This document shows positions 1 through 64,000 of a stretch of 64,000 bases of DNA, piece by piece. Source of the stretch: Roseiflexus sp. (GTDB taxonomy: Bacteria > Chloroflexota > Chloroflexia > Chloroflexales > Roseiflexaceae); assembly GCA_017743475.1 (NCBI GenBank), contig JAGHYV010000001.1, positions 62,001-126,000 on the forward strand, read 5' to 3'. Positions within the stretch are counted from its first letter, which is position 1. Every line of letters begins with the position of its first letter. A program made the position numbers and the translations under genes. The notes under the pieces are model-generated. The model made no database searches. It was not told the DNA's origin and saw nothing but the letters and a program-made list of their open reading frames with translations.

Positions 1-1
1 T

Positions 2-394
2 TCCTGTGGTGTCGGCAGCTCGTATATGGTCATCGACCAGCGCGGCAGGGTGGCGAAGTGTCACATGGAGATCGAGCGCACGGTGACCGACGTTGATGCG
101 CCTGATCCACTACGCCTGATCCGCGAAGACGCCACCGGCATTCAATACATTCCGGTTGACGCAAAGGAGGGGTGCCGGACATGCACATGGCGCTCCTGGT
201 GTGCTGGTGGCTGTCCGGCGTTGACGTATCGCGTAACGGGGCGCTTCGATGTCCGGTCACCGAACTGTCGCATCTACCAGGCGCTCTTTCCCGAAGTGCT
301 GCGGCTGGAGGGGTTGCGTTTGCTGCAGTACGCAGGCGGGAGTTGCCTCGAAGCGCCGGAAGCGAACACGGATTGGCACGGATATGAGAGATAA
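2..394 (+). CDS. Radical SAM/SPASM maturase, C-terminal part only
   Basis: The reading frame is open from the window edge, so the N-terminal radical SAM domain lies outside and only about 130 residues are visible. They contain the Cys pattern of a SPASM domain: CGVG near the edge, a Cys after VAK, then CRTCTWRSWCAGGCP and a later NC. These cysteines would bind auxiliary 4Fe-4S clusters in enzymes that modify peptides or proteins (sulfatase-maturase, PqqE and RiPP maturase types). The exact substrate cannot be told. An ATG at 26 lies inside the domain and is not the real start. The gene ends at TAA 392-394, before a repeat-filled gap. Confidence 0.8.
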   Translation, partial: SCGVGSSYMVIDQRGRVAKCHMEIERTVTDVDAPDPLRLIREDATGIQYIPVDAKEGCRTCTWRSWCAGGCPALTYRVTGRFDVRSPNCRIYQALFPEVLRLEGLRLLQYAGGSCLEAPEANTDWHGYER

Positions 395-419
395 GCACGG
401 ATGAAGGTTGGTCTGAAAG

Positions 420-620
420 AGCCCGCGTAGGCGGGCGTTGCCTTGCCTAGCCGAGGGCATATGGTCATAATCCAGTATAGCCCGCGCAGGCGGGCTTCGC
501 CTTGCCTAGCCGAGGGCTTCAGCCCGACGGCTAGCGCGGTATAGCGGATTTATTCCTCAATCTATAGCGGATTTATTTCTCGATCTCCATTAGCCCGACG
601 GCTAGCGCAGTATACTCCAT
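420..620 (-). repeat. Dispersed palindromic repeat family R2, copy 1
   Basis: This gap (395-646) contains no gene. It holds units of a GC-rich repeat read on the minus strand, with cores such as GCCCGCGCAGGCGGGC and CCTAGCCGAGGGC followed by GCCCGACGGCTAGCG. Related units lie at 10580-10825, 15557-15735, 17066-17135 (degenerate) and 51246-51405. The cores are self-complementary and could fold as hairpins at the 3' end of the five-gene ATPase cluster. A short stretch at 362-385 is also found inverted near 17032-17060. Confidence 0.75.
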
Positions 621-646
621 CAGCCCCACATTGCGTCCGACGGATG

Positions 647-3600
647 TTATTCAATCAGCAACGCACGACGTTCGAGGAGATCGCGCATCGCCGACCTGCC
701 TACCGGATAGTCATGCTCAAAAGTGCGTACCGCCTGCGCGACGATGTCTAGTTCTTCGGCGCTCAAATCCTTCAGCCGGTTATACACGCTATCCTGTCCC
801 CGCAACCCGCCTGGATCGCTGAGAGTGTGATAATGGGGATCACTGGTCATGTACACCCGATCATACTCGAATGCCAGCGCGTAGTGACGGACTGCATAGC
901 GCAAACAATCATCGACCGTCCGAAAATCCGCAGATCTTTCATCGACGAACGACGCAGCGATCCTGGCATACTCCTGTGCGACATCTTTCGCGTTTCCCGC
1001 TGACCGGTCGGGACGCTGATAATGGGCGAAGAGGCGGTGGCCGATCAACATATGGATGCGCGCAAGCTGGTTGAACACCTGGGGATTCTGGATGCTCCGG
1101 TCTCTGGAAACTGGTATCCTATGACGGGTGATCAGATAGTGATCGGGGATCGCTTCACGTGCTGCGACCAGACCCTTCTCGATGATCTCCAGCCGTTCTC
1201 CGTTAGAACCGGCGTAGGCGATATTGACCCAGGCGTCCACCTGACGGAAGACATTGTTGGTCTGGCGTGCAAGGTCGGCGGCGCGTTCCAGCGCCTGCAC
1301 ACTCTGCTGCAGCAGCGTGTCGAGATCGTCTTTTAGCGACAACGGATGATCGCGCTTTATCCTGATGAGATCGCGCAGCGCATGTCCTTTTTCGATCAGC
1401 GATTCGATCTGGCGCGAACGATCACCTATCGCTGCGAAGCGTTCATAGGCAGCATGCGCATAGTCGTGCGCCTCGCGCAGAATCTGTATCCGTTCGGCGG
1501 GATCATCGTCGCGCCTCACCGACCGGCGCAGCACCTCGGCAAGGTTCCGCAGCGCCAGCCCCTGTCCCAGGCGGTACTCGACCGCCTGGAATAATCGCAG
1601 CGCACGCTCGGCATTGACCTGTGCAAGCGTGTAATTGCCAGCATAGACAAGGACGAGTGAGAGGGTGGCGTAACTTAAGCCGATCAATGCAGGTGCACCC
1701 AGTTTCTTGCGGATCGCAAGACTTTCCTCGACCAGCCTCTGGCCATCGGCAAAGCTTCCTTCCTCGCTCTCGACAAATCCGAGATTGTTCAGCGTCCATG
1801 CCAGACAGATCGGCACATCGACCTGTCTCCAGCGAGCAGCGGCACGACGGTAGGCGTCGATTGCCGGACGTACCTGCCCGCGCACCCGTAACCCGAATCC
1901 GCGGGCATGGTGCGCCAGCGCCAGCAGATTTCTGGCGTGCCAGCGTCGCACCTCTGATTTATCAGAAATGATTGGGCTCAGGATCTGTTCGGCTGTATCC
2001 AGCAGGCAATCGGCGCGCTCAAGGTCCTGATCCTCTTTGCTGGCGCGTCCAAGCCGCGCCAGCGCTTCCCAGATATTGAGCGCCGCTTCGGTCGATCCAC
2101 CGGCGGTTTGCAGCGTATGCGGCTCTTCCTGGCGCAGGCGCTGCGCACACTGAATGGCGCCAGCGTAATCATTCTCCCCATACAGGCGCACAACCGGGCG
2201 AATTGTCGCAACACCCAGGACTACATCTCGTTCCAGACCATCAATGAACGATTGCTGTCCTGATGGGTCGCGCTCGTCGAGGAAGACCAGCAGCTCCGCC
2301 TGGATCTGAATGTCGAGCATGGTGTTACCAGTGAATGTCGTGTAGAAACTCAGGCGGACATACTCCCGAAATCCGTCGAGCGGATCGAGCCGCAGGGCGT
2401 AGTACATGCGTTCAACCAGCAGGTGCTGAATCTTTTGCTGCACACCGCCAATGCGCGCGTGATCGAGGTGCGGCGTCACCTGGGCGAAGCGACGTGTCTG
2501 CTCAATCGGGGCGTACAGGTCATCGAGTTGTTTGTTGTACTTGTCGATCTGTTCCTGGTACCACTTAATAATCACCTTGTTGATACGCTCCGCTTCGGGT
2601 GCATCGTCCGGCGCGCTGTAGATCTGCCGCGACAGGATAGTGTACATCTCGTCGTGCAGGAAGTAGCGACCGCCGCGCACCTTGATGAACGACAGACGCC
2701 CAATATTCTCGAGACGTTGGCGCGCGTCATCAACCGGAATGTCAAGCAGATGCGCCAGCAGCTCGTCATCAACGCCTTTTGGCGCACGCCCCAGCATAGG
2801 GAGGGTATCCCGGATGCCTTCAGCGCCCATCATACGCTCGACGATCTGCCGTTCAAGCTCATCACGCGCGCGCACAGGATCGGTTTCGATGTCGAGGGTG
2901 TCGGGCAGTTGCCCAAACCCGGCGATGCTGATGTAATCCGCCAGCAGCGCCAGCATAATCGGCGCGCCGCCGGAGCAGCGGTACACCCGCTCCCTGCGCT
3001 GTGGTGTCAGACTGCGCAGCGTGTCCGCAACTGCCTGCTCACCCGCCTGTTCAGCCGCTCGCGCTACCGCATCTAGGTAGTCGTTTGTTTCCTCCAGCGT
3101 GAACGGTCCCACTTCGATGGGTGTCAGACGAATTGCCGGACGTTGCTCGAGGTCTGGGAAGAGATGGCGAATCTGGTTGCGACCGGCGACCAGAACGGTG
3201 ACGTTCCCCCAGTCGGGCAATGTCTCGACCAGCCACTGCCAGGCTGCGGCCACCTGAAACGGCGGACGTTGCCCGGTAGCGCCGTAGGCGATACGCTCGA
3301 GCGTGTCGAGCGCAAGAACGACACGCTGCGACTGCGAGAAGCGGTTGAAGTCGTTGATGAATGCCTGCAATGCATCCTGTGTTGCTGCGGCGATCTGACG
3401 CACATCCCCCGATGTCTGCGCTTTGGACTGCTGCTCACGTTCCTTCTCAAAGGTGCGGAAGGGACCGCCGTCGGCAACACCCAGTGAGGTGTAGATTGCA
3501 CTGGCAAGCGCGAGACTGCTGTGATACCGGATGTCGTACAGATCGACCGACTGCTGCGCCAGGAGAACACCGGGTTTGCTCCGCTTGAGCGTATCGTTCA

Positions 3601-3757
3601 GGATGCGCGTTTTGCCGATGCCGCCGGGACCGTACAGCGCAATAACGGACGGTCCTGAAGCGTCAGAGAGCGCTGTATCGATCTGTTCGAGGATTGCCCT
3701 GCGCCCGATCAGGTCAGGCGTCGCCCACGCGCCGGTGTAGCGTTCCTCCTCGTTCAT
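647..3757 (-). CDS. STAND-type NTPase with TPR-like C-terminal half
   Basis: About 1036 residues. The N-terminal third is an NB-ARC/AAA-like signalling ATPase: Walker A GPGGIGKT at 43-50, a hydrophobic Walker B strand VVLALDTLER at about 146-155, and an Arg-bearing sensor strand VLVAGRN at about 190-194. A winged-helix-like region follows. The C-terminal half is alpha-helical with TPR-like repeats (for example LNNLGFVESEEGSFADG and ATLSLVLVYAGNYTLA) that would bind a partner or ligand. Start choice: ATG 3757 has GGGGGAGGT at 3762-3770 just upstream; the frame stays open further up but would overlap the previous gene. It is the last gene of the five-gene cluster, 13 bp after its neighbour. STAND proteins usually oligomerise on signal sensing; the signal here is unknown. 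Confidence 0.8.
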   Translation of the reverse strand: MNEEERYTGAWATPDLIGRRAILEQIDTALSDASGPSVIALYGPGGIGKTRILNDTLKRSKPGVLLAQQSVDLYDIRYHSSLALASAIYTSLGVADGGPFRTFEKEREQQSKAQTSGDVRQIAAATQDALQAFINDFNRFSQSQRVVLALDTLERIAYGATGQRPPFQVAAAWQWLVETLPDWGNVTVLVAGRNQIRHLFPDLEQRPAIRLTPIEVGPFTLEETNDYLDAVARAAEQAGEQAVADTLRSLTPQRRERVYRCSGGAPIMLALLADYISIAGFGQLPDTLDIETDPVRARDELERQIVERMMGAEGIRDTLPMLGRAPKGVDDELLAHLLDIPVDDARQRLENIGRLSFIKVRGGRYFLHDEMYTILSRQIYSAPDDAPEAERINKVIIKWYQEQIDKYNKQLDDLYAPIEQTRRFAQVTPHLDHARIGGVQQKIQHLLVERMYYALRLDPLDGFREYVRLSFYTTFTGNTMLDIQIQAELLVFLDERDPSGQQSFIDGLERDVVLGVATIRPVVRLYGENDYAGAIQCAQRLRQEEPHTLQTAGGSTEAALNIWEALARLGRASKEDQDLERADCLLDTAEQILSPIISDKSEVRRWHARNLLALAHHARGFGLRVRGQVRPAIDAYRRAAARWRQVDVPICLAWTLNNLGFVESEEGSFADGQRLVEESLAIRKKLGAPALIGLSYATLSLVLVYAGNYTLAQVNAERALRLFQAVEYRLGQGLALRNLAEVLRRSVRRDDDPAERIQILREAHDYAHAAYERFAAIGDRSRQIESLIEKGHALRDLIRIKRDHPLSLKDDLDTLLQQSVQALERAADLARQTNNVFRQVDAWVNIAYAGSNGERLEIIEKGLVAAREAIPDHYLITRHRIPVSRDRSIQNPQVFNQLARIHMLIGHRLFAHYQRPDRSAGNAKDVAQEYARIAASFVDERSADFRTVDDCLRYAVRHYALAFEYDRVYMTSDPHYHTLSDPGGLRGQDSVYNRLKDLSAEELDIVAQAVRTFEHDYPVGRSAMRDLLERRALLIE

Positions 3758-3770
3758 AGGGACCTCCCCC

Positions 3771-5144
3771 TTATTCATCGGAATAACCAGCGTCTTCCCC
3801 CAGGACGCCGCGATGGTATGCGGCGCGCTGATCGAAGTACCCACGGCTGCCCGGATACTTCTGTGCCCATTCTGCGTACAGGTCTGCCGCACGCTTGTGT
3901 AGACATCTCCAGACGTCCTTGCGTTGTAATTTCAGGTACTGTTCGAGCACGATGCGAACCGCTTCGTCGAGAACGTACCGTTTATCCTGCCAGCGCACCA
4001 GGTTGGTTTCGATGAGGCGATCGCGCAACTCACGCATAGCCGACATTGAGTATTCTGAACCTTCCGGTTTTGTGTTACGCAGCGCTGCCAGCAGATAGGG
4101 CATCTCGTTTTCGCGGAACCCATCTTTGAGCACGCACAGCGCATTGAAAATGTCACCCAGACTGTGACGCTGGTCTCCTGGCACGACCTCCAGCAGGCGG
4201 CGCGCGACCTCTTCCAGAACCTTGGCATCGATGGGCTCACTGTCGAGCGCCTGTGCGAGACTCTCATCCCCCGGCATTCTGTCGAGTGCCTGACGCACGA
4301 ATGCGCTGGCAAGCAACTCATTCGTCAGCGGATACCCGCCACCCAGATCGATCACCTGCTGTGCAAACCGTGTAAGCGCCTCATTGGACAGACCGGCGAC
4401 CGCAGGCGGGAGATCGGGTGCGTTGCTGAGTGATCGTCGTATCTGCTCGGCAACCTGTTCGGTGGAGAAGGGGGTGAGCGATTGTTCTTCACGTTCGGTG
4501 CGCAGATAGGGCGACTTCCAGAGGTACGGGCGCCCACGGCCCGTCATGACAATCAGGACACGCGGCAGCGCTGCAAACGCGGCGAGCAGGTATCGTTCCA
4601 GATGATCTAGAAAACTCCAGTTCGTTTCAAAAACAGAGTCCAGAATCAGACAGATCACCAAGTGTGGTTCTGATTCCAGCTTCTTCTTGACATCTTGCGC
4701 CAGCCATGCGGAGAGATCGCGCACTGGCGCGTAAGGAGCGCGAACGACATCGAGTTGTTCTGCAACCCAGGCGACCAATTTCTGGAGCAGCGCTTCGTAG
4801 TACGTCTCATCCTCCCCGGCGATCCTGTGCACATCATCGTGGGTGATATGCCACTCTCGTTCATCAACCGTCAACCCCTCAGGCGGCGGTGTAAGGCTGA
4901 CCAGCAGCGATACAATGCGATAGTCTGGCAGCAGGTGGGGCGCCGCTTCTCGCAAAACAAATCGATGGAGATGCAATGCCAGCCAGCTTTTGCCCAACCC
5001 GCGTTCACCACGGAACACGATCGTTCGCATCTGTTCGGAGTCCCCACGTGCAATGTTCTGAAGCGCATTGGTCACCGTCTTGATCTCGTTCTCACGGTTG
5101 ACAAAAAGATTCAGACGGTAGACCGGCGGATCGGTCAGTGCCAT
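3771..5144 (-). CDS. P-loop signalling ATPase (NACHT/AAA-like)
   Basis: 457 residues. Walker A GERGLGKS at 46-53, Walker B-like strand LVICLILDSV at about 162-171, and an Arg-containing strand IVMTGRGR at about 198-205. After the ATPase core comes a helical, winged-helix-like region ending in a tail (residues about 410-457) with HKRAADLYAEWAQKYPG and AAYHRGVLG, a pattern seen where NACHT-type ATPases pass into helical repeats. ATG 5144 is preferred because GGGAGG lies 7 bases upstream; upstream in-frame codons would run into the next gene. It sits between another P-loop gene (79 bp) and the TPR ATPase (13 bp), so co-transcription is likely. No effector domain is visible. Confidence 0.75.
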   Translation of the reverse strand: MALTDPPVYRLNLFVNRENEIKTVTNALQNIARGDSEQMRTIVFRGERGLGKSWLALHLHRFVLREAAPHLLPDYRIVSLLVSLTPPPEGLTVDEREWHITHDDVHRIAGEDETYYEALLQKLVAWVAEQLDVVRAPYAPVRDLSAWLAQDVKKKLESEPHLVICLILDSVFETNWSFLDHLERYLLAAFAALPRVLIVMTGRGRPYLWKSPYLRTEREEQSLTPFSTEQVAEQIRRSLSNAPDLPPAVAGLSNEALTRFAQQVIDLGGGYPLTNELLASAFVRQALDRMPGDESLAQALDSEPIDAKVLEEVARRLLEVVPGDQRHSLGDIFNALCVLKDGFRENEMPYLLAALRNTKPEGSEYSMSAMRELRDRLIETNLVRWQDKRYVLDEAVRIVLEQYLKLQRKDVWRCLHKRAADLYAEWAQKYPGSRGYFDQRAAYHRGVLGEDAGYSDE

Positions 5145-5223
5145 ATCATCCTCCCTTTTACTCAATGGAGGGCGCCGGGCGCGATGCGCGCCTGCGTCCC
5201 TCCAGGATCGACGACGACGATCC

Positions 5224-6426
5224 TTAGACACGCGATGCGAGCGGTTGCTGCGCCGCGTGATGTCGATACCATGCGATGGCGTGATGAATGTCATCTTCAT
5301 CGAGTTGCCCTCCGTTTTCCAGTCGCGCTGCATAGCGCAGCAATGCCTGCCGGGTCACCTGGAGCGCAACGCGCGGCAGGGGCGGCAGGTTCGCCACAAT
5401 CTGGCGTTCGACATCGGTCAGCGCTGGCGTGCTGATGGCGTCAAGCGACTCGAAGCGTTCTTCAGATGCGGCAGAAATGCGCTTCCGCAGCATACTGACC
5501 AGCAAATCGTGATTCCAGACAATATGAGTCACACGCGCAGCAATGGTATGGTGATGAAGATAGCCGGTCACAGCCGGTTCCATGAGATCGGGGATGAACA
5601 GTTTGATGAAGGTGTTTGACCGGGCCCATGCTTCAGCACGATCAAACAGGTCAAAGACCCACCTTGCCGCAAATTGCGCATCTGCCTGGTTCTCGTACAT
5701 TGCGTCAATGCCATCGATCAGGAGGAGAATATGGCTGAACCCAAGCGCACCGGTCACTATCTCGACAAACGCTTGAAATATATCCTCCACCTGCCCGCGC
5801 ATGGCATTGACGCCGGGATCTGCCAAAGCGTCGCAGAACAGGTGTAAGACATCAGGCGGCGGCGGTGCGGTGAGGGCATACGTTCGTTCCAGCAGTGGGG
5901 TTAATCCTGCAGGAGTGCCGGTTTCGCGCAGCACGGTCAGGTAGTAATCAAGTGGTCCGGGCAAACCGGCGCGCAGAATGGCGGCGGTCGCCCGGATGGT
6001 CGCGTCTGATGATCTGAGCAACCGCTCCGGACGAAATGCCAGCCCGGTGAGCAGCGCGCAGGTTCCGGCTTCGAGCAGCAGATGCAGATGCTGTGTGGCG
6101 GTCGGCGGTTTACCCGTCAACGGCGCCATGCCCAGGTTGTAGGGCAGCGGGAACGGATACGTTCCGCCGATGTCGAACCAGCACGTCCGGGTGACGGCAA
6201 CGCGCATGGCGGTTTTGCCGCCGCCCGGTGGAGCGACGATGATGGTCGGTTTATTGTCCAGTGCTACACGGAATACGTCGAGGTGAACAGTGTATTCGGA
6301 TAGATGAGGATCACTCGATGCTTCCAGATGAACATACGGGTCGAACCGCAGACCGATACGCCTAAACCAGTCAGCAGGTGAGGGAGTACGCTTGTCAGGA
6401 TCATCGTTCTCGTTCGCAGTAGTCAT
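5224..6426 (-). CDS. P-loop ATPase of the cluster, no other recognised domain
   Basis: About 400 residues from ATG 6426. Walker A APPGGGKT at about 65-72 and a strong Walker B ILLLIDGID at about 233-241 define a P-loop NTPase. The region before Walker A (LRFDPYVHLEASSDPHLSEY) resembles the lead-in seen in AAA/STAND-like ATPases. The C-terminal 100 residues are helical and may form a lid or winged helix. The start is uncertain: the frame is open to 6546 and no strong ribosome binding site marks any candidate, but ATG 6426 begins a sequence typical of a soluble N terminus. A gap of about 285 bp separates it from the upstream ATPase-HTH gene, so it could have its own promoter. Confidence 0.7.
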   Translation of the reverse strand: MTTANENDDPDKRTPSPADWFRRIGLRFDPYVHLEASSDPHLSEYTVHLDVFRVALDNKPTIIVAPPGGGKTAMRVAVTRTCWFDIGGTYPFPLPYNLGMAPLTGKPPTATQHLHLLLEAGTCALLTGLAFRPERLLRSSDATIRATAAILRAGLPGPLDYYLTVLRETGTPAGLTPLLERTYALTAPPPPDVLHLFCDALADPGVNAMRGQVEDIFQAFVEIVTGALGFSHILLLIDGIDAMYENQADAQFAARWVFDLFDRAEAWARSNTFIKLFIPDLMEPAVTGYLHHHTIAARVTHIVWNHDLLVSMLRKRISAASEERFESLDAISTPALTDVERQIVANLPPLPRVALQVTRQALLRYAARLENGGQLDEDDIHHAIAWYRHHAAQQPLASRV

Positions 6427-6711
6427 ACTATTGTCCACACATGTCAACTGTTTGTAGCGGCGCTGTGGCGTGTGACGCTGCGCTATCGAGAAATGGCTTT
6501 TTCGCATCAGAATGACGTAGAACGTGTGTTCACCAGAGCTAGTCATAGGAGACTAGGCTAGCATACCATCTGTACGTTTGCACCTGTCCTTCAAGCCGGT
6601 TACAGAATGCTCAGAATTATCTCACCGCACCCTCACCAACCGGTTTCCGACGGGCGCCGGAGTCAAACAAATGTTTTACAATCTGCAGGACGAGAGCAGG
6701 AGTAGATCGTT

Positions 6712-8109
6712 TCAGATAGCATGTTCCAGTTTGACGCCCCACCCGCGATCGGTAAGAATGTAGATCGGACGGCGGGGATCGGGTTCGATGATCCGGCGCA
6801 GGCGCAGGATGGCGTTATCGAGCACGTTGCTCCAAGCATTGGGGTCTTCCCAGCCGTGGTCATCGTGGGTGCGCGGCTCTTCGGTTCGACCCAAATAGGC
6901 GCGGTAGTAGAGTTCACTGCGCGGCACGCGCCGTGAGCGATTCTCGTAAAGGTAGCGGAGCAGACGGTAGGGGCGCGGCTGCAACCCGCTGACCTCGGCA
7001 TCACCGATGAAGACGCGATCGGTTGTGAGGTCGATGGAGAGAAGGGGCGGGTGGGTGCGTTTAAGCGTATGCCAGTCGTTCTCTGAAAGTGGATGCGATG
7101 CACCAGATGTTGCAAAGGCATCGACCAGAGGACGGATGAGCCTGAGCCATCCGCGCGGTGTGCCGCCACCGTAGCGTTGCAGCCAGTTGCGTATGTCCTG
7201 ATCCGCAACGCAGAGATCGCTCAGGTGCAGCGATGGTCTGCCGATCTTGGCTGCGATGTGACGTTCGGTGATCACCATCAACTGTTCCGGCGTCCAGGTG
7301 AGGGTATCTATCTCAATGCGCCCTTTGACAACGCCCCAACTGCGGGCAATATCCGGCGCCAGCGAGCGCGGCGCGAACATCTTAATCGCAAAACCGTTCA
7401 AATCGAGGAGTTCAAGTGTTGAGAGCATCGCAATCACCAGGTCCGACAACGGCGCGGTTGATCCCCTAAGCCACGGCTCGAACCCATCGATCATCACCCA
7501 CACGCCATGCATACCGATCCGCCGGAGGGCGCCGGTCAGGTGGGCGATGATGCGTTGTTCGGTGGCATCGGGGTGCAGAATCGGCGCTGCCGGGTCGGAC
7601 AGCAGGCGCCGACAGAGCGCTTTGCCTTCTTCGGCAGCAGATTGCTCCTCGATGACTGCCAGCAGATGCTGCCGGTCCTCGCCGATATGCGCCTGAAGAA
7701 ACCAGTGGAGCGACATCTGGACGGTCGGCGGCGCGCGGTGAAACAGATTCGGATGGCGGATGAGGGTGGTGAGCAGCGTGGTCGCACAGGCGTGCAGCGC
7801 CTGGCGCACGAAGATGCGCACTGCCGGGCTGCCGCGAACGTCTTCGATCAGTTCCGGCTGCCAGGTCGCCACCAGGTGCGTTGGCGGTGCGTTTTCCGGC
7901 GCAACCTGGCGGGTCAACGCCAGACGCAGCGCCGTCTTTCCCGAACCGCTGTCGCCAACGATCACCAGTGAGCGCATGCCGGTATACGCTGCATAACGGG
8001 TCGGCTCGACGAACACAAGTGGTTGGAGGTACGGTTCGCGCTCCGCTGCCAGGGTGTCGAGCGCTTCGGCGGCAATGAGCGGGTTGTGGTGATCCTCGTG
8101 TTCTATCAT
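6712..8109 (-). CDS. P-loop ATPase fused to an OmpR-type DNA-binding domain
   Basis: 465 residues. The N-terminal ATPase has Walker A GDSGSGKT at 52-59. The last ~108 residues (about 357-465) look like a Trans_reg_C winged helix: LQPRPYRLLRYLYEN, then VPRSELYYRAY, a helix NVLDNAILRLRRIIEPD and a beta-hairpin IYILTDRGWGVKL, matching the OmpR/PhoB layout. There is no receiver domain, so the ATPase would replace phosphorylation as the switch. The start ATG overlaps the stop of the upstream membrane gene by 4 bases (ATGA), which implies translational coupling. It is the only DNA-binding protein of the cluster and its likely output. Confidence 0.8.
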   Translation of the reverse strand: MIEHEDHHNPLIAAEALDTLAAEREPYLQPLVFVEPTRYAAYTGMRSLVIVGDSGSGKTALRLALTRQVAPENAPPTHLVATWQPELIEDVRGSPAVRIFVRQALHACATTLLTTLIRHPNLFHRAPPTVQMSLHWFLQAHIGEDRQHLLAVIEEQSAAEEGKALCRRLLSDPAAPILHPDATEQRIIAHLTGALRRIGMHGVWVMIDGFEPWLRGSTAPLSDLVIAMLSTLELLDLNGFAIKMFAPRSLAPDIARSWGVVKGRIEIDTLTWTPEQLMVITERHIAAKIGRPSLHLSDLCVADQDIRNWLQRYGGGTPRGWLRLIRPLVDAFATSGASHPLSENDWHTLKRTHPPLLSIDLTTDRVFIGDAEVSGLQPRPYRLLRYLYENRSRRVPRSELYYRAYLGRTEEPRTHDDHGWEDPNAWSNVLDNAILRLRRIIEPDPRRPIYILTDRGWGVKLEHAI

Positions 8110-10481
8110 CTGAAGTCGTTTTCGTTGAGAAAACGATACGCCGGGTCGTTCTGATCGAGGTATACCGCCAGGTGATGTGCCAGCGCGCGCCGGAAGACGG
8201 TCAGACTGCGTGCGAATGAGCCGCGTGCATGCTTCAGGATGTCCATCACAAACCCTTTTTCGTCTGCTGAAGGATCGCTCAGTTTGACCAGCTCGACCAG
8301 CTGCTGCGCTGGTCCTTCTGCAACAACAACCGCACTATCCAGTAGCGACAGCAACTCCTGCTCTGACCAGCGCAACCTGATGCCACCGGACTGCCCGAAC
8401 CCGCCTGGATATGCCGATGGCGTGAACAGCGTGCATACAATACTGGCACGGTGCAGATCGGGAATCAATCGGGCGAACTGTCTGGCGCGGTCATCACCGA
8501 CATCATCGATCACGATCAGGCGCGTTTGCTCGATACCCGGCGGTCGGATCGTCAACCACTCCAGCACCGTCCTGACGTCCGGTATTGTCGGTGTAGCGTT
8601 GGATAACAATTCGTTGAGACGATACAGCAGGATTTGGCTGGATACGTCGTCTTTCAAACCCTTATTTCGGAGACGGCGCCGAAGCGCCGACAGCGAACCA
8701 CCGATCCAGCGCATCCACTCCGCCAGCAACGCCTGTTCACCTTCCGGCAGCCAGAGCAGCAATCCCGGCTGTTTCGCTAGCGCGGTGCACCACCTCTCAC
8801 CGACTGCGCGTCCGATGAAATACGCTATGTCACCATAGGTTGCCGGATCAAAATCGGACAGAGCGACCGGTACTGGCAGGCAGTATTCGGTTGGTTTGCA
8901 GAGTTCATTGTAGAGTGCGATTGCAGCAATCCAACAATCGAATTTACTGCCGACGATAGGTGTGCGCGCCTGTATTATAGCCTGTCGCTGATCGCCGGGT
9001 AGCGCGATTCGTTCCCAAAACTCTCTACAACCTTGCAATTCTTCTGGATCGAATGGGTTTACCGAGAATTCATTCGTTTCCAGCCAATCAGCGACTGGTT
9101 TAGTCCGAACGATGTTCTTTGAAGGTGGAGTGAACAACAGCCATTCGTAGGTCAGGGGTAGTTGATCGACTAGGCGTCGGCGGACGCGCGGATCGGTAAC
9201 CGCCAGGTCGCTTACTTCACGCATGCCGGGGACATCGCCGGGCGAGCTAATTACCTGTACAAGGTATTTTCTTCCTTCCTGATCTTCAGGAAGGGACGCT
9301 AGCATCTCCATCACTGCGACTGCAAGCTCAACTGCGACTGTAAGTTCATGGGTTTCCTTGAAACGATCCAGAAGTTTCGCACACATACGGAGCGAGGTTT
9401 CTGTGCTCTGTCGATCACGTACTGGCGGCAACGGTTCGGCAACGTCGCGGAAGACCTCTGGATGCGCCAACTTAAGCAGCTCGAATATGCCTTTCAATCG
9501 TCTGTTGTCTCCTGCATGGTGGTACTGGGCGGCCTCACGCAAAAGATGCATGACCCTCTCTTTCATAGCAGTGCTGGTCAACTGTGCACGCTGGTCTTTA
9601 AGGGTCCTATCCAGTTCGCTGCGTGCCTGATCCTCCCAGTTTCGGCTCGCTTCATGCTCGAGTGTTTCGGCGGCAAGATGCCATTCGACAAGATCGCGGT
9701 CAAAGAGATCACGTATTTCGCGAATGCGCTCAGATTGCTGATCCAATCGCTCCTGTTGCTGGGCTAATCGCTCCTGGCGTCGCTCGTTGCGTCGCTCATT
9801 GCGCACCTGCCATCCTATGCCGAACACAGCCGATGCGATTGCCAGCCCCACACCTGCGTCGCCGAAGAACCGATTCTTGAATGCCTGCCAGAGGAAAGCT
9901 GCCTGTGTTTCATGCGCAATCCTGATCTTTTCTGATGCACTCTGTCCAGTTGTGTCACGTACTGCGACTTCAATTGTGGTTAAGTCGCCGGTGTGGTCCT
10001 CCAGGAAGCGCATGCCCAGGCGCTGCGGGCGCAGGGCGTCGTCGTCTGCCAGTGTCAGCTGCGGTACGACCGGCGCACCGGTCTCATTGGTAAAAACAAG
10101 GGCGCTGCTGCTGGAGAGTTCAACAGTAATGGTCAGCGGTGCGGCGCCAGCATCGCGTTTCAGCCAGACAACCAGTTCAAACGGTGTGGTCGTAACGGTA
10201 TTGGCGCGGATCAGGCGCGGATGCCGGACGAAGAGTGTACGCCCCGGAAGTGGTACAGATGTGGTATGGTTTGCTTGGAGTGGAGCAGCGTCCTCTTCGA
10301 TGCGGGCAAGAACGGCATAGAAGACAAGTGAGATCGCAATGCCGAAGAATAGCGCCAGCACGAAACGGTCTCGCCAGCGTTGCGCTCTTGCGGCATCTGC
10401 GCCGTGCCTCACCATTTCCAGGAAGATGTACAGGCAGGCGAGAGCCGTGATGAGCGCCGGGAGTATCCAGAGAGCCAGCAT
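8106..10481 (-). CDS. Membrane-anchored protein with coiled coil and degenerate P-loop domain
   Basis: 791 residues. Two membrane helices lie near 3-22 and 38-58, then a beta-rich region (about 80-190) that may be extracytoplasmic, a third membrane helix near 208-225, and a charged Arg/Glu/Gln coiled coil at about 227-310. The C-terminal part has NPF at 475-477, a P-loop position that reads IVGSKFD (509-515) instead of a good Walker A, and a Walker B-like strand RLIVIDDVGDD at about 654-664. It therefore looks like an NTPase that has lost strong nucleotide binding, or a pseudo-ATPase. GGGGAGGG upstream of ATG 10481 supports the start. It is the first gene of the cluster and overlaps the next by 4 bases. 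Confidence 0.75.
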   Translation of the reverse strand: MLALWILPALITALACLYIFLEMVRHGADAARAQRWRDRFVLALFFGIAISLVFYAVLARIEEDAAPLQANHTTSVPLPGRTLFVRHPRLIRANTVTTTPFELVVWLKRDAGAAPLTITVELSSSSALVFTNETGAPVVPQLTLADDDALRPQRLGMRFLEDHTGDLTTIEVAVRDTTGQSASEKIRIAHETQAAFLWQAFKNRFFGDAGVGLAIASAVFGIGWQVRNERRNERRQERLAQQQERLDQQSERIREIRDLFDRDLVEWHLAAETLEHEASRNWEDQARSELDRTLKDQRAQLTSTAMKERVMHLLREAAQYHHAGDNRRLKGIFELLKLAHPEVFRDVAEPLPPVRDRQSTETSLRMCAKLLDRFKETHELTVAVELAVAVMEMLASLPEDQEGRKYLVQVISSPGDVPGMREVSDLAVTDPRVRRRLVDQLPLTYEWLLFTPPSKNIVRTKPVADWLETNEFSVNPFDPEELQGCREFWERIALPGDQRQAIIQARTPIVGSKFDCWIAAIALYNELCKPTEYCLPVPVALSDFDPATYGDIAYFIGRAVGERWCTALAKQPGLLLWLPEGEQALLAEWMRWIGGSLSALRRRLRNKGLKDDVSSQILLYRLNELLSNATPTIPDVRTVLEWLTIRPPGIEQTRLIVIDDVGDDRARQFARLIPDLHRASIVCTLFTPSAYPGGFGQSGGIRLRWSEQELLSLLDSAVVVAEGPAQQLVELVKLSDPSADEKGFVMDILKHARGSFARSLTVFRRALAHHLAVYLDQNDPAYRFLNENDFR

Positions 10482-10579
10482 GATCGCGCCCTCCCCGCAG
10501 ATGTACCCTCAAATATGTATCTTACCACATCAGCGCACAATCCAGAAGGGGCACAGAGTCCCTACGCCCCGGAAGAACG

Positions 10580-10825
10580 GGCATACATGGAGATTGAGAA
10601 TTTACTCCGGTATGCGCCTCGTGCCGTCGGGCTCATGGAGATTGAGAAATACATCCGCTATCCCGCGCGAGCCGTCGGGCTGAAGCCCTCGGCTATGCGA
10701 GGCGAAGCCCCCCTGTGCGGGCTATACCGGAATAATTACTCAAAGACCATAAGCCCTCGGCTATGCAAGGCGAAGCCCGCCTGCGCGGGGTATACCGGAG
10801 TAATTACTCAAAGACCATACAAGGG
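10580..10825 (+). repeat. Repeat family R2, tandem copy upstream of the ATPase cluster
   Basis: The gap 10482-10842 has no gene. It contains two or more R2 units: a phrase GGAGATTGAGAA repeated at about 10590 and 10637, then cores GCCCTCGGCTATGC followed by GAAGCCC and GCGGGGTATACCGGAG, and the tail TAATTACTCAAAGACCATA repeated twice. A weak promoter for the minus-strand cluster could lie at 10500-10545 (TTCTGG and TAAGAT hexamers 17 bp apart on the minus strand), but the -35 match is poor. Confidence 0.75.
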
Positions 10826-10842
10826 GGAAGGCGCACCTGCCG

Positions 10843-11659
10843 CTACGGAACGGTTGCTGCCAGAAGAAGGTAGGTGATGCGTTGATCGCTACCAATTGAA
10901 ATCAGGTTTTTGCGCTGCATACCGATCACAATATCATCAACTTCGAGATCGGTGAGCTGTTTGCGGAACAGTGCGTGGATGTGGTTGCGAAGAGTCGCTA
11001 CCTTTGCAGGTCTGGTGACGCGGTGCTTCTAGAGATGGACGACAACAAAGGCGATGCGTTCGTTTCTTGAGAGTTGGGAAGGGTTGCTCGCGTTCTGAGA
11101 TTCCTGGGAAGAACACTCCCGCACGTCTGTATCAACCGCTGCCGGGGGCGCCTGCACCTGCGCACTGTTGCCGTTCATCACCGGTGCGCTGGTTTCTATT
11201 GCCATGTAATGTGGGTGCAGTGGAATGTCCGTTTTCACCCGGTTCATGCACCGATGCGGACGGGAGCGGAGGGGAGAGATTCTTTTTGATGATCGGTATG
11301 TCGGTCACATCCTCGAAGCGATGTACCTTGACCTGTTTTGCCCGCATATGCTGGATCAGCGGGTCGAAACCGGTATCTTCCGATATAATGTGAAAGTACG
11401 CTGCAGAGTCGCGGACTGCCAGCACACCGAGGTAGAAGGCGATGTGGAAATCGAGCGCATTCGAGCCATTTCCGCTCAGTTTGATATAGGTTGCGCGCAA
11501 TCCCAGGCGCTGCATTGCCGCTGCGAAGTCAACCGGGACTGATTTCTGCGCTGCGCCGACGAAGACGATGACATAGATGTTGGTCTCATTGAGCAGCGGC
11601 ACGAGGTCGGGCTGGACGTTCTCGTAGTCGATGAGAACATAGTTGCGTTGTGCTGGCAT
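10843..11659 (-). pseudogene. NYN-domain protein gene, disrupted
   Basis: The N-terminal part (ATG 11659) encodes a NYN domain, the PIN-like fold of LabA/YacP-type RNases: NYVLIDYENVQPD, then YIKLSGNGSNALDFH and HIISEDTGFDPLI keep the acidic residues expected for metal binding. After about residue 135 the coding signal moves to another frame between about 11130 and 11290 (single-base shift). It then meets an in-frame TAG at 11029-11031, after which the same frame continues with KHRVTRPAKVATLRNHIHA to a TAA/TAG region at 10843. The continuous protein-like sequence past the stop shows the gene was once longer, about 270 residues. The catalytic domain itself could still be made as a shorter protein. 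Confidence 0.7.
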
Positions 11660-11744
11660 ACGCACGTCCTGGCGCTGAGATGGTACACAAGCTCAGTGTA
11701 CCAGGTGAGATAACCAATCCATAACCAGATGAGAAACTCACGTG

Positions 11745-12434
11745 ATGAAACCGCTCATTGAAGTTCACGATGTCGTCAAAATCTATCGGATGGGGGATGT
11801 AGAGGTGCATGCGCTGCGTGGCGTGTCACTCGCCATCGACGAAGGCGAGATGGTTGCCATCATGGGTCCGTCCGGCAGTGGCAAAAGCACCCTGATGAAT
11901 ATCCTGGGATGTCTCGATCAGCCGACGAGCGGAACCTACCTGCTCGACGGTGTTGATGTGGGCAGCCTGAACGATGACGAACTGGCGGCGATCCGCAACC
12001 AGAAGATCGGATTTGTCTTCCAGCAGTATATGCTGCTGCCGCGTACCACGGCGCTGCGCAACGTCGAACTGCCGCTGCTTTACAGCTTTGGCAACGGGCT
12101 TGATCGCACGGCACGCGCACGTGCGGCGCTTGAAGCGGTCGGTATGGGCGACCGCATGCACCACAAGCCGAATGAACTCTCCGGCGGACAGCAACAGCGG
12201 GTTGCGATTGCGCGCGCGCTGGTCAACAATCCACGCATTATTCTGGCGGATGAGCCGACGGGTGCGCTGGACACGAAGACCGGCGAGGAGATCATGGGTA
12301 TTTTCGAGCGGTTGAACCGCGAGCGTGGCATTACCGTAATCCTGGTGACTCACGAGCATGATGTTGCCCGTCACGCCGAACGGATCATTCATATGCGTGA
12401 CGGGCAAATCGCCAATGTTACAGCACGCGTGTGA
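11745..12434 (+). CDS. ABC transporter ATP-binding protein, LolD/MacB type
   Basis: About 229 residues, a complete ABC ATPase: Walker [10 protein letters not shown] near 42-50, Q-loop [10 protein letters not shown], signature LSGGQQQR, Walker [12 protein letters not shown] and switch His in LVTHEHD. The length and the motif pattern match the LolD/MacB/FtsE-like subfamily that works with MacB-type permeases in lipoprotein handling, peptide export or division. No permease gene adjoins it, so its partner is elsewhere. The start may be GTG 11742 or ATG 11745. Its last 17 bases overlap the convergent M16C protease gene. Confidence 0.9.
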
Positions 12435-15324
12435 TCCCGTCAAACAACGCGCGTTCCTGGTTGGCGGCAGTTATGGCGTCCTCACTTCCCATCACAACGA
12501 GCGCAGCGTTTTCGCGCAGCATGTCGAGCACATCGGCAAACGTGCGGAAGTCGGCGGGAGTCGTGCTCAGCACCTCATCGCGCACCTGCTGACGATAGGC
12601 GTCATCATCCCCGACGATATGGCGCGCCATCTCGGTAAAACCCCGCGCGTCGGGGAGCTGGTACGCATCGAGTTCGGCGATGACGCCGATGATGGCACGG
12701 GTCAACTCCTTCTCGCTCAGTTCGAGCTGGCGCAAAAATTCGGCGGAACGGTCGTAGACTTCGATGGTGCGCAGCAGGTTGGGATCGCGGTACGACGTAT
12801 AACTGAACATGCCGGATCGCGGGTCGAACGAGCAGAAGCTGCCGTAAGCTCCGCCCTGCTCACGGATCTGTTCCCATAGCCAGGTGGTCATCAGGTAGCG
12901 TGTCACCACCAGCGCCGAGCCGTGCAGCCGGTACCCCAGGCGATACAGACTGGCGCCTTTGGCGACGTAGTTGACATTCGCGGGAATGATCAACCCTTCC
13001 GATGGTGCGCCAGGCTGCGGGTTCCATGCCGCCAGCGCAGGTTTGCCAGCAGGCAGCCGGTCGAGGAATGCTTCGAGACGGGGACAGAACCGATCCCAAC
13101 CTGCGGCATCCACAGTCACGTTGACCAGCAGGGCGCTCCGATCAACCAGCAGGGTGCGCATCCGCTCCAGTGCAGTGTATACCGTATCCCATTCCTCATC
13201 GATAGCCTGCTCGACGCGGCGCAGGAAGAGGAGGTAGCTGACCCCGCCGATCTGCTCCGCTGCCCAGTCGGCTTCGTTGAACCGTGCGCGCAGGCGTGTG
13301 TTAACGACCGTGTGACCGGCCGGGATCAGGCTGGCTTCACGCGACGCACGTTCTTCGCGCACAATCTGGCGAATGCGGTCGCGGTTGTCAAGACGGGCGG
13401 AGTGAACAACGTCGTGCAGGATGTCGAGCAGCGCATCGCTTTTCTCCAGAATTGCCTTCCCGCGCAGGAACAGCCAGGCGGCGCCATCACTCTGCCCACG
13501 CATCGCGGACGTGAACGTTTGGGGAAAGATGCCGCCGGTATCGCGCCCGATCCGCTGCGTCAAGTGGATGATGTCGTCGTGCTGCGTACCGGTTTCGAGG
13601 AGCGCACGCCCGAAAATAGTGACATATGGGAGCAACTCCTGTGGCAGCGTATGCAGGTTCATGCCAACGTCGATGTACACGATCCCGTTGGTGAAAAGGT
13701 CGTGCAGCAGCACGCGTGTTGCACTAATGCGCACCTCTTCGGTAGGCGTGGTCTTGATCTTCCGGTCGAGATCGGCAATTGTCAGACTAGGGAGCAACGC
13801 AAGCGCCTCTGGCGGATCGGGCGTCTCCTGGATCTGCTTGAGACGCGCAGCGGTTGCGGCGATCTGTTCGATCTGTGCATCATCGAGAGTAGCACGGATC
13901 GCCGCGAGGCGCTCACGCTCGGCAGCGTTCTGGCGATTGGTCAATTCAAGATCAGGCACGAGCACGACTGTTGTGCGGTGCGGATTGCGCAGGAGCCGCT
14001 CTTCGATCACGCGCTCGAAGAAGCGCCCCTCGTTGTGCAGACGCTGCTTGACTGTGCGCAGCGGTGCCTCGAACATTAACGGCGCCAGCGGATCCTCACC
14101 GTAGAGCCAGGTGTCGAGTGCGCGGAACAGCACAACCAGACCGCGTGGATACGAACCGGTGTTGTTCTCGCGCAACTGAAACTCGACCGTGTTGACTGCC
14201 GCTTCAATTGTTTGCGGATCAATCCCATCGTGCGCCAGGCGTCCGAGCGTGTCGATAATCATGTTCTCGACATCGCGCACATGTTCGCCTTTGACCCCTT
14301 TCAGACCCACGGTAAAGAACGTCTGACGCAGGCGGGCAAACCCCGAACCGGTGAGGTTCTCTCCCAGCCCGGAATCGATCAGGGCTTTGCGCAACGGGGA
14401 AGCTGGGGTGCCGACCAGCGCATGCTCCAGGATGTCAAGCGCCAGCGCTTCTTCAACATCGGGCGGATCGGGCAGGAGCCAGTTGACCGTCACCATATGT
14501 TTGTCGGCGCTGCTCGGACCGGCGGGATATGGAACCTCAAGGCGTTGCGGTTCGCGGAATGGTGGTTGCAGCGGGATCGTCGCGTCGACAGAGATGCGCT
14601 CGAAAGGTGCAAGCACGCGCTCCAGCAGGCGCAGGCGTTCTTCCGGATCATCATCGCCGTAGAAGAAGATCAGGGCGTTTGAAGGATGGTAGTAGCGCTC
14701 ATGAAACGCCCTGAACTGTTCGTAGGTCAGGTTTGGAATAACTGCCGGATCGCCGCCAGAGTCGAAGCTGTAGACATGACCAGGGAACAGCGACCGCTGT
14801 ACCGCAACATAGAGCACCCGGTCGGGCGAAGCATTAGCGCCCTTCATCTCGTTGAAGACCACGCCGCGGTATTCCAGCGACCCGTCTTCATTCAGTTCGT
14901 AACGCCACCCTTCCTGCTGCAACACCTCCGGCGTAATGCGCGGACGAAAGACGGCATCGAGATAGACATCGATCAGGTTGTAGAAATCTTTTGCATTTGT
15001 GGACGCAACCGGATAGACAGTTTTATCTGAAAAGGTGATAGCATTGAGGAATGTTTTGAGCGACCCTTTGAGCAATTCGACGAACGGTTTCTTCAGCGGG
15101 TACTTTTCGGAGCCACACAGGACGCTGTGTTCAAGAATATGCGCCACACCGGTTGAGTCAGGCGGCAGGGTGCGGAAGGTGATACCAAAGACCTTATTTT
15201 CGTCATCGTTGATCAGCGAGAGGAGTTCGGCACCAGTAGCAACGTGGCGATAAAGACGCGCCAGAGTGTTCAATTCAGGGATCTGCTGCTCACGGAGCAG
15301 TTCGAAGCCGTGTGTGATGTTCAT
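12418..15324 (-). CDS. M16C zinc metalloprotease, presequence-protease (PreP) type
   Basis: 968 residues, the usual length for PreP/Cym1-like enzymes. The inverted zinc motif HILEH lies at 62-66 with the family context [12 protein letters not shown] and [11 protein letters not shown], and a downstream acidic helix (VVFNEMKGA) supplies the third ligand. Such enzymes enclose and degrade short unfolded peptides in a two-half chamber; the C-terminal half (for example [15 protein letters not shown]) corresponds to the catalytically silent partner domains. No signal peptide is seen, so it is probably cytoplasmic. The gene stands alone, convergent with the ABC ATPase, and is followed upstream by repeat-rich DNA. 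Confidence 0.9.
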
Positions 15325-15414
15325 TGCTGCCTCAATTCATGAATTGTGTTCAGGATTCTCAGAAATTGTACCAGATTTGGGTCAACGGCGAAGGACCGGC
15401 AGGTGTCGCATTGC

Positions 15415-15476
15415 TGAGAACCAAGAATCAAGAACCAAGAACCGGGAACTGAGAACCGGGAACCGAGAACCGTGCT
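15415..15476. repeat. Low-complexity GAACC repeat tract
   Basis: A run of imperfect short units of the type AAGAACCGGGAACTGAGAACC. A complementary-strand version (GGTTCC/GGTTCTC units) lies at 44848-44901, so this is a dispersed simple repeat of this genome. It lies in the gene-free gap 15325-15737. Confidence 0.75.
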
Positions 15477-15484
15477 CACCTTAC

Positions 15485-15560
15485 GGCATTTCTCAGATGT
15501 GTTGACCATCGTTCGCGTCTACGTGTCGCATGAGGTGCGTGCTTTCGGCAGAGTGGAGAT
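15485..15560 (+). repeat. Repeat family R1, left-half copy
   Basis: Starts with GGCATTTCTCAGATGTGTTG and follows the same order of short phrases (TTGACC, TGTCGCATGAGG, CTTTCGGCAGAGTG) as the complete copies at 20266-20428 and 25789-25955. It stops where an R2 unit begins. Its right half may be the fragment at 16968-17018, on the far side of the IS630 remnant. Confidence 0.65.
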
Positions 15561-15735
15561 TGAGCACTTAATCCGGTATGCCGAACGAGCCGTGGGGCTA
15601 AAGCCCTCGGCTATAGAATGCAAAGCCCGCCTGCGCGGGCTATACCAGATTATTTGTTCAAAGACCATAAGCCCTCGGCTATGCAAGGCGAAGCCCGCCT
15701 ACGCGGGCTATAGCGGAGTAATTACTCAAAGACCG
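15557..15735 (+). repeat. Repeat family R2, two units
   Basis: Carries GGAGATTGAGCACTTAATCC, GCCCTCGGCTAT cores, GCCCGCCTGCGCGGGC palindromes and the TTACTCAAAGACC tail, as in the copy at 10580-10825. It directly abuts the left end of the IS630 remnant. Confidence 0.75.
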
Positions 15736-15737
15736 TA

Positions 15738-16937
15738 AGTAGTCCGTAAACTAAGTTTCCTTGTATTTTTCATTCTCGGGATGGACTTTGGTGGAGTGGC
15801 TATTGAGCTTGGTTCGAGCGGCCTGGATGGAGAACTGCCAGTTGATCTCGATCGCCTTGGCGCTGCGCTCGTTGAACAAGGCCAACACCTCGCGGCCTAA
15901 GGTCTGGATCGATGGAATGCGCCTGTTGAGGCAGAGGCGCGAGATCACTGCGAACTCGCACTCGATCATATTGAGCCAGGAGGCCGACTTGGGTGTGGAG
16001 ATGAACTCGAAACGCTCTACTAAGGCAAACGCATCTTCAGTCGGTACATGCTCATAGAAGGCACTGGCGTTGTGGGTGTTGAGATTGTCCGGTACCAGTC
16101 GGATCTTGATCGCGTTTGGATACTAGGCGGCAAGTGCTTGGCAAAACAGCGTGTACCTCGTTTGGTGCGCTGTGGGTGTACCTGCGCTAGGCGCGTGCCA
16201 GTCAGCGGTTCGATTGCCGCCAGCAGCGCATACGAGCCAAGCTTTTCATACTCGTAGTGCTGTTTTCGTGGCTTGCCTGGCTGCATCGCCGCCGGAACGA
16301 GGGTGTCGCCGATCAGAAAGCAGGGCCGTTCGTCATAGCAGATTACCGGACAGTGCGGGTCATACGGCAGCGCATAGAGTGCCAGAATGCGCTCCATCTG
16401 GGCCAGAAAGGCCGCATTGAGTGTGCCAAAGCACCAAGTCTGCTGTCCATGGGGCTTCAGCTCGTTTTTTTAGAATTGTGCCAACCATCGTATGCGAGAT
16501 CGTCGCACAGAAGCCAGCTTCGACGACTTGCTCGGCCAGGAGGCGCAAGGTCCAGCGGTCATGGCCTTCTGGTGCATCGCTCCATGCCAATGCCGTGACT
16601 TGGGCGCGCTGAGCGCCATCAATGACAATCGGACGGCCAGAACGCGGCGCATCGTACAGACAGTCCAACCCTTTGGTGCGGCAGCCGTTGCGCCAAGCGG
16701 CGACCGTGGCGTAGGTCACATCGAGCGTTTCAGCCACCGCACTCAGGGTCTTGCCGCGATCGAGTTCGAGCAGCGCGGTCGCGCGCTTGAACGTCTTGAC
16801 AGCGAGCGTACCTTTGGCAAGCAGTCCTTCAAGCGTGGTGCGGTCGTTCTCTGTCAGGGTCAGGTGATCTTTACTTCATACCACCAGCCTATCCGATATC
16901 ACCTCGGAATGCAAGAGAACTCAGTTTACGGATTACT
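15738..16937 (-). mobile_element. Decayed IS630-family insertion sequence
   Basis: The element is bounded by imperfect 26-bp inverted repeats, 15738-15763 and 16912-16937, agreeing at about 22 of 26 positions (core TCCGTAAACT). Total length is about 1200 bp, normal for IS630. TA dinucleotides occur at both edges, but an exact TA target duplication cannot be assigned. It contains one disrupted transposase gene on the minus strand. Confidence 0.8.
15751..16875 (-). pseudogene. IS630-family transposase, multiply disrupted
   Basis: The protein can be followed through three frames. Frame one has the helix-turn-helix region (LSAVAETLDVTYATVAAWRN, GRPIVIDGAQRAQV). A run of seven A on the coding strand at 16465-16471 marks the shift into frame two, which has the DDE core (PVICYDERPCFLIGD). 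A second shift near 16110-16170 leads to PDNLNTHNASAFYEHVP and SASWLNMIECEFAVISR, the later catalytic Asp and Glu region. An in-frame TAG also lies between them. No single frame covers the enzyme, so it is dead or at best needs recoding. Confidence 0.8.
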
Positions 16938-16967
16938 AAGGAGCGCGCGATAGTGATTGCGGTCGTC

Positions 16968-17018
16968 CAAGGAGTGTTCAACCTTGCCCGGCAGGTTCAA
17001 CCTTTGTGAGAACTGCTA
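16968..17018 (+). repeat. Repeat family R1, right-end fragment
   Basis: Ends in GTTCAACCTTTGTGAGAACT followed by GCTAT, matching the right end of the full R1 copy at 25789-25955. It may be the other half of the copy cut at 15560. Confidence 0.55.
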
Positions 17019-17065
17019 TTCATTACTATCCGTGCCGATCCGCCATATCCGTGCCGATCCGTGTT

Positions 17066-17135
17066 CTATTTCGGCTATCTAAGGCAAAGCCCTCCTGCAC
17101 AGGCGAGAGCGGGATAATTGCTCCACAACCATATC
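17066..17135 (+). repeat. Degenerate R2 unit
   Basis: TTCGGCTATCTAAGGCAAAG, CCTCCTGCACAGGCG and GATAATTGCTC follow the order of the R2 core and tail with many substitutions. The rest of 16938-17241 holds no gene; 17030-17060 is an inverted copy of a short phrase found near 362-385. Confidence 0.5.
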
Positions 17136-17241
17136 GTTCAGGCACTCAGCTCGAAAGAAGCGATGCGGAGCGGCACTGTGTGGTGTCAGGGTCAGTGCAG
17201 CATCGTTCTGCAACAGGAGAGCATATGCGCGCTCGCCGACA

Positions 17242-17442
17242 TCACTCACGCGCAGTATGCGCCTGTTCCGGTGGGCAGGAGTCGTCAGCATAGGAACAGA
17301 ACACACAGCAATCGCCCGGCTTAGGGTGCAAAAGCACGCCACACTGTGGGCAGGGATACACAACAACGCACGCATTGTCAGGCATTAGCGCATCGCTGTC
17401 ATTATGACAGACTGGACAATGAAGCACGGTTTCATGTTTCAT
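17242..17442 (-). CDS. Small zinc-ribbon protein with GDCCVFC motif
   Basis: 66 residues. CPVCHND near the N terminus and CPQCGVLLHPKPGDCCVFC make a compact Cys-rich protein of the GDCCVxC family, whose members in other bacteria can be selenoproteins. Here all positions are read as Cys and no in-frame TGA occurs. The function is unknown; metal binding or a redox role is likely. ATG 17442 is preceded by AGGTAA. The short spacing to other genes gives no functional hint. Confidence 0.8.
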   Translation of the reverse strand: MKHETVLHCPVCHNDSDALMPDNACVVVYPCPQCGVLLHPKPGDCCVFCSYADDSCPPEQAHTARE

Positions 17443-17501
17443 ACGTTACCTGCCATAACCCGCTGTTAGCGTCGATAACCTTTGCGCGAGGATCTGCCCG
17501 A

Positions 17502-17828
17502 TCAGAAAACGGTAGATCCAATCGGCTCTGTCGGACCGCGAAATTCGAATGCGAACTGACCGAAAGCCGTCAGAATGATAATCTCACCGCTCTGAAAGAT
17601 CATCCCTTCGCCCGCTACAGCGACTCCCAGGATATTCTGGTACAGCAGAGAGACCATCAGCCGTTTCTTTGCAATGATCCCCTGATCGTAGAAGATAAGC
17701 CGACGATCAGTTATGCCGACGAATCCAGTCCCAATACCTTTGCAGTCGTAGACAGCATACAGCGTCTTTCCTGGAAGCAGATACGCCACGATTTGACGGT
17801 ACTGCGTTTCATTATCATAAACTGGCAA
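17502..17828 (-). CDS. Small PH-like (bacterial PH domain) protein
   Basis: 108 residues. The pattern YLLPGKTLYAVYDCKGIGTG, then GITDRRLIFYDQG and ILTAFGQFAFEFRG resembles bacterial pleckstrin-homology domains, a small beta-barrel followed by a helix, found alone in many cytosolic proteins of unknown role. The start is probably TTG 17828; no better in-frame ATG lies near the N terminus. Confidence in the fold is moderate. Confidence 0.7.
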   Translation of the reverse strand: MPVYDNETQYRQIVAYLLPGKTLYAVYDCKGIGTGFVGITDRRLIFYDQGIIAKKRLMVSLLYQNILGVAVAGEGMIFQSGEIIILTAFGQFAFEFRGPTEPIGSTVF

Positions 17829-18141
17829 CCCTGACGATACAGGACCCCTCGCTCTCTTCCTCTACTCCTGTTGCAGCACCCACGCTTCACGTGAACCCGC
17901 TTTGTTGTGCACGACAGCGCAGGTGAGACGCGGGTCAGCCGCCGCATACGGTTTTTACGGCACATCGAAAAGCATGTCACTGCCAGGTATGTGCTCAAGG
18001 GCTATGCTATGCTTATACGCAGCACGCCAGAACATAATGTCCGCGTTTTTTACCCCATGCCGCACGTCAGGAAACGTCTCACGATGGATGTCTGCAGGCA
18101 GGTTTCGTCTCTCAATAGTACGCCTGTGAGCAGTCAACCGA
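17829..18141. other. Gene-free gap before the response regulator
   Basis: No convincing coding sequence, RNA gene or repeat was seen here. The only clear signal is the promoter that follows at 18142-18170. Confidence 0.5.
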
Positions 18142-18170
18142 TTGACCGCAGGCTATTCCGGGGTTATAAT
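18142..18170 (+). promoter_or_regulatory. Sigma-70-type promoter of the response regulator gene
   Basis: TTGACC at 18142-18147 and a perfect TATAAT at 18165-18170 are separated by 17 bp. Transcription would start near 18177, which places the response regulator start at ATG 18205, not at the upstream in-frame codons. Confidence 0.75.
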
Positions 18171-18204
18171 GCGCCACATAACGAGTAATCCCCGCAAATG
18201 CCCG

Positions 18205-18567
18205 ATGCGCATTCTGATTGTCGATGACAATCGTGATATTCTCGATCTCGTGCAGCGTGTTCTGCTGGCAGAAGGGCACGAGGTCATTACTGCCCGCAAT
18301 GGGGTGGAAGCGCTTCAGCGCGAAGCGAAGCATACGCCTGATCTAATTGTGCTCGACATCAACCTGCCCTTTCTGGATGGATGGGAAGTCTGTCGGCAGA
18401 TCAAGGCGCGTCGTTCCGTTCCAATTATTATCCTTTCGGTGCGCGCCGAAGCAGTTGATCTGGAACGCAGCCGCGCTGCAGGCGCCGACGATCATGTCCT
18501 CAAACCGTTCGATCTCGATGACCTGGTCAACCGGATTACCCGCCTAACAAACGCGCTTCCGGGATAA
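18205..18567 (+). CDS. Stand-alone response regulator (receiver domain only)
   Basis: 120 residues, a complete CheY-like receiver: acidic pair in VDDN at 6-9, phosphoacceptor Asp in IVLDINLPF at about 51, Ser/Thr position in ILSVRAE and the conserved Lys in VLKPFD near 101. There is no output domain, so it acts by protein contact. No histidine kinase is adjacent. It is convergent with the rsbT-rsbS pair downstream. Start chosen from the promoter position. Confidence 0.9.
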   Translation: MRILIVDDNRDILDLVQRVLLAEGHEVITARNGVEALQREAKHTPDLIVLDINLPFLDGWEVCRQIKARRSVPIIILSVRAEAVDLERSRAAGADDHVLKPFDLDDLVNRITRLTNALPG

Positions 18568-18641
18568 AAGCAAAGGCGCCAGAGAGACAGAGCAGGTGAT
18601 GGTCTCTCCAGCGCTCCCCTATACCTGAACCACTGACCGAC

Positions 18642-19043
18642 TCAGGTGCGCCATTTGCGACAGTGGATGATTGTCCCCTGACCTTCAGCGGATTTGATAT
18701 CAAATTCATCCATCAGACGCTTGGCGCCAGGCAACCCCATACCCATGCCGCGGGACGTACTGTAGCCGTCCTGCATAACGAGGTCGATGTCGGCGATGCC
18801 GGGTCCCTGGTCTTCACAGATAATTTCGATGCCTTTGCGTCCACCGCGCTCGATCTCACGAATTGTCACCGTTCCGGTACCCGCGTAGAGAAAGATGTTC
18901 CGCGCCAGTTCACTAACAGCGGTCGCAATGCGCGCCTGATCGATCGCACCAAAACCGAGCGCCTTCGCAGTATCACGAGCCAGGGTGCGAGCGATCACAA
19001 TATCGAGGTCGCTACGGATCGGTGCAACCTTAGCCTGTGCCAT
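18642..19043 (-). CDS. rsbT: RsbT-like serine/threonine switch kinase
   Basis: 133 residues with a GHKL ATPase fold: N-box ATAVSELARNIFLYA, G1-like CEDQGPGIAD and the glycine lid STSRGMGMGLPGAKRLMDEF. This is the RsbT pattern, the kinase that leaves the stressosome after phosphorylating RsbS and then activates a downstream phosphatase or cyclase. It overlaps rsbS by 14 bases, and GAGGAGG lies upstream of ATG 19043. No RsbR, RsbU or sigma-B-type gene lies next to it, so its targets are elsewhere. Confidence 0.9.
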   Translation of the reverse strand: MAQAKVAPIRSDLDIVIARTLARDTAKALGFGAIDQARIATAVSELARNIFLYAGTGTVTIREIERGGRKGIEIICEDQGPGIADIDLVMQDGYSTSRGMGMGLPGAKRLMDEFDIKSAEGQGTIIHCRKWRT

Positions 19044-19413
19044 CGGCGTCCTCCTCAGCCTGTCTGCGGAGCATCGCCAGACCCTTCTCGAGATTGAGAG
19101 CGGTCATCACACCGGTCAACTCCAATCCCAGTTCCACCAGCGTGATCGCTACTGCCGGTTGAAGCCCGGTGATGACCACTTTCGTCCCCATCAGACCAGC
19201 CATTGAAGCGATATCACTGATCAGACGCCCGATGAAACTGTCGACAACATCGACAGCAGTGAGATCGACAATCAAGCCGCGTGCTTTGGTGTCGTAGATC
19301 TTCTGGAGCAGATCATCTTTGAACTGTACGGCTGAGGTATCGTGCAACGCCACCTGAATGGAAGCGATAAGCACGTCGCCTATTTTGAGAATGGGTATCC
19401 TGAGGCTTTCCAA
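19030..19413 (-). CDS. rsbS: RsbS-like STAS-domain antagonist
   Basis: 127 residues of one STAS domain. The loop VDVVDSFIGRLI contains the Ser that RsbT phosphorylates in the RsbS family, and IPILKIGDVLIASIQVAL matches the family N terminus. It would hold RsbT in a stressosome-like complex until stress. The start is TTG 19413, supported by AGGAGG five bases upstream. It is the first gene of a two-gene unit with rsbT. Confidence 0.9.
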   Translation of the reverse strand: MESLRIPILKIGDVLIASIQVALHDTSAVQFKDDLLQKIYDTKARGLIVDLTAVDVVDSFIGRLISDIASMAGLMGTKVVITGLQPAVAITLVELGLELTGVMTALNLEKGLAMLRRQAEEDADGTG

Positions 19414-19662
19414 CGAGACCTCCTACACCCTTGTGGGAACATCCCTGGAACCAGGAAGTTGCCAGAGAAGACGGTTGCCAACAAAATGACACTCGCTGAA
19501 CGCAATAGACATCAATTGCCATCATCGTGCCCGACTGCACACAATTATAATCCAGGAGCACTCTGCCCGTCTATGCACTAACAGTCCCACTATGCAAATG
19601 AGTATATCTTTCGCCCATATAGTATACTACCGCTGGAAATCAGTGCATTACCAGAGATTGCC

Positions 19663-20100
19663 ATGTCAGCCATCACGCGCGATTTTACTGCGACCACATT
19701 TGTTGTTCACGAACGACGCACGCTGCTATTGTTGCATCGCAAACTGAATATGTGGCTTCCACCCGGCGGACACATCGACCCGAACGAATTGCCGGACGAA
19801 GCGGCCATTCGCGAGGTGCGCGAAGAAGCCGGACTTGAGGTGGAACTGCTGACGACCGGCAGCATGCTCGGCAACGTTCGTGTGCTTCCGCAACCGTACT
19901 GCATCTTGCTGGAAGATATCGCGCCAGGACATCAGCACATTGATCTGATCTACTTTGCGCGGGTACGCGGCGGCGTGCTGAGTCCTTCTGAACGTGAGAC
20001 TCGAGCCGCGCGCTGGGTGACATGGGAAGAATTGGATGCGCCTGATATTTCCGAAGATATTCGCGAGTTGGGACGGCGTGCCATCGAACTGTGCAGTTGA
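19663..20100 (+). CDS. Nudix hydrolase
   Basis: 145 residues. The Nudix box starts at GGHIDPNELPDEAAIREV and continues REEAGLEV, fitting GX5EX7REUXEEXGU. The surrounding sequence (WLPPGGHID and a late WVTWEEL) resembles ADP-ribose/NTP pyrophosphohydrolases. The substrate is not predictable. A -10-like TATACT at 19622-19627 lies before ATG 19663. It is a single gene, followed by repeat DNA. Confidence 0.9.
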   Translation: MSAITRDFTATTFVVHERRTLLLLHRKLNMWLPPGGHIDPNELPDEAAIREVREEAGLEVELLTTGSMLGNVRVLPQPYCILLEDIAPGHQHIDLIYFARVRGGVLSPSERETRAARWVTWEELDAPDISEDIRELGRRAIELCS

Positions 20101-20265
20101 ACTAACGAACCGACGCTTTACGTTGCTTGTTGCTAGACACCGCGGGACACCCAGAGGAACTCGCCTACCGTTGCTACCTCTCGGTCCTGGCGGGGTTCAG
20201 CAAGTATCTGCCGCCCCGCGGTGCATTTCACATTATATCGTGTCCACTCTTGCTGCGCAACTTAC

Positions 20266-20428
20266 GGCATTTCTCACAAGGGTTGAACCAATGGACGGGG
20301 TTGAGCATTCCTGGAGTCACGCGCCCCACGCGGCGACTGAAATGAATTTCGGTCACGCTTCGCCGGAAGCGGGCACCTCGCGCGACACGGCAGACCCGGA
20401 CAAGAGTCAATGTATCTGAGAACTGCTA
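20266..20428 (-). repeat. Repeat family R1, complete copy in inverse orientation
   Basis: Ends are GGCATTTCTCACAAGG on the left and CTGAGAACTGCTATA on the right, which are inverted repeats of each other. The interior matches the plus-strand copy at 25789-25955. It fills most of the gap 20101-20435, which has no gene. Confidence 0.75.
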
Positions 20429-20435
20429 TAACTGT

Positions 20436-21410
20436 TCAATCGCGCATGCTCTCGAGCGCCAGCGCCACTGCCCCGATTGCCACACTATCGGCACCCAAAA
20501 TGGCGGAGACCACCTGCACCGGTCGTTCGACCGCTTTACCAATATAGGTGTGCATCCGTTCCCGAATAGCGTTGATGAACTCCTCGCCCCCGTTGCGCGC
20601 CACAACCCCGCCGATGACCACCATCTGCGGGTCGATGAGTGCAACGATCTGAGCAATCCGTACTGCCAGCACATCAATGGCTTCGGCGACAACCTGACGT
20701 CCCACAGGATGATCGCTGAAAATGTCGCTCAACAGGTTTGTGTGGAAACCGAGTTCCGCAGCGCGACTCAGCAACCCCTTGATCGATACGTGCTCCTCCA
20801 GCGTTTTGGGGGGTTCACCAGGACGGGTCGGATCCACAGGACCAATAACTGCATGACCGATCTCTCCTGCAGTTGTCGTTGCGCCATGGTATAGACGCCC
20901 ATCGAGCACCAGACCCGCGCCGACACCGGTGCTCAGGTGAATGTACACCATGTGCTGGGTGTCACGCCCAATGCCAAATGTGGCTTCTGCCAGAGCAATC
21001 AGGTTGGCATCGTTATCGACAACACACGAGGCGCCAAAAGCGTTCTCGAGCGCTTCACGCAGCGGGTAACGTTCCCAGCCGGGCGCATGCGGGGAGAGCA
21101 GGACGATGCCATGACGCACGTCCACTGGTCCGCCGAAACCGGCGCCAACCCGAACCAGGTGTGCGGAGGTGACACCGTGCGCTGCCATTAACTCATTTCC
21201 TAGATCGATGGCGCCCCCGACCAGTTCTTGCGGCGATTCGTTTGCCGGTTCGCGATGCATCGCATGAAAGGTGTGCCGGCTAAGATCTACCAGTGCTGCC
21301 CGCAATCCGTAGCTGCCGATATCGAAACCAAGGACGCATCCCTGACCGCCGAGCAGACCCCAACGGTTTTGTCTTAATCGCTCCTGGATGAGCGACGTCG
21401 GATCGAGCAT
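20436..21410 (-). CDS. ROK-family sugar kinase-like protein
   Basis: 324 residues. N-terminal phosphate loop VLGFDIGSYGLRAALVD, catalytic-region VVDNDANLIALAE and HLSTGVGAGLVLDG define the ROK fold. There is no N-terminal winged helix, so it should be an enzyme and not a repressor. After GEIGHAVIGP the usual zinc-binding CXCGXXGCXE segment is missing and replaced by VDPTRPGEPPKTLEEH, so substrate or stability may differ. ATG 21410 has GGAGGTTGCC just upstream. Glucokinase is the most common role, but this is not certain. Confidence 0.85.
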   Translation of the reverse strand: MLDPTSLIQERLRQNRWGLLGGQGCVLGFDIGSYGLRAALVDLSRHTFHAMHREPANESPQELVGGAIDLGNELMAAHGVTSAHLVRVGAGFGGPVDVRHGIVLLSPHAPGWERYPLREALENAFGASCVVDNDANLIALAEATFGIGRDTQHMVYIHLSTGVGAGLVLDGRLYHGATTTAGEIGHAVIGPVDPTRPGEPPKTLEEHVSIKGLLSRAAELGFHTNLLSDIFSDHPVGRQVVAEAIDVLAVRIAQIVALIDPQMVVIGGVVARNGGEEFINAIRERMHTYIGKAVERPVQVVSAILGADSVAIGAVALALESMRD

Positions 21411-21489
21411 GGCAACCTCCTGCGATAGCGCAACAGTGCGAGCGAGTGCGGCTTGGAAACGCAATTATAGCACAGTGAACCATGCTGCG

Positions 21490-23289
21490 TCATATGTCAT
21501 ATGACCATTCTGCTCCGCTGTCATCTGCGTTGCTGCGATTCGCTGTCTGGTGCTGCCGTGATCGCGCGCCAAGCCATCCGGCAACGATCATCATAAGAAC
21601 GCCAACGCTTATCCTGATGGCAATCATTGGTGAAGCGGCGATAGGTGCAGACGTTATCGTACCTGGGGGAGAGACCGTTGCCGACGGTGTGATAGAGAGA
21701 GTAGCTGAAGGAGTAAGCAGTGCGCCATATTCTGTCCGTTCTCCCGACACAACGAACGGCGCAGCAGTCGGTAACCCACCCGGCGCCCAGGCAGGCAGAC
21801 GGTTGTAGGGGCGACGTGTGACGAGGGGTGTGACGCTCTTATTTCCATGCCCCGGTCTGCCGGTCGATGGCGACGCGATTGTTCTCGAATCAGGTAGGGC
21901 AGCGCTGCCCGTTGATGTTACGCGGGTCGGTGACAGGGTACGGGTCGGTGATAACGTGCGGGTCGGTGACAGGGTACGGGTTGGGGAGAAGGTTCGAGTT
22001 GGTGACGGTGTGCGGGTCAAGGTTGGTATCTTCGTTGGCGAGGGCGTCCGCGTCGCCGTCGGTTCGATGCCTGCGGCAGGTTCGCGCGTCGGCGAGGGGG
22101 TGCGGGTCGGCGACGGCGTCCGCGTCGGCGAGGGCGTCCGCGTCGGCGAGGGGGTCCGGGTTGGCGTCGGTTCGTCGGCGGCGGTCGGATTGTCGGTCGG
22201 CGAGGGGGTGCGGGTCGGCGACGGCGTCCGCGTCGGCGACAGCGTGCGGGTCGGTAAGGGAGTCCGCGTTGCTGTCGGTTCATTAGTGGCGGTCGGATCG
22301 TCGGTCGACGAGGGGGTGTGGGTTGGCGAGGAGGTGCGGGTCGGTGACGGCGTCCGCGTCGGCAAGGGGGTCCGGGTTGGCGTCGGTTCGTCGGTGGCGG
22401 TCGGATTGTCGGTCGGCGACGGCGTCCGCGTCGGCAAGGGGGTCCGGGTTGGCGTCGGTTCGTCGGTGGCAGTCGGATCGTCAGTCGGCGACGGCGTCCG
22501 CGTCGGCGACAGCGTGCGGGTCGGTGAAGGGGTCCGCGTTGCTGTCGGTTCATTAGTGGCGGTCGGATCGTCAGTCGACGAGGGGGTGTGGGTTGGCGAA
22601 GGAGTCCGCGTCGGCATCGGTTCGTCAGTGGCGGTCGGCTGCGATGTCTGCGTTATTGCTGGCTCACCTATCGCGGTCGATGTATCGGAGGGCATTGACG
22701 GGAGAGGGGTATCAGTTCCAGTGACGGGCGTTGTTGGTTCTGGCGAAGGAGTATGTTCTGGTATACCGTCAGGCGTAACGGTTAGCGAGGCAGTGTCGGC
22801 GGGTGACGGTGAGGGCGTAAGCGACGACAACCCAGGCGGCATGTTCCATTGACCTGGCGACGGATCGCTCCTGACCCAGACAGCGCCAGCATCCGGGATG
22901 CGCGCAAAACTTTTACCAACTGTTGCCGAAGTGTAGGGCGCAACGTCAACGGGAACGCCAGAGGTGTCAAGCAGCGTCGCTGCATCCGTGCCGCTATTGT
23001 TGAGGATGTAGGTCTTCAGCTCGACGACCAGCAGGCTATATGGCGGAATGATTGTGCCGGATGGAATGATGGTCTGTGGTCCGCCCGGCGTATCATCATC
23101 GATCCTCCAGCCGCTCACGTCGAGTGGCGTGTCGCCGCGGTTAACAATTTCGACCCATTCCGGTCCGCTCGCAGGAGCGGGCATGAATTCGTTGATAAGT
23201 GCAACCGGAGGGTCGGCGGTGTATACCGGACCGGTGACGAACATCCACAGCAGAGCCAGGAATGTCAGCATCATGAGCGACCAGCGCAT
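21490..23289 (-). CDS. Secreted lamin-tail-domain protein with Pro/Thr repeat stalk
   Basis: 599 residues. A signal peptide (MRWSLMMLTFLALLWMFVTG) is followed by a lamin-tail domain (about 27-150: LINEFMPAP, EWVEIVNRGDTPLDVSGW, IPPYSLLVV). Then comes a stalk of several hundred residues of PTRTPSPT-type repeats and a C-terminal hydrophobic helix with a basic tail (ISVGVLMMIVAGWLGARSRQ). It is probably anchored in the membrane with the domain presented on a rigid, glycosylation-prone stalk. GGAGG upstream supports ATG 23289. The stalk DNA is repetitive, so length may vary between strains. Confidence 0.8.
   Translation of the reverse strand: MRWSLMMLTFLALLWMFVTGPVYTADPPVALINEFMPAPASGPEWVEIVNRGDTPLDVSGWRIDDDTPGGPQTIIPSGTIIPPYSLLVVELKTYILNNSGTDAATLLDTSGVPVDVAPYTSATVGKSFARIPDAGAVWVRSDPSPGQWNMPPGLSSLTPSPSPADTASLTVTPDGIPEHTPSPEPTTPVTGTDTPLPSMPSDTSTAIGEPAITQTSQPTATDEPMPTRTPSPTHTPSSTDDPTATNEPTATRTPSPTRTLSPTRTPSPTDDPTATDEPTPTRTPLPTRTPSPTDNPTATDEPTPTRTPLPTRTPSPTRTSSPTHTPSSTDDPTATNEPTATRTPLPTRTLSPTRTPSPTRTPSPTDNPTAADEPTPTRTPSPTRTPSPTRTPSPTRTPSPTREPAAGIEPTATRTPSPTKIPTLTRTPSPTRTFSPTRTLSPTRTLSPTRTLSPTRVTSTGSAALPDSRTIASPSTGRPGHGNKSVTPLVTRRPYNRLPAWAPGGLPTAAPFVVSGERTEYGALLTPSATLSITPSATVSPPGTITSAPIAASPMIAIRISVGVLMMIVAGWLGARSRQHQTANRSNADDSGAEWSYDI
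21915..22640 (-). repeat. Coding repeat tract of the Pro/Thr stalk
   Basis: Imperfect tandem units of 18-24 bases encode PT(R/H)TPSPT and PTAT(D/N)EP phrases. Larger blocks of about 90-100 bases also recur, for example around 22240-22330 and 22520-22600, suggesting recent duplication. Confidence 0.8.
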
Positions 23290-23515
23290 AATCCCTCCTG
23301 CTGCAAACACAGAACTTGCGTTGATGGTGCCACAGGTGCGCCTTTCACAAAAGATAGACAATTGTCCCTGTCGGGGGTGGCTGTTTGGGGTGTGGACAAC
23401 AGTACGGCAATCCCCTGGCGGCGCCGAATCTGTCGGCGTAACTTTTTCGGGTGTGGTATCATCATAAAAGCGGCGGCGCAGGGATGCCGTTCATTCAATT
23501 CAAGGAGTCCGCGAC

Positions 23516-24478
23516 ATGCATAGCAAAGTTGTCATTATTGGTTCTGGTCCGGCGGGATTGACCGCAGCACTCTACGCGGCGCGCGCAAATCTTGAGCCGC
23601 TGGTGATCCGGGGGTTGCAACCGGGCGGCTTGATCGCAACGACGAGCGAAGTCGAGAACTATCCTGGCTTCGTTGAAGGAATTGGCGGCTTCGAGCTTGC
23701 CGATAATATGGAAAAGCAGGCAGCGCGCTTCGGCGCCCGCTATATGGATGCTATTGTCGAACGTGTCGATCTCTCGCAGCGCCCGTTCCGCCTCATCACC
23801 GACAGCGGTGAGGAAGTGACAGCTGATGCACTGATCATTGCAACCGGAGCGTCGCCGCGAAAACTGGGGGTTCCGGGTGAGGAACGTCTGGCAAACCGCG
23901 GTGTGTCGTACTGCGCCACGTGCGATGGTTTCTTCTTCCGTGGCAAGAAGGTGGTGGTGGTCGGCGGCGGCAATAGCGCCCTTGACGAAGGGCTCTTCCT
24001 GACGCGCTATGTTTCGGAGTTGAAGATTGTCCATCGGCGCGATGCGTTGCGCGCTGACCCGATCCTTCAGGAGCGCGCGTTCTCTAACCCGAAGATTACG
24101 TTCGTGTGGAATTCGATTGTCGAGGAAATCCTGGGGGACGATAAAGTGACGGGTGTGCGGGTGCGCAATCTGAAGACCGGCGAGGTTTCGATTATCGAGA
24201 CTGACGGTGTTTTCCCGTACATTGGGCATATTCCAAACACGTCGTTGTTCAAGGGTCAGCTGGAACTCGACGAGAATGGGTACATTATTGCCGATCATCG
24301 GACGCGCACCGCGATTTCGGGAGTGTTCGCAGCAGGTGATGTGGTTGATCACATCTACCGCCAGGCGATCACGGCAGCTGGTGAGGGGTGCAAGGCGGCT
24401 ATGGAAGCGACCTGGTTCCTTAGTGAACAGGAGCATGCCGCCCGAAAGTTGGCTGAACTCGCCACAACGCCAGCATAA
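23516..24478 (+). CDS. trxB: Thioredoxin reductase
   Basis: 320 residues, full TrxB layout. The FAD-binding GSGPAG lies near 9-14, the redox-active CATCDG in the middle, the NADPH-binding GGGNSALDEG next to it, and the FAD C-terminal motif GVFAAGDVVDHIYRQ. It transfers electrons from NADPH to thioredoxin in the cytosol. AAGGAG at 23502-23507 supports ATG 23516. moeA follows after 21 bases and may share the transcript. Confidence 0.95.
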   Translation: MHSKVVIIGSGPAGLTAALYAARANLEPLVIRGLQPGGLIATTSEVENYPGFVEGIGGFELADNMEKQAARFGARYMDAIVERVDLSQRPFRLITDSGEEVTADALIIATGASPRKLGVPGEERLANRGVSYCATCDGFFFRGKKVVVVGGGNSALDEGLFLTRYVSELKIVHRRDALRADPILQERAFSNPKITFVWNSIVEEILGDDKVTGVRVRNLKTGEVSIIETDGVFPYIGHIPNTSLFKGQLELDENGYIIADHRTRTAISGVFAAGDVVDHIYRQAITAAGEGCKAAMEATWFLSEQEHAARKLAELATTPA

Positions 24479-24499
24479 GAAGCGAGCAGAGGTCTGGGT

Positions 24500-25753
24500 A
24501 TGCGACGCGAATCGCCCTATCCGATGGTTCCGATCAACGAGGCGCAGCACATTATCACTGCGCATGTCGCACCGCTTGGTGTCGAGGAGATAGATGTTCT
24601 CCGCGACACCGCCGATGGTCGTGTGCTGGCGGAGGATGTCTATGCAACCGATCCGTTGCCCGATGTGCCAAAAGCGGCGGTCGACGGGTATGCGCTGCGC
24701 AGCGCCGATGGCGTTGCTCCGCGTCGTGTGATTGCCGAAGTGATCGCTGGTGCAGCGCCGGGGCTGCGCGTTGAGCCAGGGACTGCGGTTCGGGTTATGA
24801 CCGGTGCGCCGGTGCCAGAAGGCGCTGACGCGGTGGTGATGGTAGAGCACACCGAGGAGCAGGACGGTACGCTGACGGTACGCCATGCGCTCAGTGCTGG
24901 CGACAATATTCATACGGTTGGGCAGGATATTGCTGCCGGTCAATGTGTGTTGACGCGCGGAACAACGCTCGGCGCCGCTGAGATCGGGCTACTGGCGACG
25001 GTCGGGCGTGTCCGGGTGCAGGTCTACCGTCGTCCGATTGTTGCTGTACTGGCAACCGGCGATGAAGTGTATGAACCCGATAGCGAGGTGTTTCCCGGCG
25101 GTGTGCGCGATAGCAATCGCTATGCGCTGATGGCGGCGGCGCGCGAAGCCGGGTGTGTGGCGGTATCGCTCGGCATTGCGCGCGATGACCTGTCTGTGCA
25201 GCGCGCTGCGATCCTCGATGCGGTTGATCGCGCCGATGTACTGCTGACCAGCGGCGGCGTTTCGATGGGAACGCGCGATCTGATCAAGCCATTGCTGGCA
25301 GAATTGGGCACGGTGCATTTTGGACGCATTGCTTTCAAGCCGGGCAAGCCGACGACGTTCGCAACCATCGACCGTCCAGGACGCGCCTCTCCGCTCCTCG
25401 TCTTCGGGTTGCCCGGATTTCCGGTCTCGTCGCTGGTTTCGTTTGAGGTATTCGTGCGTCCAGCGCTTCGCCGGCTTCAGGGGGACGCACGCCCCGAACG
25501 TCCGCGTGTACGAGTGACGCTGCGTGATCCCATCTACCCCTCCGCTGATCGCCCGGAGTATCAGCGCGCCATTGTCGGTTGGGCGGAAGGTCGCCTGGTG
25601 GCGCGCAGTACGGGTCGCCAGGGGAGCAGTCGCCTGATGTCAATGCTGGGCGCGAATGCGATGCTCATTGTTCCGCCGGGAACCCAGCCATTCCCGGCTG
25701 GCGCCGAACTCGAAGCGCTGCTCACCGGTCCACTGGCGCCGTTCAACGAATAG
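24500..25753 (+). CDS. moeA: Molybdopterin molybdenumtransferase
   Basis: 417 residues. LPDVPKAAVDGYALRS, VRVMTGAPVPEGADAVV, and the MoCF domain TSGGVSMGTRDLIKP, FKPGKPTTFA and FGLPGFPVSSLVSFEVFV are diagnostic. MoeA inserts molybdate into adenylylated molybdopterin. No other cofactor genes lie nearby; it follows trxB closely, so regulation is probably shared. The C-terminal domain IV is complete. Confidence 0.95.
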   Translation: MRRESPYPMVPINEAQHIITAHVAPLGVEEIDVLRDTADGRVLAEDVYATDPLPDVPKAAVDGYALRSADGVAPRRVIAEVIAGAAPGLRVEPGTAVRVMTGAPVPEGADAVVMVEHTEEQDGTLTVRHALSAGDNIHTVGQDIAAGQCVLTRGTTLGAAEIGLLATVGRVRVQVYRRPIVAVLATGDEVYEPDSEVFPGGVRDSNRYALMAAAREAGCVAVSLGIARDDLSVQRAAILDAVDRADVLLTSGGVSMGTRDLIKPLLAELGTVHFGRIAFKPGKPTTFATIDRPGRASPLLVFGLPGFPVSSLVSFEVFVRPALRRLQGDARPERPRVRVTLRDPIYPSADRPEYQRAIVGWAEGRLVARSTGRQGSSRLMSMLGANAMLIVPPGTQPFPAGAELEALLTGPLAPFNE

Positions 25754-25788
25754 CCCGGCGTACCTCCGCCAGCGACATTCGTAACCAG

Positions 25789-25955
25789 TAGCATTTCTCA
25801 GATACATTGACCCTTGTCTGGGTTTGCCGTGTCGCGCGAGACACCTGCTGCTGGCGGAGTGTAGACCGAAATTCATTTCGGTCACCGCGTGGGAAGCACG
25901 ATTCCGAGGATGGTTCAACCTCGTCCCTTGAGTTCAACCTCTGTGAGAACTGCTA
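25789..25955 (+). repeat. Repeat family R1, complete reference copy
   Basis: About 167 bp with inverted ends TAGCATTTCTCAGA and CTGTGAGAACTGCTA. The interior carries TTGACCCTTG, TGTCGCGCGAGACAC, an ATTCATTTCGGTC phrase and two GTTCAACCTC phrases. The size, inverted ends and dispersal suggest a miniature non-autonomous element. The rest of the gap 25754-26045 is featureless. Confidence 0.75.
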
Positions 25956-26045
25956 AGGAATGTGCCGGACCGGTCGAAGAACTGCGTTCTTTGCGCGTCT
26001 CCACGTCGAGCGTCTGGCAGAGTCGCTCACCGGCGCCACTGCCGT

Positions 26046-27590
26046 TCAGGGTGCCGGTCTGCTCCGCAACCGATACACATTCGCGTATGCTTCGTCGATT
26101 ACCAGATCGACCGGTATTCCGGCGACACTGTCTGGTTGCCCGACAAAGTAGACCGGACGATCCGGATACCGTCGTTGCGCCCGTTCGAACCAGGGATCAT
26201 CGCCTGGTTCGACAACATCGATCCAGACATCGGGACGAACGCCTTCCACCAAGCGCAGGTAGAGCAGCGTTGTTCCCTGTTCCCAATGGGTGATGACAAC
26301 CGCATCCGGCGGCAGCACGGAGAACGTCGCCGTGGCGAACTCGCGGTAGAGCCAGAGATGCTGCTTTGCCGACACTCGATAGCGCGTTGCGCCCCACCCC
26401 AGTGTCAACGCGACCAGGATGGCGATCAGCGCCACGGATCGCCAGGGCGCACGCGGTGACTGCGCCCGGCGGGTGAGCGCATCCGCGCCGACGCCGATCC
26501 ACAGCGCCCACGGTAGCAGCATCGGCAGGGTAAAAACCGGTGCGTCGCCAACCGCAGGACCAAGCAGCAAAAGGTACGTCAGCGTCGCAAAGAACACCCA
26601 GGCGGATGCGCGCCAGACCCAGACGGAAGATCGCGCCAGCACAACGCACCCAGCGACGCCAGACGCCACGCCGACCGGTCCGAACTCTAACCAGAGCCGC
26701 CTTCCGACCATCTGGATGGTGGACAGCGCCGATGCAGCGTCGGGGAGCTGGAAGATGCCGCGCCGAACCTCACCGCCCGTCAGCAGATCCGCCACATCCC
26801 ACCACGACTGTGGCGCTCCCCAGAAATAGTGCCGCGGCAACCCGTAATCCAGCCCGTCGAACGGACCAAAACGGGCGAACTGCACCAACGGATAGATCAA
26901 GGGGGTCGTGCCGATGAGAAACCAGAGCGCGATGGAGGCGAGAGCGATCACCGAAGCATGCAACGATAGATACGCGCCATCACGACGCATTGCTGCACCG
27001 CATCCAGCCACAAAGAGCGGAAGCGCGGTCACAGCAAACAAACCATGGTGTGTACACCCCAACCCCGCGATCAGCGCCGCAGGAGCGAGATACGCCGGCA
27101 TACGGCGCGCCGGGTTTTCGACCGCGCGATGCAATGCCAGCGCCAGCGCGACGATCAGGAGCGCCAGCAGCGCGTAGATTTCGGCAAGTGTAGCGGCATT
27201 CCACAAACCTGGCGCAAACCCTAGCGCCAGTGCTCCGACGCACGCAGGCAACCATTTCCCGATAACACGCCGTGCCAGCAGCGTAAACAGCGCAACCGTC
27301 AGCGCAGCGCACAGCGCCGAAACCATGGTGACCCGCCAGGCAGGTGTACCAAACGGAAGAAGACGAGTCGCCAGATGACCCATGATTGTTGCCAGCGGAT
27401 AGGTCGTCGGATGCGGAACGCCGGACAGCGTGGCGGCAAACTGGAACTCCGCCGAGTCGCCGGAAAGGACGTCGGGTGCTGCAGTAGCGCCGTACACGAG
27501 CAGAAAAACCACGAACATGAGAACGGAGAACGTCGCCGAAAGAACATGTTCCCGTGGTATCCGGAGACGTAGACAGGACGGCACCATCAT
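26046..27590 (-). CDS. DUF2723 multi-pass membrane protein (glycosyltransferase-like)
   Basis: 514 residues with about ten membrane helices. The first loop DSAEFQFAATLSGVPHPT is the signature of DUF2723, a family related to lipid-phosphate-sugar-dependent glycosyltransferases (TMEM260-like). The acidic loop after helix one is the likely catalytic face outside the membrane. The C-terminal part (DPWFERAQRRYPDRPVYFVG) is a soluble domain. Its start overlaps the stop of the M20 peptidase gene by 4 bases, so the two are translated as a pair. The glycan substrate is unknown. Confidence 0.8.
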   Translation of the reverse strand: MMVPSCLRLRIPREHVLSATFSVLMFVVFLLVYGATAAPDVLSGDSAEFQFAATLSGVPHPTTYPLATIMGHLATRLLPFGTPAWRVTMVSALCAALTVALFTLLARRVIGKWLPACVGALALGFAPGLWNAATLAEIYALLALLIVALALALHRAVENPARRMPAYLAPAALIAGLGCTHHGLFAVTALPLFVAGCGAAMRRDGAYLSLHASVIALASIALWFLIGTTPLIYPLVQFARFGPFDGLDYGLPRHYFWGAPQSWWDVADLLTGGEVRRGIFQLPDAASALSTIQMVGRRLWLEFGPVGVASGVAGCVVLARSSVWVWRASAWVFFATLTYLLLLGPAVGDAPVFTLPMLLPWALWIGVGADALTRRAQSPRAPWRSVALIAILVALTLGWGATRYRVSAKQHLWLYREFATATFSVLPPDAVVITHWEQGTTLLYLRLVEGVRPDVWIDVVEPGDDPWFERAQRRYPDRPVYFVGQPDSVAGIPVDLVIDEAYANVYRLRSRPAP

Positions 27591-28933
27591 GCACTGAGGG
27601 TTGTAGCGGAACAGGCGTAGAGCACCTCAATCAAATGCTGCCCGTGACGCACCAGATCAGGGAGGGGAATACATTCATTCGCGCCGAAGATTGCGCTCGA
27701 CGGGCGCGCAACGCCAATCGAAGCAACAGGAATGCCGAACGCCTCGGCGAAGTAGAATAAGGGCATGGTAAACGGACCGCGTGGCAGAATGGTGAGCGGT
27801 TGACCGTGGATATATCTGCCGACGTCGCTCACCAGGCGCACGAAGGGATCATCAATAGGCGACTGGGCAGGCGGGTATCCGCCCGGCAGACGCTCGATCA
27901 GGATGTCGGGCAACCCTTTAGCGGCAAGGTGCGCCTGAAGTGCATCAACGACTTCCTGCGGATGCTGTCGCGGCACCAGTTGAAAGTCTAACCGCGCAAC
28001 CGCACTGCGCGGTATCACTGGCAGATCGCTGACTGGCTCAGTGTGTAGCATGCCAATATTGCATGTTGGCAGGGTCACTTCCGAGCGCACCAGCGGTGCG
28101 CCTGTCAACCCAAAGAGAAACTGATTGACCTGCCAGGCGCCGCGACGTCCTGCTTCGTCTGCCAGCACAGTGCGCAGGATGCGATTCTCCTCGGTGGTCG
28201 GACCTTCGATGGTATCGTAGAAACCGCCGATCAGAATCTCCTCCTGATCGGTTTTGATCTGATTGAGCGCCCAGATTAGACGCCAGAGCGGATTGGGAAC
28301 ACTGGCTGCCATGCCAGCGGGCAACACCGTTTGCGCCTCCTGCGACCGCAGCATGAGCTGCACCAACCCTTTCACGCCGCTGTAGCAGAACGGCAGTCCG
28401 CTGGCATCGCGATCCCCTCCGCTCGCCAGGCATGCATCAGCTCTGAAGAGTGCACGGCAGTTGGCAATTAATGAACCCAGGTAGGGACTCCCTATCAGGT
28501 AGTCGCCTTCAGCCACCACAACGACACCGCAAGGCAACTCGCCTTCCGCTTCGATCACTGCAGCGATCGCGTTGAGATGCGCTGCCAGTGGTCCTTTTCC
28601 ATCCGCCACACCGCGCCCGTAAACCATCCCATCTCGTTCGGCAAGCTGGAACGGGTCGTGCAGCCAGGCGCGCCAGGGACCCGGAGAAGGGGTGTCGTAG
28701 TGATGATAGAGCAAAAGGGTGAACGGTCGACGTCCGCTGCGCCATCCAATCACGATCGGTGCGCCTGGCGTTGGACGCACTTCGACTTTCAAGCCGCGAC
28801 TGCGCATCATTGCCGCAATGCGCACAGCAACCATACGCAACTCATCGGTTTGACCGGTGCTACTCACCATGCGAATGAGTTGCTCCAGGTCACAGATAAG
28901 TTGATCGGTTGAGATAACGGCTGGTTCTGTCAC
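27587..28933 (-). CDS. M20-family metallopeptidase
   Basis: 448 residues. The dinuclear zinc site is visible: LLYHHYDTPSPG (His and Asp in HYD), then GRGVADGKG (bridging Asp), and AEGDYLIGS in place of the usual EGEEEIGS. A dimerisation insert follows. Enzymes of this type cleave dipeptides or deacylate amino acids; the altered GD motif leaves the exact activity open. The start is GTG 28933 with GGAG 8 bases upstream; the longer upstream frame is not protein-like. It is the first gene of a pair with the DUF2723 protein. Confidence 0.85.
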   Translation of the reverse strand: MTEPAVISTDQLICDLEQLIRMVSSTGQTDELRMVAVRIAAMMRSRGLKVEVRPTPGAPIVIGWRSGRRPFTLLLYHHYDTPSPGPWRAWLHDPFQLAERDGMVYGRGVADGKGPLAAHLNAIAAVIEAEGELPCGVVVVAEGDYLIGSPYLGSLIANCRALFRADACLASGGDRDASGLPFCYSGVKGLVQLMLRSQEAQTVLPAGMAASVPNPLWRLIWALNQIKTDQEEILIGGFYDTIEGPTTEENRILRTVLADEAGRRGAWQVNQFLFGLTGAPLVRSEVTLPTCNIGMLHTEPVSDLPVIPRSAVARLDFQLVPRQHPQEVVDALQAHLAAKGLPDILIERLPGGYPPAQSPIDDPFVRLVSDVGRYIHGQPLTILPRGPFTMPLFYFAEAFGIPVASIGVARPSSAIFGANECIPLPDLVRHGQHLIEVLYACSATTLSA

Positions 28934-29001
28934 AGGAGTGCTCCGTCGATGACGAAACTGTAACCGATTATAGCATGGAGCACAACAACTGGTTGCCGGT
29001 A

Positions 29002-29031
29002 TTGGACAAATTGGCGCAACCCTGGTACACT
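29002..29031 (+). promoter_or_regulatory. Candidate promoter for the binding-protein gene
   Basis: TTGGAC at 29002-29007 and TACACT at 29026-29031, 18 bp apart. Transcription would begin only a few bases before ATG 29042, and no ribosome binding site is visible, so the mRNA may be leaderless. Confidence 0.45.
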
Positions 29032-29041
29032 CCCAGGGCGT

Positions 29042-30856
29042 ATGATCCAACAACGACTCAGAAGCGCTGCGCGGTTGATCACGCTGCTTGCCTTCGCAGG
29101 CATCGCGCTGGCAGGTTGCACAATTGAAGGCGGTGTTCCGACTCCGACCATCGTCCCAACCATAGCGCCGATCGGTCCGATCTCCACTGGTGCAGTCATC
29201 GCTGAACGTATGGCAGAGCGCAGCGACACATGGATGATCGGGACGCTCGATCTTCCGTTGGACATTTACCCGTATCCCCAATCGGCAGCGACCCAGCGCG
29301 CAATGGCGCCGATTACCGAACTTCTGTTTCCAGCGCCGATCCTGACCTATAACTACGGGTACACTGTGACGGGCGTCCTCGAGCGTATTCCGACCCTCGA
29401 AAATGGTGATGTCGAACTGCGCAAAGTTGATGTGTACCTGGATGCGACCGGCGCGATAACCACCACAGCGACCGATGTCGTAACCCAGGTTGATCAACTA
29501 GTTATCACCTTTCGCTGGAACCCGCAACTGCGCTGGTCTGATGGCACACCCGTCACCGCTGATGATTCGGTTTTCGCCTACGAACTGGCAAAGGCAGCGC
29601 CGCCGGGCGACGCTGCAGCCGAGTTGCTGGCGCGGACAGCCGCATACGAGAAGGTTGACAATCATACAACACGCGCCATCCTGCGTCCTGATTACGTTGG
29701 CCCAGCGTATTTCATGAGTTATTGGACCCCTCTGCCACGCCATCTGCTTCGGGGCGTCGATCCAGCGCGGGTGCGCCAGAGCGAGTTCGCGCAGCGTCCG
29801 GTCGGGTACGGTCCCTACGCTCTTGTTGAACGAACTTCTACCGAACTGCGCTTTGAGCGCAATCCGTACTATTTTGGTCCGACACCTTCCGCGTCACGCC
29901 TGGTGATTCGTAATTTCGCCGATCTTGAACTGTTGCGCGCCAATCTGCTCAACGGCAATCTTGACCTGGGATTTGCCGATCGTATTCCGCCAGCGATTCT
30001 GGATCGTTTTGATAGCGATGCAAGCGAACAAACATTGCAGGTGATGACCGTCCCCAACCCCATCTGGGAGCATATTGTGTTCAACCTGGACGTTCCAATC
30101 CTTCAAGACATTCGTGTGCGGCGCGCAATCGCATATGGCACGAACCGGCAGGCAATCGTCGATGCGCTGTTCGACGGACGGACGCCGGTACTGGACAGTT
30201 GGGTGCTGCCAGGTGATCAACTCGCCGCTCCGCCTGACCTGTTAACCCGCTATCCCTATGATCCGGATCAGGCGCGACGGTTACTTGAAGAGGCAGGGTA
30301 TACCGATCCTGACGGCGATGGCATCCGCGCCGCCGCCGACGGGGTCACGCTAACGCTGCAATTGCTGACCACCCAGGGGAGCGCCGTGCGTGGCGAGATT
30401 GCCCGACGATTCCAGCAGGATATGCGTGCCCTCGGCATTGAGATTGAGATCAACGAAACACCGTCCGAAGAGATGTTTAATGCCGACGGTCCTCTCTACC
30501 TGCGACAGTTCGATCTGGCGCTCTTTGGATGGATTGCTGGTGCGGAGCCGGGTGGATTGCAACTCTGGAGTTGTGCCGCGGTTCCATCTGAGAGCAATGG
30601 GTATCGTGGCGAAAACTTCGCCGGTTGGTGCTTCCGCGATGCTGATCGCGCTGTGCGAATTGCTGATACAACCCTTGATCCAGTCGAGCGCGCAGAAGCA
30701 TATCTGCGTCAGCAGCAACTCTGGACACAGGAACTGCCAGCGCTGCCCCTCTTTCAGCGGTTGAGCATTATCGTGGCAAACCCCAGCGTCCAGGGGCTTT
30801 TGCCCGATGCTCTTGCCCCCGTGACGTGGAATGTAGCTGCGTGGAAGCGGAAGTAA
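29042..30856 (+). CDS. ABC transporter substrate-binding lipoprotein, peptide/nickel type
   Basis: 604 residues. The N terminus is a lipoprotein signal peptide ending in the lipobox LAGC. The mature part is an SBP_bac_5 (OppA/DppA) protein: VITFRWNPQLRWSDGTPVTA, FERNPYYFGPTP, DIRVRRAIAYGTNRQAIVD and the C-terminal FQRLSIIVANPSVQG. It should capture oligopeptides or similar solutes outside the membrane. No permease or ATPase genes adjoin it. An EF-like acidic phrase DPDGDGIRAA lies within the ligand domain, as often seen in Chloroflexota homologues. Confidence 0.9.
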   Translation: MIQQRLRSAARLITLLAFAGIALAGCTIEGGVPTPTIVPTIAPIGPISTGAVIAERMAERSDTWMIGTLDLPLDIYPYPQSAATQRAMAPITELLFPAPILTYNYGYTVTGVLERIPTLENGDVELRKVDVYLDATGAITTTATDVVTQVDQLVITFRWNPQLRWSDGTPVTADDSVFAYELAKAAPPGDAAAELLARTAAYEKVDNHTTRAILRPDYVGPAYFMSYWTPLPRHLLRGVDPARVRQSEFAQRPVGYGPYALVERTSTELRFERNPYYFGPTPSASRLVIRNFADLELLRANLLNGNLDLGFADRIPPAILDRFDSDASEQTLQVMTVPNPIWEHIVFNLDVPILQDIRVRRAIAYGTNRQAIVDALFDGRTPVLDSWVLPGDQLAAPPDLLTRYPYDPDQARRLLEEAGYTDPDGDGIRAAADGVTLTLQLLTTQGSAVRGEIARRFQQDMRALGIEIEINETPSEEMFNADGPLYLRQFDLALFGWIAGAEPGGLQLWSCAAVPSESNGYRGENFAGWCFRDADRAVRIADTTLDPVERAEAYLRQQQLWTQELPALPLFQRLSIIVANPSVQGLLPDALAPVTWNVAAWKRK

Positions 30857-31250
30857 ACGCTTCCAATGCTTAATCTCCGGCGCTTATCTGTTGCAACGTC
30901 TCCTAACGACTGTAAAAAACGAACACAATCACCATCGCGTGCCGCGCCTGATTCCAACCTCGCAGATACGTTGCCAGCAGGAGCGGACATGATCAGCAAA
31001 CTGACAATGCTGACAATAACCCGTGTTCACTCGCCGGTGAAAGCCAATAGGGCGCCATATATCAGCGCGCTTGCGCCAATCAGGGTGCAGATAGTGATGA
31101 AACTCCGCCGCTGAGTGATGGTGAAATACCATGCTTCCTTTCGGTTGAGGAGGGATGCTGAGGCAGATAGCACTATATTTTCTAAGTATCGCAAAGAAGG
31201 AACCGTTTCGCAATCACGAACCCACGTCCTGCACCCCTGGTATCGCGATA
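30857..31250. other. Gene-poor gap before dnaE
   Basis: No convincing gene. A minus-strand open frame ending at 31027 encodes a short hydrophobic segment (FITICTLIGASALIYGALLA), which might be a membrane micropeptide, but it lacks a good start and ribosome binding site. Confidence 0.35.
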
Positions 31251-31291
31251 CTATCCACAATAATCTCTTACACATCCACAGATTATCCACT
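31251..31291 (+). promoter_or_regulatory. Cluster of DnaA-box-like 9-mers upstream of dnaE
   Basis: CTATCCACA (31251-31259), ACATCCACA (31272-31280) and TTATCCACT (31283-31291) are all in one orientation. Two match TTATCCACA at 8 of 9 positions and the middle one at 7. They lie just before the candidate dnaE promoter and may link dnaE expression to DnaA. Confidence 0.4.
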
Positions 31292-31320
31292 TCACCGATC
31301 TCGCATGGGTGTGCTATACT
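31291..31320 (+). promoter_or_regulatory. Candidate dnaE promoter
   Basis: TTCACC at 31291-31296 and TATACT at 31315-31320 with an 18-bp spacer. The leader to ATG 31516 would be about 190 bases. Confidence 0.45.
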
Positions 31321-31515
31321 TGCACTGTTGACGCCGACGATACCTGCTGTGCGTTCGTTGTTATGTTGAGCCGCCGCATTCTGATGCGTTCTGACTGACA
31401 CCTGCCCGAAAAGGGATCAGCATATGCTGCTTTGGAAGGTATTGTCTGGTTGAATCGTCAATTCCAGGTGTAAAGCATTTAATCTGTATATCGCCAGGCT
31501 TTGCGGAGCACTCCT

Positions 31516-34500
31516 ATGAACGATTTTGTCCATCTGCACGTCCACTCTGAATACAGTCTGCTCGACGGCTACGCTGCCACGAGCGCTATCGCTGAGCGCG
31601 CTGTCGAATTGGGGATGGACAGCATCGCCCTGACTGACCATGGTGTGATGTATGGCGTCATGGAGTTCTATGCCAACGCAAAGAAAGCGGGCATCAAGCC
31701 GATCATTGGGCTGGAAGCGTACATGGCGCCCGGATCGCGCCGCGATGCAACGAGCCGCAATGCGAAGAACTACTACCATCTGCTCCTGCTAGCGAAGGAC
31801 GAGGTCGGCTACCGCAACCTGGTGCGCCTGACAACGCGCGCTCATCTTGAAGGCATGGGAAAGGGGGTCTTTGCCCGTCCGCGCATTGACCGGGAACTGC
31901 TGGAGCAGTACCACGACGGGTTGATTGTCACATCTGCTTGCATCGCTGGCGAAGTCATCCAGCGGCTGATCGAAAAGCAAAAGGATCAGGCACGCGAAAT
32001 TGCTGCCTGGTACCGCGACTTGCTTGGACCCGACAACTATTTCATCGAACTGCAACTGCACGACAATACGCCGGAACTCGAGGAGATCAACGATGAACTG
32101 GTGCGTATCAGCAAGGAATTGGGGATTCCGCTGGTGGTCACCAACGATACGCACTTTGTCCGCCCGGAAGACCTTGAAGCCCACACCATGATCCTGGCGC
32201 TCGGCTACAACATGACCCTCAAGGAGTTGTGCGCGAAGAACTATCAGATGGACGCTACCTACCACATCATGTCGGGCGAAGAGATGTGGCGCCGGTTTAA
32301 GAAATATGGCACAGCGCCGCTCGAAAATACGCGCCGCATTGCTGAGCGCTGCAACCTGACCCTGGAATTCGGGCGCGTCCAGCTGCCGACAATCGATATT
32401 CCCGAAGGACATGATGCCGCTTCCTACCTCCGCCTGGTCTGCGAGGAAGGATTAATGCGCCGATTCAACGGCAACCCGCCGGAAGAGTATGTCAAACGCC
32501 TGGCGTATGAGCTCGATGTGATCAATCAAACCGGCTTCCCAGATTACATGCTGATTGTCTGGGACTACGTTAAGTTTGCGCGGTCGCGCGGCATTCCCTG
32601 CCTGCCGCGCGGGTCGGCAGGCGCATCGCTCATCCTCTACTGTCTGGGCATTACCGATGTCGATCCGGTGAAGAACAAACTCCTCTTTGAGCGCTTCCTC
32701 AGCCCGGAACGCCTGGAGATGCCGGATATTGATATCGATTTCGCCGATAGTCGCCGCCACGAGGTGCTAGAGTACATCGCGGCGAAGTATGGGCGCGAGA
32801 ACACGGCGCAGATCATCACCTATGGTACGCTCGGCGCCAAAGCCGCCCTGCGCGATATCGGGCGCGTCCTGGAGATTCCATTGAACGAGGTGGATCGCGT
32901 TGCCAGACTTATTCCGGCGCTGCCGGTTGGAACCACGATTGCGCAGGCGCTCGAACGAGTGCCAGAGTTGAAACAGATCTACACGACGAACCCGGACCTG
33001 GCGCGGCTGATCGATTGGGCGCAGAAAGTCGAAGGGCGCATGAAAAGCGTTGGCACGCATGCCTGCGGTGTGGTCGTCAGTCGCACGCCGCTTGAAGACA
33101 TTGTGCCGCTGCAACGCACGACGAAAGACGAGAACGCGCTCATGGCAGCATTTGAGGGTCCAACGTTGCAGAAGATGGGGCTGTTGAAGATGGACGTGCT
33201 CGGATTGACCAACCTTTCGGTCGTCGCTGAGGCGCTGGAGTATATTGCGCAGACAACCGGCAGAAAAATGGAACTCGCCGATATTCCGCTCGACGACCCG
33301 AAGGTGTTTGAGGCGCTCAGTCGCGGTGAAACAACGAACGTGTTCCAGCTCGAAAGTCCGGGCATGACTCGCTATCTGATGCAACTCAAGCCCACCCGTG
33401 TTGAAGATCTGTACGCGATGGTCGCCCTCTATCGCCCTGGCCCACTCGAGCAAATCCCCGTCTATATTCATAACAAGAACAATCCGCAGGATATTAAGTA
33501 TCTCCACCCAATCCTAAAACCGATCCTCGAAGACACCTATGGCGTGATTGTCTACCAGGAACAGATCATGCGCCTGCTCCAGGAAGTCGCTGACTACACC
33601 CTGGGTCAGGCGTACATTGTCATCAAAGCCATCAGTAAAAAAGACAAAAAGTTGATGGCAGAGAACGAGGTGAAGTTCAAACAGGGGTGTCTCCGCAAAG
33701 GATTGACCCAGGAGCAAGCGGATCAGTTGTGGGAACTGATCCTGCCGTTTGCCGGGTACTCGTTCAATCGACCGCACTCAACGCTCTATGGTCTGCTCAG
33801 TTATCAGACAGCCTGGCTCAAGGTGAACTATCCGGTCGAGTACATGGCGGCAGTGTTGAAGGGCGCTGGCGGTGTGACTGAAGATATCGCCAAAGCGGTC
33901 AATGAATGTCGCCAGCGCGGTGTTCCGGTACTCGGTCCCGACATTAATGCCAGCGCACTCGATTTTACGATCCGCGAATTTCGCGATCCGTCCGATGGTC
34001 AGATCCGGCGCGGCATCCTGTTCGGGCTGGCGGCAATCAAGAATGTGGGCGCTGGACCAATCGAGGCAATCCTGCGCGAGCGTGATGCAAACGGTCCATT
34101 CCGGTCGCTGGAAGATCTGTGCGAACGGGTGGACCGTCATGCCTTGAACAAACGGGTGCTCGAAAGCCTGATCAAAGCTGGTGCGCTCGACCCACTTCCC
34201 GGCACGCGCAGGCAGAAGCTGGCGATCCTCGACACGGCGATGGAGGCGGGCGCACGCGCTCAGAAGAACCGTGAAACCGGACAGATCGACATGTTTGGCA
34301 ATATCGTCGCTGATACGGATGCCCCGATCGGTGCGATCCCGCTGCCGACGATCAACGAGACTCCTGATGATCGGAAGGAGCAATTGGCATGGGAAAAAGA
34401 ATTGCTTGGCGTCGTCTTTTCAAGCGACCCACGTAAGGCAGTGCTGGCGGACGCTTCCATCGACAATCGCGTGCCGCTCGCCGCGCTCCGCGACCCGGAA

Positions 34501-35355
34501 GGGTTGCAGGAATATATGGGCAGGGTGCATACCTTTGCTGGCATGCTGACGCGCGTTCGCGCAATTTCGACAAAAAAGGGCGACTCAATGCTAGTTGCGG
34601 CGCTCGAAGATGAAAATGAAGATGTTGTCGAACTCGTTGCCTTTCCTAAAGCCTGCGAAAAATATCGCGATCTGCTCCGTCAAGACGCTCTGCTCGTTGT
34701 GCAGGCAAAAGTCGATGAGCGCAATGGCGTCGTGCAACTGGTGCTCGAACATGCGGCGCACCTCGACCTATCGGCAGCCGCACCGCTGCCAGATGCGCCT
34801 GAAATGGATCTCGAAGGACTGGCAGAGGAGGACGATAGCATTGTTCTCCCGGAGATCGTCCTACATGCAACAGTGCCAGATGAAGCAGCATGCTCCTCCA
34901 CACCATCCGTTCCTGCAACCGCAACGGCGACACCGTCGGAGTCCACCCCTGTGGAGATGGGGGCAACATCTCCATCGTCGACCCCGGCTGCGCCGCCGGT
35001 AACCACCCCCATTTCAATTATCAAACCGCACGCCACACCCCGCCTACGACCGTCTGCTGCACCAAACGGCAACGGGCATGACCATTACCCGCCCCAGATC
35101 AATGGCGGATCCGCACAGGGACGTACCATGCGCCTGCGTTTTCGTCGCACCGGCGATCACGACTCAGACATCCGCCTGATGCAGCACATCTACGATCTGC
35201 TGCGTGGACGTGATGGCTCGGACCAGGTTGTGATACAACTGGACACTGCCGATCGTCGAGTGCTGCTGCGCATGCGTCGGACGATCACCTGCGATGACGA
35301 ATTGATTGGAGCGCTGCGCGATACACTCGGACCAGAGTGCGTTTCGGTGGAATAG
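31516..35355 (+). CDS. dnaE: DNA polymerase III alpha subunit
   Basis: 1279 residues. The N-terminal PHP domain (HLHVHSEYSLLDG) is followed by the polymerase core with catalytic Asp residues in PDIDIDF near 403, the YQEQIMRLLQEVA and GYSFNRPHS region, helix-hairpin-helix and an OB domain (FAGMLTRVRAISTKKGDS). A Pro/Thr/Ser-rich linker (about 1110-1190) leads to a small C-terminal domain (MRLRFRRTG to the end) that resembles the tau/clamp-side tail. The linker makes it longer than typical DnaE1 (about 1160). ATG 31516 has GGAG upstream; an in-frame TTG at 31501 is less likely. Confidence 0.95.
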   Translation: MNDFVHLHVHSEYSLLDGYAATSAIAERAVELGMDSIALTDHGVMYGVMEFYANAKKAGIKPIIGLEAYMAPGSRRDATSRNAKNYYHLLLLAKDEVGYRNLVRLTTRAHLEGMGKGVFARPRIDRELLEQYHDGLIVTSACIAGEVIQRLIEKQKDQAREIAAWYRDLLGPDNYFIELQLHDNTPELEEINDELVRISKELGIPLVVTNDTHFVRPEDLEAHTMILALGYNMTLKELCAKNYQMDATYHIMSGEEMWRRFKKYGTAPLENTRRIAERCNLTLEFGRVQLPTIDIPEGHDAASYLRLVCEEGLMRRFNGNPPEEYVKRLAYELDVINQTGFPDYMLIVWDYVKFARSRGIPCLPRGSAGASLILYCLGITDVDPVKNKLLFERFLSPERLEMPDIDIDFADSRRHEVLEYIAAKYGRENTAQIITYGTLGAKAALRDIGRVLEIPLNEVDRVARLIPALPVGTTIAQALERVPELKQIYTTNPDLARLIDWAQKVEGRMKSVGTHACGVVVSRTPLEDIVPLQRTTKDENALMAAFEGPTLQKMGLLKMDVLGLTNLSVVAEALEYIAQTTGRKMELADIPLDDPKVFEALSRGETTNVFQLESPGMTRYLMQLKPTRVEDLYAMVALYRPGPLEQIPVYIHNKNNPQDIKYLHPILKPILEDTYGVIVYQEQIMRLLQEVADYTLGQAYIVIKAISKKDKKLMAENEVKFKQGCLRKGLTQEQADQLWELILPFAGYSFNRPHSTLYGLLSYQTAWLKVNYPVEYMAAVLKGAGGVTEDIAKAVNECRQRGVPVLGPDINASALDFTIREFRDPSDGQIRRGILFGLAAIKNVGAGPIEAILRERDANGPFRSLEDLCERVDRHALNKRVLESLIKAGALDPLPGTRRQKLAILDTAMEAGARAQKNRETGQIDMFGNIVADTDAPIGAIPLPTINETPDDRKEQLAWEKELLGVVFSSDPRKAVLADASIDNRVPLAALRDPEGLQEYMGRVHTFAGMLTRVRAISTKKGDSMLVAALEDENEDVVELVAFPKACEKYRDLLRQDALLVVQAKVDERNGVVQLVLEHAAHLDLSAAAPLPDAPEMDLEGLAEEDDSIVLPEIVLHATVPDEAACSSTPSVPATATATPSESTPVEMGATSPSSTPAAPPVTTPISIIKPHATPRLRPSAAPNGNGHDHYPPQINGGSAQGRTMRLRFRRTGDHDSDIRLMQHIYDLLRGRDGSDQVVIQLDTADRRVLLRMRRTITCDDELIGALRDTLGPECVSVE

Positions 35356-35357
35356 TA

Positions 35358-35378
35358 GGGCGCAGCGCGGCTGCGCCC
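35358..35378 (+). terminator. Perfect GC-rich hairpin after dnaE
   Basis: GGGCGCAGC and GCTGCGCCC form a perfect 9-bp stem with a 3-base loop, 3 bases past the dnaE stop. No T run follows, so it may be a repeat-derived hairpin or a factor-dependent stop. A related hairpin lies at 52757-52777, and weaker ones at about 35409-35456. Confidence 0.5.
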
Positions 35379-35638
35379 GGACAGGTGGAAGAGATCGCGC
35401 TTGGCGGCGCAGGGGCGCAGTGGGGGCACCGCAGGGGCGCAGCGCAGCTGCACCCGTACAGACGGTATTGTTCCCCGGATCTGCCCAAAACCCGTGCATA
35501 CACAGTACAAAACTGTGCAACCAAAATGCAACCTCCTCAGGCAGGATGTTGTTTCTTTGGCTTTCTTATGCTGTAGAAACCTGTTGATGGAAAAGATGAA
35601 AGGATGATGAGAAACCTTTTCAAAATCTGTTCAAAACA

Positions 35639-35667
35639 TTGACAAAGGGTTGTGAACGATATATAAT
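35639..35667 (+). promoter_or_regulatory. Consensus sigma-70 promoter of the ECF sigma gene
   Basis: TTGACA (35639-35644) and TATAAT (35662-35667) are both perfect and 17 bp apart, the strongest promoter seen in the window. Transcription would start near 35674, giving a leader of about 50 bases to ATG 35726. Confidence 0.85.
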
Positions 35668-35725
35668 CAACGTGAAACTAAGGTCGAGGCAAGCAGCCTC
35701 ACGGCAAGAGAAAAGAGGTTCTTCC

Positions 35726-36364
35726 ATGGTCAACCAATCCTCTGACGAGTACATTCGCACAACAACCGTCATTCCCCGTACCGACACTCCAGACGACCAT
35801 GTTCTGATCGCGGCAATTGCACAGGGAGACAGCAGCGCACTCGAAACGCTTTACGACCGCTATTCGTCTGTAGTCTACCGCATGGCGCTGCGTATGTTGA
35901 AAAACCGTGAACTCGCAGAAGAGGTTGTCCAGGAAGTCTTCTGGCGCGTCTGGCGCCGCAGTGCAAGTTTTGACATCGAGCGCGGACGTGTGGCGCAGTG
36001 GTTGTTCGGAATTGCGCATAACCTGTGCATTGATGAGTTGCGCCGCATGCGTGCCCGTCCGACTCAGGTCTATGAGGACGTTGATCACCCTGTTATCCAG
36101 CAACTTGCCGATGATCAGATTGATGTGCCGGAAGCGGCATGGGCGTTTGAGCAGCGGCGCGTCATCCGTGATGCACTCGATCACCTTCCCGATACGCAGC
36201 GCGAGGCTGTTGAACTGGCATACTTCGGCGGGTTGTCGCACCAGGAAATTGCCACGAAACTGAACCGACCGCTCGGAACGATCAAGACACGTGTGCGCCT
36301 GGGTCTGCAAAAACTTGGCGCACTACTGACCGCGCGCGGTCTCCAACCAGGAGATGCGTCGTAA
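35726..36364 (+). CDS. ECF-type RNA polymerase sigma factor
   Basis: 212 residues. Sigma region 2 (LYDRYSSVVYRMALRMLKNR, VQEVFWRVWRR, QWLFGIAHNLCIDELRR) and region 4 (LDHLPDTQREAVELAYFGG, LSHQEIATKLNRPLGTIKTR) are both clear. It is of the SigK/ECF41-like bacterial type with a short N-terminal extension. No anti-sigma gene follows, unlike most ECF loci; the next 870 bases are repeats. ATG 35726 has AGAGG upstream and fits the consensus promoter; an earlier TTG falls inside the promoter. Confidence 0.9.
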   Translation: MVNQSSDEYIRTTTVIPRTDTPDDHVLIAAIAQGDSSALETLYDRYSSVVYRMALRMLKNRELAEEVVQEVFWRVWRRSASFDIERGRVAQWLFGIAHNLCIDELRRMRARPTQVYEDVDHPVIQQLADDQIDVPEAAWAFEQRRVIRDALDHLPDTQREAVELAYFGGLSHQEIATKLNRPLGTIKTRVRLGLQKLGALLTARGLQPGDAS

Positions 36365-36404
36365 GCGCAACCGGTTTTCTCTCTGACCCACACATATATG
36401 ACTT

Positions 36405-36554
36405 CACTGCAAAAACGCACCGCTGAGACGCCGAGCGCACAGAGAATCTAAAAAACGAAATGTATGCGCGGCGAAGCATACGTTTGAGCGACTCGCCATA
36501 GCATCTTTCTCTGCGAATGCTGCGTCTCTGCGGTGAAATAGCCTTTTTGCAGTG
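36405..36554. repeat. Repeat family R3, complete copy with perfect short terminal repeats
   Basis: CACTGCAAAAA at 36405-36415 and its exact reverse complement at 36544-36554 bound a 150-bp palindromic element. Inside the ends are GCACCGCTGAGACGC and GCGTCTCTGCGGTGA arms. Other copies are 50897-51041, 55311-55415 and 60856-60930. Confidence 0.75.
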
Positions 36555-36731
36555 GACTCATACATGCATAGTCTGGTGTCCTGCACGAGACCAGCCTGGC
36601 GGCTAAAATATGAGCCGGTGTTCGCCCGGTAGCCCGGCAGATCATTGAAGGTATGCGACTCTGTCTGCGAAGCTGACGGGCTTTGAAGAAAGGTTCCGCT
36701 CTTGTAGCCTCCGTTCGCATCGTGCCTTTCT

Positions 36732-36767
36732 CGGGAGGGTGTAACGCCTGTTCGCCGCACCCTCCCG
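36732..36767. repeat. Perfect 10-bp inverted repeat
   Basis: CGGGAGGGTG (36732-36741) and CACCCTCCCG (36758-36767) with a 16-base loop. No T run follows. The gap 36365-37240 holds this, one R3 copy and no supported gene. Confidence 0.5.
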
Positions 36768-37240
36768 TTGCGCGTCGAAGAACGGCAGTCCCTCAAAGAT
36801 GTGCGCGATCACGCGCCATCCCCCCGAACCCTCCGCTCGCGGGCGGAAAGGAAGGCTTTGACCTCAGCTGCGCCCATGTCAGCGGGGCGGCATGTATGGT
36901 GGAACAGGATTAAGCGTCGGATTCAGTCCACGTAAGCGTTCTCGAGGCGAATGGCGTTTGAGGTGCAGCGCATCCCGGACCTGGTCTGGCAGTTTCCTGA
37001 GTTTTTGGTTCTACCACATCTCCCTTGACATATAGCGATACTTGTGTTGTAACATGGCGTAGCACAGCGGTCGTCAGGGGTTACGATACAAGATGATCTT
37101 CGCACATGCAACCCCAGGAGTGGATTGTACGGAAGCTGTATAATGGTGCCTTGGAGGGGAGAAAAGCGGAGTCCGTGTAATCAATAGTTGGCACGCCCCT
37201 TCCAGGAATTTATTTCTGAAAGCTAATACTGGTTTTGAAT

Positions 37241-37855
37241 ATGCCTGCTAACTCGATAATTTCTCGTGCAGACTATGAAGACTACCTGATCTACTTGTAT
37301 TTTGGTTCTAACGCGGATTTACTGACTGCCTGTATCAATCGCGCTTATCTCGATTTCAATCGCACCTTGCATGGTTTTCGCAAAAGCGAAGGTGATATTT
37401 ACGAATCGGCAAAAAACTCATTATTAAATTCGCTTGAAATTCTGAGATCTACTGCCAGGAACGAAATTTCAGTAGATGTTTTCGATAACTGGCACGAAAA
37501 AACCTGCGAAAGCCTGATTTCTGTTTTTTCTAATAATGGCTATCGTCTCTTTGTTGGACAGGCTCAAAAATGGGTCAATATGACCATGAAATATATTTTT
37601 ACAGCTGGCGAACAACGTATTCCAGGATTTGACTCAGTTTATTCTTATTGTCATGTTCCATTTGATAACATTTTGCTTGGAAAACTCGAAAAATATGGTT
37701 TTCCCAGTCTGAACTGTGCATGGAGCCGCCTTGATAAATACGATGAGTATTTTGAAAGGCAAAAATGGGTACGGCAAAGATTTTCTCTTGCTCCAATGGA
37801 TGTAGAATTTTTACTCTGGTCAGGCAAAGAGATTTCTCCCGAATATATCAGGTAG
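37241..37855 (+). CDS. AT-rich orphan gene of unknown function
   Basis: 204 residues, soluble, rich in Asn, Lys, Tyr and Phe and clearly more AT-rich than its neighbours, which suggests horizontal acquisition. GQAQKWVNMTMKYIFTAGEQ and CHVPFDNILLGKLEKYGF form a conserved-looking core that recalls a family of uncharacterised ~200-residue bacterial proteins; this is memory-based and not checked. There is no signal peptide. ATG 37241 is chosen over TTG 37235. No neighbour suggests a role; accessory or defence-related function is only a guess. Confidence 0.65.
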   Translation: MPANSIISRADYEDYLIYLYFGSNADLLTACINRAYLDFNRTLHGFRKSEGDIYESAKNSLLNSLEILRSTARNEISVDVFDNWHEKTCESLISVFSNNGYRLFVGQAQKWVNMTMKYIFTAGEQRIPGFDSVYSYCHVPFDNILLGKLEKYGFPSLNCAWSRLDKYDEYFERQKWVRQRFSLAPMDVEFLLWSGKEISPEYIR

Positions 37856-37907
37856 GTTTTTTGGTTTGTCAAAAGCGCTTTCCAGGTCAAAGGCGCGCTA
37901 AAACCGG

Positions 37908-37950
37908 AGAGAAGTGAGGAAAGAGGGGGGAGGGAAGGGAAGCGAGAGAC
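37908..37950 (+). repeat. Purine-rich repeat R6, single arm
   Basis: GAGAGAAGTGAGGAAAGAGG and GGAAGCGAGAG match one arm of the inverted structure at 52546-52636. The gap 37856-38097 contains nothing else supported. Confidence 0.5.
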
Positions 37951-38097
37951 GGCAGATCGACCGGTACAGTTCTCCGCCGTTGACAGACCTGCACACGCGA
38001 AGTATCATGCCCCTTCGACGCCGGGTGTGTAGTGCCGCGGCATCGCTGCAAGCAACATTGCGCGCGGCTGACCCGCGCTTCTGGAGAGGCTCCCTTG

Positions 38098-39084
38098 GTG
38101 CGCAATTGGAAGTTGTGGCTGGGAATCGTCGTGAGCGCCGTTTGTATCTGGATCGCGCTTCGCGGTCTCGATTTCCAGACGTTCTGGCAGGTTATGCGTC
38201 AGGCGAACTACTGGTGGCTTGCGCCTGGCATTGGTGTGTATTTCCTTGCAGTCTGGGCGCGCACCTGGCGCTGGCACTATATGCTGCGTCACCTCGCGCC
38301 GATTCCTGTATCCCGCCTGTTCCCTATTGTCGTCATCGGGTATATGGGCAATAATGTGTATCCGGCGCGCGCAGGCGAGGTGTTGCGTTCATATGTCCTG
38401 AAGCGTAAGGAGCGTGTGCCGATCAGTGCATCCCTGGCGACAGTGCTGCTCGAACGCCTCTTCGATGGTCTGGTAATGCTCCTGTTCGTCTTTGTGACAT
38501 TGCCGTTCGCTCCTCTGCCTCCGGTGTACTCATCGCTGGTCACTATCCTCAGTGCCGCCTTTCTGGCAGCGCTGGCAGCATTTCTGGTTATCGCCGCGCG
38601 ACCAGAACGCATGAGCCAGATGTATGCCTGGACAGTCGAGCGGTTCGTGCCAGCGCGTTTCCGTTCGCTTGTTCACGGGTTGTTTGACCGCTTCGTCGAA
38701 GGGTTACAGTCGTTGCGCAGTCCGCGCGACCTGGCGTTGATCTTTGTGTCATCAACGCTTATCTGGTTGACCGAAACTGGCAAGTATTGGTTTGTGATGC
38801 ATGCCTTTCCGTTTGAGACATCGTTCCTGGTGCTGATGCTGATGACGGCGGTGGTGAATCTGTTTACAACCCTCCCTTCGACTCCGGGATACATTGGTAC
38901 GTTCCATGTTCCCGGTATTGCCGTGTTGATGGCGTTCAATGTCGATCAGGCAGTCGCAACCAGTTATACCGTTGTGTTGCATGTGGCGCTCTGGTTGCCG
39001 ATCACCGCGCTTGGCGCCTGGTATATGCTCAGCGAGCACCTGGGGTGGGGCGATTTTAGAAGGGCAACGGAGGCGGTGCAGTGA
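38098..39084 (+). CDS. Flippase-like membrane protein (LPG_synthase_TM/UPF0104 family)
   Basis: 328 residues with about eight membrane helices. The family motifs are visible: ARTWRWHYMLR, IGYMGNNVYPARAGEVLRSY, ISASLATVLLERLFDGL and LPSTPGYIGTFH. Members include AglD-like and MprF-flippase-like proteins that move lipid-linked molecules. The start is GTG 38098 (or TTG 38095), with GGAGAGG upstream; the frame upstream is not hydrophobic. It overlaps the FAD enzyme gene by 4 bases, suggesting a shared lipid pathway. Confidence 0.85.
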   Translation: MRNWKLWLGIVVSAVCIWIALRGLDFQTFWQVMRQANYWWLAPGIGVYFLAVWARTWRWHYMLRHLAPIPVSRLFPIVVIGYMGNNVYPARAGEVLRSYVLKRKERVPISASLATVLLERLFDGLVMLLFVFVTLPFAPLPPVYSSLVTILSAAFLAALAAFLVIAARPERMSQMYAWTVERFVPARFRSLVHGLFDRFVEGLQSLRSPRDLALIFVSSTLIWLTETGKYWFVMHAFPFETSFLVLMLMTAVVNLFTTLPSTPGYIGTFHVPGIAVLMAFNVDQAVATSYTVVLHVALWLPITALGAWYMLSEHLGWGDFRRATEAVQ

Positions 39085-40427
39085 AGGTTGGAATTGTTGG
39101 CGCTGGAGTCGCAGGATTGACTGCCGCCTACGATCTGGCGCGTCGCGGTCACGTGGTCGTGGTCTATGAAGCTGCGTCGGTTGCGGGCGGGCTTGCTTCA
39201 GGGTTCCGCGATGAACGCTGGGAGTGGCCCCTCGAACGCTTCTACCATCACCTGTTCGAGAGTGATACTGCTATCAGGACACTAGTGCAGGAGATAGGGT
39301 TCGCCGATCGCCTCTTCTTCCGCCGACCGATCACAGCGCAGTGGTGGAATGGTCGCGCGTATGCGCTCGATGGCGTGCTGCCAGTGCTGTGTTTCCCTGC
39401 GGTACCGTTCATCGACCGTCTCCGTTTTGGGTTGGTCGCTGCGTACCTGAAGTACATCACCAACGACTGGCAGAATCTTGAAAAGGTGACCGCTGCGGAA
39501 TGGACGTCACGCTGGTGCGGGCCGCATGTGTACCGTGAGATCTGGCGTCCGCTGCTGGAAGGCAAGTTTGGTCCGTATGCCGATGACGTTAACATGGCAT
39601 GGCTGTGGGCGCGTCTCAAGGCGCGCAGTTTCCGTCTTGGCTACTTTGTCGGGGGATTCCAGGCTTTCTGTGATGCGCTGCTCGAACGGGTACGCCAGCT
39701 TGGGGCAGTGGTGCATCTCGATACGCCAGTGGCGACGCTCACGCTGCTTGACGATGATGTCTGGAAGGTGACTGCTGGCGGCGCTCTGTCTGGTACAGCA
39801 GAGGATGTCGATGCGGTGATTGTCACCGGTTCACCGACGTTGCTGGCACGTCTGGCGCCACAACTACCCACTGCGTATCTCAGTCATCTGCGCACGCTGC
39901 GCTCGATGGGGGCAGTGGTGCTGACGATTGCATTGCGGCAACAGTTGCTGACCGACGGAACATACTGGTTGATGCCTCCCAAACGTGAGTTCCCTTTCCT
40001 GGCGCTGGTCGAACACACGAATTTCATCGAGCCATCGCACTACGGCGGCGATCATCTGATCTATTGCGGCGATTACTTGGACCCTCATCACGAGTATTTC
40101 CGCCTGACTGCCGAGGAACTGTTGCAACGATTCCTCCCGGCGCTGGCACGGGTCAACCCGCACTTTGATCCGTCGTGGGTGCGGGGATACTGGCTCCACC
40201 GCGAACCTTACGCACAACCAATTGTTCCGGTCAACCATGCACGGAACATCCCTCCGCTGGCGACACCGCTCCGCGGCCTGTTCTGGGCGAGCATGAGTCA
40301 GGTGTACCCTTGGGATCGCGGGACGAATTATGCAGTCGAGTTAGGGCGTCGTGTGGCAGCAGAGTGCCACCAGTATGCCGGGACAATCCGGTTGCGTGGC
40401 GGCGGTGTGACGCTGCGCACGCAGTGA
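39081..40427 (+). CDS. FAD-dependent amine oxidase-like oxidoreductase
   Basis: 448 residues. The dinucleotide-binding GAGVAGLTAAYDLARRG lies at the N terminus, followed by YEAASVAGGLASGF, and the C-terminal FWASMSQVYPWDRGTNYAVELGR completes the FAD site. It resembles the protoporphyrinogen oxidase/phytoene desaturase/UDP-galactopyranose mutase superfamily; the substrate is not clear. Start GTG 39081 overlaps the flippase stop and its own stop overlaps the next gene, so the three genes form a tightly coupled operon. A role in lipid or lipid-linked glycan modification is inferred. Confidence 0.8.
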   Translation: MKVGIVGAGVAGLTAAYDLARRGHVVVVYEAASVAGGLASGFRDERWEWPLERFYHHLFESDTAIRTLVQEIGFADRLFFRRPITAQWWNGRAYALDGVLPVLCFPAVPFIDRLRFGLVAAYLKYITNDWQNLEKVTAAEWTSRWCGPHVYREIWRPLLEGKFGPYADDVNMAWLWARLKARSFRLGYFVGGFQAFCDALLERVRQLGAVVHLDTPVATLTLLDDDVWKVTAGGALSGTAEDVDAVIVTGSPTLLARLAPQLPTAYLSHLRTLRSMGAVVLTIALRQQLLTDGTYWLMPPKREFPFLALVEHTNFIEPSHYGGDHLIYCGDYLDPHHEYFRLTAEELLQRFLPALARVNPHFDPSWVRGYWLHREPYAQPIVPVNHARNIPPLATPLRGLFWASMSQVYPWDRGTNYAVELGRRVAAECHQYAGTIRLRGGGVTLRTQ

Positions 40428-40771
40428 ATGGCATGGCAGACGCAACCACAGCATGGATTACAGCTGCAGGCGGCGCTTTGATGATTGTGCTGGCGGTTTT
40501 GATGCCCCGGCTTCGCATGCGCCTTGGTGGACGACCTTGGGACGAGACGTTCCGCGATCCGCGACTGCGCCGCATTGCGCGCATCCAGGAGCGCCTAGCC
40601 CAGGGTTCGCTGGGAGCGATGGGCGTAGGGTTCCTGGTGTCTGGCACTGGTGTCCTGTTGCGCCTTCCCCCTGTGCCAGCGCAACTCGTCGCTTCGATCT
40701 GCTATGGACTGGCGCTCGCTGGACTCGTGGCGCAGGTGGCGTTGATCATTCGCTCGCAGCGGATCGAGTGA
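40424..40771 (+). CDS. Small two-helix membrane protein
   Basis: 115 residues from GTG 40424 or 112 from ATG 40433. Two or three hydrophobic segments (AAGGALMIVLAVLMP, GAMGVGFLVSGTGVLL, ASICYGLALAGLVAQVALII) are separated by a basic Arg-rich loop. No family was recognised. It overlaps the FAD enzyme gene by 4 bases and is the last gene of the unit. Confidence 0.65.
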   Translation: MNGMADATTAWITAAGGALMIVLAVLMPRLRMRLGGRPWDETFRDPRLRRIARIQERLAQGSLGAMGVGFLVSGTGVLLRLPPVPAQLVASICYGLALAGLVAQVALIIRSQRIE

Positions 40772-40792
40772 TGCGCGTTCTGGATGCGGGTA

Positions 40793-41152
40793 TCAGAGCG
40801 GCAGACTCTCGCGCCAGATGCGGTGCAGGAAGGGGTTCTGTGCTGCAAGTTGCTGTTCCGGTTCTGCCCGGATATAGACCAGCAGGTCGGTTCCGCGATC
40901 AAGATCAAAATAAGGCAGGAAGGAAAGAATCCGTCGCACCATGTCCGCTTCAGTGGAACGTTGCACGATGATCAGCACGTCCACATCGCTTGTTCCGGTT
41001 GCATCGCCACGCGCAAGCGAGCCAAAGACGTGGATATCTTCCACATCGCACTCCCAACGGATCTGCGACGCAATAGCGCGTAACCGTGCCAGCAACGCCT
41101 CACAATCAAGGGAGATGATCTTGACAGTACCGGATGATGGCGGTCGCTGCAT
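40793..41152 (-). CDS. Minimal nucleotidyltransferase (MNT), antitoxin-type
   Basis: About 119 residues. The nucleotidyltransferase motif GSLARGDATGTSDVDVLI carries both metal-binding Asp residues. Such small proteins are antitoxins that modify HEPN partners with AMP (HepT-MntA type). It overlaps the upstream HEPN gene by 47 bases, the typical order for this module. ATG 41152 is the best start, as no other ATG precedes the domain. Confidence 0.8.
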   Translation of the reverse strand: MQRPPSSGTVKIISLDCEALLARLRAIASQIRWECDVEDIHVFGSLARGDATGTSDVDVLIIVQRSTEADMVRRILSFLPYFDLDRGTDLLVYIRAEPEQQLAAQNPFLHRIWRESLPL

Positions 41153-41486
41153 CGAGCGCCTCTTGCGCTTTGGTCGCGCTGAAATAGTCCGCAGGTTTAC
41201 CAACGGAAAATCCATTTGGGTAGCGAGTGGGAATGTACAAAACATCGAGCAGTTGAGCATATTCGATTAGGTGCAGCGGCACATCGAGGTCCTTCAATGC
41301 GCGTAGCATTGGGGTTATTGCGCGCCCCCACGCATCCATGCCGTGCGACATCACGAGCGCCTTTACTGCTTCTTCTGCGGCTTGCTGCACAGTAAAACAT
41401 GCTCACTCCCAGTATTCCGTGCTGAAGATCGAGGTGCGCCCGAGGTCGCGGAGCGCCTGCGCAAACCAGTCGGCGTGACGACTCAT
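41106..41486 (-). pseudogene. HEPN-domain gene interrupted by an in-frame stop
   Basis: ATG 41486 starts MSRHADWFAQALRDLGR with GAGAGGTGATG upstream. The frame continues through TEYWE, then a TGA at 41403-41405, then ACFTVQQAAEEAVKALVMSH and the rest of the HEPN domain to 41106. Family members have Trp at the stop position (TGG to TGA is one change), so this is a nonsense mutation. Restart at GTG 41390 could make a truncated protein of 94 residues. It pairs with the MNT gene. Confidence 0.8.
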
Positions 41487-41504
41487 CGCATCACCTCTCT
41501 GAGT

Positions 41505-41742
41505 CCGTTTTGGTCGTTGAAACGAGACCCGGATACCTAGTGCTTTGCGTCAACAGGTAATCCCACATCAGGACGGGCAGTCAGATGGTGCCAGGCATGG
41601 GGGATAGGGGGCTTATCCCGAAACCTATGCACCAGATGCAACACTGCACTGCAGATACGCGCACTGATGACGCGAACGAAGGGCAAGAGCAGGGATAGTT
41701 GGGCATTACCGTTTTGATCGTTGAAGCGAGACCTGCATACAT
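41505..41742. repeat. Direct repeat pair with 34-bp units
   Basis: CCGTTTTGGTCGTTGAAACG at 41505 is repeated as CCGTTTTGATCGTTGAAGCG at 41709, followed by GAGACC and C(C/T)G(G/C)ATAC. The 170 bases between may encode a short remnant but nothing recognisable. The rest of 41487-41910 is empty. Confidence 0.5.
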
Positions 41743-41910
41743 CGTTCACTCGAAATTCCTGGCGCAGCGTGTCGTGCGGTGCACACAACACGCTGCGCTG
41801 CGAGCGGATAGCTCCCTTCGCTGCGGCAACGTGCAGAAAAGACTGCCGGGATCGCGCGCAGCGAGTGCGTATGCGGGCGATCCGTCCACGCTCCTCTCAG
41901 AGGAAGAAGG

Positions 41911-43398
41911 TCACCCGAAAAAGATCGACCGACGCGCGGCAGTGCGCTCGTCAAGCAGCGCCTGAATACGGCGCTGGACGAGATCGTTGATCTGCGCAAT
42001 AGTCGTCGAATCGTCGGCAGCCTTGGGTCCATAGGCTAATGGGTCAATCGGTGTATCGAAAATAATCGACCATTTGCTTGGCAGCGGTGCAATGCCCAGC
42101 AACCCAAACCATGGGAAGAGTGGTGTCAGCGGGAAGTAGGGCAGGTTCAGCAGTTGGGCAACCGGGCGGACATTAATAAGCATTGGGTAGATCTCTTCTG
42201 CGCCGATGACCGCGACCGGGATGATTGGCGCGCCAATGCGCAATGCTGCCCGGATATACTCACGCGCATCAAAACCGGTCAGCTGGTAGCGATTCCAGAA
42301 GAGTTTTCCAGCGCCCTGCACGCCTTCGGGAAATGCACAGACTAGATGCCCATCTTCCAGCAGACGCATGGCATTTTCCGGTGACGCTGGCACCTGACCG
42401 AACGCTGCGAGCGCTGGTGCAAGTCCTGGAATATTCGTCATCCAGGAATCGTGAAGCGAACGCACTAACCGCTGTGACGGATGATCTTCGAGCACCGCAG
42501 TTGCAATCATCGCACTATCCCATGGCAGCACGCCGGAATGGTTCGCCAGCAGGAGTGCGGCTCCATCCTGGGGCACGCCATCGAGACCCTCGCTTGTGAC
42601 CCGCCACCAGGAACGGTAGAGAAACCCGGCGACAGGACGCACCAGTTCGATCAGCTCGGAGTCCATACCATACGCATCGACGGCAAACTCGCCGCGCAAT
42701 CGACGCTGGATCAGTGCCGTCAGTTCGGTGACCTGGTACTGCAACACCATCGCAATACCACGCCAGAAGTCCGGGTCGAGGTAGTCGCTGTTGAACACAT
42801 TCTGGCGCAACGTGGTCACGACATTGTCGAGCGCAGGCGGACGCAGGCGTTCTAGGTTCTCGCGGATCAGACGCAACAGGTCGGCAGCCAGGTCGCGGGT
42901 TTCTGCCGATCCTTCGGTCTGATTGCGGATTTCGACTTCGAGTTCCTGAACGGTGGCAGCGGTTTCAGCACGCAGGGTTTCGACTGCATCAACCGGCGCG
43001 ACTGGTTCAGCAGTTGAAGTGACGCTGATCTCCTCCTCCGGCGCAGGCGCGGCGTCGTCGGCAGTTTCGACCGGCGCATCGAGCTGGTTCTGGACAGCAG
43101 GCTGATCTTCAACGACGGGAACGGCACTCGTCTCCTGAACGTTATCAGCATCCTGGGCGCCATTGATAGGAAGATCACCTGTATGTGCTTCTGGCGATTC
43201 TGACATATTCGCCTCCTGTGAGATTATTCGTGCGGGTATTTCGGGATGCTCGTCCGTTAGCTCGCGCTTCCTGACCAAAGCAGTTCGTTTTTCGATCTTC
43301 GGGAGTTTCGCTTTGCCAGAAGAAGGCGCTTTGCGTCTCCGGGAGCGATCTGCTGATGAGTCGGCGTCGGGTGAACTATCATCGTGTCGTTCTGCCAT
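41911..43398 (-). CDS. Phospholipid/glycerol acyltransferase (PlsC-like)
   Basis: 495 residues. The acyltransferase block I is ANHSGVLPWD (NHX4D-like), and block III is VCAFPEGVQG. The N-terminal 200 residues are acidic, Pro/Ala/Glu-rich and probably disordered, followed by helices (RLIRENLERLRPPALDN) before the catalytic domain. Such enzymes acylate lysophosphatidate or related lipids at the membrane. ATG 43398 follows TTG 43401. The SDR gene lies 39 bases upstream, suggesting a lipid-related operon. Confidence 0.8.
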   Translation of the reverse strand: MAERHDDSSPDADSSADRSRRRKAPSSGKAKLPKIEKRTALVRKRELTDEHPEIPARIISQEANMSESPEAHTGDLPINGAQDADNVQETSAVPVVEDQPAVQNQLDAPVETADDAAPAPEEEISVTSTAEPVAPVDAVETLRAETAATVQELEVEIRNQTEGSAETRDLAADLLRLIRENLERLRPPALDNVVTTLRQNVFNSDYLDPDFWRGIAMVLQYQVTELTALIQRRLRGEFAVDAYGMDSELIELVRPVAGFLYRSWWRVTSEGLDGVPQDGAALLLANHSGVLPWDSAMIATAVLEDHPSQRLVRSLHDSWMTNIPGLAPALAAFGQVPASPENAMRLLEDGHLVCAFPEGVQGAGKLFWNRYQLTGFDAREYIRAALRIGAPIIPVAVIGAEEIYPMLINVRPVAQLLNLPYFPLTPLFPWFGLLGIAPLPSKWSIIFDTPIDPLAYGPKAADDSTTIAQINDLVQRRIQALLDERTAARRSIFFG

Positions 43399-43436
43399 CA
43401 ATGTACTCTCTTCGATACGCGAAGGGTCTGGGCGGA

Positions 43437-44375
43437 TCAGGCAGTGACTGTGGCGATTTCACGCAGTGTTTCATCGGGTCGGCGTTGCGGCGTCCAGTGG
43501 AGTTCGCACGCAGCACGGCGGATGTCACCCACGCACGCGTAGTTCAGGTACTCAATCGGGAATGGCAGTGCGCCAATCAGCGAACGGATCGGCTCCAAAA
43601 ATGATGCTGCATGAAACGCGAAAGCGGGCAACGGCAGCGGTTGCCCGCCAGCGAGAAGAATCGCCTGCGACAGGATCAGAGGAGGATGTGCTGCGATATT
43701 AAACGCGCCTTCCACCTGATCGTTCAATGTCGCCAACGCTAGCGCCACTGCTGCATCGTGAATATGCAGCACCTGAATCCGGGGGTCGAAACCCGCCAGC
43801 ACCGGCGCGGGGCGGCGGCTGAGGAACTGCACGACGGGTGATCGGACGCCATTGCCAGCGACAGGTGCGCAGCGGATCATAACAATACGCATGTTGGGAT
43901 GGCGCACCTTGAAATCACCGACCAACCGCTCGATCTCGATGTAATCCTGGAGCAAGCCAGCTGGCGCACCGCTCGACAGCGGTGCAGATTCGGGGATGAA
44001 GACGGGTGCATCGGGGCGCGCACCGTACACCAGCAGGCTGCTACGCATCACAACGCGCGGCACTCCTGCAGCGTGACATGCTCCCAGCACCTCGATGGCG
44101 CGATACACATTGCCGCGACCAGCAATCTCGTAGGGAGGCGCCTCCTCCTCACCAGCAATGTCGAGATGCACCACGACATCTACCCGCGCGGCGCGCATCA
44201 TCGCGAGCAGCGTTTCGCCGCTCATATCGCACACGCGCACCTCAACACTGGCGGGTGTATATTCAGGGGCAACTCGCCCAACGCCAACAACACGTATATT
44301 CGATTGCGATGCCAGAATGCCAGCAACCAGGCTCCCCAAAACACTGCCAACACCGGTGACCAGCACTGTTGTCAT
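43437..44375 (-). CDS. NAD-dependent epimerase/dehydratase family protein (extended SDR)
   Basis: 312 residues. N-terminal Rossmann motif VTGVGSVLGSLVAG, DVVVHLDIAGEEE strand, and MRSSLLVYGAR with the Ser and Tyr region. The YxxxK motif is not clear (DYIEIER appears in its place), so catalysis may be altered. ATG 44375 is supported by AGAGGTGAGC upstream. It precedes the acyltransferase gene in the same orientation. Confidence 0.8.
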   Translation of the reverse strand: MTTVLVTGVGSVLGSLVAGILASQSNIRVVGVGRVAPEYTPASVEVRVCDMSGETLLAMMRAARVDVVVHLDIAGEEEAPPYEIAGRGNVYRAIEVLGACHAAGVPRVVMRSSLLVYGARPDAPVFIPESAPLSSGAPAGLLQDYIEIERLVGDFKVRHPNMRIVMIRCAPVAGNGVRSPVVQFLSRRPAPVLAGFDPRIQVLHIHDAAVALALATLNDQVEGAFNIAAHPPLILSQAILLAGGQPLPLPAFAFHAASFLEPIRSLIGALPFPIEYLNYACVGDIRRAACELHWTPQRRPDETLREIATVTA

Positions 44376-44400
44376 GCTCACCTCTGCCAGGCTATGCCGG

Positions 44401-44784
44401 TTATGCCAGGCGCTGACGCAACCAGTGCTCAACTCCGCTGCGATCAAGATCGGAATTGGAAACGGATCGCACCAGCCAGAGCAATTCCGCCTCAGCCACG
44501 TCGTGATGCAGCGATGCATTGTTGAGGGTCAGGAAACGCAGCATGCAGAGCAACGCCGTTGCTTCATTGGCGCTGACAAAGGGGCGGCTCTTGATCATCA
44601 GGAACATCAGCGCTGCAGCTTTACTCGGCAGATCAGGGTACAACTCCGACTCAAAGAGCACCTGGCGCGGCGCCGTCACTACCGACATCAACCGGTCGTG
44701 ACTAGCAATTCCCAGGCGCCCGCCGTACCGCAAGACCGCATATGTATGCAGGTCCAGCACATCATCTTTCGTCAGATAGTGCAT
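44401..44784 (-). CDS. Doc/Fic-like protein with degenerate motif
   Basis: 127 residues. MHYLTKDDVLDLHTYAVLRY and YPDLPSKAAALMFLMIKSRP follow the Doc (death-on-curing) layout. The active motif, normally HPFXXGNKR, reads RPFVSANEA, so the catalytic His, Gly, Lys and Arg are lost. It probably no longer AMPylates or phosphorylates targets in the usual way. A small antitoxin-like gene lies upstream across a low-complexity tract. Confidence 0.75.
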   Translation of the reverse strand: MHYLTKDDVLDLHTYAVLRYGGRLGIASHDRLMSVVTAPRQVLFESELYPDLPSKAAALMFLMIKSRPFVSANEATALLCMLRFLTLNNASLHHDVAEAELLWLVRSVSNSDLDRSGVEHWLRQRLA

Positions 44785-44847
44785 CACTCCACACGTACTA
44801 CCTGTAGAAATATCTCCCAAAACGTGCAGGATTCCGAATCCCTGCTT

Positions 44848-44901
44848 TCTATCTCTCGGTTCCTGGTTCCAGGTTCCCGGTTCTTAGTTCTCGGTTCTCA
44901 G
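44848..44901. repeat. Low-complexity GGTTCC tract
   Basis: Units such as CTCGGTTCCTGGTTCCAGG form the complementary-strand version of the tract at 15415-15476. It separates the Doc-like gene from its presumed antitoxin gene. Confidence 0.7.
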
Positions 44902-44905
44902 ACCC

Positions 44906-45142
44906 TCACAGTCCTGCCAGTTCACGGAACATTTTATCGTACTGATCGCTCACACCACGCGCCCATTCGCGCAACTGCGGACTCATTGGGCGACGCAGCA
45001 GCACCTCGTTCTCGGTGAAGATCAGTTCAACCAGTTCCTCATCGCCGAGTCCGACAGCACGCAGCCATCCCTGGACCGTTTCTGGCAGGTTCTCTCGTTC
45101 GATAGTAAACGATCGTGGCAATGCTTCCTCCCCATTTTCCAT
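44906..45142 (-). CDS. Putative antitoxin of the Doc-like pair
   Basis: 78 residues. SFTIERENLPETVQGWLRAV followed by GDEELVELIFTENEVLLRRP loosely recalls swapped-hairpin AbrB-like antitoxin domains, with an acidic helical tail. No exact family is certain. ATG 45142 is chosen over GTG 45178. Position upstream of the Doc-like gene, same strand, supports a toxin-antitoxin origin. Confidence 0.5.
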   Translation of the reverse strand: MENGEEALPRSFTIERENLPETVQGWLRAVGLGDEELVELIFTENEVLLRRPMSPQLREWARGVSDQYDKMFRELAGL

Positions 45143-45188
45143 ACTGTGCACAACTTTCTTCTGTCCGCCGTGCAGCACCGGTCATCCT

Positions 45189-46658
45189 TCAATCACGCGG
45201 ACGCAGGTGTGGGAACAGGATGACTTCGCGGATGCTCGGTTGATCGGTAAACAGCATCACTGTCCGGTCGATACCGATACCTAAGCCGCCAGTTGGCGGC
45301 ATACCATACATTAGCGCATTGAGGAAATCAACGTCCATCTGTTGCGCTTCATCGTCGCCAGCATTGTACGCGCGCCCCTGTTCCAGAAAACGCTGCTCCT
45401 GGTCAAGCGGATCGTTCAATTCGGTAAATGCATTGCCGATCTCCATGCCGGCCACGATCGGCTCGAAGCGTTCAACTAGCAGCGGTTGATCGGGACGACG
45501 TTTCGCCAGCGGCGATAGCGCAACTGGATGATCGATAACGAATGTTGGCTGGATCAATTCCGGTTGCACATAGACGCTAAAGATCTCGTCAACCTGTTTG
45601 CCCCAACTGGGCTTCAGATCGACTTTCAGCCCGGCTGCGCGGATCGCTCGATGCAATGGTTCGAGTTCGGTGAGTTTGAGGATGTCGATGCCGGTGCGCG
45701 CGGCGATCGCCGCCGGGATCGACACACGCTGCCACGCAGAACCAAAATCGATAGTGTGACCTTGAAAAACAATGGTTGTGCTGCCAGCAACTTCCAGCGC
45801 CAGGGTCCGGTACAGGTCTTCGACCAGGCGCATCATATCGTTGTAATCGGCATACGCCTGGTAACATTCCATCATCGTGAACTCAGGGTTGTGAGTACGA
45901 TCAACCCCTTCGTTACGAAAAACCTTGCTGATTTCATAGACGCGCTCAAAGCCGCCGACAATCAGGCGCTTCAGGTAGAGTTCAACGGCGATGCGCAGAT
46001 AGAGATCCTGCTTCAACTGGTTATGGTGCGTGATGAAAGGGCGGGCAGAAGCGCCGCCATAGATAGGTTGCAGAGTTGGCGTCTCTACCTCGAGAAAGCC
46101 GCGTTCGTCGAGGAAGCGCCGCATTGTGCTGACGATCTTCGCGCGTGTGCGAAACACATCGCGCACTTCGGGGTTGACAATCAGGTCGAGGTAGCGTTGA
46201 CGATGCCGCTCTTCGATGTCCGAAAGACCGTGCCACTTTTCCGGCGGCGGGTTGAGCGATTTTGCCAGCACTCTTAGGCGCTCGACGAACACCGAAGGCT
46301 CGCCGCGCTGCGTGCGGCGCAATGTTCCCGTGGCTTCTACAATGTCAAACGTATCGAGATCATCACGAAACCGGTCGAACCATTCGTCACCAATGTCGCC
46401 GCGACTGAGCCAGATTTGGATGCGGCCCGACTCGTCTTCGATGTGGGCGAATGCCAGTTTGCCCAGAATCCGACGGGCTCCCACAATTCTCCCGGCAACA
46501 GTGACCCGTTCTCCACATTCCATCAACTGGTCGAAACTGGCAAGCACGAGGCCAATCGTGTGGGTGCGCCGGGTACGCGGCGGATACGGGTCGATGCCGG
46601 CTGCGCGCAGTCGCTCCAGTTTTGCCAGGCGCTGTTGTTGAAGTTCGTTGAGTTCCAT
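45189..46658 (-). CDS. lysS: Lysyl-tRNA synthetase, class II
   Basis: 489 residues. An N-terminal OB anticodon domain ([19 protein letters not shown]) is followed by the class II core: motif 1 around [11 protein letters not shown], motif 2 [20 protein letters not shown], and motif 3 [13 protein letters not shown]. It charges tRNA-Lys. It lies downstream of greA with a strong hairpin in between, which may reduce read-through from greA. Confidence 0.95.
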
Positions 46659-46756
46659 AGCGCCTATGATACGCGATTATGGTTAAAACGCAAACAGGGC
46701 GAGCAATGTTTCCCTGCCTGCGATTGATATGGGACAGAGAACCCGCCTCGGCAAAA

Positions 46757-46797
46757 CGCGCGTGGACATCACCGCTTCCGGGTGATATCCACGCGCG
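46757..46797 (-). terminator. Strong hairpin between greA and lysS
   Basis: CGCGCGTGGACATCACC at 46757-46773 pairs with GGTGATATCCACGCGCG at 46781-46797 (16 of 17 positions). No T run is evident on the transcribed side. It could end the greA transcript or act as an mRNA processing site. Confidence 0.6.
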
Positions 46798-46826
46798 GTC
46801 GGTGCATGGAACTGCATAACGTCGAG

Positions 46827-47300
46827 CTACTTGATATCGACGATGGTAAGTCTCATGGTGCCAGAAGGGGTCTCTACTGTTACTTTCTGACGCGGGCGTT
46901 TGCCAAGAAGCGCCGAACCAATCGGCGACTCATTCGATATCTTGCCTTCGCTCGGTTTGGCTTCAGTACTACCGACAATCGTCCAGGTTTCTTCGCCATC
47001 TTCGCCGTCGATACGTACTGTGACGCGCGAACCAATGCGAACCTCGTGATTGTCGCCGTTCTCTTCGTCGATTATCTGAGCACGGGCGAGAATGCTCTTG
47101 ATCTCGCGGATACGACCTTCGAGATGAGCCTGCTGGTTTTTGGCATCCTCGTATTCGCCGCTTTCGGAGATGTCGCCAAGTTCTTTTGCGGCGTTGATAC
47201 GCTCGGCAATCTCTTTGCGGCCTTTGGTGATAAGCTCTTCCAACTCGGCTTCGAGCTTGGCGCGCCCATCACGAGTGAGGTATGCTGGTTTGTCGCTCAT
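46827..47300 (-). CDS. greA: Transcription elongation factor GreA
   Basis: 157 residues. The coiled-coil N terminus holds the acidic tip ELGDISESGEYEDAKNQQ with the two acidic residues that reach the polymerase active site. The C-terminal FKBP-like domain (SNESPIGSALLGKR) is complete. It rescues backtracked RNA polymerase. GAAGAAGG lies upstream of ATG 47300. Confidence 0.95.
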   Translation of the reverse strand: MSDKPAYLTRDGRAKLEAELEELITKGRKEIAERINAAKELGDISESGEYEDAKNQQAHLEGRIREIKSILARAQIIDEENGDNHEVRIGSRVTVRIDGEDGEETWTIVGSTEAKPSEGKISNESPIGSALLGKRPRQKVTVETPSGTMRLTIVDIK

Positions 47301-47553
47301 CGTTCGTGCCTTCTTCCAATTTCCTAAATGAGTCCGCTTACGTCGCGGCTTCCGCCGCTATCACGGAGCGGCATGTCCGGTACTGCGGGGCATAACCCGT
47401 GTATTCTCGCACATGCTCTGCGGCGATGCACAAGTGTATAACACAGCAAACCTAACGCACAAGTGTGCCCGGTTGCTTCATTGCCTGTTCTCCTGGCGGG
47501 GGAGATACCAGGGTGTGTGGTCACTTGTTGCATCGTGTGCGTAAATGAAACGA

Positions 47554-47622
47554 CTGAGAGTACACTCTCAGCCTGACTGTCGGGTTTACCCCAACCCAAC
47601 GTTATCTATTGCATAACGTTGG
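47554..47622. repeat. Two palindromes in the greA-polX divergent gap
   Basis: CTGAGAGT-AC-ACTCTCAG at 47554-47571 and CCAACGTTAT with ATAACGTTGG at 47596-47622 (7-base loop). They lie between two divergent genes and may be operators or hairpins. The rest of 47301-47745 is gene-free. Confidence 0.45.
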
Positions 47623-47723
47623 CGATTCGTATTATATGCGATTGCACACCGTTTGTAAAGCCTGTTCAATGATTACTGGCAGAACATGCGGGAACGCTGC
47701 GTGATGTGATAAACCTGGCATGC

Positions 47724-47729
47724 TATAAT
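47724..47729 (+). promoter_or_regulatory. Candidate -10 element for polX
   Basis: Perfect TATAAT, without a clear -35. Transcription would start near 47736, so translation should begin at ATG 47746 or 47749 and not at the ATG inside the element. Confidence 0.45.
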
Positions 47730-47745
47730 GCAGCCCGAGACCCGT

Positions 47746-49488
47746 ATGATGTCACGCCTGACGAACCACGAAGTCGCTGAGATGTTCAGCGCTATTGCCG
47801 ACCTGATGGAAATCCTGGACGAGGATCGGTTCCGCGTTCAGGCGTATCGTCGCGCCAGTGACGCTATCCGCGATCTGCTGGCGCCACTTGCAACGTACCG
47901 CGACCGCGGTGAACTGGAGACAATTCCCGGAGTTGGTAAGGCGATTGCCAGGAAGATTGGCGAACTGCTCGACACGGGTGAGTTGCAGTACTACAACCGC
48001 CTTCAAGAGAAGGTGCCGCCTGGTGTGCGCGAGTTGTTGCGCGTCCCCGGCATTGGTCCGCGCACTGCCGGGCGTCTTTACCGCGAACTCGGGATTACCA
48101 GCCTGGCGGAACTGAAACGTGCTGCTGAGGAAGGACGCCTAGCGACGCTTAAGGGTTTCGGCACAAAAATGATCGAAGGCATTCTCCAGGGTATCAGCAT
48201 TGCAGAGCGACAAGAGCGACGGATGCCACTGGCACAGGCGCTCGAAACCGTTCAGGAATTGATTCTGGCGCTGCGCACCGCTGCCCCCGCATTGCACCAG
48301 GCAACATACGCCGGAAGTTTGCGCCGTGGACGACCGACCGTCGGTGATCTCGACATCCTGGTAGCCGCCGATGATGCTCCTGCCGTCGTCCGTGCCTTTA
48401 CAACGCTGCCACTCGTGGCGCGGGTCGAGTCGGCGGGTGACGAAAAAGCCAGCATTCTACTCCATAACGGCACACAAGCTGATCTGATCGCTGTGCCCCC
48501 GGCGCTCTGGGGATCGGCGTTGCACCACTTTACTGGCAGCAAGGCGCACAATATCCGCTTTCGCGAACTGGCGCTGGCGCGTGGTTTGAGTTTCAGCGAG
48601 CATGGATTCCGCCGCGCCGATGGAACTATGTTGACCTGCGCTACTGAAGAAGAGGTGTATGCCGCCATCGATCTTCCCTGGATTCCGCCGGAACTGCGCG
48701 AGGACGAGGGAGAGTTCGAAGCGGCGCGCGCCGGTACACTGCCGCGCCTGGTCGAACTGAGTGACATTCGTGCCGATCTTCACATGCACACTACCTGGAG
48801 CGATGGATGCGCCGATGTTCGTACCATGGCGGAAGCAGCGCGCGCCCGTGGCTATTCCCACATTGCTATAACCGACCATAGCGCGTATATCGGTCTGACC
48901 CACGGATTGGATGCGGAACGGTTACACGCGCAACGTCGGGAGATCGCAGCGCTGAATGCAGCGTATGCCGCGCAAGGCATTCCATTTCGCATTCTGTGTG
49001 GCGTCGAGGTCGATATTACGCCCGAAGGATCTCTGGCGCTTCCCGACGATGTACTGGCAGAACTCGATATCGTTGTGGCATCGGCGCACATCCAGTTGCG
49101 TCAGTCGTCCGAGGTCGCCACCGAACGCTTGCTGCGCGCAGTGCGCAATCCGCACGTCGATATAATCGGGCATCCGGTGGGACGGATGCTCGGATCGCGG
49201 GAGGGAGCGCCGGTCGATATCGATGCCCTGGCGCGCGCGGCAGCCGAACACGGGGTGCTGCTCGAAGTGAACAGTGGACCAACCCGCCTCGACCTGGAGG
49301 GTCCGGCGGTCCGGCGCGCACTGGAACTGGGTGCGACCATTGCAATCAACAGCGATGCGCACCATCCCGACAATCTGGACTGGATCCGGTTTGGGGTCAT
49401 CACCGCACGGCGGGGTTGGGCAGGCGCTGCGCAGGTAGCGAACACCTGGAGTTTCGAGGCGCTTCAGGAGTGGTTGCGCCGACGTTGA
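47746..49488 (+). CDS. polX: DNA polymerase X with C-terminal PHP domain
   Basis: 580 residues. The N-terminal 8-kDa and helix-hairpin-helix parts (IPGVGKAIARKIGELL, VPGIGPRTAGRLYREL) lead to the palm with GSLRRGRPTVGDLDILV carrying catalytic Asp residues. The C-terminal PHP domain (DLHMHTTWSDG, AITDHSAYIG, NSDAHHPDN) is a metal-dependent 3'-5' exonuclease/endonuclease. It acts in gap filling and repair. Start set by the TATAAT position. Confidence 0.95.
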   Translation: MMSRLTNHEVAEMFSAIADLMEILDEDRFRVQAYRRASDAIRDLLAPLATYRDRGELETIPGVGKAIARKIGELLDTGELQYYNRLQEKVPPGVRELLRVPGIGPRTAGRLYRELGITSLAELKRAAEEGRLATLKGFGTKMIEGILQGISIAERQERRMPLAQALETVQELILALRTAAPALHQATYAGSLRRGRPTVGDLDILVAADDAPAVVRAFTTLPLVARVESAGDEKASILLHNGTQADLIAVPPALWGSALHHFTGSKAHNIRFRELALARGLSFSEHGFRRADGTMLTCATEEEVYAAIDLPWIPPELREDEGEFEAARAGTLPRLVELSDIRADLHMHTTWSDGCADVRTMAEAARARGYSHIAITDHSAYIGLTHGLDAERLHAQRREIAALNAAYAAQGIPFRILCGVEVDITPEGSLALPDDVLAELDIVVASAHIQLRQSSEVATERLLRAVRNPHVDIIGHPVGRMLGSREGAPVDIDALARAAAEHGVLLEVNSGPTRLDLEGPAVRRALELGATIAINSDAHHPDNLDWIRFGVITARRGWAGAAQVANTWSFEALQEWLRRR

Positions 49489-49518
49489 GCGTTGTTCTGT
49501 TTATCGGGAGGAGGAAGC

Positions 49519-49935
49519 ATGCCATCCGTCTTTTCACGCATTGTGAGTGGTGAATTGCCGTCAGCCAAAGTGTACGAGGATGACGAGACACTGGCGTTTA
49601 TGGATATTAATCCCGCCAGTCGGGGGCATACGCTGGTGATTTGTAAGGAAGAGCACCCCGATATTTTTACTACGCCCCCTCATCTGGTTGCAGCCGTCGC
49701 GCGGACGGCGCAGAAAGTGGCGCTGGCGCTCCGCGACGCGCTCGATATTGACGGACTGAATATCGTTCAGAATAACGGCGCGGCAGCCGGGCAGGTGGTA
49801 TTCCATTACCATGTGCACCTGATACCGCGCTGGAAGGGTGACCACGTGCTGCGACCCTGGACGCCGCACCCGGCTGATCCGTCTGAATTGCGCACAATAG
49901 CAGAACGGATCCGGGCAGCAATAAAGGAAGATTGA
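49519..49935 (+). CDS. HIT-family hydrolase
   Basis: 138 residues. The histidine triad HYHVHLIPR is near the C terminus with FHYHVH, and the N-terminal SVFSRIVSGELPSAKVYEDD is typical of the Hint/HinT group. It hydrolyses nucleoside phosphoramidates or aminoacyl adenylates. GGGAGGAGG precedes ATG 49519. It follows polX after 30 bases and is probably co-transcribed. Confidence 0.9.
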   Translation: MPSVFSRIVSGELPSAKVYEDDETLAFMDINPASRGHTLVICKEEHPDIFTTPPHLVAAVARTAQKVALALRDALDIDGLNIVQNNGAAAGQVVFHYHVHLIPRWKGDHVLRPWTPHPADPSELRTIAERIRAAIKED

Positions 49936-50049
49936 AGATTCAGCGTTACCCTGAACGGCGAGATTGGTTCGATGGCGGTGCGTAGGTGAAGGGTCGGCGC
50001 CTGAAGTTGCCCGAACAAAGACGACTGCTTTTGCGCAAACTAGATTCCA

Positions 50050-50867
50050 ATGCTAGAGATCGATATCCAGCGGTTGCAACACCAGATTGAAACAGTCGTT
50101 CACACGCAACCTGACGTGCGCCTTGTCTACCTCTTCGGGTCGCAGGTGAGCGGGGTGACCGGTCCGCTTAGCGATATCGATCTGGCAGTGTTGCTGGCGC
50201 ACGAGGCGTCAGCAATGCACGTCTTCGCGCAGTTGGAACATCTCTTTTCTCTGGCGCTGGAAGGGCAGGCTGTGGACGTTGTCATCCTCAACCAAGCGCC
50301 AATCGAATTGGCATATGCGGTCATTGCTGAGGGCAGGATCATCTACCAGCGTTCAATTGCCGAACGGGTCGAGTATGAAGCAAAGGTTATGAGTCGCTAC
50401 AGGGATTTTCTGCCCTTCCTGCGTGCGCAACGTCAGGACATTGTGAAGGGAGCGGGCAATGAGCGTCGAGTTCAGCGTATCGAGAGGCGCTTAGACGAAC
50501 TCAGCGAGTGCTTGGCGCGTCTGGCGCCGCTCCGCGTCCGACCGAAGACTGAGTTTATGAGCGATCCGTATCTGCGCGGCATCGTGGAGCGTAATCTGGA
50601 AGTGGCGGCGCAGTGCTGCATCGACATCTGCCACCGGATTATCACGCTGGAAGGTGCCCAGAAACCTACTATGAAGCGATTCTGCGTATGGGAGAACTGG
50701 GCGTGTTGCCGCCGGACTTCGCCGGACGCCTTGCTCCAATTGCCGGTCTGCGGAATATTCTGATCCATAAATATCTGACGGTAGATTGGGACGAGGTGTA
50801 CACAAACCTGGCGAAACTGGATGACCTGTCGCATTTTGCTAACCTGATCCGCAGGTGGTTTGGATGA
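50050..50867 (+). pseudogene. MntA-HepT module fused into one frame and frameshifted
   Basis: Residues 1-115 are a nucleotidyltransferase (FGSQVSGVTGPLSDIDLAVL). At about residue 138 (NERRVQRIERR) the frame passes without a stop into a DUF86/HEPN (HepT) sequence (LDELSECLARLAPLR, YLRGIVERNLEVAAQCCI). Near 50665-50672 coding shifts frame, and the rest continues in another frame as ILRMGELGVLPPDFAGRLAP and GLRNILIHKYLTVDWDEVY. This contains the RX4HXY motif, where the Tyr is AMPylated in HepT. Normally MntA and HepT are separate genes. The join probably arose by deletion between RVQR-like sequences. Confidence 0.75.
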
Positions 50868-50896
50868 TCGCCGCTCAATCAGCCCATGAATGCGTT

Positions 50897-51041
50897 CACT
50901 GCAAAAAAGGGTATTTCCCTGCAGAGGCGCAGCGTTCGCGGAGGAAAATTCTCTGTCGCGTCACTCAGACGCATGCTTTGCCGTTTTCGTTATTTAGGGT
51001 TCTCTGTGCCCTCAGCGTCTCAGTGGTGCGTTTTTGCAGCG
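50897..51041. repeat. Repeat family R3 copy
   Basis: CACTGCAAAAA on the left and TTTTTGCAG on the right, with GAGGCGCAG and CAGCGTCTCAGTGGTG arms. The gap 50868-51434 holds this copy plus R1 and R2 fragments and no gene. Confidence 0.7.
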
Positions 51042-51161
51042 CATTGTATCCGCCTTGCCTTGAGCACGCGCGTTTTGGCAGACGGGAAGCTCTGCCCTGA
51101 TCTACAGAAGCGCTTCGGGTTGTTGCCAGGCGTAGATAGTTTTATGAAGATTGAGAGTTAT

Positions 51162-51246
51162 AGCAGTTCTCATATACGTTGACCCCTATTCGGGTCTGCC
51201 ATGTCGCACGAGGCGCCCGCTTTCGGTGGAGTGTAGACCGAAATTA
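51162..51246 (+). repeat. Repeat family R1, left-half copy joined to R2
   Basis: TAGCAGTTCTCATATACGTT and later GGAGTGTAGACCGAAATTA match the full R1 copy. It is cut by an R2 unit, the same junction type as at 15560. Confidence 0.65.
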
Positions 51247-51405
51247 TGGAGATTGAGGATTGAGTCCGCTTTGCGCCTCTTGCCGTCGGGCTCATGGAGA
51301 TTGAGAATTGAATCCGGTATACGCCCTTGCCGTGGGGCTAAAGCCCTTGGCTATGGAATGCGAAGCCCGCCTGCGCGGGCTACGGCGGATTACGTATTCA
51401 AAGAC
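51246..51405 (+). repeat. Repeat family R2 copy
   Basis: GGAGATTGAGGATTGAGTCC, GCCCTTGGCTATGG and GCCCGCCTGCGCGGGC, ending in TTCAAAGACGAT, as in the other R2 copies. Confidence 0.75.
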
Positions 51406-51434
51406 GATTCAAACAAGAGGTGCGGAGGTTGCTC

Positions 51435-51635
51435 ATGATGAACAACGACACCGGTACGACGCAATCAAACGTGACCGAGGAATTGACCGACAATGGCATG
51501 AGCGCGCGGCGCAAAGCCCTTTCGGCGATTTTGCTGCTCGTGCTGTTGCTGCTGATCCTGCTGCTGTTCGCCGCAGCTGTCGAGCGGACCGATATTATCA
51601 ATTTCACATCTGCGCGCCTTGCGCCGCTTACGTGA
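51435..51635 (+). CDS. Small single-pass membrane protein
   Basis: 66 residues. A polar N terminus is followed by one hydrophobic helix (LSAILLLVLLLLILLLFAAA) and a short tail. No family was recognised. GGAGG at 51424-51428 supports ATG 51435. The next gene starts at the base after its stop, so they are co-translated. Confidence 0.6.
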   Translation: MMNNDTGTTQSNVTEELTDNGMSARRKALSAILLLVLLLLILLLFAAAVERTDIINFTSARLAPLT

Positions 51636-52058
51636 GTGGAAGACGACGTTCACACGCTTGCCGCCGAGCAGGGGCTTGATCTCGAAACCCTGCGCGCCGC
51701 ATTGACTGCCCTGCGCATGCACGCGGGAGGCGATGCATTTTATGTCTTCTGGACGCCTCGCGGGAGTGCTTCTTCGACGCCGACGAACAAACGCGCTCGT
51801 GTATTGCTTGCTTTTCCTTCTCCCGACGCCGCATTGGGTTTTGCGCAACGCAACCGGTTGACCCAACCACCAACCGTGCCGCGTCTGCGTCGCCTCTTGC
51901 TGGTGCAACTGTTGCGCGCTGCGTTGCGTGAACCGGCGATCACGGCGTTGCACCTGGTGTTCGACGCCGATGATCTGCAGACGTATCCTCCGGGGCATCT
52001 TCCCCCCGGTTTGCACCTGACCCGTGATGATCTGCTGCGCCTGGTCGGGGGACGATAA
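51636..52058 (+). CDS. Uncharacterised protein following the small membrane protein
   Basis: 140 residues, soluble, starting at GTG 51636. ALRMHAGGDAFYVFWTPRG and RVLLAFPSPDAALGFAQRN suggest a compact alpha/beta domain, and the end ALHLVFDADDLQTYPPGHLP is regular. No family was recognised. Its frame is well kept, so it is probably real. A partner role with the small membrane protein is inferred from position. Confidence 0.6.
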   Translation: MEDDVHTLAAEQGLDLETLRAALTALRMHAGGDAFYVFWTPRGSASSTPTNKRARVLLAFPSPDAALGFAQRNRLTQPPTVPRLRRLLLVQLLRAALREPAITALHLVFDADDLQTYPPGHLPPGLHLTRDDLLRLVGGR

Positions 52059-52545
52059 TCTTGTGGTTCAATGTCACAGCACCCGAAGCCGCGAAATGTG
52101 CACAATTCGCTGCTGCATATCCGCTGGCGGCAGGCCGCAAGCACCTGAAGAATGCGCTCACCAGAGTCTTCTCGCTCGTAAGTGCCCTTTTCTCTTCTGG
52201 CAACGTGCGAAGGGCAGCGCTGCTAACAGTTCTCACGGAGGTAGTGCCACGTTAGGTTGAATTTTACACTTTTTGCGACTTGTCTTTTACGCGCAAACAC
52301 GGGTTTGGTCTGGTGTAAAATTCGCCCTAACACGATACTGGTTGACGCCCACCGACACCTCTAGCGTGATCGCGGTTGCCAGACCAACATAACATCATCG
52401 CCAGGAAGAGCCGACGGTCGCTCGCCGCATAATAGCCGCTTTTGTCGTGATTGACACGCTGATGGAACAACTGAGGCATTGCAGTGATGTGTGGGCGCGG
52501 GTCCCCGACTCGGAGATCCTGACGATTGCGGTCGTCGCCGCTGGA

Positions 52546-52636
52546 GAAGAGAAGTGAGCGAAGAGGAAAGAGGAGTGAGAGTCGCTCGTCACGCACGTCC
52601 GTCTCGCTTCTCTTTTCTCTTCCCTCACTTCTTGTC
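52546..52636. repeat. Purine-rich inverted repeat R6 inside the transposase remnant
   Basis: AAGTGAGCGAAGAGGAAAGA on the left pairs with CTCTTTTCTCTTCCCTCACT on the right, about 24 of 28 positions. One arm recurs at 37908-37950. Confidence 0.6.
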
Positions 52637-52756
52637 GTGCACGGGCGTCGCTGTCGGTCCGAGCGAATCGGCGTCGCGCGCTTCAATCGTCGCTTGCATC
52701 AGCTCACCGATTGGATGGCCTGGATTCCGGAGGTGTTGGGGGAGGTGTTCAGGTCA

Positions 52757-52777
52757 GGGCGCAGCGGTGCTGCGCCC
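52757..52777. repeat. GC-rich hairpin related to the one after dnaE
   Basis: GGGCGCAGC and GCTGCGCCC with a 3-base loop, the same stem as at 35358-35378, inserted in the transposase remnant. Confidence 0.6.
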
Positions 52778-53301
52778 ATACGTCATCATCGCTAGCCTTC
52801 CCCTGCCGGTGTGCCGCCGGGTACGCGCCCAACCCCGCCGGAAGGCGCGCAGACGCGAATGCTGCGGGTATTGTGCGGCGAAATGGGAGAAGTTCTTTGG
52901 GTAGCGTTTGCATCTGGTCTGCCGACCAGATGGCGTGCCCGTGCGCGTTCAGATGCTGCCCGCAGGGGTGCACGACCATACGCCCGTGCACGCATTGGCG
53001 TATGGTCTGCCTGCTGGGACGCGGCTGTCGGGCGTCCGTAGTCCGTAACGGCGAATAATTATTCGCCGCAACAGCGCCGCTGATGCGGCGAACATCCTGG
53101 CGGAAACGGGAGTGCGACTGACCCCGGTGCGCCGGGCGAAGATGCGTCCGCACGTCTGGTGTATGGACGCCATCGAAGTGCGCGCGTATCGTCATACGAT
53201 TGAGACGGTCAACAGTCAACTGGAGAAGATGGGTATTAAGCGGTTCTATGCACGCACGAATGCCGGGTTTGCACTGAAGGTGCATGCAACGCTCATTGCG
53301 C

Positions 53302-54534
53302 TCATCTGTACGAACATGAACGAGCAATCAAGGTAGCTCTTGTCATCGCAATGAGGCTCAAGACCCCTATACTCATACCCAAGCCACTCATGGCATGGCG
53401 TATCTCAGCGGGTGGGATTGTGATGCCCAGCGAGAGGATAACGAGACTAGAGGTAACTCGATTAGCTACGGACGACAATACGGATACACGCCCAACGTAG
53501 GCCCCATCCGTGACTTCTAGCACTCTGGCGTTGACGAGGATGGCCACCGTGTCGGAAATTAGCCCAACAGTGGCCACAAGGAATATCCCGATGGCTGACG
53601 GTACGTTGGCGACAGCAACGGTCAGACCCCCGGCAATTGCGATGGCTCCCCAGATGAGAGAATCCTGGAACCGTCGGCTCTTCCCTTTCCCTAACACGAT
53701 ACTTGCAATCACTCCGCCTCCGGCAAATGCTGCGAAAGCAAGTCCCAAATCCCTGGCGCCTCCCCAAAACTCCTGGGCCAGAATGGGTAAACCAAAGGCG
53801 TAAGCGGGGATCAGTAAGTTGAGTGTTGCCATCATAGCGATTGGGCGAAGAGCCTCTGGCGTACGCTTTAGGTAGCGGAAACCTTCCACCGCAAGCTGCC
53901 ATTGGGTAGCCTCCTGCTGCTGGCTCGAAGTCCCTAAGGGCAGCCGAGCTAACGCACTCATTGCAGCTGCCAAGGCGAAAGACAAGCCGTTTAGGAGCAG
54001 GGCCGCCACTGTGCCCAAGCCCGAGACCACGAGGCCACCCGCGATCCAGCCTACGATGCGCGCAGTTAATTGTAGCCCTCGATCGAGGGCGTAAAGCTTT
54101 TGCAGATCGTAACCCTCACTCTCAAAAGCTTTGAGGAGCCCGGCTTTAGCGCCGATATACCACATCCTAAGCAGGGCTTCCAAGAAAGCCACAACAAGCA
54201 GCAAAGATACGCTTAGCCATCCGCGAGCCAAACTATCAGTGAAAGCTGCAATGAAGTACAGAAGAGCGCGGCCTACATCCAAGAAAACGACCGCCGTGAG
54301 CTTGCTGTATTTGTCGGCGAGCGCTCCTACCCAAGGGCCCGTGAGCGCTTCAGGTATGATGGAGACCAAAAGGGCGAATGCAACGCTTAAGGAAGAGCCT
54401 GTTTCCCTCAAAGCGAGCAAAGGTAAAGCAATCCCCCAAACGCTGGAGCCTACAGCAGAAAGAAACTGTCCGCTCCAATATAGGCGAATACGGGGGTCTC
54501 TTACTAAACTCAGAACTTCCCTTCCTTCTCCCAC
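53302..54534 (-). CDS. MFS-family efflux transporter
   Basis: 410 residues with about twelve membrane helices. LYWSGQFLSAVGSSVWGIAL and GPWVGALADKYSKLTAVVFLD form the usual start and loop 2-3 motif. It belongs to the enterobactin/macrolide-exporter-like MFS subgroup. It lies inside the candidate mobile unit and has slightly lower GC than neighbours, so it is probably cargo acquired by transfer. The last residues may be read from IS sequence. GTG 54534 overlaps the end of an upstream remnant. Confidence 0.85.
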   Translation of the reverse strand: MGEGREVLSLVRDPRIRLYWSGQFLSAVGSSVWGIALPLLALRETGSSLSVAFALLVSIIPEALTGPWVGALADKYSKLTAVVFLDVGRALLYFIAAFTDSLARGWLSVSLLLVVAFLEALLRMWYIGAKAGLLKAFESEGYDLQKLYALDRGLQLTARIVGWIAGGLVVSGLGTVAALLLNGLSFALAAAMSALARLPLGTSSQQQEATQWQLAVEGFRYLKRTPEALRPIAMMATLNLLIPAYAFGLPILAQEFWGGARDLGLAFAAFAGGGVIASIVLGKGKSRRFQDSLIWGAIAIAGGLTVAVANVPSAIGIFLVATVGLISDTVAILVNARVLEVTDGAYVGRVSVLSSVANRVTSSLVILSLGITIPPAEIRHAMSGLGMSIGVLSLIAMTRATLIARSCSYR

Positions 54535-54761
54535 TGCGAAATCAAGTCTTCCATTGCTGGCTGCTCACCTGTTTCCTCAAGTAGAGGCAACTGACTGGCC
54601 ACGAATATACGCGCTACCCCTGCGCGCCAGAAATGATGTGGATCAACCCCTTTGGCCTTCATCCAACGAGCAGCGCGGACAACGTTGCTCGGATCGACTA
54701 TCTTGCCCCAATACGATAACAGAGCAGCCGCGACTTCCCCTCCGGAGCTCGCAGTATCTGA
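54510..54761 (-). pseudogene. C-terminal remnant of an unknown gene before the MFS gene
   Basis: An open stretch without a start codon encodes EVAAALLSYWGKIVDPSNVV, RWMKAKGVDPHHFWRAG and ends EDLISQWEKEGKF. It has good coding character but its upstream part is cut by a TAA and by the element end. Its stop overlaps the MFS start, so it was once an operon partner. The family is unknown. Confidence 0.5.
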
Positions 54762-54876
54762 TTATGTTTTGAGTTCAAAATTCCTAACTGCACTTCAACC
54801 AAACTCGACAGACGTGCAGAGCCGGTATCGACCCATACGGTAAAATAGTGTAAAATTCAACCTAACGTGGCAGTAG

Positions 54877-55263
54877 TTACGCGCGCCCGGAACGAAACTC
54901 CGGCGGAAACTCACGCAGGTTGCGTTGTGGATCGAGACAGGTCAGTTCCACGTCGGCTTCCACGTACACCTGTCCATCGCGCTCGACGCGCTGCTTGAAC
55001 AGCCCACGGTACGGTGATTGCAGGCTGAATGTGGAAACAACTTCGAGCGTGTCGCCGAGTTGCGCAGCACGCTTGAAACGAATGTTCATCGCATAAACGA
55101 CAATGTAGTATCCCAGCCGATTCCACTCCCAGATTGGCTTGCCGAACAGTTCGACATACTCGCTGCGCGCTCGTTCCATGTATTTCAGGTAGTTGGCGTG
55201 ATAAACGACGCCCAGGGCGTCAGTGTCTTCATAGTAGACTTTGCAGATCAGACGGTGCTCCAC
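54877..55263 (-). CDS. YbgC-type acyl-CoA thioesterase
   Basis: 128 residues of a hot-dog fold. The catalytic N-terminal motif YYEDTDALGVVYHANYLKYM includes the active Asp and His-Ala-Asn turn. It hydrolyses short acyl-CoA or acyl-ACP. GTG 55263 has AGGAG upstream, better than the TTG at 55284. The candidate mobile element ends 4 bases beyond its stop. Confidence 0.9.
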   Translation of the reverse strand: MEHRLICKVYYEDTDALGVVYHANYLKYMERARSEYVELFGKPIWEWNRLGYYIVVYAMNIRFKRAAQLGDTLEVVSTFSLQSPYRGLFKQRVERDGQVYVEADVELTCLDPQRNLREFPPEFRSGRA

Positions 55264-55310
55264 GCAGACTCCTGTTCGCTTCAATCACGGTACAGCATAC
55301 ACATGACCCC

Positions 55311-55415
55311 ACTGCAAAAACGCACTGCAGCGACGCAGAGTGCGCAGCGTTTTCCACCAATCGCTCTCTGCGCCCGCTGCGCTTCTGCGGTGACACAGGA
55401 GACTCAAACATACAA
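55311..55415. repeat. Repeat family R3 copy, right end worn
   Basis: CACTGCAAAAACGCACTGCA on the left and a CGCTTCTGCGGTGACA arm on the right. The gap 55264-55547 contains nothing else. Confidence 0.6.
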
Positions 55416-55547
55416 CAATGCATCCCGGTACGCCATCAGCCCAGAACAGATGTTCCGTCCTCTAATGTGCGCTCTCTGGGAGCAAACAGGCGTTGTGGCG
55501 CTGACAGATATGGTGTGCTCTCGTTCAGTTCGGGATCGCTCGTCGCT

Positions 55548-56672
55548 TTACCTGTCTTCTGGCGTATACCCGGTCATTTCGATATACCCACTACCCGTAG
55601 CGCTGCCGCTGATTGCAACCGCACCTTCCCAGTAGACGACGGTGACTGGCAGTTCCTGATCCGCCAGCAGTGGCGTCAGCGTCAGGTCAATCGCCTCATC
55701 AGGCACGCGCAGCCGCCAGCGCGCCGGGTAGGTTGCGCCGCTGCGCGGGCTTGTCCAGTAATCGAGGGGTTCCGCCAGCACCTCATCGCGACTCAGACGC
55801 CGCGCGTTCCCGGCGACATCAACCAGCACTCCTTTGCTGTACGGATCGATGCCTCCATTGCGCAGACGCAGGCGGTAGAACATTAGGTCGCGTCCATCGT
55901 CCAGATGCAATGCGAACCAGTCCCAGCCAACCTGATCCTTGCCAAGCGCGCTGGTGCTCCACTCGCGATCCATCCACCCCAATCCGCTAACCTGATACAG
56001 CGTTTCGCCGATGCGCACCGTTCCACTGATCGGCATGCGGGTGAAGGAATAGTAGTACGATGCGTTGCCAGTCTCGGCGCTCTTCTGGCTCAACCCGCGA
56101 TCGCCCTGCAGCACAGGAGGTTTACCAGCTGTCAGGGTCAGATCGAGCGCTACATTATCTTCCGCGGCGCGCAGGCGCATCGGCGTCCCGTCCGCACCGA
56201 GACCTTCGGCGCTCCAGTCTTCGAGCCAGACGCGAAACGGTTCACTTTGCGCCCCTGCGAGCCCGGCTGCGCCGCGACTGAACCGTTCAAAGGCGTAGAA
56301 CCTGCCGCCGCTGATGTCGCTGAGGGCGAAATGCGCCATATAGATGCTGCTGGAAGCCCATGCCGACAATCGCTCCGGTTCACCGGGCATCAGTCCAGTG
56401 CGAAAGATGGTGAACTGAAAACCAAAGCGTTGCCCCTCGACCGACTGAAGGTTGCCAGTGTAGTACCACCATTCGATAGCGTACTCTGGGTGAGGTCCGT
56501 GATCGCGGGGGAAGGTAAAGGGACGCGGCGCCGTTACGCGAGCGAAGCCGTCGGTGTTACTGCCCGCCATAGCCTCGGCGACGGCGAGCCGAGCGCGGGG
56601 TTCAACGACCGTCGCCGGTGCACTGCATGCTGCCAGGGTTGTCAGCGCCACGATGAGCGCGAAGATCCGCAT
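55548..56672 (-). CDS. CrtC/AttH-like lipoprotein (lipocalin-like fold)
   Basis: 374 residues. The N terminus is a lipoprotein signal (LIVALTTLAAC). PHPEYAIEWWYYTGNL, FGFQFTIFR, SGLGWMDREWSTSALGKDQV and GWDWFALHLDDGRDLMFYRL are family signatures of the carotenoid 1,2-hydratase/AttH group, whose members bind hydrophobic ligands. A carotenoid role is possible in a phototroph but not shown. It starts 16 bases after metH and should be transcribed with it. ATG 56678 is an alternative start. Confidence 0.8.
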   Translation of the reverse strand: MRIFALIVALTTLAACSAPATVVEPRARLAVAEAMAGSNTDGFARVTAPRPFTFPRDHGPHPEYAIEWWYYTGNLQSVEGQRFGFQFTIFRTGLMPGEPERLSAWASSSIYMAHFALSDISGGRFYAFERFSRGAAGLAGAQSEPFRVWLEDWSAEGLGADGTPMRLRAAEDNVALDLTLTAGKPPVLQGDRGLSQKSAETGNASYYYSFTRMPISGTVRIGETLYQVSGLGWMDREWSTSALGKDQVGWDWFALHLDDGRDLMFYRLRLRNGGIDPYSKGVLVDVAGNARRLSRDEVLAEPLDYWTSPRSGATYPARWRLRVPDEAIDLTLTPLLADQELPVTVVYWEGAVAISGSATGSGYIEMTGYTPEDR

Positions 56673-56688
56673 AATCATCAGACACTCG

Positions 56689-59600
56689 TTACGCCAGCGT
56701 TTCGGCGACATCCTCTTCGGCGCGTTCGCGGGCAGAGCCGATCGAGAAGTATTTCGCTTCAGGATGGTGGACCACAATCGCCGCTGTGCTCTGCTCCGGC
56801 ACCAATTGCCAGGCTTCGGTGAGCGTCACGCCGATCTCATCCGCCGGAAGCACCCTAAACAACTTTTCGTGCTCTTCCAGGTCAGGGCATGCAGGATACC
56901 CCCAGGAGTACCGTTTGCCCTGTGTTCCTTTCAGCCCCAGTTGCTGACGGATGAGACGGTTCGTGTACTCGGCGAGCGCCTCTGCCAGCGACACACCCAG
57001 CCCGTGAATGAAGTACGCACGCGAATAATCGCCGGATTGCTGCAGCGCCTCAGTCAGGTCATCGACCTTGCTCCCCATGGTTACGATCTGCAACCCGACC
57101 ACGTCGTACTCGCCGCTCTCGCGTGAACGGAAATAGTCAGCCAGGCAGAGACGTTCACGCTCCGGTTGCCGTGGGAAGACGAAGCGCGTGAGTTCGCGCG
57201 GCTGGACGCCATTGAGCACTGATGGCGGATCATAGACAATAACCTCGTGCCCGTCGCTCTGACACGGGTAGTAGCCATAGACCACTTTCGGCTCAAGCCA
57301 GCCATCGCGTTCGGCTTCGCGGATCAGCTCGCGTACTTTTGCATCAAACTCCGCCCTCAGGCGTTCCCATTTTTCGCCTTTCGCATTTTTTGCCCCCCAC
57401 TGCAGTCGGTAGAGCGCATTGCGATCCATGCATTCGACCACATCCGCCAGTTTGATGCGCGTCAACACGCGCGCACCCCAGAACGGCGGCGTCGGAACCG
57501 GCACATCGGTTCGCACCGCCGAGCGCACCTTCGCCGTATCGCTCAATGTTGCGCGCCCCAGTTCCTCCAGCGCGACACGACCGCGCTGCTGCTTGCCGAG
57601 CGCCTCAGCTGCTTCCGCTTTCGTGCGCTCGACAAATGCCTGGCGAGTGGACGGATCTGTCAGAGCATCGACCGTTTCCAGACCCTCGAATGCGTCTTTA
57701 CAGTAGAAGACGCCCGGTTCGTAAGGAGTGTGTTCATCAACGAACAGAATACGCTGACCGTACTGCTTGTTGATCGCCGCACCCCCGACCAGCACCGGAA
57801 ATTTGAGACCACGACGGTGCAACTCCTGCACGCAGAGTGGCATCTGCTTCGAGGTACTCACCAGAAGCGCCGACAGACCAATCGCGTCAGCGTTGACTTC
57901 GACTGCCTTCTCGATAATGGTGTTGATCGGCACCTGCTTCCCAAGGTCGTACACCGTATACCCATTGTTGGCAAGGATCGTATGAACCAGATTTTTGCCG
58001 ATGTCGTGGACATCGCCGTACACCGTCGCCAAGACAATCTTGCCTTTGGTAACCCCTTCGAGTTTTTCCAGATACTGCTCTAGGTGCGCAACCGCTTTCT
58101 TCATCACCTCGGCGCTCTGTAACACGAAGGGAAGGATCAACTGACCCGCACCGAACAGGTCGCCGACTTCCTTCATTGCGGGGAGCAGAACAGTGTTGAG
58201 CACATCAACCGCAGCACTGTTGCGGAAGGGCGAGGCAAAGATCACCTCTCGCGAGGGATGCGCAGGATTGAGAGCGCTATCGTGAATGCCTGCACGCATC
58301 TCTGCCTCGCGGATGCGTTCGGCGATGACTATATCGATATCCTGCTCAATGCCCTCTTTCTTGCGGTGCACAATCTTCCAGTGGACGCGCTGCGCTGCTG
58401 TCATCCCCTCCGTTGGATCGGCGCGTTCGGCTTTTGCCGCTGATCCGTGCTCCTCGAAGAACTGAATGAACCGCGCCAGCGCCTGATCGTCGCGGTCGAA
58501 GATCAGATCCTCGCAGACCCTGATCTGCTCTGGCGGAATCTCGGCATACGGCATCACGTGCGCCGGATTGATGATTGCCGTGTCAAGACCGGCATCGACT
58601 GCGTGCTTCAGAAATACCGAGTTGAGTGCCGCGCGCGCATGCGGTGCGACGCCGAAACTCAGGTTGCTCACACCGAGGGTAGTGAAACATCCCGGAATAT
58701 GCTGCTTCACCAGGCGAATGCCCTCGATGGTTTCGATCGCCGCACGGCGCAACTCCGGTTGACCAGTTGTGATAGGGAAGGACAACACATCGAAGATCAG
58801 CGATTCGGGCGGCACGCCATACTCGTCCTGCGCGATCCGTGCGATACGCTGTGCGATTGCCAGCTTGCGTTCGGCAGTGTGCGCCATGCCTTCTTCGTCG
58901 ATAGTCATAGCGATGGTTGCTGCACCGTAGCGCGCCACCAGCGGCATCATGCGGTCAATTTTACCGCCGCGACCACCTTCGAGCGACACCGAGTTGACAA
59001 TAGCGCGACCGGGGTAAATCGCCAGCGCCGCATCGAGTACATCGGCTTCAGTCGTATCGATCGCCAGCGGCAGTTCGATATTCATGGTCAACTTCTTCAG
59101 CAGTTTGACCATCATCTCGCGCTCGTCGGTTCGTTCGGTCAATGCCACGCACACATCGAGAATATGCGCTCCCGAATCGACCTGTTCGCGTGCGACTTCG
59201 AGCACGCCGTCGTAGTCATCGTTCAGCAGCAGACGCTTGACTTTGCGCGAACCAAGGGTGTTAACCCGTTCGCCAATGATGGTCAATGTCCCTTCCTGGC
59301 GCAACGCAGCCGCGCGTACCCCCGACGAAACACTGGGGATGTACTCGATGTCACGCACTTTCGGCGGCGTTGCCACACCGACCACCTGGCGCAGACAGCG
59401 AATGTGCGCCGGGCGGGTGCCGCAGCATCCCCCAACGACCGCCACTCCATACTCGTGGACATACTCCCCCAGAATGCGGGCGAACGGCTCCGGCTCCATT
59501 GGATAGACCGTTTCGCCATCCACCTCGATCGGCAGACCGGCATTGGGAATGCAGGAGATCGGCTTGCGCGAGTGGCGGGTCATATACCGGATCGCCTCGC

Positions 59601-60321
59601 GCATATGCTCAGGACCGGTTGAACAGTTCAGACCGATGACATCAACTGGCATCGCTTCCAGAGTAGCAACAATCGCTGGCACCTCAGTGCCGAGCAGCAT
59701 CTTGCCAGAGAGATCGAGGAACACCTGCGCCTGCACGGCAATATCAGGACGGTTAAGATCCGCTTTTGCGCGACGAATGCCATCGAGTGCTGCTTTCACT
59801 TCGAGAATGTCAACGCTTGTCTCAACAAGCAGCACATCGACCCCACCTTCAATCAGCGCCACTGCCTGTTCATAGAAGACATCGGAGAGTTGATCGAACG
59901 TTATATCAGAGAGCGACGGATCATCAGAAGAGGGCAACTTGCCAGTCGGTCCCATCGAGCCGGCGACGTAACGTGGGCGACCGTCACGCGCCTCAAACGC
60001 ATCAGCCATACGCCGCGCCAGGCGCGCAGCAGCAACATTAATTGCGTGCGTCTGATCGGCAAGCCCCCATTCCTTCAGCCGGATGCGTGTCGACTGGAAT
60101 GTACATGTTTCGAGCACATCCGCACCTGCCTCCAGAAACGAGACATGGATCTGTTCGATGACATCCGGACGAGTTATCACCAGATAATCGCGGGCGCCAA
60201 AGGTGTTTTCGCCGCCATAGTCCGCAGCCGTGAGATGGAATCTATCGATACTGGTGCCCATGGCGCCATCGTAGATCAGGACACGCTCGCGAAGGGCTTC
60301 GAGGTAGGTTGGTTTCTTCAA
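56689..60321 (-). CDS. metH: Cobalamin-dependent methionine synthase
   Basis: 1210 residues, all four modules present. The homocysteine domain has zinc Cys in GLNCSTGPEH and GGCCGTRPAHIR; the pterin domain starts GERVNTLGSRKVKRL; the B12 domain has the DVHDIGKNLV lower-ligand motif; and the reactivation domain has RYSWGYPACPDLEEH. The start is TTG 60321 with GAGGTG upstream. An open frame to 60459 runs across the riboswitch terminator and is not real. A CrtC/AttH-like gene follows. Confidence 0.95.
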   Translation of the reverse strand: MKKPTYLEALRERVLIYDGAMGTSIDRFHLTAADYGGENTFGARDYLVITRPDVIEQIHVSFLEAGADVLETCTFQSTRIRLKEWGLADQTHAINVAAARLARRMADAFEARDGRPRYVAGSMGPTGKLPSSDDPSLSDITFDQLSDVFYEQAVALIEGGVDVLLVETSVDILEVKAALDGIRRAKADLNRPDIAVQAQVFLDLSGKMLLGTEVPAIVATLEAMPVDVIGLNCSTGPEHMREAIRYMTRHSRKPISCIPNAGLPIEVDGETVYPMEPEPFARILGEYVHEYGVAVVGGCCGTRPAHIRCLRQVVGVATPPKVRDIEYIPSVSSGVRAAALRQEGTLTIIGERVNTLGSRKVKRLLLNDDYDGVLEVAREQVDSGAHILDVCVALTERTDEREMMVKLLKKLTMNIELPLAIDTTEADVLDAALAIYPGRAIVNSVSLEGGRGGKIDRMMPLVARYGAATIAMTIDEEGMAHTAERKLAIAQRIARIAQDEYGVPPESLIFDVLSFPITTGQPELRRAAIETIEGIRLVKQHIPGCFTTLGVSNLSFGVAPHARAALNSVFLKHAVDAGLDTAIINPAHVMPYAEIPPEQIRVCEDLIFDRDDQALARFIQFFEEHGSAAKAERADPTEGMTAAQRVHWKIVHRKKEGIEQDIDIVIAERIREAEMRAGIHDSALNPAHPSREVIFASPFRNSAAVDVLNTVLLPAMKEVGDLFGAGQLILPFVLQSAEVMKKAVAHLEQYLEKLEGVTKGKIVLATVYGDVHDIGKNLVHTILANNGYTVYDLGKQVPINTIIEKAVEVNADAIGLSALLVSTSKQMPLCVQELHRRGLKFPVLVGGAAINKQYGQRILFVDEHTPYEPGVFYCKDAFEGLETVDALTDPSTRQAFVERTKAEAAEALGKQQRGRVALEELGRATLSDTAKVRSAVRTDVPVPTPPFWGARVLTRIKLADVVECMDRNALYRLQWGAKNAKGEKWERLRAEFDAKVRELIREAERDGWLEPKVVYGYYPCQSDGHEVIVYDPPSVLNGVQPRELTRFVFPRQPERERLCLADYFRSRESGEYDVVGLQIVTMGSKVDDLTEALQQSGDYSRAYFIHGLGVSLAEALAEYTNRLIRQQLGLKGTQGKRYSWGYPACPDLEEHEKLFRVLPADEIGVTLTEAWQLVPEQSTAAIVVHHPEAKYFSIGSARERAEEDVAETLA

Positions 60322-60410
60322 GGAAACACCTCGTGATACTTCATATCCAAACTGTCTGCGTGTGATAATCGGGCTGGCGGATGCGACGATTGCGCTTTCT
60401 GGCTTGTACA

Positions 60411-60438
60411 GCAAAAAACCCCACGCACCTGCGTGAGG
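60411..60438 (-). terminator. Intrinsic terminator of the metH riboswitch
   Basis: On the minus strand CCTCACGC and GCGTGGGG form an 8-bp stem with a 4-base loop, followed by six T. It lies between the aptamer and metH and should form when SAM is bound. Confidence 0.85.
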
Positions 60439-60458
60439 TTCCGGAAGCCTCATCACCA

Positions 60459-60603
60459 CTCATCTTCCAGCCTGCGCTGCCGGAATTGCCACCCTATAGC
60501 CTGCTAATATCGAGAAGCAGCACGTTTCACATCGGCTGCCCGATCCAGTGGCTACGGGTTGGCGGAGCTTCATCGGGCCGGTCCCTCCACTCCTCTGGAT
60601 GAG
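60459..60603 (-). promoter_or_regulatory. SAM-I (S-box) riboswitch aptamer
   Basis: Read on the minus strand: P1 arm CTCATCCAG, GAGTGGAGGGACCGGCCC, GATGAAGC and GCCAACCC, then a P3 hairpin, GGTGGCAATTCCGGCAG, and the closing P1 arm GGAAGATGAG. These match the conserved SAM-I core in order. With the terminator next to it, it should switch off metH when SAM is plentiful. Confidence 0.9.
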
Positions 60604-60617
60604 CAAATTTATCTAAT

Positions 60618-60647
60618 AGTATAGCATGGGGAAAAAAATAGCGTCAA
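60618..60647 (-). promoter_or_regulatory. Promoter of the metH leader
   Basis: On the minus strand TTGACG and TATACT are 18 bp apart. The start would fall near 60611, just before the riboswitch P1 stem. Confidence 0.65.
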
Positions 60648-60723
60648 TGTCAATTGATTCATTCTAATGCCTCCGCTTTGCTTGACATCCCGTGCACAGA
60701 GTGCTACCATGTATCTAGCGGAG

Positions 60724-60800
60724 GGGCGGTTAGCTCAGCTGGTTAGAGCGCCACGTTGACATCGTGGAGGTCACTGGTTCGAGTCCAGTATCGCCCACCA
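60724..60800 (+). tRNA. tRNA-Val (GAC)
   Basis: Complete 77-nt cloverleaf with encoded CCA. Acceptor GGGCGGT pairs with ATCGCCC, the anticodon stem CCACG/CGTGG encloses loop TTGACAT (anticodon GAC), and the T arm has GGTTCGAGTCC. It stands alone in a short gap. Confidence 0.95.
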
Positions 60801-60811
60801 TTACTGGAGAT

Positions 60812-60848
60812 AAGAACTGGACATAGGGTTCAGTCCGGTTCTTTTTTT
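60812..60848 (+). terminator. Terminator after tRNA-Val
   Basis: AAGAACTGGAC and GTCCGGTTCTT form a stem with one G-T mismatch, followed by a run of T. Confidence 0.8.
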
Positions 60849-60855
60849 CATTTGT

Positions 60856-60930
60856 AAAAGCGCACTACTGAGACGCCGAGATCGCAGAGGTTTTCAGCTC
60901 GCTGTGCCTGCTGCGCCTCTGTGATGGACT
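60856..60930. repeat. Repeat family R3, partial copy
   Basis: AAAGCGCACTACTGAGACGC and CTGCGCCTCTGTGATGG match R3 arms; the outer ends are lost. Confidence 0.55.
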
Positions 60931-60976
60931 GACCTTTGTAGTAGATTCATTTACGGAGCTGAGACGCGGTTCCTTG

Positions 60977-61330
60977 ATGAGACGAATAGTGCGCGTTCTG
61001 TTTCTGAGTCTCCTGCTGGTTTGCCCTGCATGCGAGCGTGGGCGGATGTTTCGTTCACGATTCACGATGAATGTGCGTTGCCCGGTATGCGGCATTGTGT
61101 TTGAGCGCGGCATAGGGGAGTTCAGCGGTGGGATGGCGATCAACACGGTTGCCACCTCTTCCGTGGCAGTGAGCGGCGCCGCACTGGCTTTCTTCACCAA
61201 TCTACCGGTGTTGCCGCTGATCCTGGCGCTGACCCTGGTCTCAACTGTTTTTGCACTCTGGTTCTACCGCCACGCCCGCGCGCTGTGGGCAGGCATTCTG
61301 TTTCTCACCGGTTCAGTACAGGAAGATTGA
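60977..61330 (+). CDS. DUF983 membrane protein
   Basis: 117 residues. CPACERGRMFRSRF and CPVCGIVFER form the N-terminal Cys pairs of DUF983, and two membrane helices follow (AVSGAALAFFTNLPVLPLIL region, and VSTVFALWFYRHA). The function is unknown; these proteins often occur near respiratory genes. The DinB-like gene starts 2 bases after its stop. Confidence 0.8.
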   Translation: MRRIVRVLFLSLLLVCPACERGRMFRSRFTMNVRCPVCGIVFERGIGEFSGGMAINTVATSSVAVSGAALAFFTNLPVLPLILALTLVSTVFALWFYRHARALWAGILFLTGSVQED

Positions 61331-61332
61331 CA

Positions 61333-61800
61333 ATGACCATCAGTGATAGGTTCCGCGATGTTGTGGTGCGATTGATTCTTGAGCGCCCGGCAGCGCGGCA
61401 ATCAATTTCTGCTTGGGCGGATGCACTTGCTGCATCCGGCGCGAAACTTAAGGCGCGTATGGCAGCGATCGCCGATACGCCTGCCAACCGGCGCCAGCTC
61501 CGGCACATTATCGGGCTGGAACGATGGGGGCAGCGTCGTATGCGGGTTGCGCTCGGTGAGCCGTTCATCAACGACGAGATGGATGGGTATCAACCGCCAG
61601 TGGATCTGAACCTGGCGGAACTGATCGATGTGTTTCTCAATACACGCGACGAAACAGTGCAGATCGCGCGACAGTGCGCCGCCGATCCCCGCGCTGAGAC
61701 AGCACTCGTCCGGCATAATCAGCTGGGACCGCTTAGCATTCGAGGGTGGCTGCGGTATCTCGATATGCACGCCAGTCTGGAAGCCCGTCGTTTGCGCTGA
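61333..61800 (+). CDS. DinB-like four-helix protein
   Basis: 155 residues, all helical. HIIGLERWGQRRMRVALGEP and the C-terminal WLRYLDMHASLEARRLR carry His residues at positions expected for the metal site of the DinB/YfiT fold. The third ligand is unclear. The role could be thiol transfer or stress response. It overlaps the convergent RecB-like pseudogene by 68 bases. Confidence 0.65.
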   Translation: MTISDRFRDVVVRLILERPAARQSISAWADALAASGAKLKARMAAIADTPANRRQLRHIIGLERWGQRRMRVALGEPFINDEMDGYQPPVDLNLAELIDVFLNTRDETVQIARQCAADPRAETALVRHNQLGPLSIRGWLRYLDMHASLEARRLR

Positions 61801-63311
61801 TTGAGCCAACAAAGGCTTCGAGCCAGCGCCAGACTGCCGCCAGCGCCTCGACATCGGCGACCAAGTAGACGATTGCTGGTGCAAGCATTTCGATGGCGGC
61901 AAGCGGAGAAGGTTGCTGGACCCAGCGTTGATAGGCTTCCCAGGCTAGTGTCCAATGGTCTGCGCCAGGGGACCAGGTGCATCCAAGCCAGCGCGCAATA
62001 GCTTTCAACCCGCCGCCGCGCTGGTCGCTCAGGCGAGGTGTGGGAAGCACGACTCGCGTGCCAAGTTCACGCCGGGCATCGACCAGGAGCGGCGCAAGTT
62101 TCCGATATACTGACGGTTCGGCGCTCTGTTCGAGCATCAGGCGCTCTGCTTCGCCCCAGTGCGCCAGCCTGCCGCCTCTTTCCTGTACGGCGGCGAGGAC
62201 GCGCCGCCAGCCCTCCCGAACATCCGGCGCCAGGATGAGCGGCACGCCGTTCAGTGTGGTGAAGCGCCCATTCGAGGTCGGATCGACGACGATGATCATG
62301 CGGTCGCCCGGCGCGCCTGCCAGACCGAATGCCCACGGTTCACGAGTCAGCGGGTCGCTTTCGATGTCGAGAAAGAAACCGACGTGGGGAAGTTGCGGAG
62401 CGCCAGTGCCGGTTGGTTGTGGTTGGTCGCTGAGCAGCGCCTGCGCCTGCAATCGCAGGCGCTCGCTACCATAGGGCAGACGATCCGGCAGCGTTGCAAG
62501 AACGCCAGGTTCGAGCGTCACAACCTGTTCTATCCGATGGATGCCGCGCTGACGCAGCGCAATCCCCTGCCGGCGGCTCAATCCGGGAAGGAGTGCAATG
62601 TCGCGCGTTTCGTGCGCAGCCGCATCGCACGCCGTTCGCCAGGTGCAGAAAGGGCAATGGTCGTTGTCGAACCAGACAGGCGGGGCTTCTCCGGTTGCAA
62701 TGATGGCAGCGCGCCAGACCTGAGCAGTGAACAGAGCAAGCGACGCGGATTGGCGTTTAACGAGTGCTGGTCCGTTCCCGCTGGCACCGAGCCAGAGTTC
62801 GCCGGGCAGATCGATCGCTTTCCCCTGAGTCTGCCCCACCAACCACCGCCACGCATCGAGCAGCAGTCGATCCCAACGTGTTGGGCGGCTGTGCAATACA
62901 ATTGCTACCGGGCGGTAGAACCTGCACCGGACGTGGTAGCGGTGCGGATCAGCAGGTCGGGAGCACCGCATAGCGTGTGATTGGCGAAAGGCGCTTCGAG
63001 CGCGGCGCTAGCAATCGCTGCCGCACCGCGTTGCATCAACCGGCGGGTCTGATGACACGCTCAGACCACTCAAGTGCGGACAGGTCTTCAAGATCCGGAA
63101 TCCCGGCGAGGATGTGTCGTTTGTGCGCAGCGCGAAGTGCCATCCGCGCACGTGCATCAGCAGTGGGTGTTACCGGAGGCGGATGAACAGAACGTCGATC
63201 AAGCCAGATCCGACGTTCGCAGCGTGCTAGCCATGCCAAATCATCAGCGTCGATCCAGGAGGGAGGGAAAGATGGAACTATTGTGACCGGCTGAGGTTGC
63301 TCGTCGATCAT
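61733..63311 (-). pseudogene. TM0106-type RecB-like nuclease gene, frameshifted twice
   Basis: The N-terminal frame (ATG 63311; WLARCERRIWLDRR, ARMALRAAHKRHILAG) stops at 63036. The sequence goes on in a second frame (LMQRGAAAIASAALEAPFAN, GAPDLLIR) to a TAG at 62905-62907. It then continues in a third frame from about 62950 (YHVRCRFYRPVAIVLHSR). That part includes the Cys cluster CPFCTWRTAC, helix-hairpin-helix LLPGLSRRQGIALRQRGI and an RNase H-like domain FFLDIESDPLTREPWAFG. No single frame gives an intact enzyme. The desulfurase gene overlaps its start by 4 bases. Confidence 0.75.
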
Positions 63312-64000
63312 ACGCCTCTCTGCGATGTCACTGTCATTTCCCGCAGTTGTGCAACAATACCTGGCAAAATCTCCAGAACCACATCGACATCGGCATCGGT
63401 GTTCTCACGCCCAAAAGTGAAACGCACTGCGCCGGGGAGCGCAGCCGCAATTTCTGGCGCATGTTCCATCCCGGAAGCGCGGGCTAGGGCGATCAACACG
63501 TGTGATGGCTCTAGTGATCCACTGGTGCAGGCAGAGCCACTCGAAGCAGCAATCCCGTGCTGATCAAGCAACAGAAGGATGCTTTCACCCTCGACACCCT
63601 CGAACGAAAGGCTGGCATTATTGGGCAGTCGTTGGGTCGGATGACCATTGAGACGCGATCCTGGCACACGTTCCAGAATGCCCGCCACCAGCCGGTCACG
63701 CAGACGCGCACAGTGGGCACTGTCGCGCGCGCGGCGTTCTTCCGCCAGGCGCAGCGCCGTCGCCATACCGACGATGCCGGGCACATTCTCGGTGCCAGCG
63801 CGTCGTCGTCGTTCCTGCCCGCCGCCGGTGATCTGCGGCAGGAGCGGTGTGCCCCGGCGAACGTAGAGCGCCCCCACGCCTTTGGGACCGTAGAACTTGT
63901 GCGCAGCAATGGTCATAAGATCAACGTTGAGCGCACGCACGTCGAGCGGTAACGCACCGGGCGCCTGGACGGCATCAGTATGGAAAGGGATGCCGCGTTC
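63308..64000 (-). CDS. Cysteine desulfurase (NifS/IscS-like), 5' end outside window
   Basis: About 230 residues of the C-terminal part are visible. The PLP-binding Lys is in [10 protein letters not shown], and the active Cys is in [17 protein letters not shown]. These are the NifS/IscS hallmarks; the enzyme supplies sulfur for Fe-S clusters or tRNA thiolation. The open frame runs past 64000, so the N terminus is missing. Confidence 0.9.

Follow-up and report, generated by a model that had tools for sequence, protein, structure and literature searches.

The segment at 52245-54872 of the window, as we call the whole 64-kb stretch of DNA analysed, is best read as a non-autonomous transposable unit with IS21-like ends, of the mobile insertion cassette type, which carries an MFS transporter gene, would have been moved in trans, and would have lost its right half in the related genome G002. 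We consider this reading rather probable as a whole. The unit is probably immobile today, and is probably an eroded old representative of a gene cassette type that is already known. Its features and their immediate surroundings are as follows.

52241-52244, no strand: GTAG, left copy, presumed target-site repeat (from the sequence)
52245-52270, plus strand: left terminal inverted repeat, beginning TG, IS21-like (plasmid matches to IS21 istB ends; top tile for an unselected IS21 istA-side end)
52282-52292, plus strand: possible second direct repeat within the left end (ACAC/ACGC spacing; a weak reading of our own)
52313-52331, minus strand: inner inverted copy of the end core (core search)
52338-53335, plus strand: putative dead IS982-family relic, right end kept, left end missing (homology to six other copies; NF033520 on pieces; broken frames)
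53302-54534, minus strand: MFS transporter ORF, 410 aa (PF07690, 3.9e-13; TIGR00900, 110 bits against a cut-off of 319.6)
54510-54761, minus strand: 83-codon open stretch that overlaps the MFS start and extends upstream from it (ORF; no Pfam match up to E 5)
54847-54872, minus strand: right terminal inverted repeat, its 26 bp identical to the left, no clear second repeat (from the sequence)
54873-54876, no strand: GTAG, right copy, presumed target-site repeat (from the sequence)
54877-55284, minus strand: YbgC/FadM-type thioesterase, a neighbour outside the unit (TIGR00051, 83.9 bits against a cut-off of 68.7; PF13279)

The two terminal repeats are reverse complements of one another with zero mismatches over 26 bp, remain 94% alike when extended to 33 bp, and give the unit TG...CA termini. 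GTAG flanks the unit immediately on both sides, and the stop codon of the thioesterase begins at 54877, abutting the right GTAG. Perfect 26-bp ends, GTAG flanks and a border exactly beside the thioesterase stop codon had all been proposed in an earlier sequence-only reading, and each was confirmed. Among exact inverted repeats whose arms measure 18 bp or more and lie 200-8000 bp apart, this is the only one in the window. With up to three mismatches allowed, the end core GTTAGGNNGAATTTTACAC occurs three times in the window, always within the unit, compared with a mean of 0.03 in shuffled sequence (n=100); the third copy, which the earlier reading does not mention, is inverted and lies 43 bp inward from the left end. 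The same reading had named a wider repeat as an alternative source of the ends, and the left end with its preceding 182 bp was not part of one in the 20 genomes searched. The hairpin at 52245-52332 was considered as a separate mini-element and rejected, since on our own reading its inner side shows no direct repeat to match.

The idea that the ends are of IS21 type preceded the plasmid search, and was prompted by the TG...CA termini, the 4-bp repeat and the repeated end motifs. Plasmids were searched by blastn, using the left 100 bp as query, which returned six records; five of these lie at the istB-side end of IS21 elements, while the sixth (Sulfitobacter) lies at a cytochrome gene. The left-end 36 bp alone matched 11 records, eight of them at IS21 istB ends (Priestia 6, Cytobacillus 1, Exiguobacterium 1); these eight are related Bacillales elements and not independent cases, and three of them were placed through the same records in the 100-bp search. 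The other three have no annotated IS21 gene within 4 kb. E-values for the left end were weak throughout (0.3-4). The Priestia IS21 end reads TGTAGACGTCAAGTCGAATTTTACACTTTTTGC and the left end in the window TGCCACGTTAGGTTGAATTTTACACTTTTTGC. With the right end, 42 plasmid records were found, and among the 12 listed none was at an IS21 feature; these 12 match the interior of the unit and not the repeat.

As an independent check we used the istA-side end of the Priestia IS21 element, which was picked without regard to similarity with the window. In local alignments against 2134 tiles of 120 bp, the left-end tiles scored 28 and 26, the right-end tiles 23 and 23, and the next tile 20. In an nhmmer search with three istA-side ends, the left end had rank 1 (E 0.55) and the right end rank 7 (E 17). 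An end profile that scored the three core copies best (4.4e-6, 0.0057 and 0.71) was set aside as circular, having been built from matches to these same ends. The IS21 ends described in the excerpts we used of PMC10122671 and PMC11208146 have two repeats each, both required by IstA. In the left end of the unit a second repeat is plausible, at a distance of 23 bp (24 bp in the compared IS21 ends), and the right end has no clear one. On these alignments the IS21 likeness appears modestly supported for the left end, and for the right end mainly through its identity with the left.

The unit shares with the Bacillales members of the IS21 family its TG...CA ends, an end sequence of the form ACGT-A-GT-GAATTTTACACTTTTTGC and, at the left, a possible second repeat; it differs from them in the right end, where a second repeat is not clear, and in lacking istA and istB. 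It is not an IS21 element, because both of these genes are missing. Seven IS21 loci from the family and order of this genome, compared over 3.4-3.9 kb that may not contain both ends, lacked the motif.

The transposase sequence within the unit is of a different kind. Six sister copies of the same element were compared, four in G002 and two in the genome of the window (G000), which have the ends ACCTTGATTGC...GCAATCAAGGT and target repeats of 5 or 6 bp. The IS982 transposase profile NF033520 matched pieces of one sister copy (8.8e-12 and 1.3e-9) and a piece of the window copy (3.2e-9), all below the curated cut-off. The AC...GT ends, length of 0.7-1.0 kb and short direct repeats (5-6 bp, in six copies) of the sister copies agree with the description of the IS982 family, as given in the part of PMC7335449 that we consulted. 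The window copy differs from them in that its frames are broken, its left end is cut off and its right end alone survives. Judged by this homology, the transposase inside the unit is a dead relic of the IS982 family, another family than the one the ends resemble, which agrees with the earlier suggestion that it is dead and of another type. Movement in trans is the natural reading, because the dead transposase inside differs in family from the ends.

Two palindromic sequences were also seen in this part of the unit: a repeat of ~83 bp (52550-52632) inserted in the relic, to which a stretch at another place in G002 is related, and a short palindrome around CGGCGAATAATTATTCGCCG (53049-53073) that recurs at many places in G002. 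The G002 relic holds an extra insertion of ~1.4 kb (about 2660-4060 of locus L036), which is absent from the window copy.

The cargo is the MFS transporter gene, as had been proposed, and its profile match to PF07690 leaves that assignment in place. The ORF also matches the Mef(A) and Mef(B) exporter profiles, below cut-off, and its final codons extend into the IS982 right end. Relatives in 20 genomes share at most 32% identity (best E 6.4e-17). At E≤1e-30, no genome among 400 of the phylum other than that of the window had the gene, and a plasmid search for a donor gave no match. The 83-codon open stretch at 54510-54761 may be what remains, at the 3' end, of a gene that was lost. Two 15-base words from the left half are repeated exactly inside the MFS gene, one directly (52325-52339 and 53689-53703) and one inverted (52404-52418 and 53670-53684), both within one 34-bp stretch of it. 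At least one such word was present in 10 of 3000 synonymous shuffles of the MFS gene. As controls, the MFS part was compared with 48 other blocks of the window and shared a word of 14 or more bases with none, and the left part shared one 15-base word with one of 34 other blocks. We found no mechanism for the two recurring words.

No similarity to IstA or IstB was detected in the 64-kb window. Across the 20 genomes searched, IstA passed the curated cut-off in four, none of which was among the six of the genus, where weak partial matches were the most that was seen. The stronger IstB-profile matches within the genus, frames of 324 aa that all six genomes possess, would be DnaC-like loaders. The sequence-only reading had proposed looking for the ends elsewhere. 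With up to three mismatches allowed, in the genome of the window (a draft of 206 contigs, from which a repeated element could be missing) and 19 relatives, they were found here and otherwise as a left end alone at the same locus of G002, whose genome is one contig of 5,801,598 bp. Searches of 301 and 400 genomes of the phylum, the latter by exact core, likewise returned the genome of the window and G002 and no others. An exact-pattern scan of a genome collection gave seven single matches in unrelated taxa, with no second copy at up to three mismatches and no IstA/IstB similarity. Three end searches of viral contigs gave one, four and one stretches, with neither IstA/IstB similarity nor a second unit; one viral contig without IS21 genes contains GAATTTTACACTTTTTGC exactly. 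As for an autonomous element with the same ends, similar but not identical ends occur in Bacillales plasmids, and the exact core search of 400 phylum genomes revealed none. An empty site joining 52244 to 54877 with one GTAG, the other proposed check, was not found in the genomes searched.

G002 carries, at the corresponding position, this GTAG together with the left end and the IS982 relic, but lacks both the MFS gene and the right end. Identity between G000 and G002 is 94.6% in the neighbouring ORF, 87.4% in the 182 bp before the unit, 99.0% in the left end with GTAG, 97.2, 94.2, 89.9 and 78.2% in four parts of the IS982 relic, 100% in its last 25 bp, 95.8% in the thioesterase and 92.7% in CrtC. 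The two relics are one old insertion, because they have in common private insertions and a right-end change that are absent from the six other IS982 copies. The stretch with 78% identity resembles other IS982 copies of G002, which suggests a conversion patch. As G002 shares only the left end and the relic with the unit, the left half is old, the locus was rearranged later, and a clean recent insertion does not account for the unit.

The two genomes diverge exactly at the IS982 right end, where G000 continues into the MFS gene, whereas G002 has 42 bp and then the thioesterase, with no GTAG between relic and thioesterase. The likeness of these 42 bp to the right end of the unit is weak. Their local alignment score was equalled in 133 shuffles of the stretch and in 120 of the target (5000 each), and by one of 1264 window pieces; a global alignment gave no signal. 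In G004 some 10 bp separate the ends of the neighbouring ORF and the thioesterase, with neither the unit nor the 182-bp spacer. This is an older state of the locus, but not the empty site with one GTAG. In G003 and G005 the neighbouring ORF is not beside the thioesterase in the stretch compared.

We infer the following course of events. Two ends lying around the MFS gene and some neighbouring DNA would have been cut in trans by an IstA/IstB pair and joined to a staggered target; this would have left a GTAG at each border, just past the thioesterase stop codon. This insertion may have preceded the split of the G000 and G002 lineages, or the unit may have been exchanged between them. An IS982 copy lies against the 3' end of the MFS gene and would have decayed within the cassette. 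In G002 the right half would have been lost, most simply by a deletion starting at the IS982 right end. Of the earlier proposal of a mobile unit moved in trans, the IS21-like ends, the IS982 relic inside and the 4-bp direct repeat make movement in trans the natural reading. The missing empty site and the confinement of the ends, in 20 genomes, to this locus and its G002 counterpart do not favour the proposal, and the history of the locus speaks against a clean recent insertion.

The order of events could be reversed if the G002 state were the older, with the left end and relic present first and a 1.5-kb segment of MFS gene and right end added later beside the IS982 right end. The content of G002, the divergence exactly at that point and the confinement of the MFS gene to the genome of the window among 400 would all fit, but such an addition leaves unexplained why the right end copies the left exactly and is positioned for a direct GTAG repeat, and G002 lacks a GTAG between relic and thioesterase; we regard it as unlikely. 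In a further account, by accident, no transposition occurred and the left end was copied in inverted form through template switching or the like. It could draw on the single such pair in the genome searched and on the inverted third core copy 43 bp inside the left end. A copied flank, however, predicts an inverted GTAG, whereas the observed one is direct, and a chance direct 4-bp repeat right at the border would occur in about 1 in 256 cases by our own arithmetic; we hold this account to be very improbable.

It is also conceivable, if quite unlikely, that the segment is a true transposable unit whose ends belong to another or undescribed family, their short likeness to IS21 being fortuitous. 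The weak plasmid E-values point in this direction, as do the exact motif in the viral contig and its absence from every IS21 of the order in the short loci compared. Against this, IS21 ends in five of six and eight of 11 plasmid records are unlikely by chance, yet these records are related Bacillales elements.

Returning to a cassette moved in trans by an IS21-type transposase, the nearest known counterparts are the mobile insertion cassettes, such as MIC231 of Bacillus cereus and mic-qnrD, for which we follow the definition in the consulted part of PMC3913671. Like these, the unit has two inverted repeats, a passenger gene, a target-site repeat and no matching transposase inside. It differs in that its ends are IS21-like and not IS231, no helper was found in the genus, it contains an IS982 relic, it is a single eroded copy, and its movement in trans is presumed. 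All the structural features of a mobile insertion cassette that were tested are present in the unit, namely the repeats, a passenger without matching transposase and GTAG on both sides. A literature search, including the portions seen of PMC3913671 and PMC3281130, found no cassette with IS21-type ends, and it is plausible that these add a new type of end to an established class of cassettes.

What makes the cassette interesting is mainly the likeness of its ends to an element family that was not found in close relatives. A broader proposal, which we put forward tentatively and think somewhat doubtful, is that foreign genes can be carried by IS21-family transposases in cassettes without a transposase, and that the MFS exporter gene reached this lineage from outside in a cassette of this sort, whose ends are closest to those of IS21 elements in Bacillales. 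If true, a family that needs a helper ATPase would join those able to move passenger genes in trans. Annotation seeks transposase genes, so that transposase-free cassettes are easily overlooked, and the locus illustrates how such a unit may be eroded by other insertion sequences.

Elsewhere in the window, at 50050-50763, a nucleotidyltransferase (Polbeta) domain (PF18765) is followed in one frame by a HepT-like match (PF01934), an arrangement that we take to be as in MNT/HepT toxin-antitoxin pairs.
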